29,401 nt of DNA, from the IMG/VR virus record IMGVR_UViG_3300042311_000582, positions 1 to 29,401 of that record; one strand, given 5' to 3'. A program made the position numbers and the translations under genes. Under the pieces are notes generated by a model. That model saw only the letters and a program-made list of their open reading frames with translations. It had not been told where the DNA came from and searched no databases. Position 1 is the first letter of the stretch. The number at the start of each line of letters is the position of its first letter. Positions 1-29,401 of the stretch are shown here, in pieces. Source of the stretch: a virus.

Positions 1-367
1 CTGAACCATATTTTTCAATAGTTTTCATTAATATCTCATTAACAATACCATTATTGTACAATTCTGTCATTGTTTCACTAAAACTATGATTAGTTTCTTT
101 GTGATATGAAGATATTGCAACTGATGAAGCTAATCTTGAATAATCGTGATGACTACCAGTATATGCCGCCGCAATTTCGTACACTAACTTATCTAACTCT
201 TTTGTTGTTATACTACCCTCGGTAGGTACCGAAGTAATAACTTTAATAAAAATTTCATCAGAATTAACATTTAACCCTTTAGCGGCTTTCTTAACTCTCT
301 GATAAATTTTCTGAGGATTAAAGGACACCTCATCGCCCCCTCTTTTTTTAATTTTTAATGACATCAT
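1..367 (-). CDS. nrdA: Ribonucleoside-diphosphate reductase large subunit, N-terminal part (cut by window edge)
   Basis: Reading the minus strand from tandem ATGs at 365-367 and 362-364 gives 122 codons open to the window edge. The start resembles an ATP-cone regulatory domain: a KIKKRGG stretch, then VSFNPQKI at residues 14-21 and an alternating basic helix. Residues 73-92 carry HHDYSRLASSVAI followed by HKET, then HSFSE, the conserved N-terminal signature of class I NrdA. The enzyme reduces ribonucleoside diphosphates to deoxyribonucleotides together with NrdB. It starts only 10 bases after the nrdB stop, so the two are probably co-translated, with nrdB first (T4 has nrdA first). The leader is AT-only with no Shine-Dalgarno. 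The active-site cysteines lie outside the window, so catalytic integrity cannot be judged. Confidence 0.88.
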   Translation of the reverse strand, partial: MMSLKIKKRGGDEVSFNPQKIYQRVKKAAKGLNVNSDEIFIKVITSVPTEGSITTKELDKLVYEIAAAYTGSHHDYSRLASSVAISSYHKETNHSFSETMTELYNNGIVNEILMKTIEKYGS

Positions 368-377
368 ATATTTTTAT

Positions 378-1325
378 TTAAAAATCATCCGTAAATGACA
401 ATGTTTCGTTCAATTTAGCTTTTTGGTATTCCATAGTCCTTGATTCAAAAAAATTACCTTTTGTTTCTACCGCAATTTGTTCCATAAATTTAAATGGTTG
501 GTCCACATTAAATTCTTTTTTACATCCAAGTTTAAGTAATAAACCATCAGTAACAAATTCAAGATATTGTTTCATTAAATTTGAATTCATCCCAATTAAA
601 GATATTGGTAATGACTCAATAATGAATTCTTTTTCAATCTCTAATGCGGATAATAAAATTTCTCTAATTCTTTTCTCACTTGGTTTGTTTTCAATGTGAT
701 TATTTAATAAATGAATTGCAAAGTCACAGTGTAAGTTCTCATCTTTGAAAATCAAAGTGTTTGCATTACATAGTCCTTGTAAAATACCTCGAGACTTTAA
801 CCAAAAAATAGCACAGAACGAACCTGAAAAAAAGATACCTTCAACCGCCGCAAAAGCAATTAATCTTTCTTCAAATGTTGAGTTCTCTATCCAATTTAAA
901 GCCCATTTTGCCTTTTTTTGTACCGCAGGTAATCTATCAATAGCGTGAAAGCATTCATCTTTTTCTTGTGGGTTTGACACATAGGTATCAATAAGTAATG
1001 AATACATTAAAGAGTGAATATTTTCTGCCATTAACTGAAATCCGTAAAAGAATTTTGCTTCAGGGTATTGGACTTCTTTTAAGAAGTTTTCTGCCAAATT
1101 TTCATTAACAATACCATCGGATGCCGCAAAGAATGATAAGACGTTTTTTACGAAAAATCTCTCATTATCTGATAAGTTTTCCCAATCTCTAATATCATTT
1201 GATAAATCAACCTCTTCCGCAGTCCAGAAAGCCGCTTGATGTTGTTTGTAATATTCCCAAATATCATTGTGCTCGATTGGGAAAATAACGAATCTATTTG
1301 GATTCTCTATTAAAATTTTTTCCAT
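378..1325 (-). CDS. nrdB: Ribonucleoside-diphosphate reductase small subunit (class Ia R2)
   Basis: A 315-residue R2 protein that would house the diiron-tyrosyl radical cofactor for NrdA. All expected residues can be placed: D40 in [13 protein letters not shown]101 and H104 in AENIHS, the radical tyrosine Y108 in [10 protein letters not shown]162 in [11 protein letters not shown], and E196 and H199 in [10 protein letters not shown]. The C-terminus ends SFTDDF, matching the acidic, Phe-terminated tail by which R2 proteins dock onto R1. The motif spelling is closer to the eukaryotic-type R2 branch than to E. coli NrdB. It starts 8 bases after the helicase stop and is followed by nrdA, so all three are probably one transcript. 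Length is somewhat shorter than E. coli NrdB. An aerobic-type host is implied. Function is very likely. Confidence 0.96.
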
Positions 1326-1333
1326 GTTTTTTT

Positions 1334-2716
1334 TTAGTTTTGTGTTTGTTGTTTTTCTTTTCTTTTGTCTAACAAGTCTTTAACTCGTTGACGGTTTCTC
1401 TCTTCTTGTTGTCCCTCTAGTCCTAAGAATGTAACCGAACTTTCGGTATCAATCTCTAACATTCCATTATCAAATTTACAATTTTCAAACACAACCCCAT
1501 CATCACCAATACGAGATTTAGTAATTGCTATTGTTGCTAGTTTCATTTCTTTTTGTTGTAGGGATTTTGCCACGGTAATGATTACGTGTCCAACTTGTGC
1601 TTTTTTAATAGAACCACCCATTTGGTCGGTAGTTACTACATCAGACGAAATTGAACTTCTGTTACCTTGAGTTGCGGTCCATCCAACTAAATCCAACTCG
1701 TGACACATTGATTCAAATGCTCTCATAACCGAACCTTCAGATTTCCATTCATCACTTAAATTCCTATCAGGAACAACACAGTCAATATAATCTAATAATA
1801 CCATATCAACTCTTACTCCATCGGCAATCATTTTTCTAATTTGATTTTTAATTTGTAACATAGTTACGGTATCAGATGGAAGTTTTTTTAAGATTAATTT
1901 ATTGGTCATTGTATCTTTTACCTCTTGTACTTTAATCATAACTTCCTCTTTCTTTAAGGACAATTCATCAGGATGAACCTTTGTCCATAAAGTAATATGT
2001 TTTCTTTGAATAATCTTTGGGTTATCTTCAAAGAAGATTTGTAATACGTTATACCCTAAATTAAAAGCGTGATTTGCAACTTTTGTTAGTAGTGTTGATT
2101 TACCAACCCCAGTAGGAGCTAACACTACACCGATTTCTCCTTTAGCCAAACCTCCTTTTAAGAGTCTATCAATACCTGGGATACCCATTGGTATTGGATG
2201 ACGATAATCCTCATTTAAAACCTCACTTAAATTGAAAAATACATCAGATTGTCCATCTTCTCTTTCCCCAACTTGTAAAGCGTTCCTCACTAATTGTTCT
2301 ACTTTATCATAGTTTTCAAATTCACCTCCATCGATGATTTTTTGAGCTTTGTTCATTACTTTCTGTAATTCTTGTTGTTTACAGAATTTCATAGCTTTTT
2401 CCTGAACAAATTCCCCACCCTCAAGTGGAGCTTCTTTGATTTTATTAATAGTATCAATAACAATTTTTGACGCTAATTCCTGTTGTAATTCAGATTTGGT
2501 GATTTGTTCTAAAGTGTCAAATGCTGGTGCATGTTCATACTTTGTGTAATATTCTTTAACCATCTGAATAATTATTTTGAAGTATTTGTTTTCAAAGTAA
2601 TTTGTTTCAATCACATCAAGAATAGACCTCGCAAAGTCTTTATCGATAATAATTTGGTTTAATAATTGTAGCTGAAAACTGCTACCTAGATATTCGAAAT
2701 TTTTGTTTGACGCCAT
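1334..2716 (-). CDS. 41: Replicative DNA helicase, DnaB/T4 gp41-like
   Basis: A 460-residue hexameric 5'-3' helicase of the RecA-fold DnaB family, expected to drive the phage replication fork with a primase not seen here. An N-terminal helical domain spans about residues 1-150. The C-terminal motor has Walker A at residues 200-208 (APTGVGKST), a catalytic glutamate near E230 (FFED), Walker B at about 304-310 (MVLLDY), a sensor-like ATQGNRSS at 348-355, and a KSRIGD basic motif near 400-405, all usual for DnaB helicases. The tail from about 435 is very charged. It lies between an unknown 150-residue gene and nrdB. A TATTTATC promoter-like element sits at 2738-2745, in the gap upstream of the start. 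The phage T4 counterpart is gp41; the assignment rests on motifs rather than alignment. Confidence 0.93.
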
Positions 2717-2737
2717 AGTTTTTTCATTGTTGTATTT

Positions 2738-2745
2738 GATAAATA
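2738..2745 (-). promoter_or_regulatory. Candidate promoter element TATTTATC before the helicase gene
   Basis: The minus-strand sense sequence TATTTATC ends 21 bases before the helicase start codon, in the 29-base gap after the preceding stop. It matches a motif seen upstream of six other genes in this window. It would let helicase-nrdB-nrdA be expressed separately from the upstream recombination genes. No partner -35 box is obvious. Confidence 0.3.
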
Positions 2746-3198
2746 TTACCCTTTTAAAGGAAGTCCAAGGTACTCGAGTGTTAAATTTTCAGATGAAAAA
2801 ATGTCAGTCAAAGACATAAGTAAATTTTTTAGGTGTGGGCGTACGTCTACGGTGTATCTTATCTTAGGTGGGTATATTTTTGCGTCGAACTGTCTCTGAC
2901 AAATTGTCACATCACCCATCTTAATATACACATTAAAATATTCAGGACCATCAATATACGATGTGTCTAATATTGTAGGATTGTTGATAATTTCATAATG
3001 ATTATCAATCATGTATGATGCGGTTTTCATTTTTAGTTGATACTTAATATCATAACTAAAATTAGCTAACAGGTTATAAAGCTCTAATGAGTTTTTACCG
3101 TCAGGGTTAAAGTTCCTAACATTAAAATATCTTTGTACAATGATATTATCATTTACCATCATTAAAAATTCTAATTTTGTTGATTCTTGCTCTTTCAT
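2746..3198 (-). CDS. Unknown protein in the replication cluster (150 aa)
   Basis: No family is recognised. The protein has 150 residues with mixed hydrophobic and charged composition, no signal peptide, no membrane segment and no obvious nucleotide-binding motif. It opens with an acidic/basic stretch, then a likely beta-rich core (for example YFNVYIKMGDVTICQRQF, about residues 87-104), and ends in a leucine-rich helix. It starts 2 bases after the RNase H stop and is followed by the helicase after 29 bases, so it is almost certainly co-transcribed with recombination and replication genes. A role as a replication accessory factor, such as a helicase loader or late-transcription co-activator of the gp59/gp33 kind, would fit the position. 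No sequence motif supports it, so it is left unnamed. Confidence 0.75.
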   Translation of the reverse strand: MKEQESTKLEFLMMVNDNIIVQRYFNVRNFNPDGKNSLELYNLLANFSYDIKYQLKMKTASYMIDNHYEIINNPTILDTSYIDGPEYFNVYIKMGDVTICQRQFDAKIYPPKIRYTVDVRPHLKNLLMSLTDIFSSENLTLEYLGLPLKG

Positions 3199-3200
3199 AT

Positions 3201-4205
3201 TTATTTTATTTGTTTGTAATTTCTTTTTTCTTTTCTTGTTAATTTCATGTATGGACGAACAAAGTCAACCCAAGCATTGTCTATTTTTGGTAGGAATTTA
3301 AAGAACCCGTCTTGCATCATCATCTTTAAAAGATTCCTATACCCTCTACCATCAGGGTCTAAACTTTCTCGATAATATAATTCAACTAATTCTTTCGCTT
3401 CATCGGTGATTAATGGTTTTGATAAGTCTATTATTTTTTCATTAATAATAAAAAATTCTTCACCGTATACACCTGTTTTAGTTTTACCTGATAATAAATT
3501 TTGTAACGATTTATTACCTTTATCTTCTTTTAAAAGAGTTTCCGCCTTTATTAAAATATCGGTAATAGTTACCGTTTGGTCAAGCAATTCAGGAAATAAT
3601 TTAACTAAAGTTTTTTCACCCAAATAATAAATTCCATCTATATTATCTGACTTATCACCCGATAATATTTTATATGTTTTAATATTCTGATGCGGAAATT
3701 CATGGAATTGAATCTTTATTTTATCTCCATTTTTATACACTTGTTTTGAGTTTGGGGAATAAACTGAAACCTTATCTGAGATAAGTTGTGTCAAATCTTT
3801 ATCTCCCGAAAAAATAGTTTTAATTTCGTCTTCAGATATTTGGCAGTAGTACGCAATCAAATCGTCACCTTCGTTATTATCTATATCAATTTGTCTTATA
3901 TAACATTCCTCCAAATATTGTTTAACTCTCTCTTTTTGTTCTCCAAAAGATTGGTCTTTAAAATCTTCGGTTATAAGTGGTTTTTTTTTATACTGGGGGT
4001 AAATAAGTTTGCGGGTAGACGAGTTATCATCCCCATCCCACATAACAACAACTTTATCAAAATTTTGTTCGTCAATAAAACGTCTAATTGTGTTGATAAA
4101 ATGCCATAACCCTCCTATGTGTTTTCCGTTGTGGTAAAAATCTTTAACTCCGTGAAATCCTATTTTTAATAAATTGTTACCATCAACAATTAATGTTTTG
4201 ACCAT
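3201..4205 (-). CDS. rnh: RNase H / 5'-3' flap exonuclease (T4 Rnh-like, FEN-1 family)
   Basis: A 334-residue structure-specific nuclease with a PIN-like 5' nuclease fold. Metal-binding acidic residues appear in the expected order: D8 in LIVDGNN, D57 in VVMWDGDD, E112, D114 and D115 in NEGDDLIAYY, D135 and D137 in FSGDKDLTQL, and D184 and D187 in LSGDKSDNIDGI. The last stretch leads into the helix-hairpin-helix DNA-binding region (YLGEKTLVKLF). In T4 the equivalent enzyme removes RNA primers and nearby DNA from Okazaki fragments, working beside gp32. Here it lies just downstream of uvsX (31-base gap) and close to gene 32, which suits that role. The C-terminal 100 residues are helical and basic. 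The alternative name, 5'-3' exonuclease/polymerase A-type N-domain, describes the same fold. Confidence 0.92.
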   Translation of the reverse strand: MVKTLIVDGNNLLKIGFHGVKDFYHNGKHIGGLWHFINTIRRFIDEQNFDKVVVMWDGDDNSSTRKLIYPQYKKKPLITEDFKDQSFGEQKERVKQYLEECYIRQIDIDNNEGDDLIAYYCQISEDEIKTIFSGDKDLTQLISDKVSVYSPNSKQVYKNGDKIKIQFHEFPHQNIKTYKILSGDKSDNIDGIYYLGEKTLVKLFPELLDQTVTITDILIKAETLLKEDKGNKSLQNLLSGKTKTGVYGEEFFIINEKIIDLSKPLITDEAKELVELYYRESLDPDGRGYRNLLKMMMQDGFFKFLPKIDNAWVDFVRPYMKLTRKEKRNYKQIK

Positions 4206-4236
4206 TTAAAATTTTTAAGTAATTTGAAAATATTTT

Positions 4237-5220
4237 TTACTCGTCAATGTCATCAGTAGATTCGTCCAAAGAATAATCAGAATACCCTAATTTTGTCGCC
4301 CAATAATCCGAGTACTCTTTTTTGTAGTTATCCAAAGCTTCTTTTGTATCAGCAATATATCCTTGTGGTACTGCGATTATTTTGACATCCTTATATCCTA
4401 AACCATTTACGTGATTTTTCAAAATAGATATCCTTGTTCTAATTGCGAACGACACCTTTCTGCCATTTTTAGTGGCGTCAATATGATTAATACCTGCCTT
4501 TTTCTGATTACCAAATAAGAATATTAAACTACTAGCTAACCATACTGCCTCACCCCCTTTCGCTTTAATTTCGGGTTGTCCAAATGGTCCGTCAGCTAAG
4601 AGAACCCACGGTTGATTTAAAATAACTAAAGTATTATAATACGGATAATCTTCTTTTTTTGATTTTGAGATACGCGAATGAATCCCCATTCCAATTTTAT
4701 CGGCTAATACCTTTGCGTTGAACATGCCACCACCCTTTCCATCGAATGTCATCTGACATGGAATGGAACCGATGCTATCCCATAAAAATAATAGACTATA
4801 TGGTATATCTCCTTTTTCTTGTGAATCAAGAATATTATTAATAAACTCAGTTGCTTGTTCAATAACATCAAATGAGTCATTAAAGATAAACATTCCATCA
4901 TATTCTCCAAGTTCATTTTTTTCAGCCTGTAATCCTAATTCAATAGCGTGTTCCCAAGACCATTTTTTTTCCGTTATAATAAGAACAGGTAAATGTCCTT
5001 TTTTCTGAGCATCTGCCGCCGCTAATATCATTGCAGTTGTTTTTGAGGTGTTTGAATGTCCCAAGAACATATTAATGCCCCCCATTACAGGTCCAGGTAA
5101 TCCGCAGGCATCCATAAATGCTTCACCACAGTTATAGAAACTTTCAGGTTTGTATTTTGTTTTTGTAGAGAATTTACTCTTTATATCCTCTAACGAGAAT
5201 GTTTTCTTTCTTATTGCCAT
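4237..5220 (-). CDS. uvsX: UvsX-like RecA-family recombinase
   Basis: A 327-residue strand-exchange ATPase. The phosphate-binding loop GHSNTSKT (residues 54-61) departs from the canonical GxxxxGKT by having serine before the lysine; T4 UvsX is likewise non-canonical here. Walker B is LLFLWDSIGS (143-152, D148), followed by a FDGKGGGMFN loop and VILNQPW (199-205), matching the RecA NQ sensor region. KAKGGEAVWLASS (219-231) fits the RecA C-terminal core motif. The last 15 residues are acidic, as in RecA proteins. It would form filaments on ssDNA coated by the gp32-like protein encoded just upstream. The leader follows the gene 32 terminator at 5255-5285, so this gene needs read-through or its own promoter. 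None is obvious beyond an AT-rich leader. Confidence 0.92.
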   Translation of the reverse strand: MAIRKKTFSLEDIKSKFSTKTKYKPESFYNCGEAFMDACGLPGPVMGGINMFLGHSNTSKTTAMILAAADAQKKGHLPVLIITEKKWSWEHAIELGLQAEKNELGEYDGMFIFNDSFDVIEQATEFINNILDSQEKGDIPYSLLFLWDSIGSIPCQMTFDGKGGGMFNAKVLADKIGMGIHSRISKSKKEDYPYYNTLVILNQPWVLLADGPFGQPEIKAKGGEAVWLASSLIFLFGNQKKAGINHIDATKNGRKVSFAIRTRISILKNHVNGLGYKDVKIIAVPQGYIADTKEALDNYKKEYSDYWATKLGYSDYSLDESTDDIDE

Positions 5221-5250
5221 GTTAGGTTAAATTAAATTATTGTTTTGAAC

Positions 5251-5285
5251 TATAAAAAATAGACACTCAGTAATACCAAGTGTCT
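5251..5285 (-). terminator. Intrinsic terminator after gene 32
   Basis: Reading the minus strand, AGACACT (5279-5285) pairs with AGTGTCT (5261-5267). The loop can extend the stem by three more pairs (two of them G-T), leaving TATTA. The 3' arm is followed directly by ATTTTTTATA. The hairpin begins 14 bases after the gene 32 stop codon. This is a standard Rho-independent layout and would reduce transcription into uvsX. Confidence 0.75.
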
Positions 5286-5299
5286 ATGTTAAAGTTTAA

Positions 5300-6151
5300 T
5301 TAGAAAGGTAATTCGGTGTCACTATCATCATTTGCTTGTGGGTCAACGATTGGTTCAGTTTTACCACCAAAAGATGTTGTTGTCTCAAGATTGTTTTCGT
5401 ATACAAAACCGCCTTTGTCAGAATCCCAACGTGGTGTTTCTCCACGAGCAATAGCTTCAAGGTATTCTTCAGGTTTTTTAGAATAAACATCTTCCCATGT
5501 TAACTCATCATTAATCCAAGAATCCGCGGTTTGTTTATTTTCGTGTACAGGAGATGGGTCATCATACATAACAGTTTGAATAACTGTGTAAGTGGCACCT
5601 TTAGGTGTTTTTGCTTTGGTTAATTCAAGAATAATGTCACGACCGTTATCAGGGTCAGTAATATCACCTTTAGCTCTCCAAATAGGAATAATCTTATCTA
5701 AAATCCCCTCATTTTTGTAGTTGTGTTTGAATCTCCAAAACTTAACCCCATCAGACTCGTTATCACGGTCCATAACTTTAACAATGTAAAATTTACGAGA
5801 TAAATATTGTTTTGCTAATTCTTTGTCAGACTCTTTTCCTGTTGAGCGTAGTTCTTCATAAACTTCATTCAATGGTGAACGCTCGTTGTCATTCTTACCC
5901 GGGTCATAAAATTTTTGAAATTTACCGTCAACTTGAATTTCGTGATACCAAACTTCTTTAAATGGTGAAGAACCGTCGGGTGTTGGTAAAATACGTAGTC
6001 TTCGTTGCCCTTGTTTTTCAGTATCTTTAAGGATAGCTGCAAAGTATTTTTTCATTCTTTCTTCTTGTGTGAATTTTGAGGTGTTAGAAGAACCACCTTG
6101 TTTTGCCTGCTCGTATTGAGCTAAAACTGCGTCTAATGAATTTGTCGCCAT
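5300..6151 (-). CDS. 32: gp32-like single-stranded DNA-binding protein
   Basis: A 283-residue protein resembling T4 gp32: a basic N-terminal segment, a core with the RRLRILPTPDG and FKEVWYHEIQV stretches (about residues 48-73), an aromatic-rich region (KFWRFKHNYKNEGILDKI, about 136-153), and an acidic C-terminal tail ending DDSDTELPF, the kind used to recruit partner proteins. It would coat replication-fork and recombination ssDNA and contact UvsX, helicase and RNase H. There is not a single cysteine in the protein, so the Cys/His zinc site of T4 gp32 cannot be present. A near-consensus sigma70 promoter precedes it and a strong hairpin follows it, consistent with an abundant, independently expressed protein. 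The ATG at 6149-6151 is the natural start. Confidence 0.85.
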   Translation of the reverse strand: MATNSLDAVLAQYEQAKQGGSSNTSKFTQEERMKKYFAAILKDTEKQGQRRLRILPTPDGSSPFKEVWYHEIQVDGKFQKFYDPGKNDNERSPLNEVYEELRSTGKESDKELAKQYLSRKFYIVKVMDRDNESDGVKFWRFKHNYKNEGILDKIIPIWRAKGDITDPDNGRDIILELTKAKTPKGATYTVIQTVMYDDPSPVHENKQTADSWINDELTWEDVYSKKPEEYLEAIARGETPRWDSDKGGFVYENNLETTTSFGGKTEPIVDPQANDDSDTELPF

Positions 6152-6186
6152 AGTTGTTAAAGTATTTAATGATTTATATTATCATA

Positions 6187-6215
6187 AGTATAAGTAGAAT
6201 CTGAGTGTTTGTCAA
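6187..6215 (-). promoter_or_regulatory. sigma70-type promoter of gene 32
   Basis: On the minus strand TTGACA (6210-6215) is followed after exactly 17 bases by TATACT (6187-6192), one mismatch from the -10 consensus. Predicted initiation near 6180 gives a leader of about 30 bases to the ATG at 6151. The -35 box also contains TTTG, the Bacteroidetes -33 element, though a clear TAnnTTTG -7 box is absent. It lies between the upstream terminator at 6230-6252 and the gene, the expected position. Confidence 0.65.
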
Positions 6216-6229
6216 ATAAATTTTAAACT

Positions 6230-6252
6230 AAAAACGGTCCGAAGACCGTTTT
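6230..6252 (-). terminator. Intrinsic terminator with UUCG tetraloop after the proline-rich gene
   Basis: On the minus strand a perfect 9-bp stem, AAAACGGTC (6244-6252) with GACCGTTTT (6231-6239), encloses TTCG. This gives the very stable C(UUCG)G loop, and the 3' arm runs into a T tract of five. It starts five bases after the stop codon at 6258-6260. It separates the structural module from the gene 32 promoter. Confidence 0.85.
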
Positions 6253-6257
6253 ATATT

Positions 6258-6944
6258 TTACTTGACTTGTTTGAAGGAATCGATTTGATTATCCAAATCT
6301 TCAAAATTTCTAAAAGTCTTTTTGATATCTACTGGTGAGTAATCCTCAACCTCATCTTGGGTTAAGATATATTCATTTTTTCCCGACTTTTCCATATCTT
6401 CTTCTTTATCTTCAAAGAAATCTGATAATTTTTGATTAAATGGACCAGAATCTAAACTTCTAAGTTCTAATTTCTCTTGAGGTGTTTTTTCTCTATATTT
6501 CTCAACTTTCATTTCTAAGTCATTCAACTTATTCATGATATTATCCATTTCACCTAATTTACCTTCTAAATCTGTAAGATGTTTGAATAAATTATCAAAA
6601 TATTCTTCTTGTTTTTTTTCTACTTGTTTTTGGGAATTAACTAAGTCACTAATATCAAGTTCCTCAGTCTTACCTTTTTCTTCACCAACTTTTTCAACAT
6701 CAGGGTCAGTTGCAATATCAACAGGGGTTGGTACTGCACCAGGTGCCGCAGGTGGTTCAATACCAGGAGGTGGTGGTAATGCTCCCGCATCAGCAGGAGG
6801 TGGTGGTAACGCACTTGGGTCTGCAGGAGGTAAAATACCTTCTTCAGGTGGTGGAGGTAATGTTGCCTCTTGTTCAAAAATATAATCGTTAATTGATTTA
6901 TATCTTGAGATTTCCTCAATAATTCTGTTGTCTACTCTTTTCAT
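6258..6944 (-). CDS. Proline-rich coiled-coil protein, probably structural (228 aa)
   Basis: No named family is recognised. The layout is clear: a short basic N-terminus with IFEQEA at 22-27, then a proline/alanine-rich stretch at about residues 29-75 with four repeats of the LPP/LPPPP type, then an acidic linker, a likely coiled coil at about 105-160 (heptad-like LEGKLGEMDNIMNKLNDLEM), and an acidic, helical C-terminus. There is no signal peptide or membrane span. It is the last gene of the tail/baseplate block, 4 bases after the 74-residue gene and followed by the UUCG terminator, so a virion or assembly role is plausible but inferred. The IFE near residue 24 fits the (I/L)xE cleavage consensus of T4 prohead protease; that idea is untested. 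The poly-proline runs would need EF-P for smooth translation. Confidence 0.75.
   Translation of the reverse strand: MKRVDNRIIEEISRYKSINDYIFEQEATLPPPPEEGILPPADPSALPPPPADAGALPPPPGIEPPAAPGAVPTPVDIATDPDVEKVGEEKGKTEELDISDLVNSQKQVEKKQEEYFDNLFKHLTDLEGKLGEMDNIMNKLNDLEMKVEKYREKTPQEKLELRSLDSGPFNQKLSDFFEDKEEDMEKSGKNEYILTQDEVEDYSPVDIKKTFRNFEDLDNQIDSFKQVK
6720..6863 (-). repeat. GC-richer tandem imperfect repeat encoding LPPPP units
   Basis: Within the proline-rich gene, copies of GGAGGTGGTGGTAA and shorter variants recur on the plus strand. They encode repeated LPP/LPPPP blocks separated by small or acidic residues. The base composition stands out from the AT-rich surroundings. Such repeats can expand or contract by slippage. 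Confidence 0.7.
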
Positions 6945-6948
6945 TTGA

Positions 6949-7173
6949 TTACCCGTTTAAAAGTTGTTTCACTCCTGTTAGAGTTTCAACCTGAATTTTT
7001 TTATTTTTTGTCATTGTATTGTCAACTCTTTCAATTAAACCATCCTTCATTCTGATAGTATAACAATCTCCTGTGTCTAAATCGCAAACTTGTTTAGAAC
7101 CATTACCCAAGTCTTTCTCAGTGCTTCTGGTGTTTTTACCTAAATAGTTGTCTAATATTAATTTTGTGTCCAT
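6949..7173 (-). CDS. Small unknown protein (74 aa)
   Basis: A short soluble protein with no recognised family. It contains a CDLDTGDCYTIR segment (about residues 30-41) with two cysteines six positions apart, followed by KDGLIERVDN, which looks like a compact beta hairpin region. The gene is preceded 13 bases upstream by a TATTTATA element and followed after 4 bases by the proline-rich protein gene, so the two form a small transcription unit at the end of the baseplate region. The ATG start at 7171-7173 and neighbour-like codon use support it as a real gene. The cysteines may pair or bind metal, but nothing else in the sequence points to a function. Confidence 0.7.
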   Translation of the reverse strand: MDTKLILDNYLGKNTRSTEKDLGNGSKQVCDLDTGDCYTIRMKDGLIERVDNTMTKNKKIQVETLTGVKQLLNG

Positions 7174-7186
7174 AATAGTGTTTATA

Positions 7187-7194
7187 TATAAATA
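7187..7194 (-). promoter_or_regulatory. Candidate promoter element TATTTATA before the 74-aa gene
   Basis: Sense-strand TATTTATA lies 13 bases from the ATG at 7173, in the short gap after the hub gene stop at 7213. It is the same motif as at 19369, 21353 and 22936. With so short a leader it would start transcription almost at the gene. Confidence 0.35.
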
Positions 7195-7212
7195 TCGTTT
7201 ATTATTAGAAAA

Positions 7213-10200
7213 TTACAAAGTGAAAGTTACAGGATAACTTTTGTAAAAATCGTTTCTTGACGTATCAAGTGACCCATCAGGTTTAACAGGTTTAGTAAAT
7301 ACCGTTATTTGGTATTTATAAGTTCCTGTATACTCACTTTTCGACACATTATTACAACCAGATTCTGTTAATAACCCTTGTAAATCAATTTCAAATTTTT
7401 GTTTATTTGTTGAAACATAATTAGTCCCAAATTGTTGTCCTGAACCACTACCCTCATGACACTCCGCAGTAATATTATAACCATACTCTATTTGAAATAT
7501 ATTTCTTAGTCCATCGACCGATGGGTCCACAATAACCTTTAAATTTTCAAATAATGGTGGTGTTGTTACTGCGTAAGTGTATGTATCAATTAATGGTGGT
7601 GTTACTGGTGGTGTTGACCCCACATTAAGTTGTCCCGTTTGAGTATTAAACTCATTAATCGCCGATTGTACTTTAGTTTCAATATTTCCTTTATCTATTG
7701 ACGACATTTGGTCGTAAACATTAACAGGATTTAATTTTTTATCAGTAACAGATGTGTTAGCATTTAATATCCAAAATTTAGCAATTTCCGATGCACTGTC
7801 ATTGGATAATAAACTCATTCTTTGTGACCATCTTTCAACTAAAAATTTGACTGATTGAGTTGAGTCTGAGAATGTGGCGTTAGGTATATTTTGGCTTGAG
7901 CAATAAAAATATTTATCAACAAAATACGTAGATGATTCACCCCAATCTTGGTCTATAGTTATACCCGCAAAGTTATTCTCATAAGTTGTTAAGGTGTTAT
8001 TATTATTTGACGATATATAAATTGAGGAAAAAATAACTTTTTGTAATTTAATATCATTTGTTAGACTAACAATAGTACCAATAACACTCTTATAATTTAA
8101 TGTTGTTGTTGACGGCCCTGTTAATGGTGTCCATTGAGCATATTTAGAATTTGGTTGACAAGTTTCCTGAATAGTATCATTTGCTGTGGTGCTATCTTGT
8201 TGTGTTGCTTGGTTATTAACCTCAGTTGACTGACCAATTACATTAGTACTATTAACTTTTGTTTCCGCATTTTTTTTCTGAGTATCAAGTTTATTCTTTT
8301 CAATAATAGATTGTAATAAATTAGTTTTTAATGTTTGTAAATAATTATCAATTTTAGGTAATGATGCGGTTGGTTGTCTAATACCTTCAATAATTGTTTC
8401 AAAACTACCTGGTGATATACTATGATTAACACTTGTAATCATATAAGGCCCACTAAACATTGGGACGTATCTTAAATTGAAGTACATTGTTGGTTGTATC
8501 ATAGCATTACCCATCATGGATACATTACAAGAATAACTTCTATTTTTGTATAGGTTATATAATGAGTTACTTTGTGTTGCACCTCCCCTATTACCACCTT
8601 GATTGGCCATTTGATTTAACACTTCAAGAGATTCTGCAGTGGCTTGACCAGCATCTTGGGAAACAGTAAACCCATAAAACATAGACTGATTTTGAGGTCC
8701 AATATCAACATTAAACCCTACAACTTTATTTGATTTATCCCAATCATTCTTATTAGTTAAATCTTCAACTAACGGATTATCACTAGCTCTTCTTAAATCA
8801 AACGCGTCATTTCTATATCTAAAATCAACATTGTTTTTTAAATCTAATTGTTCACTTGGTTTACCACCAAAAAAACAAACCATTTTAGCACTTGATTCTC
8901 TATAATCAACGTTCATGAAAGTTCCAAATAGTGTATTAGCAAACTCTAATGTTCCTTCAACCTTTGGTTTTGGGTTTTTAACCGCATCTTGTACATTATA
9001 GAAATTAACATATGACGGTAAATTCATTACAACAAAGTTATTTTCAACTAATATTGATTGTACAAAACTAAGCATTGTCGCTTTAGGGTTTATATTAATT
9101 AATCTGTTTTTTAATTTAAAAACATCAACCAATATCTTATCACCAATATTTCTACTCGCTCTATCTAACAATAAAACATCCTCAAATAATGTTTTAGTTT
9201 TAAAATCATTACCTGAAATCCATTTATCATTTATTGCCTTAAATGATTCCCATAATTCAACCTTTGTTTGTGGTCCCTCTAAAACAGAATCAATTGTCGT
9301 TTGTACTGTGTTATTAACATCGGGTAAAGCTTTTTGTAGTTTAATAATTAAATTATTAAATATTTTATTTTTAAAATCTAAAGACTTTTTCAAATACTCA
9401 TCCATTAAACCAATGAATTTTTTTTTATTCATCGTGGACTCTTTTAATTTCTGAGTCGCATAAATTTTAATTATTGGTGAAAAATTAATTATATTATTAA
9501 CCGTAAAAGAAATGTTTAAGTCAACAAAAAAGTCAGTAATGTACGAACCGTTATTTCCATAAACTAATTGCGGGATTTCTGAAAAACCAACATAAGTTTC
9601 TAATGTAGTCCACTCATTAGGGTATAAACTTTTTGATGAAGATAATGTAGTTGTTCCACCATTTACAGGAACTGCATTTGGCGTTAATAGTGTGTATTTG
9701 TCCAAAATATATGGGTCGGTAATATCATAGTTTGAGAACGTATAAAATAATTTTTTATCGTAGTTAGACGGATTTCCGTTTTTAAATACAACATCATTAT
9801 TAATAAATCTAGTTAATAGATTAGTAATATTTGTAAGTTGTACAGATTGAGCATTTCTTACATAATCTTCACCTGTTGACCCTGTTATTTTAGGTTGCTT
9901 CATCAACTCAATCATTAAAACTTGAAAGTTCTTAAACAATTTAGCGGTATTGGAATCGTTTGCACCGACACCTTCCGAACTATAATCATATTTTGATTTT
10001 GAAAAATTTAAAAACTCAACTTCAAATAAATCTAAAACATCCTTTTCGAAAACAGAAAACATTTCACTAATATTTGAATATTGAGTAATTACGCCATTTA
10101 ATGAATAATTTTCTTGAAAACTTTTTCCTGAAAAAATTTCTTTTAGGTATTGGTCCGGATTAACCTTAACTATTTTACTATCATCAAAATATCCGTAATT

Positions 10201-13200
10201 GGGTGCTGTCCAAAAAGTTCTAACTGAACCATCATACATTGACTTATTACCCATAACTTCAAATTTTATTTCTCCTGTATTTGCATCAAAACATTCATTG
10301 TTTGTTTGATTAACTAATGAACCTTGGGATGGGAATATAAATGAAGATATATTATCTAAAGTATTTACAGATACTGTCCAAGGAAATATTCTTAAATCTC
10401 TATTAGGTATTGAAGTATCAAAACCTTCTGATTTGCTAATAATAGCCTTATCAACATAATTTAACGTAAACCCTGATTTAATCCCTTCTTGAATTGCGGT
10501 ACTAGTGTACGCCGAGAAAATTTCAAATCCTTGGTAAAAGACATTAAAATCATTAATTAATTTAGGATAAAATCCTGTGTTAATTGTTGTAGATACTTCC
10601 CCACCAATTGTTACATTATTCTCTAAAACAATATCAACAATACCAATTTGAGTACTAGCACTAAATGTATACATTGTTGATGGTAAACTATTAACAGGGT
10701 CATAGTTATTAAGATAATCAAAATTAGCCCAAGAAACCCCTATAATATCAACGCCAGTTTCAACATACTTTTTATAACGGTGCCATATTGAACCGTATTT
10801 TAAAACCCAAGAATATGGTATTTTATGTACTCCACCAAATTTATTCAGTGTTGCAAAAATATAATTTAAATCATCAGACTCATTTTTTGTTTTATACTTT
10901 TCTCGTAGAGTAGACAATGGTAAACTATTTAAGAAAAGGTACGCGGCTTCAGTATATGGTGTCTCACTAAAATTTCTAAAATTACTTACACCTTGTTGAA
11001 TTGCATTAATAAAATACGGTGTATTAAACATAGACACTGTTTGTTCACTAGTTACAAGACCATTATAATTATTGTACTTTAAATTACCTTCAGTAAATAA
11101 TTGATTTTTATAATCGTTTTTTCTTGTCTCATAAAACGCTTTCATACCAACAGTTGTACTATACTCTGTGGGAGTCACTGTTATTTCTGAAATAAAGTTA
11201 GTAAATGGTTTTTTGCCTGAATCATAAGATGCAATATTCGTAATAATTTTATTATCCGAAGTGTACGTTAATATTTGTGTTGTATCAAAAGCCGATTTTT
11301 CATCTAACACTGTGTTACTATTTGCCAAATATTTTTTAACCCAATTTTTATTTGTAAAAGGGTATGTATCCGCAAAATCATATTCGTTGGATGTTGTTGA
11401 ATCATTAATATATTCCGCAAATTGAGTTTCACTTGGTAATGAAACCATTGGTTGTGATAAACTATCCTTAAGGATTTGTTCATTAATAAATTCAAAACTA
11501 GAATTATTAACTAAGTTTTTAATATATTTTGTATTAAAAATACCTCTAATAAAATTTTGCCAACTTTCCCCCAAACCTTCATTTGAAATATGTCTAAGGA
11601 CAGTCTCAAAATTTTCACCAGTATAGGCATATTCTTTAAGTTTTTGAATTATAAATGGATTATCATTTGATAAACTTTTAAGTATGTTAATATTCTCAGC
11701 GTCAGCAATAATAGTTGTAACTTTATCCGAATCAGATATAAAGTCGTTACATCTACCAAGTCTTGAATAAAAGGTTGTTAATAAAACTCTCTCATATATT
11801 TCATAAAAAAACTTAACTTCTTCTTTATTACCATAAACGTCATTTTTAATTGGAAATTCAATAGCGTCCACCGAAATTCTTTGAGGTTCCGTTAACTCAT
11901 TTGGAGATGCGGTACTATCTGACGGAGGTGAAGTTCTTTCCACATAACCTCGTATAAATTCTTCAACAAATTCAACTTCAGGCCATTCATCCGCTAAAAA
12001 TCCTTTTGTCTGAGTAATCACTGAAGAATCACCAGGATAAACAATCTCAAACTTTTCGTGCCCGTCTGTCCCTGAGGTTTCTTTAATCATTTGTGGCCAA
12101 GGATATATAGGTTGTTCCTTGTTATTACCACTACTTAAATTGTCTTGTGACGCACCAGCGGTTTGACTATTAAATATAGAGTTTTTTCTAATTGTAGAAT
12201 CTCTCTTATCCCAAGCTTTCGTGTGAACATCGTCCATTAATCTTAAGAACGCCTCTCCATTGGCAAAAACAACGGCAAGAACATTTCTAATGTTAGGTAC
12301 AAACCCAATACCATTATCCTTACTTTGTAACAATTCTGAAAGAGCCTTTGTAAGTTCTTCTTGTATTTGTTCTCTAAAAACTTTTAATTTTTTACCCATT
12401 TTATCAATATTATCAATAAATGTGTTTGTACCTTCAAAAATGTAATAATCTTTTATTAGTTCAATATTACCGTCCGCGTTTTTAATAACAGGGGTATTAA
12501 ACACTTTATTTTTAATCAATTCGGCTTGGTATGCCGCAAGTTGTGTGTCGGTTGGTGTGGTTTTTACACCTTTAACTAATCGATAACTTTGAACTAAATC
12601 AATATCTTTTTCTGTAATCTCAGGTTTTGGGATAAAAGTGTCTGGTGATTTAATACCATTAGGTATTGTTATTTTAGTTGTTTTATTATTAATCTTATAT
12701 GAACCATTTGCTCCCACAGTTTCATTACCATCTAATAACTCATTATATTTTTTTACATATCCATCTAATTCTGCCTTTGCGGTAACTCTATTTTGTAAAC
12801 TAATTTCAGGTTTAAAAGTGTAAACTTTATTACCATTGGTTAATACAAAAGCAGTGTTCTTATCCATATACTTTTCAAACCATGATGAACCATTAAAATA
12901 ATAAACATTACCGGAATAATCATTAAGAGTTTTTTGATAAACATCTAAATTAGTTAATGGGTCCAAATTTTGTTTAGTAAAACTATCCAACACATTTTTA
13001 ATAAAATTCTCAATTCTTTCTTGCATTTGAACCAAAGTGATTTCGGGAAAATCATCAGGTATCATACCTTTTGATTTATATTCACTATACATTTCTTTAA
13101 CTTTTTGATACCCACCTTCAACAACACCATCCTCAACTTTAACAAATTTACTATCAGTACTTCCTTGTGTTGTTTGAACCTTAATTCTTGATTTATACAT

Positions 13201-13953
13201 GTGAGGGGTCGCAGTCAATGCGGCCATAGTAATCTCACTTAAGATTGTATATTTGTAAGTATAAAACTTTAAATCAATTTTAAAATTTCCACTATATGTG
13301 TCATATCTTGAACTAAAAGATTGTAACATAAGTCCTAATTTAATTGCCTTGCCATAATAACCTTTAATCGTTAAATGGAAAAGTGGGTAAGGTAAATTAA
13401 AGAACGCAGCATAAGGTGAATTATCTCCTGATTCAAATAACGCTTTACCTTTTACGTCTTCAAGTTGCACATTGATTGTTGGTAAAAAATCTAAACCTTG
13501 TCTAATATTAATTGATGTTATGCCAAGTAATCCGTTATCGGTCGCCCCTGGTTTTCCACCAGAATTAATACTTTGTCTTAAGAAAAAATCCGCAGGTTTG
13601 TTAGGATTACTAATTGAATTTTTTTTAGGTTGATTAACCCCTTCACCCGTAACACTATTTTTACCTGTAATTTCGTCAGTATAACTATTATCTAAAAATG
13701 TCTTATCACCAGGTTTTAAGAAATTGATTGTTGCAATAGAAACTGTTTGAATTTGGTCGTTATTTGCAACACCAACGGCTAGTTTAGTTCTTGGTAAAAC
13801 TTTACACTCCAAGTTAGCATAAAAAACTAAATCTTCTTGTTTAATAAATCGTTCTTTCGCGTTACCATTTATATCGATAACTTTGTTTGGGTCTACGATT
13901 GTTATGTTGTTATAGTCAAATTCGACTAAAATATTTTCTGTGTCACCTACCAT
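7213..13953 (-). CDS. Giant baseplate hub-type protein (2246 aa)
   Basis: Residues about 140-255 form a conserved beta-rich region (with GYYGKAIKLGLMLQSF and a following strand pair) of the kind found in phage hub/tail proteins. Residues about 1800-1860 carry MGNAMIQPTMYFNLRYVPMF, then SGPYMITSVNH and a PGSFET..IEGIRQ ending, a pattern typical of the gp27/gpD-like ring domain of contractile-tail hubs. It is therefore likely to be the central baseplate protein joining tube, spike and wedges. T4 gp27 is only about 390 residues, so most of this protein is extra: a long middle (about 260-1500) with no recognised domain, and a C-terminus (about 2070-2246) that looks like beta-sandwich modules after a PPVTPP linker. 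It overlaps the gp53-like gene by 11 bases, so translation is coupled. No lysozyme-like motif was recognised. Confidence 0.75.
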   Translation of the reverse strand: MVGDTENILVEFDYNNITIVDPNKVIDINGNAKERFIKQEDLVFYANLECKVLPRTKLAVGVANNDQIQTVSIATINFLKPGDKTFLDNSYTDEITGKNSVTGEGVNQPKKNSISNPNKPADFFLRQSINSGGKPGATDNGLLGITSINIRQGLDFLPTINVQLEDVKGKALFESGDNSPYAAFFNLPYPLFHLTIKGYYGKAIKLGLMLQSFSSRYDTYSGNFKIDLKFYTYKYTILSEITMAALTATPHMYKSRIKVQTTQGSTDSKFVKVEDGVVEGGYQKVKEMYSEYKSKGMIPDDFPEITLVQMQERIENFIKNVLDSFTKQNLDPLTNLDVYQKTLNDYSGNVYYFNGSSWFEKYMDKNTAFVLTNGNKVYTFKPEISLQNRVTAKAELDGYVKKYNELLDGNETVGANGSYKINNKTTKITIPNGIKSPDTFIPKPEITEKDIDLVQSYRLVKGVKTTPTDTQLAAYQAELIKNKVFNTPVIKNADGNIELIKDYYIFEGTNTFIDNIDKMGKKLKVFREQIQEELTKALSELLQSKDNGIGFVPNIRNVLAVVFANGEAFLRLMDDVHTKAWDKRDSTIRKNSIFNSQTAGASQDNLSSGNNKEQPIYPWPQMIKETSGTDGHEKFEIVYPGDSSVITQTKGFLADEWPEVEFVEEFIRGYVERTSPPSDSTASPNELTEPQRISVDAIEFPIKNDVYGNKEEVKFFYEIYERVLLTTFYSRLGRCNDFISDSDKVTTIIADAENINILKSLSNDNPFIIQKLKEYAYTGENFETVLRHISNEGLGESWQNFIRGIFNTKYIKNLVNNSSFEFINEQILKDSLSQPMVSLPSETQFAEYINDSTTSNEYDFADTYPFTNKNWVKKYLANSNTVLDEKSAFDTTQILTYTSDNKIITNIASYDSGKKPFTNFISEITVTPTEYSTTVGMKAFYETRKNDYKNQLFTEGNLKYNNYNGLVTSEQTVSMFNTPYFINAIQQGVSNFRNFSETPYTEAAYLFLNSLPLSTLREKYKTKNESDDLNYIFATLNKFGGVHKIPYSWVLKYGSIWHRYKKYVETGVDIIGVSWANFDYLNNYDPVNSLPSTMYTFSASTQIGIVDIVLENNVTIGGEVSTTINTGFYPKLINDFNVFYQGFEIFSAYTSTAIQEGIKSGFTLNYVDKAIISKSEGFDTSIPNRDLRIFPWTVSVNTLDNISSFIFPSQGSLVNQTNNECFDANTGEIKFEVMGNKSMYDGSVRTFWTAPNYGYFDDSKIVKVNPDQYLKEIFSGKSFQENYSLNGVITQYSNISEMFSVFEKDVLDLFEVEFLNFSKSKYDYSSEGVGANDSNTAKLFKNFQVLMIELMKQPKITGSTGEDYVRNAQSVQLTNITNLLTRFINNDVVFKNGNPSNYDKKLFYTFSNYDITDPYILDKYTLLTPNAVPVNGGTTTLSSSKSLYPNEWTTLETYVGFSEIPQLVYGNNGSYITDFFVDLNISFTVNNIINFSPIIKIYATQKLKESTMNKKKFIGLMDEYLKKSLDFKNKIFNNLIIKLQKALPDVNNTVQTTIDSVLEGPQTKVELWESFKAINDKWISGNDFKTKTLFEDVLLLDRASRNIGDKILVDVFKLKNRLININPKATMLSFVQSILVENNFVVMNLPSYVNFYNVQDAVKNPKPKVEGTLEFANTLFGTFMNVDYRESSAKMVCFFGGKPSEQLDLKNNVDFRYRNDAFDLRRASDNPLVEDLTNKNDWDKSNKVVGFNVDIGPQNQSMFYGFTVSQDAGQATAESLEVLNQMANQGGNRGGATQSNSLYNLYKNRSYSCNVSMMGNAMIQPTMYFNLRYVPMFSGPYMITSVNHSISPGSFETIIEGIRQPTASLPKIDNYLQTLKTNLLQSIIEKNKLDTQKKNAETKVNSTNVIGQSTEVNNQATQQDSTTANDTIQETCQPNSKYAQWTPLTGPSTTTLNYKSVIGTIVSLTNDIKLQKVIFSSIYISSNNNNTLTTYENNFAGITIDQDWGESSTYFVDKYFYCSSQNIPNATFSDSTQSVKFLVERWSQRMSLLSNDSASEIAKFWILNANTSVTDKKLNPVNVYDQMSSIDKGNIETKVQSAINEFNTQTGQLNVGSTPPVTPPLIDTYTYAVTTPPLFENLKVIVDPSVDGLRNIFQIEYGYNITAECHEGSGSGQQFGTNYVSTNKQKFEIDLQGLLTESGCNNVSKSEYTGTYKYQITVFTKPVKPDGSLDTSRNDFYKSYPVTFTL

Positions 13954-14269
13954 AATAAAAGAAATGATTATCCAATTGATTTTTATAATCCTGTAAAGAA
14001 GCTACTAAAGGAAATGGAATTGTCAAGATAGAACCGTCACTAATGTTCCACTCTTGTCCTCCATAAATTGGATTTGCCTGCATTATTACCCAACCAAAGA
14101 ATGGTGAACCATAATACTGTTGCGACATTTTATCTAATCTAGACTGTCCTGCCTTATAAATGTATCGTTTATCAGTACTTTTACTTGGCAACGTAATATA
14201 AGGAACAACGGTCTGTTGTCCATTTAAAATAAAATCATTATATCTATTATAATATTGTTTTGACGCCAT
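13943..14269 (-). CDS. 53: gp53-like baseplate wedge protein with LysM-like domain (108 aa)
   Basis: A small protein whose residues about 38-92 read as a LysM-like fold used in phage baseplates: KAGQSRLDKMSQQYYGSPFF, then GWVIMQANP, then an ISDGSILTIPFP ending. T4 gp53, a wedge protein that bridges neighbouring wedges, has this kind of domain, and small LysM-type tail proteins such as P2 gpX are related in shape. At 108 residues it is about half the length of T4 gp53. It sits between the two giant baseplate genes, two bases after the 1693-residue gene and overlapping the hub gene by 11 bases, which fixes it as a baseplate component. The domain is probably structural rather than peptidoglycan-binding. 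The exact T4 equivalent is an inference. Confidence 0.72.
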   Translation of the reverse strand: MASKQYYNRYNDFILNGQQTVVPYITLPSKSTDKRYIYKAGQSRLDKMSQQYYGSPFFGWVIMQANPIYGGQEWNISDGSILTIPFPLVASLQDYKNQLDNHFFYYGR

Positions 14270-14271
14270 AA

Positions 14272-17200
14272 TTAATCAAATTTAATTTTACCAGTAAAGA
14301 TTTTAGTATTAGCAGGTTCTAAGTTTACTGTCGTAAATAAATCAGTTAATAATTTCTTTTGAGCCGCCTCTGTTGCTGGGTCAGGTACTGTTGTATAATC
14401 AAAAACCCTTGTTTTTCCTGCGGGATATAAAATATCATCAGGACTTTCAATATATGTTTTATATTCAGAACTTTTTCTAAAATCTGAAAATATTTTTTCT
14501 TCTTTTTTAATTTCTTTACTATATTCTTTAGCTAAATCATCAGTAACATCATCAAACTTCTTCGTTAACTTTTTATTTGATGAAATGTTTGCGGTTAATA
14601 TAAATGTTTTAAACTCCTGTAATTTATTTTTATCACTAAAGTTTCTACCAACCATCATGAAGAACTCTTTCTTATAAACATCGGTAAAGAAAGAATTGTC
14701 CGCAGTTTTAAAATCCCCCGTATTTTCATATGTGTTTGTGATAATTTCTTTAGCATTTAACACCTTTAAAAAATCATTAAGTGCTTTGTATATTTTAGTA
14801 CAATCAGTTGTAAACTCATCATAGGTATCCCCAATTAAAGGGTCCGATTGTTTAGTACTTTCACTAACTTTTGAAGTACCACTAATACTATATACTAATG
14901 GTGTTCCGTTTTCTAATTTTTTACCATCAGTCTTATCATTGACAACAATTAATTTTCTAATTACTTGTACATAGTTTTGTTCTTTAACTGTTAAATCAGT
15001 AACAATTTTTTGTGTACTATTAGGTAAAGTTAAATAAACCTGTTTTAAATAAGATATCATATTAGTTTTTATGACACTAAATTCATTAGGGAGTATATCC
15101 GGATAGTTGTTAGTATCTAATTCAGCAATTATTGGATTAAGTCCATTCTCAATGTCAACAATGCATTTATCCAACAATTCTTGGAATAAATTAACTTTGT
15201 CATTACCCGATGTTTTTGAAATTAACGGTTTACCATAAATCTCAGTTGGGTAACTAACGGTTCCTACGTTTAAAGGACCATCTCGATAATCTCTGTATTG
15301 ATTAACTAATTGTAACACACCATAATTAGTTTGTAACACAATACTTTCCAATTGATTATATAAAGAATTAAAATATGAAGTTGTCTCAGACAACATCTTA
15401 TCCATAATAACTCCATAACTAATTTCACCAGTTTCACCTCCAACAACTCTGTTGAAATTAACGATGTCACCTATTGTATTACCGAAATCATTTTGAATTT
15501 GGTTATCAACATTGTCAACAGTTTCAACAGGTTGACTTTGTAATATGGATTCCATTAAAGTTTTATCTAATGCTGAGGTATCTTCAGTCCATACCGACCT
15601 CTCATCATAAATCTCAGTGTTTGCGTAATAATTAAACGATAACGCGTTTTGTAATTGTTCAACTGGTTTTGCAAGACCCATACCACCAATGAAATCAAAG
15701 TTCATTGTAACATTGGCAATCATTGGTTGAATACCAATACCTTCAGGGTTCATGTCATATAATAATGGTTCATATGTAAATGAAACACTCTTAGGTATTA
15801 TTTTTGTATTATAGAAGTCACCAATGCGTAATATCAATACAGGCGGAGCACCAAATGATGTGTTAACAGCGTCATTGTATTTTGGCTTACCGTCAGGACC
15901 TATGGTTGGAATTGTCTCTCCAGGTCTAACACATTGATTTAAGAATGTTAAACGAGCATTTAATCCTTCAGGTGTCATAGAGTGAAACGCGGGATTAAAG
16001 TATTTTATTTTTTCTTTTATCGAATCATATAACATCGGAACATTTTCCTCAATCACTTGGAAATAGTCACATTCCGAAAGTAATTGTCTTAATATTCGTT
16101 TCCCAATACCTTCTTTAAGTTTTTTCTCAATACTGACCGTAGGTTTTGGTGTTTTTGGTTTAACTGTTATGTCAATAGTTTTAGGAGGTGTTGAGGTTTG
16201 TGTTGTTGTTGGGTCGTTATCGTTTTTACTTTCAGATGGTGGTATAACAACTTTAGACACAATTTTAACACGTCTACAAGCCATAGCATCAACCGAATAA
16301 ATTTGTGAATTAGATGTAACAACACCCGAACCATTTTTAATATCAGTCGTACAATTAACCGACGCCCCCGCACCTCCAGATATCGATTTTGGTATCACCA
16401 CAGTTTCTGTTTCACCTGAAGCGGATTCATTTAAAATAAATTTTTTACTATCAATAAACGGTGTTATATCACACCCAATTTCTTTACCTCTAATTTTAAG
16501 ATATTGTAAAACAGAATCATTTCTTCTTTTAGAAAGATTTATGTTATATGGTACTGAGGCAGGTGCTGAAGCCGAACCAACTAAAGTTAAATTAATTGTT
16601 GCGTTTTTTTCTTTTAATAAATTAAACGCCTTTTTAATAAAACCGTTATCCGCATTGTCAATTGTATTAAAGTTGTCGATAATTACCGTATCATAAAACT
16701 CTTTAACTTTTTTATTAGTATCACAATATGATGAGTTTGTTGTACAATAACTTAAATTCGGCGCAAATACTGCATTGGCTTTATCTACATAATTACTAAT
16801 GAATGATGACGCGGTATAACTTCCATAGGTTACTTGATAAGGTACTGACGAAACTATTTTATTTGTGTTAGGGTCGGGAATATCGTTGTAAAAATAGAAT
16901 GCTAATTCGTTAAATTCGTTTTCAAATTCAACGCCTGAATTGTCAGGTGTGTCCGCCTTATTATTATTATTTGCAGGGTCTTTAAATTCTTTTGACACCA
17001 CCCCACCAGGGTTATCCTTAGGAATAGATTGATTAACACCTTGTAACTCTTCTTTAGTTATTCTAGGGTTATTTAATATCTCTTGATAAGTATATAAATC
17101 CTTAGTTGGTATTGTATTAAATTTAAGACCTAATTGATAGATATCATACTTCACACAACCCGCAAAGAACGAATCAATGATTGAATTTAACTTTTCTTTA

Positions 17201-19353
17201 CTTTGACCCTTTAATTGTTTTTCAACAATAACATTCATAACAGAAGGGTGGTCAACAATAATTTTCCAAGAAAGTGTTCCTGTTCTACTTGTATCTTTAT
17301 ACGTATAAATTGGCTCAGGTCTACCTAAGAATGATTGTGAATTCCAATTTGCAGAACTTTGGTCTGAGAATTTTAAATCATAAGGTGGGAACCACATAAC
17401 TCTACCCCCATTAGGCCCTTTCTCACATGTAGGTAATTCATCATATGTAAATCCTGGTCTACTTGAAGTTCTCCAAGCTAAATTCTCAATGGAAAACATA
17501 TATTTTTTAGCGACTAATTTACCTTGGTTATTCATTTGAATATTTGTTGAACCAGGGTTTTTAAGTGGTGCAATGTTTAAGTTATATGTGTTATCAAATA
17601 CAGAATTACTAAAACGTCTACCCGAAGTAGTAATACCATCAGTTTTTTGTAAATCGGCGTAAGTGTAATAAGGAGTATCCTTAGTGAATACACGACAATA
17701 TTCAATTCCTTTTTCTGCCCCCGTAGTAAAATCAGTGTAAGATAATACTTGAGAACCTTTAGTTATTTCTTTATATCCATCATGGAATACCTTACTAACT
17801 TGGTTAATTGCATTACCAACATGTTTTAAACGAGAAATACCCGTAACATTATCCGCAGACTCAATTAATCTTTGAGTTTGGTCTAAAATTGAAGTCTCTT
17901 TGAATGTTATATTAGTTGACTCATCTCTTGTATAGTAACTACTAACTTGGTTAAACTCAGGGTCTAAACTACCTGTACCTCCACCAGGTGTTGCATTAAA
18001 ACCAGCATTACCTTTATATTTAGGTGAAGTCCATACAAATTGTCCGTCAATACCACCACCATCACTTAATGGTTTTGCCGCAAGACCAAATTTTAACACT
18101 TCATTATTACCTTCATATAATATTGCAAGTTCTGAAGGTCCATAAACAGGCACAGGGTCCTGTTGTCCAAAGACATTAACTGGTATTTGATTTGCTGGTG
18201 ATGTTATTGTTGATGGTTCCGCATTTCTACTGCCAACATAATAACCACCAACTAAAGTTCCATTATTAGGATTGATTAAATTAACAGCTAAATTAACCAA
18301 ACCTTGAGCAACGCCTAATAATCCACCATATTGATTTTTATAATCAGGTTGATATCTGTTATAATCAATATTACGAAATAAAACTGACCTTTGACCGTTA
18401 CCCGTATTGGCCAAAAATAATTCAGATGCACTTCTAGATGTGTTTAGAATTGGACCTAAAAACCCTCCCGTTAGTTGATTAATAACATTTAAAGCGTTTG
18501 ATGTTTGTTGTGATAAAAATCCTGGCTTGTGTTGTTGTGTGAAGTAATCACCAGGAATCATAGAAACAGGCCAATAAGCACTTGCTAATCTAGTTGCCAA
18601 ATCAAAAGCCGCAACAATAGGATTTTCAGGAACAGTAATTCTATAGTTTTTATAAATTAATGGTTCTTGTCCTGTGGCAATTAAGGCCGCCTCAAAAGGG
18701 TCACTTAAAGAATCTAAGTTAACTTGACCAACAGTATTTTGAAATATCTCAGCAGCAATTCTTTGTTGGAATAAGTAATTAAGTTGTTCCGCCCCAATTT
18801 TAGCAATATAAGAATCCTGAGATAATGAACCATCAGTTCCATTTGGGTTATCTGAAAATAATATACTATATGGTGTATAAGAAGACGGTACAAATGTTGG
18901 TGGATTCCAATAAGGTTGATAAATTTTATTATTGTTTTGGATATCCGTAATAACTACCATATCATTAAACCCACCAGAAGGTCCATATATGTTTTCAATA
19001 TATGCGGCGTCGATATAAAACTCATTAACTAAGTCTAATACTGTATCTGTTGGGCTGTACTCCCCTTGATTAGAGTTAACGGGCAATGGAGGTCCATTGT
19101 ATGTGATAGTCGTATTAAAACCACCATTAGGCCCGTATTCATTTAATGGATATAATATCGCAGCAAATGGGTCATTTGCAATTAAACCATCGGGTGAATC
19201 AATAACACTACTTACTGTTTGTTGTATTTCATAAGCAATAGGTCCTGAGGGTGGGGTATAAACACCAGGTACATCATATGGGTCCAAATTTGTGGCTAAT
19301 AACGCATTTCTAAATGAAGAACTGTTAACAAACGATAATGTACTATCAGGCAT
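14272..19353 (-). CDS. Large baseplate/tail protein with OmpA-like segment (1693 aa)
   Basis: A multidomain protein in the baseplate block. The N-terminal 600 residues are Asn/Pro/Gly-rich with no recognised family. At about 615-715 is a region with GGRVMWFPPYDLKFS and SRTGTLSWKIIVDHPS, which I associate with structural proteins of large phages. Residues about 885-955 look like an OmpA C-terminal-type domain: a TINLTLVGSAS strand, then NINLSKRRNDSVLQYLKIRG. Residues about 1165-1255 (LILRIGDFYNTKIIPKSVSF, then GIGIQPMIANVTMNF) resemble the tube-baseplate junction proteins of contractile tails. The C-terminal 400 residues are helical and lysine-rich. It is preceded by a TATTTATA element 15 bases from the ATG and ends 2 bases before the gp53-like gene. 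A tail structural role is firm; no exact T4 counterpart is assigned. Confidence 0.7.
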   Translation of the reverse strand: MPDSTLSFVNSSSFRNALLATNLDPYDVPGVYTPPSGPIAYEIQQTVSSVIDSPDGLIANDPFAAILYPLNEYGPNGGFNTTITYNGPPLPVNSNQGEYSPTDTVLDLVNEFYIDAAYIENIYGPSGGFNDMVVITDIQNNNKIYQPYWNPPTFVPSSYTPYSILFSDNPNGTDGSLSQDSYIAKIGAEQLNYLFQQRIAAEIFQNTVGQVNLDSLSDPFEAALIATGQEPLIYKNYRITVPENPIVAAFDLATRLASAYWPVSMIPGDYFTQQHKPGFLSQQTSNALNVINQLTGGFLGPILNTSRSASELFLANTGNGQRSVLFRNIDYNRYQPDYKNQYGGLLGVAQGLVNLAVNLINPNNGTLVGGYYVGSRNAEPSTITSPANQIPVNVFGQQDPVPVYGPSELAILYEGNNEVLKFGLAAKPLSDGGGIDGQFVWTSPKYKGNAGFNATPGGGTGSLDPEFNQVSSYYTRDESTNITFKETSILDQTQRLIESADNVTGISRLKHVGNAINQVSKVFHDGYKEITKGSQVLSYTDFTTGAEKGIEYCRVFTKDTPYYTYADLQKTDGITTSGRRFSNSVFDNTYNLNIAPLKNPGSTNIQMNNQGKLVAKKYMFSIENLAWRTSSRPGFTYDELPTCEKGPNGGRVMWFPPYDLKFSDQSSANWNSQSFLGRPEPIYTYKDTSRTGTLSWKIIVDHPSVMNVIVEKQLKGQSKEKLNSIIDSFFAGCVKYDIYQLGLKFNTIPTKDLYTYQEILNNPRITKEELQGVNQSIPKDNPGGVVSKEFKDPANNNNKADTPDNSGVEFENEFNELAFYFYNDIPDPNTNKIVSSVPYQVTYGSYTASSFISNYVDKANAVFAPNLSYCTTNSSYCDTNKKVKEFYDTVIIDNFNTIDNADNGFIKKAFNLLKEKNATINLTLVGSASAPASVPYNINLSKRRNDSVLQYLKIRGKEIGCDITPFIDSKKFILNESASGETETVVIPKSISGGAGASVNCTTDIKNGSGVVTSNSQIYSVDAMACRRVKIVSKVVIPPSESKNDNDPTTTQTSTPPKTIDITVKPKTPKPTVSIEKKLKEGIGKRILRQLLSECDYFQVIEENVPMLYDSIKEKIKYFNPAFHSMTPEGLNARLTFLNQCVRPGETIPTIGPDGKPKYNDAVNTSFGAPPVLILRIGDFYNTKIIPKSVSFTYEPLLYDMNPEGIGIQPMIANVTMNFDFIGGMGLAKPVEQLQNALSFNYYANTEIYDERSVWTEDTSALDKTLMESILQSQPVETVDNVDNQIQNDFGNTIGDIVNFNRVVGGETGEISYGVIMDKMLSETTSYFNSLYNQLESIVLQTNYGVLQLVNQYRDYRDGPLNVGTVSYPTEIYGKPLISKTSGNDKVNLFQELLDKCIVDIENGLNPIIAELDTNNYPDILPNEFSVIKTNMISYLKQVYLTLPNSTQKIVTDLTVKEQNYVQVIRKLIVVNDKTDGKKLENGTPLVYSISGTSKVSESTKQSDPLIGDTYDEFTTDCTKIYKALNDFLKVLNAKEIITNTYENTGDFKTADNSFFTDVYKKEFFMMVGRNFSDKNKLQEFKTFILTANISSNKKLTKKFDDVTDDLAKEYSKEIKKEEKIFSDFRKSSEYKTYIESPDDILYPAGKTRVFDYTTVPDPATEAAQKKLLTDLFTTVNLEPANTKIFTGKIKFD

Positions 19354-19368
19354 TTTCTATAATTTTAT

Positions 19369-19376
19369 TATAAATA
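19369..19376 (-). promoter_or_regulatory. Candidate promoter element TATTTATA before the 1693-aa baseplate gene
   Basis: Sense-strand TATTTATA lies 15 bases upstream of the ATG at 19353, inside the 39-base gap after the tape measure stop. It matches the recurrent motif of this window. Confidence 0.35.
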
Positions 19377-19392
19377 GACATTATGTTTATTT

Positions 19393-21333
19393 TTAGACTC
19401 TCATACTCGCCATTTCCATCAATTGTGTTTGATTAGATGTTGGGGCGGTTAATCCATTATTATATCGACCTTTAGTAACCGCAGTAACCATAGCTTCTTT
19501 AACTCCTGAATTTTCAAAGGCTAACATAAGTTGAGAAGTATCAATATTTGGAGGTGCGGTTATGTTTAAATTAATATTAACAGGCCCTGAATCGGTCATT
19601 CTTTGTGTTGGGGGTTCATTTCTATTATTAGAACCCATTAACGCCGATAAAACATCCTTACCTTTAGTGAACGACGCTAAAGTATCTTCAGGTAAAAATT
19701 CAACATTTTGACCAGGTAACTTTAACATATCTTTCGCAGTTGTTGTGGGTATATTTTCGGAAGTCATAAAAGCATTACCTAATTTTTTACTACCATTTTG
19801 TAACATTTCAAGAAAAATGTTTTGTTCTTTTGCCAAATTTGATGCCGCTGCGGCCCCCTTATCTAATGCCTGAGACCAAGCTCCGTCTACAAATTTGGCA
19901 CTAGTTGACATACTATCTTTAACCACATTAAAAGTATCACTTAAAGAACCTTCACCTTTAAATATCTTGTTAATTGAACCTAAAACTTCTTCTGCCCCTG
20001 AACCTAAACCACTTCTAATATTTCTACTACTTAATTTATCCCCAGATAAGGCTTCAGCTCCCGCATCGTATAATAGTTTTGGAGCTTCTAAGGCTTGATT
20101 AGCAATTTTACTACCAGCCAATGCTCGTCCTGTTCTATTGGCAATAGACTCTAACGACTTATCCATAGATTTTGAAATTGTTAGTTGGTCTTTGGCTAAC
20201 TCCTCCATACTTTTAGGTGTCGCCATATCTTTAAGAGCCTTCATTTGGTCGGGGTCTTTTTGCAATTTTTCAATTGCCTCATTAATACCTAACTCTTTCC
20301 CACCTAATTGAATTTTATATTCACCCCCTTCACCCATTTCAGCCATACTGGCAATCAAACCTTTTTGTTCTTCAGTAAATGCACCTTCAGGGAATTTAAT
20401 TTTCTGCATTTTGTCGGCAGCCTCAACACTACCTAACGCCATTTTGGTTAATTGTTCGTATGGAATATTTAACTCTTTAGAAAGTTCCCTTAATTGTCTT
20501 TTAGACCCTGGCATAATTTCAAATTGCCCCTTTTCATTTAACTGAACAAATTGTTCGGTCATTTTAGAAAGTTGATTTTGAAGCTCCGCAGGGTCATTTT
20601 GAGCCATATCCATTAATCTTAATGGGTCTAATAACTCAGAATTTGCCACACCTAATCTTTGCATTGCCGCAGCCATTTTAATAGCCCCTTCAGGGTCAAA
20701 TACCTCATCAGCAAATTTTAACGCAGTATTCATGTCAATTCTTAATAACGACGCTTGGGCCGCCATCTTAGCCAAACCTGTAACACCACCCTCAAAATTA
20801 AATTTATTTAATGCGGTCATATTTGCAACAACCTCTTTACTAACCGCCTGAGCGTTAACACCCGACTCTCTAGCAATATTAACAACTTTATTCATTTCAC
20901 CCGCCACTTGGTATACGGACATACCCGCATCTTTAAAATTAGTAACAAGGGTTTTTGCGGATTCGCCTGTAACTTCGGAAGTTGCATATAAATCTTTATA
21001 AGAACTTGATGTTAGTATTAAATTTCTCCCTAAGGCTTCGGCAACGTCTTTTTGGATACTGACAATATTATCAAAACTACCACCCATTCGTTCAACTTCA
21101 GAGGCTGCGTCAGCCATAGCCGCCTTTAAATTAACAATGTTTTCACGACCTTGCCCAAAAGATTTAACAATCGTTATTGCTTTATCGTCAATTTCTTGAA
21201 TTTGTTTCGCAATATCTCCAGCACGTAAATTAGTCGCCAAAGCGTCGGTAATTCTACCAACACTCTGTTCGAGGGCTCCTTGGACTTTACTTAAAAAGTC
21301 ACCACCAAGTTCGTTATCTTCAGGTCCTGCCAT
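19393..21333 (-). CDS. Tail tape measure protein (646 aa)
   Basis: A long, largely helical protein rich in Ala, Lys, Glu and Met, with few aromatic residues and few cysteines. It contains TMP-like helices such as SEVERMGGSFDNIVSIQKDV and AKMAAQASLLRIDMNTALKF. The C-terminal 80 residues switch to a Pro/Asn-rich region with a VNINLNITAPP strand. It is the gene directly after the gp26-like chaperone and its frameshift extension, the usual order chaperone then tape measure. If every residue adds about 0.15 nm, the tail would be near 100 nm, similar to T4; that is an estimate from family behaviour. T4 gp29 is the functional counterpart at about 590 residues. No lytic enzyme domain is evident. A TATTTATA element precedes it. 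Confidence 0.8.
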   Translation of the reverse strand: MAGPEDNELGGDFLSKVQGALEQSVGRITDALATNLRAGDIAKQIQEIDDKAITIVKSFGQGRENIVNLKAAMADAASEVERMGGSFDNIVSIQKDVAEALGRNLILTSSSYKDLYATSEVTGESAKTLVTNFKDAGMSVYQVAGEMNKVVNIARESGVNAQAVSKEVVANMTALNKFNFEGGVTGLAKMAAQASLLRIDMNTALKFADEVFDPEGAIKMAAAMQRLGVANSELLDPLRLMDMAQNDPAELQNQLSKMTEQFVQLNEKGQFEIMPGSKRQLRELSKELNIPYEQLTKMALGSVEAADKMQKIKFPEGAFTEEQKGLIASMAEMGEGGEYKIQLGGKELGINEAIEKLQKDPDQMKALKDMATPKSMEELAKDQLTISKSMDKSLESIANRTGRALAGSKIANQALEAPKLLYDAGAEALSGDKLSSRNIRSGLGSGAEEVLGSINKIFKGEGSLSDTFNVVKDSMSTSAKFVDGAWSQALDKGAAAASNLAKEQNIFLEMLQNGSKKLGNAFMTSENIPTTTAKDMLKLPGQNVEFLPEDTLASFTKGKDVLSALMGSNNRNEPPTQRMTDSGPVNINLNITAPPNIDTSQLMLAFENSGVKEAMVTAVTKGRYNNGLTAPTSNQTQLMEMASMRV

Positions 21334-21352
21334 AGTTTAAATATTATATATG

Positions 21353-21360
21353 TATAAATA
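21353..21360 (-). promoter_or_regulatory. Candidate promoter element TATTTATA before the tape measure gene
   Basis: Sense-strand TATTTATA lies 19 bases from the ATG at 21333 and just beyond the hairpin at 21358-21397, whose outer arm it overlaps by three bases. It matches the motif seen before other structural genes here. Confidence 0.35.
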
Positions 21361-21397
21361 CACCAAAAACAATTTTACTAACCGTTTTTAGGTGTAT
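21358..21397 (-). terminator. Hairpin over the end of the chaperone extension
   Basis: On the minus strand ATACACC, one bulged T, and AAAAAC (21384-21397) pair with GTTTTT and GGTGTAT (21358-21370): 13 base pairs around a loop that contains the TAG stop of the frameshift extension. The downstream T tract is weak (TTTATAC), so it may act as a poor terminator, an attenuator, or RNA that protects the 3' end. Confidence 0.4.
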
Positions 21398-21536
21398 TGT
21401 CCTCAATAATTCTATCGATTAGGTACTTTCGCATATAAGTTGGCATAATGTGAAATTCAGTATAAGATAATCTTATAAATCTCGCCAAAAAATAATACTC
21501 CTCAATTAAAAATTGTTTGTGATTAGAAGAAAGGCC
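21378..21536 (-). CDS. Candidate +1 frameshift extension of the tape-measure chaperone (52 codons)
   Basis: After the gp26-like frame stops at 21523, another frame stays open to a TAG at 21378-21380. It has neighbour-like codon use (AGA, TTA, ATA) and a clearly protein-like sequence, with an IEEYYFLARFIRLSYTEF helix and an IMPTYMRKYLIDRIIE helix. It has no ATG except at its 31st codon, and the frame extends back into the upstream gene. Shifting +1 (or -2) at GAG TTT TTT CGG (21535-21546) joins it to the chaperone: tRNA-Phe can slip from TTT to TTC while the rare CGG waits, giving a product of about 300 residues. The small helical extension just before the tape measure gene is the layout of lambda G/GT-type chaperones. 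An independent short gene or an assembly error is also possible. Confidence 0.6.
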   Translation of the reverse strand, partial: GLSSNHKQFLIEEYYFLARFIRLSYTEFHIMPTYMRKYLIDRIIEDNTPKNG

Positions 21537-22281
21537 GAAAAAACTCCACCCCAAAGGTAATCTCGAAAGATACCAAGTCTCCTGAAGGGGCTTTTACTGA
21601 TTTTACTAAATCTAATGAAGGTTGATTTTCTCTAATAAAATTACGGATATACTTAGAATCCATAATTGGCATTGAGTTAACGAAATTTGAAATTTGTTCC
21701 TTGGAATCATTCCCGTTAATTTCAATAATTTGTTTTGCTAGTCTCCAAGTAATGACTGGCGCCGTTCTTCCTACAGGATATTGGTCAGCCATTTTACTGA
21801 TTTCAGTTGTTTCAGCAAAACTTAATGGTTTTAATTTAACCGAAACTCCTGATTTTGGTAATGTTGTTGTAAAAACACCATTTTCGTCAGGTTGGTGTTG
21901 TGTTTTTTTAATGTTTAACTCATCCAATACTACTGTATGTGAAAAAGGTTTACTTGTTTTGGGGTCAGTTACTGATATTTTATATTCAGGTCCAAATGAA
22001 GTGTTACGTAAGAAAATAAGAATAGCCTCAATATCACCGTCCAATAATTCTTCAGGTCTTAAATCGTGTTCATAAATTTTACTACGTAATAAAGTCATAA
22101 TGATATTATCATTACTCATTTGTGTTGCCCCCATCAATGCGTTTTCGTCATTTGCGGTCAAGTAACCGACTTTAATTGATTTCTTTTTTGATTTATAAAA
22201 TACACCACCTGAAGGTAGTTGTACTATATCGTGAGGTAAGTTAAAACTCTCCGTTCCTGCGTCAATGATACTTTGGTCCAT
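21523..22281 (-). CDS. 26: gp26-like baseplate hub assembly / tape-measure chaperone protein (252 aa)
   Basis: The sequence fits the T4 gp26 family: PSGGVFYKSKKKSIKVGYLT at about 23-42, a TANDENAL segment, a LLDGDIEAILIFLRNTSFGP stretch near 79-98, then VVLDELNI and a LKPLSFAETTEI region. In T4, gp26 and neighbouring gp51 are needed for hub assembly; by position this family is a good candidate for the tape measure chaperone. It ends in FFRPFF with a TAA at 21523. The run of six T followed by CGG just before this stop is a potential +1 slip site leading into the extension at 21378-21536. That CGG is the only one among eight Arg codons of the gene; the others are AGA or CGT. The leader carries TATATTTTATTATAAAAG, a loose version of the window's promoter motif. 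Confidence 0.75.
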   Translation of the reverse strand: MDQSIIDAGTESFNLPHDIVQLPSGGVFYKSKKKSIKVGYLTANDENALMGATQMSNDNIIMTLLRSKIYEHDLRPEELLDGDIEAILIFLRNTSFGPEYKISVTDPKTSKPFSHTVVLDELNIKKTQHQPDENGVFTTTLPKSGVSVKLKPLSFAETTEISKMADQYPVGRTAPVITWRLAKQIIEINGNDSKEQISNFVNSMPIMDSKYIRNFIRENQPSLDLVKSVKAPSGDLVSFEITFGVEFFRPFF

Positions 22282-22337
22282 ATTGTTTGTCTTTTATAAT
22301 AAAATATACAGTAATTTCTTTTTTTTTAAATAGAAAC

Positions 22338-22369
22338 AAAAAAATCCACATACCTAAGCATGTGGATTT
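22338..22369 (-). terminator. Intrinsic terminator after the tail tube gene
   Basis: On the minus strand AAATCCACAT (22360-22369) pairs perfectly with ATGTGGATTT (22342-22351) around an 8-base loop, and the 3' arm continues into seven T. It begins 37 bases after the tube gene stop. This would let the abundant tube message end before the chaperone gene. Confidence 0.85.
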
Positions 22370-22406
22370 AAATATATTTTGACTGAAATATTTTAATAGT
22401 TAAAAA

Positions 22407-22895
22407 TCAATAAACTAATATACAACGGTCCATTCGCATTGTAGCTGTGATACTTGCTAAAGCGTCTGTATTATAAGCCAATGAGTCAAAGTTAACATCC
22501 GATAAGAATGTTCCCTCTAAAATCCATTTCTCAACAACAACACCAGTTGGGTCTAACATTTCTAAATCGACGTTCTTTTTGTATCCTGCGGCATAACCCA
22601 TACGACCTGTCACTGATTCAGCACATAGACGTACCCACTCCATAAGAGCTTGAGACGCAGACGGACCAATAGGGTCACGGAATTTAACGTTAAGAGTTCC
22701 CCAAGTAAAACGACCTGCAACATAGGTTGAAGTGTTTAAGAAGGGAATCTCAACAGGGTTTATAGTTATATGTGGTCTTGACGTAGATTCAACGAACCAT
22801 TCGTTAATACCCAATGTTGTTGGGAACCGAAGAATGAACCTGTTTTGTCTTTTTGGTTCATACGGTATCGGCATTTTCATCAATAAATCAGCCAT
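22407..22895 (-). CDS. 19: Tail tube protein (T4 gp19-like)
   Basis: A 162-residue protein with the conserved run of the T4-type tube subunit: RFILRFPTTLGINEWFVEST near the start, then VEIPFLNTSTYVAGRFTWGT, VKFRDPIGPSASQALMEWVR, ESVTGRMGYAAGYKK, LDPTGVVVEKW and a closing MRMDRCILVY. Length matches T4 gp19 (163 residues). The subunits stack in hexameric rings around the tape measure to form the inner tube. It lies downstream of the sheath gene, as in T4, but with a HAD-type enzyme gene between them. It has its own promoter-like TATTTATA 40 bases upstream and a strong terminator behind, as expected for a major structural protein. The A-rich leader has no Shine-Dalgarno in the Gram-negative sense. 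Confidence 0.93.
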   Translation of the reverse strand: MADLLMKMPIPYEPKRQNRFILRFPTTLGINEWFVESTSRPHITINPVEIPFLNTSTYVAGRFTWGTLNVKFRDPIGPSASQALMEWVRLCAESVTGRMGYAAGYKKNVDLEMLDPTGVVVEKWILEGTFLSDVNFDSLAYNTDALASITATMRMDRCILVY

Positions 22896-22935
22896 TTTCT
22901 TTCTTTTTTTGTTATTTTGTGTTTATTTTGTTTTC

Positions 22936-22943
22936 TATAAATA
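22936..22943 (-). promoter_or_regulatory. Candidate promoter element TATTTATA before the tail tube gene
   Basis: Sense-strand TATTTATA lies 40 bases before the ATG at 22895. The 125-base gap to the HAD gene (22896-23020) holds only this element and a purine-rich leader. Confidence 0.4.
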
Positions 22944-23020
22944 TCTCCAAATAAATTTTTTATCTTTACTTTCAAGATTTAAAAAATTATTCTTAGCATA
23001 TAAGTATCTAGTTTTATTTA

Positions 23021-23842
23021 TTAATATTCTTTTTTAATTCCTCCTGCAGTAGAATAAGTCTTAATTATATTATCTGGCTCATTTTCAAAATGACTTTTAA
23101 CTTTTTCCACATTTCTTAAATCATCATCTGAAAAACCAATTATAGGTAAAAAGTTATTAGTTATTTTATTCTTTAAATACGCTTTCTTCTTAATTTGTTC
23201 AGAAACTTCTTTAATATACTCAACAAATTCTTTTAAAGCTTTAATTTTTCCTTCTTCGGGATTTGTTGCCGAGCCTTCTCCATAACTCACAGGATAAAAT
23301 CTACAAAGGTCTAAATATTCACGTATAATTTCACGTTTATTTAAATCACCCTCATCGGCAATGTGTCGAAATTTTTCTAAGTTCTTAACTAACTCGTCTG
23401 AGTTAATTCCATTTTTATTTGAAACAATTAGGTTGTATACCGCCTCTTTAATTACCGAAGGGGTGTGACCTCTAGCGGTAACGATAGAAAAAATAGACCC
23501 GTTATTTAACGCCTCCACAAAATCAGGCCAAGCAGGACCTGGTTTTGCTAACATAGAGTCCACAATAAATTGTTTGTCTCCCGCAACACCAAAATATTTA
23601 AATGGTTCATCACTAAACCCTACAATAGAATGACCTTCATAGTCAAACGGTTCTTCACCTATATCTGTTCTATATTCCGCAAAATCCTCAGTTGACATAC
23701 CAACATCATTACCTTCCTCATCCTTTAAGATAATCTTAGTCGGCATTATCAGTATGTTGTCATCCCAGTCAAATGAATAGTATTTCATGTCAGGTGTTCC
23801 CTCTTCATCAATACCTTCTACTATTCTTTTTTTATTTATCAT
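23021..23842 (-). CDS. HAD-superfamily hydrolase between sheath and tube genes (273 aa)
   Basis: With the ATG at 23840-23842 as start, the HAD motifs are complete. Motif I is FDWDDN with nucleophile D25 and acid/base D27; motif II is SIVTARGH with T122; a motif III candidate is K199 in PEEGKIK; motif IV is GFSDDDLRN with D239-D241. The enzyme is therefore probably a Mg-dependent phosphatase or related phosphotransferase. A cap-like insertion of about 90 residues lies between motifs I and II. The substrate cannot be told; phage members of the fold include polynucleotide 3'-phosphatases and nucleotidases. No kinase P-loop is present, so it is not a T4 Pnk-type fusion. An in-frame TTG at 23861-23863 would add seven residues but lies in a hairpin and is less likely. 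Its place inside the tail operon is unusual. Confidence 0.8.
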   Translation of the reverse strand: MINKKRIVEGIDEEGTPDMKYYSFDWDDNILIMPTKIILKDEEGNDVGMSTEDFAEYRTDIGEEPFDYEGHSIVGFSDEPFKYFGVAGDKQFIVDSMLAKPGPAWPDFVEALNNGSIFSIVTARGHTPSVIKEAVYNLIVSNKNGINSDELVKNLEKFRHIADEGDLNKREIIREYLDLCRFYPVSYGEGSATNPEEGKIKALKEFVEYIKEVSEQIKKKAYLKNKITNNFLPIIGFSDDDLRNVEKVKSHFENEPDNIIKTYSTAGGIKKEY

Positions 23843-23857
23843 TTTCACTATTTGGCT

Positions 23858-23888
23858 AAACAAGCCGAGGTTTTATGTCGACTTGTTT
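23858..23888 (-). terminator. Possible hairpin after the tail sheath gene
   Basis: On the minus strand AAACAAG (23882-23888) pairs with CTTGTTT (23858-23864) around a 17-base loop, 11 bases after the sheath stop. No long T tract follows, so termination would be weak. It may serve as an attenuator or 3'-end stabiliser. Confidence 0.3.
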
Positions 23889-23899
23889 GTTATTTTATT

Positions 23900-26800
23900 T
23901 TAGATGTTCTCAAAAGATGCACCTGTTGGAGTAATATAGAACGTAATGTCTATAAATTCTAACGACTTTGTAGGTTTAACGTAGATTTTACCCGTCATTT
24001 GGTTTCTATCTAAGTCAGCCGCGTCTGAAGAAACTGTTACACGGAAATCGTATAAACCTCTGTCTCTTCTGATTGCGTCTAATATAGGGTTAACCGCATC
24101 TAAGAAATCTTGTCTTACTTTTTGGTCGTTTTGTTCAAACAGTAATCTTACAGATACCGCTGAAATTAATTTACGAGCTTGAAGTAATAATCTTCTTACG
24201 TTAATTCTATCAAGAGCTGATTGTCTAACTTGTAGTGTTTTATTACCCCAAATTACGGTTCCAACATCAGAGAAAGTTGCAATTGGGTTAAGACGACCTT
24301 GATATAAAGTATCTCTATCCTCTTGTGTTAACTTCTTACGTGCTTTAATAGCATTTACAATACCTCTTGTGTAACCCGCCGCGGCGAACCAAGGGAATGC
24401 AATGTTATCTGTTAAAGCTAAGTTTCTTGTAACCTCAGCAGTTGCAGGTAGATAGATTTGTGTGTTGTTTACAGTATCTCTTGTTAATACCCATGGGTAG
24501 TAAGTTGCGGTATAGTTAGAGTCTATTCCTGCAGTGTCTAAATTATCAACCGCTTCTTGTGGATAAATTAAATCCTGTGTATTAGTTGTTGTTGGAACAA
24601 ACATGTTAAAGTCAGGAGTTGTACAAACATAAAGTGAGTCAGCTCTATCATTTTCAATCATATCAACTGCACTTTCAACTAAGTTAGAATGATTTACATA
24701 ATCGATACCAGGTGTAACAAATAAATTAATATTAACCGCTTCAGGATTAACAAAAGTTTTTTGTCCTAATAAGTAAGCGTAGTAATCGGTGTTAGCGTAA
24801 CCTTGTGTATTATCTCCAACCGTAATTTGTTTAAATGCCCCCCAACCTGTCGCCGTAGGATATTTGATTGATGGACATGAACCTTTTAAATAACCATTTC
24901 TACCTAATACGAATCTATCACTGTTTGTTCTATGTTCTCTATAGATATCCCATCCGTCAAATCCTCCTTGTACTAAGAATGAGAACTTACGAGCAAAAAT
25001 TCTGTAGTAAGGGTTAGCTTCTGTATCAGGGTCTTTAGTAAACGGTGCACTACCACAATAGAATGCTGGGGTTCCACTTGTTACAAATGCATTAGGTATA
25101 GTAATACCACTTGCATCAATATCCATATGGAATCCTCTACTTCTAAAGTTCCAATCTTCACCCGTAGAATCACTACAAATATCTAAAGGAAGTTGTTTAC
25201 CTTTGTAATAGTAGTAATCAACGTCAATACCTATAGTATCAGAAATACCTAAATAAGTTCTACGTACATTATCACCATTACTTCTTGTAATATCGTCAGC
25301 TCCTGAAGATAAACCAAATGGTGGATTATATACTACCTCACCTGGAAAATCATATTTTTGTTTAATAATTGGGAATGGAGGTCTAACACCCGCATATTCT
25401 CTAAAATTAAATCCTAAGAATCCACAAGGTAATGCGTCAATTGGTGCGTCTTCATTAAGTTCAATCATAACGTATTTAGAATTCAATTCATACTCACCGT
25501 CAATAGTACCAATTTTCTTCGCAATGAACGCATTATCATTAGGGTCCATATTACAGTTAGTGAATTTTTCAATAACAACTGGACTTGAGTCCGAATCAAA
25601 GAAATCTCTAACTAATACGTCAAATGTTCCATTGTTAAATGAAATGTTTGCTATTGAAATTTTAACCTCCGTGTTAGCCGCCTCACCATCGGCAATTGTT
25701 GTAAATTTAAATAAGTTGTAAACTTTGTTACCTCTTAATTCCGATACTACCCACGGTGATGTTGGTGATTGATATTGTTCTAAATACCAAGCGATTGATG
25801 TAGGGTCAGAACCTTGTCTTGCGTTAGGTAAAGCTGTTAAGTTACAACTTAAACCTCTAATAAACCCTTTTCTCCATCCGTAGTTTAATAAAGCTTGGAA
25901 TCTTTCTTCAACAAATAAAGGAACTACTGTTCTTGGTTTTGCAAAGTTAGATGAACCAAATACTTTTGGTAAATACTTAGGGTCAGAATTTTGGAATGAT
26001 GTTTCAAAGAAATACGTGTTACCATCTTTATTTGTAATATTAATACCAAATGTCGCATATGGGTTTTTAGTTACACCTGAATATGCACCTAAACAATCCA
26101 TAGTAACATCTGTTAATCCGCTAACCTCATAAACAGGTCCATCATCTGTTGAGTATGTCGCCAAACCTCTTGAACGAAGTGTTGCTATTACTAAATCATC
26201 ATAATCAGTAAACGCAGTTCCTGAAAACACATAAATTCTACCAATTAAAGTTCCTGTATAACAATTAACAGGTGCAGCAGTTGTTGTAGTTGTTGTTGAT
26301 ATTGGGGTTGGTGTAATACAAGGATTTGTAGTTGTTGTTGTTGTAGTTCCTGGTAATGTTGTTGTCGTTGTTATAACAGGTGGTGTTAAAGTTAAACCTG
26401 TGACAATAGACCAAAATGAATAACCACTATATGCTGCATTACCAAGATTATCAAATAAACTATAATACCAAGGGTCATTTTCTGGTGCCGCGTAATCAAT
26501 AAGGTTAGCATCAACATTATTAACACCATATACATTTGTTTCTGCTGTAAAGATAGGACTAAACGCTTCGTAAGTGTCTCCTGAAATTGGCCCGTAATAA
26601 TAAATAGAGGTGTTTTCTGAAGACGGTTCGTTTAGAATATCAAAAATTTGGTTAGTCATGTTTGTACGAACAGTTGATAAACTTCCGTCAAACAATTCGT
26701 AAGGAATGTCTAATTTCTCAGCAATTTCTGCCGGAATTTGTGTTGGGTTAATAAATGATATTGAACCAAAACTGTTATTACAACCTGAGAAATCAATTGC

Positions 26801-27235
26801 AAAGTCAACTACTTTATAATCAACACATGTGTCAATACAGTTAACCGTAGTAGCACTTTCACAATAGAAATCTACTGTTGCTGGGTCTACATTTGCTTTA
26901 GTTGTTATTGTCCATGATGGACCCGCATCATACCCTGATAAACCTAATATTCTTGTAACAAACAATTGGTTAGATTGTTGTAAATAAGATTTAGCGATAT
27001 ACGCCGCTTCATATTTTGGTATTTGAGTATTTATGAATTTTTCGGGAGAACTTCCCCCAAAGTAAGTTGAGAATTCGTCGAAGTTTGTAATAAAAATAGG
27101 TTCGAAGGCTGGACCTTTTAATGTCTCCCCTACAATACCTAGTGTAGTAACCCCTACACTCTGTGCTACGAAACTTAAATCGACTTCAGAAGTATACACT
27201 CCAGGTGATACAAATACTTTACTGTTTGTTGCCAT
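23900..27235 (-). CDS. 18: Tail sheath protein, unusually long (1111 aa; T4 gp18-like)
   Basis: The N-terminus reads as a classic sheath: VFVSPGVYTSEVDLSF, then a GIVGETLKGPAFEPIFITNF region and KYEAAYIAKSYLQQSNQLFV. The C-terminal 200 residues also fit, with RNLALTDNIAFPWFAAAGYT, a RLNPIATFSDVGTVIWGNKT stretch, NVRRLLLQARKLISAV and a YDFRVTVSSDA ending, which form the conserved core that interlocks around the tube. T4 gp18 is about 660 residues. The excess is mostly in the middle, including a threonine-rich linker at about 285-325 followed by a cysteine-containing insert (NCYTGTL to about 400) that probably faces outward. A TATTTATC element lies 34 bases upstream. It is expected to be one of the most abundant late proteins. 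Confidence 0.93.
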   Translation of the reverse strand: MATNSKVFVSPGVYTSEVDLSFVAQSVGVTTLGIVGETLKGPAFEPIFITNFDEFSTYFGGSSPEKFINTQIPKYEAAYIAKSYLQQSNQLFVTRILGLSGYDAGPSWTITTKANVDPATVDFYCESATTVNCIDTCVDYKVVDFAIDFSGCNNSFGSISFINPTQIPAEIAEKLDIPYELFDGSLSTVRTNMTNQIFDILNEPSSENTSIYYYGPISGDTYEAFSPIFTAETNVYGVNNVDANLIDYAAPENDPWYYSLFDNLGNAAYSGYSFWSIVTGLTLTPPVITTTTTLPGTTTTTTTNPCITPTPISTTTTTTAAPVNCYTGTLIGRIYVFSGTAFTDYDDLVIATLRSRGLATYSTDDGPVYEVSGLTDVTMDCLGAYSGVTKNPYATFGINITNKDGNTYFFETSFQNSDPKYLPKVFGSSNFAKPRTVVPLFVEERFQALLNYGWRKGFIRGLSCNLTALPNARQGSDPTSIAWYLEQYQSPTSPWVVSELRGNKVYNLFKFTTIADGEAANTEVKISIANISFNNGTFDVLVRDFFDSDSSPVVIEKFTNCNMDPNDNAFIAKKIGTIDGEYELNSKYVMIELNEDAPIDALPCGFLGFNFREYAGVRPPFPIIKQKYDFPGEVVYNPPFGLSSGADDITRSNGDNVRRTYLGISDTIGIDVDYYYYKGKQLPLDICSDSTGEDWNFRSRGFHMDIDASGITIPNAFVTSGTPAFYCGSAPFTKDPDTEANPYYRIFARKFSFLVQGGFDGWDIYREHRTNSDRFVLGRNGYLKGSCPSIKYPTATGWGAFKQITVGDNTQGYANTDYYAYLLGQKTFVNPEAVNINLFVTPGIDYVNHSNLVESAVDMIENDRADSLYVCTTPDFNMFVPTTTNTQDLIYPQEAVDNLDTAGIDSNYTATYYPWVLTRDTVNNTQIYLPATAEVTRNLALTDNIAFPWFAAAGYTRGIVNAIKARKKLTQEDRDTLYQGRLNPIATFSDVGTVIWGNKTLQVRQSALDRINVRRLLLQARKLISAVSVRLLFEQNDQKVRQDFLDAVNPILDAIRRDRGLYDFRVTVSSDAADLDRNQMTGKIYVKPTKSLEFIDITFYITPTGASFENI
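26281..26380 (-). repeat. Trinucleotide-rich tract encoding a threonine linker in the tail sheath
   Basis: The plus strand shows runs of GTT/GTA/TGT triplets which on the coding strand are ACA/ACT threonine codons. The protein has three Thr runs of five to seven residues separated by LPG and NPCITPTPIS and ending in AAP. It is a low-complexity, slippage-prone linker inside the sheath gene. Confidence 0.85.
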
Positions 27236-27269
27236 TAGTCTTGTGTTTTCTTAATTAATTTATTTTATT

Positions 27270-27277
27270 GATAAATA
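27270..27277 (-). promoter_or_regulatory. Candidate promoter element TATTTATC before the tail sheath gene
   Basis: Sense-strand TATTTATC lies 34 bases upstream of the sheath ATG at 27235. With the plus-strand copy at 27315-27322 it makes a divergent promoter region between the sheath gene and the ribbon-helix-helix gene. Confidence 0.35.
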
Positions 27278-27314
27278 TTATAAAAAAAACCAAAACACTT
27301 TACTTTCCTATAAG

Positions 27315-27322
27315 TATTTATT
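27315..27322 (+). promoter_or_regulatory. Candidate promoter element TATTTATT before the plus-strand regulator gene
   Basis: On the plus strand TATTTATT lies 33 bases upstream of the ATG at 27356, in the same orientation relative to its gene as the minus-strand copies are to theirs. This strand switch supports the idea that the motif is directional. Confidence 0.35.
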
Positions 27323-27355
27323 ATTAGGGAGAATAAATTCTGCCTTTTTTCTACC

Positions 27356-27520
27356 ATGGATAACAACGAAAAAAAAATAAAGAATTTAAAGATATCGATT
27401 GAGGCTCATGATATCTTAAAGACCTATTGTGAAAAAAGAGGGATAAAGATGTATCGTTTCTTAGAAAGACTTATTGTTGAGAAATGTAAAGGAAAACCCG
27501 ATATATACGGAGAGAATTAA
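27356..27520 (+). CDS. Small ribbon-helix-helix-type DNA-binding protein (54 aa), opposite strand
   Basis: A 54-codon frame from ATG 27356-27358 to TAA 27518-27520. The pattern LKISIEAHDILKTYCEKRGI, then KMYRFLERLIVEK, matches a ribbon-helix-helix fold: a short beta strand (residues 11-15), helix A, a Gly-containing turn and helix B. Such proteins are dimeric transcription factors like Arc or CopG. The first ten residues are charged and lysine-rich. It is the only convincing plus-strand gene in the window, lies between the sheath gene and the gp15-like gene, and its last 4 bases overlap the stop of the converging gene at 27517. A regulatory function in late transcription is inferred; the target is unknown. 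The codon series is uninterrupted and protein-like, so I think it is real although short. Confidence 0.72.
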   Translation: MDNNEKKIKNLKISIEAHDILKTYCEKRGIKMYRFLERLIVEKCKGKPDIYGEN

Positions 27521-28551
27521 ACCAATAGATTATTGAGCTTAATTATACTGTCTTTTGTGTCATCATTTTTAACAATAATTAATTTAAGAGTGTCGTTAGT
27601 GTTTATTTGAATTTGTTCAATATCAGAGCCATAATAGTCGTTATTAATGTACACCTCAAACGATTCAACATTATCGGTTTCACCTAAATTTAGGTCAACA
27701 GTATAATCAAAAATTTGTGTAATAATATTATTTCCAACGACAAATAAAACATCTAAAGTTGTACTTGCGGGGTTTGAAAGTTTTTTTGGTTGTTTTCTTG
27801 TTGTCTGTGTTTCAAACTCAACAACTTGTAATACTCTTGAAATTGCAGGAGAAACTTCAAACTCATCTTCATCAATTAAAAAACCAAGTAATATAAATTC
27901 ATAACTTTGTACATAATATTTTCTTTTTTCCAAATCAAATACCGATTCATCACTAATATTACCCATTACTATTGGAATATAATGTCCTTTAATCACAGTA
28001 TAGGCTTGTTTTGACGCAAACATCTCAATTACATTTTTATTGAAACTGTTTAGTTCTCTCATTCTATTACATACTATCTTAACATTATATGTTATATCAA
28101 CAGGTACAGGTTGTGGTATTTTATAAATGTCCGCTCCGTGTCTTTGTCCGTCCCAAGTAGGTACTTGTGCGTAGAAATATTGTTTTCTATTAGGAATATT
28201 GTATAGTGTTGCGGGATTAGTTCCAAACTTAACTTCAGGAATACGAACAACTGTTATGAATGGGGGCTCGACATTTTTATCAATATTTTGAATGTTCCAA
28301 GTTTCCGTGAATTGAGACCAATTCTGAGTTGTAACTAAAATATCAACCATAGGTATTACCTTTCCGTCAACAACAGTTTTTAAATCTGTTTTAACAAAAT
28401 TTAAAAACCCACCGTCCAAGTCGGCATGTAATATTGATTTAGGGAGATAGGTACCATCCCTATTAATCTTATCAACCAATTCCTGTCTTCTAGGTAAAAG
28501 AGTTTTTGACTGTGTCAAAGGAATGTTTTTTTTAATTTTAGGTAATGGCAT
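27517..28551 (-). CDS. Putative tail completion / sheath stabiliser protein (T4 gp15-like) (344 aa)
   Basis: No motif is diagnostic, but the middle of the protein follows the T4 gp15 layout: a strand with a VDITYNVKIVCNRMRELNSF pattern (about 152-171), a helix (NKNVIEMFASKQAY), the turn HYIPIVMGN, then a basic RKYYVQSYEFILLGFLIDED region (about 212-231), comparable to the region of T4 gp15 ending in a glycine-containing strand. The N-terminal 60 residues are basic and proline-containing, and the last 90 look like a separate beta domain. Its position just before the sheath gene agrees with T4, where gene 15 lies shortly upstream of gene 18. If right, it would cap the tail at the neck and hold the sheath. 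The assignment is by pattern and context only. Confidence 0.5.
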   Translation of the reverse strand: MPLPKIKKNIPLTQSKTLLPRRQELVDKINRDGTYLPKSILHADLDGGFLNFVKTDLKTVVDGKVIPMVDILVTTQNWSQFTETWNIQNIDKNVEPPFITVVRIPEVKFGTNPATLYNIPNRKQYFYAQVPTWDGQRHGADIYKIPQPVPVDITYNVKIVCNRMRELNSFNKNVIEMFASKQAYTVIKGHYIPIVMGNISDESVFDLEKRKYYVQSYEFILLGFLIDEDEFEVSPAISRVLQVVEFETQTTRKQPKKLSNPASTTLDVLFVVGNNIITQIFDYTVDLNLGETDNVESFEVYINNDYYGSDIEQIQINTNDTLKLIIVKNDDTKDSIIKLNNLLV

Positions 28552-28552
28552 T

Positions 28553-28990
28553 TTAATGTTTTTTTATTTTTTTTATTACGAATAATTTGTTTTTTAAATT
28601 AATCATATCAATTTCTTTTGTTTTGTATATTGGTTTTTTATTCGATTTATATACAAAACTATCATACTTATAAGGGTTATACGTTATTACATTATCCGTT
28701 GGTTCTTTAGGAATATTTTTACATGGCGACTGACAATAATCAACTAAATCACCAATAACAAATGCGTGAACATTTTTTACCATTTCACGTCTAACTCGTT
28801 CTTTACCAGCCTTTCTAACTCTAAACTCAACATCTTTTAATTTAACGTAATCGGCATGTAAAATAACTTTTGATTTATACGACACAGAAAAAGTATGTTT
28901 GTGTAAATTATAATAAACCATAACTCTTTCACCTTTAAACTTATCCTCAGAATTATCATGGTCCTGTGTTTCTGTAATTAGTATTTTCAT
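28553..28990 (-). CDS. Unknown small protein with MKIxITExQ N-terminus (145 aa)
   Basis: The family is not recognised. The protein is basic, with a beta-rich first half (RVMVYYNLHKHTFSVSYKSK, then VILHADYVKL) and a lysine-rich C-terminus (NKLFVIKKIKKH). The first nine residues, MKILITETQ, are nearly the same as those of the gene just upstream. The start codon overlaps the stop of that gene by 4 bases, and the next gene begins one base after this one, so translation of the three is probably coupled. Location in the neck/tail-completion region suggests a structural or assembly role. No membrane span or signal peptide is seen. A conserved CQSPCK pair of cysteines lies near residue 88. Confidence 0.7.
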   Translation of the reverse strand: MKILITETQDHDNSEDKFKGERVMVYYNLHKHTFSVSYKSKVILHADYVKLKDVEFRVRKAGKERVRREMVKNVHAFVIGDLVDYCQSPCKNIPKEPTDNVITYNPYKYDSFVYKSNKKPIYKTKEIDMINLKNKLFVIKKIKKH

Positions 28991-29283
28991 CTTTTTTTTA
29001 GGGCTTCTTTGAATCCTCTTTTTAGTTTATCGTTATACACTTCTGACATAATCATTAAAAAATCAAGTTTTTTATATTCAATATTAGGGTTTCTACGTTT
29101 AAACATATCACTAACTCTTTGGGTTACCCAATTTTCATATACCCCAAAATTGTCAGGTCTATTACCTGGTCCACCACTTCTAATATCATTATTCAAATGA
29201 TGGATAACGTAATCAACAAGGTCACTTATTTCGTATACTCTTCTTAATACCTCCACTTGAGATTCTGTTATTACTATTTTCAT
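28987..29283 (-). CDS. Unknown small protein with MKIxITExQ N-terminus (98 aa)
   Basis: The family is not recognised. It opens MKIVITESQ and continues with a helical segment (VEVLRRVYEISDLVDYVIHH), a Gly/Pro/Asn loop (RSGGPGNRPDNFG), and two further basic helices ending KEALKKR. Its start codon shares a base with the stop of the upstream cut gene (TAATG) and its stop overlaps the next gene by 4 bases. These overlaps indicate a tightly coupled translation unit within the structural module. Helical content and size would suit a small neck or scaffold-associated protein, but nothing specific can be assigned. Confidence 0.7.
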   Translation of the reverse strand: MKIVITESQVEVLRRVYEISDLVDYVIHHLNNDIRSGGPGNRPDNFGVYENWVTQRVSDMFKRRNPNIEYKKLDFLMIMSEVYNDKLKRGFKEALKKR

Positions 29284-29401
29284 TATAAACCTCTAAATTC
29301 GTTATTAGTAACCGCTGACGCCATAATAGTTCTATAAAACGGTTTAAACCCTGCATACGTGTGTTTATTATCTGAGATGACTCTTCCGTCATTATTTACG
29401 G
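29283..29401 (-). CDS. C-terminal end of an unidentified protein (cut by window edge)
   Basis: The minus strand from the window edge is open for 38 codons to a TAA at 29283-29285, ending SAVTNNEFRGL. A TYAGFKPFYRTIMASAV stretch is visible but no family is recognised. The TAATG overlap with the following 98-residue gene shows they belong to one transcript. Most of the gene lies outside. Confidence 0.65.
   Translation of the reverse strand, partial: VNNDGRVISDNKHTYAGFKPFYRTIMASAVTNNEFRGL

Follow-up and report, generated by a model that had tools for sequence, protein, structure and literature searches.

A conserved UUU_Y site very probably allows a T4-type tail assembly chaperone gene to be read in two ways

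How is a protein-coding frame reached that runs on past the end of the gene before it, one base out of register? The question is raised by a gp26-like gene in a 29,401-nucleotide stretch of viral DNA (the window), which ends in frame 0 as GGG GTG GAG TTT TTT CGG CCT TTC TTC TAA (protein end EFFRPFF); after TTT TTT C the +1 frame continues as GGC CTT TCT TCT AAT ... and stays open for 52 codons. An earlier note had read the junction as a programmed +1 shift at UUU_CGG that gives a long gp26-family chaperone, and this is the reading that fits all of the evidence and that sequence comparison supports. We consider it very probable that a single T4-type tail assembly chaperone gene is read here in two ways, with a +1 slip yielding the long form; we infer the shift, its direction, its rate and its role from a conserved shift site, a selected extension, homology to gp26/gp51 and the gene order, each of which the comparisons demonstrate.

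Results

The gene and its neighborhood

Re-reading the minus strand confirmed the frames, coordinates and codons as first described (Table 1). The gp26-like ORF scores 49.4 bits against PF12322 in a profile search (curated cut-off 24.5), which identifies a T4-type chaperone core, and its position, with the tail tube gene on one side and the putative tape measure gene on the other, is one of the G/GT type; the order tail tube, chaperone, tape measure is also annotated in SP-15, LIS04 and immuto. The assignment of the putative tape measure gene draws on a match of the window-family profile to the MelJY01-family profile (E=7e-6) and of the latter to the annotated immuto tape measure (1e-13), no direct match having been found between the window's 646-aa protein and annotated tape measures. 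The extension is recognized as a feature by its open frame in complete relatives, its coding-type codon-position pattern and a profile link to the gp51 C terminus through -1-frame relatives. Elsewhere in the window, every gene that shows a long off-frame run directly adjoins another gene on the same strand. The region also contains a 280-aa ORF with a TTG start (23021-23863), between the tail tube gene and the next large gene, and a 1693-aa tail-region protein (14272-19353) with a weak OmpA-like match that is below the cut-off.

Table 1. Features of the chaperone locus in window coordinates
Feature	Position	Strand	Basis or detail
Tail tube protein, upstream of the gp26-like gene	22407..22895	-	phrog_4542 5e-24
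gp26-like ORF, putative short form (TAC-N), 252 aa	21523..22281	-	PF12322 6e-13 (cut-off passed), phrog_150 9e-17
G-rich GGGGTGGAG, possible SD-like stimulator	21544..21552	-	abuts the shift site on its 5' side; codon conservation
Predicted shift site TTT TTT CGG	21535..21543	-	P-site UUU 21540-21538, A-site CGG 21537-21535
+1-frame extension, TAC-C domain like the T4 gp51 C terminus	21378..21536	-	52 codons (21536-21381) and TAG 21380-21378
Next gene, putative tape measure protein, 646 aa	19393..21333	-	position and profile-profile links

Conservation of the extension and of the shift site

Relatives of the window gene were collected (80 kept of 501 found), and two further families, immuto and MelJY01, were gathered by searches seeded with distant members. 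The U6-C-G site with an open +1 frame is present in 79/79 relatives with a complete ORF end; the whole extension lies within the contig in 77 of these, and all 77 (66-100% identical) keep a long +1 extension, as do 149/149 complete loci of the immuto and MelJY01 families. Across the three families a +1 extension of 46-108 codons is found in 226/226 complete loci, all of them agreeing in sequence with a pattern of two products from one gene, the long one with an extra C-terminal domain; the earlier note had proposed to check for such recurrence of extension and slip site in relatives. The -1 frame, used as a control, has median open runs of 5, 10 and 12 codons in the three families. Because loci within a family are related, the 226 are not independent events; an open +1 frame in every one of them, set against such short -1 runs, places the extension beyond chance.

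Distant phages in INPHARED agree, with UUC UUU_CGU in GXN1, UUU_CAC in SP-15, UUU_CGC in BRock, UUU_AGU in LIS04, UUU_UGG in Mel-JY01, UUU_CUA in LR756508, UUU_CCC_UAA in QdP_Psa3 and UUU_CUU in immuto. A search for relatives with SP-15 as seed returned SP-15 itself as the sole result, and the genome collection searched for a host gave one distant match, in a Bacteroidaceae MAG and without a +1 extension, and led to no host assignment. In SP-15, immuto, BRock and Mel-JY01 the +1-frame extension has been deposited as a small separate "hypothetical protein". Behind its tail tube gene, the Pseudomonas phage QdP_Psa3 carries a tandem pair of hypothetical genes of similar size (locus L089, 1738-3178), the second of which is PF12322-like.

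Differences by codon position are 0.238/0.158/0.477 in the extension read in +1 and 0.234/0.157/0.427 in the core, a pattern indicating that selection acts on the extension as a +1-frame protein. Codon identity was compared among 16 diverged window-family members at positions sharing a residue, with the expectation taken from window codon usage. It was 61% in the core (expected 51%), 84% across the ten codons leading to the shift (expected 55%), 93% across the five codons past it (expected 40%) and 54% in the remaining extension (expected 53%). By this measure, silent substitution is held down in the codons around the shift.

The Arg codon at the site is CGN in 41/41 distinct window-family sequences, compared with ∼24% of the window's Arg codons. 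Its third base is variable; such changes leave the frame-0 protein as it is but alter the +1 residue, and hence it is the site that is kept and not that residue. The earlier note had given weight to the rarity of CGG, and this is indeed the sole CGG among the 8 Arg codons of the gene (0.7% of the window's Arg codons). As the key signal, however, CGG was rejected, with CGG, CGC, CGA and CGT all occurring and CUU, CUA, UGG, UAC and CAC found in other families; what the site retains is UUU followed by C (C or U elsewhere).

At all 235 fused loci the inferred site is UUU_Y, with U following UUU in 132 and C in 103, so that tRNA-Phe can re-pair one base forward at a conserved, shift-prone position. 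The window family has UUU_UUU_CGN, the MelJY01 family mostly UUU_UUU_UGG, and the immuto family UUU_CUU_UGG, UUU_CUA_UGG or UUU_UUU_UGG; to judge by these codons, a +1 P-site slip of tRNA-Phe fits the sites of all three families. Influenza PA-X is a reported case of slippage on UUU_C with a CGN codon in the A site (PMC3498833), and amalgaviruses are a proposed one (PMC5052127).

On the 5' side of the site, the window family has the G-rich codons GGG (41/41), GTG (35/41) and GAG (35/41), for which genome usage is 14%, 9.5% and 27%, respectively. The candidate SD-like element formed here, GGGGUGGAG, has a spacing to the shift site that resembles that of the prfB SD element, and prfB frameshifting occurs also in Bacteroidia (PMC8710568). 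The G-rich element is not common to the immuto and MelJY01 families, and a role as SD-like stimulator is only a suggestion for this family-specific element. A conserved 3' RNA structure was looked for downstream of the shift, and none was supported. The sequence of an upstream stem, GCCCC/GGGGU (21591-21587 with 21552-21548), is invariant, which makes covariation uninformative, and the fold predicted there for the window does not improve on those of shuffles. At 21578-21591, ∼40 nt upstream of the shift, GCCCC then GGAGA is nearly invariant in the window family, a conservation exceeding what codon choice needs.

Relation of the extension to gp26 and gp51

PF12322 covers residues 1-206 of the 208 of T4 gp26 and residues 1-201 of the 249 of gp51, gp26 being the core alone and gp51 the core plus 48 residues, and gp26 ends KEFFELL at the position matching the shift. 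A profile search of the extension against gp51, as suggested in the earlier note, gave a divided answer: set directly against gp51 alone, the extension gives a weak match (E=0.0014, probability 18%), whereas the link holds through -1-frame relatives. In cyanophage, Vibrio, Ackermannviridae and jumbo phages, the extensions in the -1 frame match the +1 extensions (E=2.9e-6) and also the gp51 C terminus (E=5.3e-7), and against these and gp51 combined the +1 extensions give E=4.2e-8; phrog_634, "baseplate hub assembly catalyst", matches gp51 and the -1-frame extension of S-CREM1 alike. These profile comparisons make the extension a homologue of the gp51 C-terminal domain (residues about 201-249). 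This homology, together with the end of gp26 at the shift point, argues that the pair represents a short and a long tail assembly chaperone, the analogue of lambda G/GT.

An AlphaFold model built from 14 close rows (pLDDT 45) was too shallow and was replaced by one on alignment A6; extension-only rows, which had misaligned to the N terminus, were not used. In the resulting prediction for the fused protein (pLDDT 81), the core is modelled with confidence and two C-terminal helices with less, and the shift falls at the domain boundary. The model's matches in BFVD are T4-type baseplate hub proteins; among the PDB matches listed, the HK97 tail assembly chaperone 2ob9 has the highest probability (Foldseek 0.63), at a non-significant E=0.7.

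The core-domain tree places T4 together with cyanophage, schizotequatrovirus and Ackermannviridae members (support 1.0), a group characterized by -1 extensions or separate genes; on the other side are the +1 members, plus a -1/restart subclade of XacN1, Atu_ph07 and LR756511 (0.85). Several deep supports are low (down to 0.37), and the number of direction changes is thus uncertain. Frameshifting is reportedly described as conserved in several T4-like groups in the abstract of a study by Vladimirov and colleagues. The corresponding extension lies in the -1 frame, at U-rich sites such as U_UUU_UUC, in the cyanophage, Vibrio, Methylophilales, XacN1 and Atu_ph07 relatives, and some of these additionally have an overlapping ATG. 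The few relatives that use the -1 frame or a coupled start speak against the +1 reading.

Discussion

The extension could instead be a small gene of its own, coupled to the upstream gene and begun, for example, at TTG 21554, with no frameshift at all. No ATG lies near the extension start, as the earlier note had said, with the correction that this TTG is in the +1 frame slightly upstream of the shift, where it forms part of the conserved Phe-Gly codons TTT GGG; its presence in the window family makes a separate TTG start formally possible there. A TAATG-coupled start moreover occurs in LR756511, there in the -1 frame, and the annotation of several genomes gives the extension as a small gene. 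However, 33 immuto/MelJY01-family loci lack ATG, GTG and TTG both in the open +1 frame upstream and in the first 15 codons past the shift, the annotated starts fall within the conserved domain, and the conserved CGN and UUU_Y site would be left unexplained, so that we regard a separate start as very unlikely.

The T run itself suggests other routes to the same frame. RNA polymerase might slip on it and supply a shifted mRNA population for ordinary translation, for which the T6 of the window family and the T7 at most MelJY01-family sites offer a substrate, or the ribosome might slip by -2 on U6, as in Mu, where gpGT uses -2 (PMC3498833); the earlier note had allowed for the latter, and the window-family U6 does permit it. 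The immuto-family sites TTTCTTTGG and TTTCTATGG have no long homopolymer yet keep the same fusion, and the T3-C-T3 versions offer no good -2 re-pairing; on these sites either route was rejected as the common mechanism. A -2 slip is impossible at UUU_CUU_UGG or UUU_CUA_UGG, and the window family conserves the C that follows UUU, such that +1 is preferred. We accordingly give polymerase slippage little credence and the -2 slip slightly less. An error of sequencing or assembly in the T run, splitting one gene, is practically negligible as an explanation: homopolymer runs are generally error-prone, but the same break is seen across hundreds of contigs that were assembled separately, as well as in isolate phage genomes, with selected sequence on both sides.

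With a +1 slip, the gene would work as follows. Most ribosomes would stop at UAA and release the 252-residue short form, TAC-N, like T4 gp26. While tRNA-Phe occupies the second UUU of UUU_UUU_CGN in the P site and the A site presents a seldom-used Arg codon, a fraction would slip one base forward onto UUC and make the long form of 300 residues, TAC-NC, which resembles T4 gp51. If lambda G/GT is a guide, the short form may bind the tape measure protein and the extra domain may recruit tail tube subunits.

A 2016 review lists T4 as an exception to the short/long chaperone rule (PMC5009743). The reclassification of gp26 as G/GT-type, which the earlier note had put forward as new, was already made by Vladimirov et al. 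2022 (Virology 566:9-15), who, as far as PMC10885494 and PMC12846349 report that work, identified gp26/gp51-type genes as short and long tail assembly chaperones. The Adele paper describes polyT -1 signals in T4-like TAC-N genes, after Vladimirov et al. 2022. Forward shifts account for 350 of the 2718 cases in the annotated phage training set of PRFect. What appears to be new here is the +1 direction with its UUU_Y site, its wide distribution across a large clade and the direction changes on the tree, although some +1 cases may already be contained in Vladimirov et al. 2022. A large group of contractile-tailed phages would thereby come under the short/long chaperone rule, a UUU_Y +1 site that occurs naturally in bacteria would become comparable with -1 sites of the same gene family, and the four small "hypothetical proteins" deposited separately could be reannotated as +1 extensions.

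We think it somewhat more probable than its converse that a major, mostly uncultured T4-like clade makes its long chaperone by a UUU_Y +1 slip, a bacterial counterpart of the influenza and amalgavirus UUU_CGN sites, and that one family has moved among +1, -1, coupled restart and gene duplication with its two products kept. T4 gp26 and gp51 (PF12322, hub assembly chaperones) offer the closest parallel in protein, gp26 being a core that ends EFFELL at the shift position and gp51 carrying ∼48 C-terminal residues related to the extension, but T4 has two separate genes where the window has one for both forms. The T4-like TAC genes of Vladimirov and the -1 members (S-CREM1 cyanophage, Vibrio PVA8) share the core family and a homologous extension; they shift by -1 at polyT, in contrast to +1 at UUU_Y in the window clade. 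The frameshifted chaperones of the lambda G/GT type likewise give a short and a long form from a single gene that immediately precedes the one for the tape measure, although lambda shifts by -1; the likeness drawn here is one of arrangement. The influenza PA-X and amalgavirus sites share the UUU_C slip and an Arg CGN codon in the A site, where all four CGN codons occur; they belong to eukaryotic RNA viruses, eukaryotic ribosomes and unrelated genes, and the likeness is one of mechanism only.
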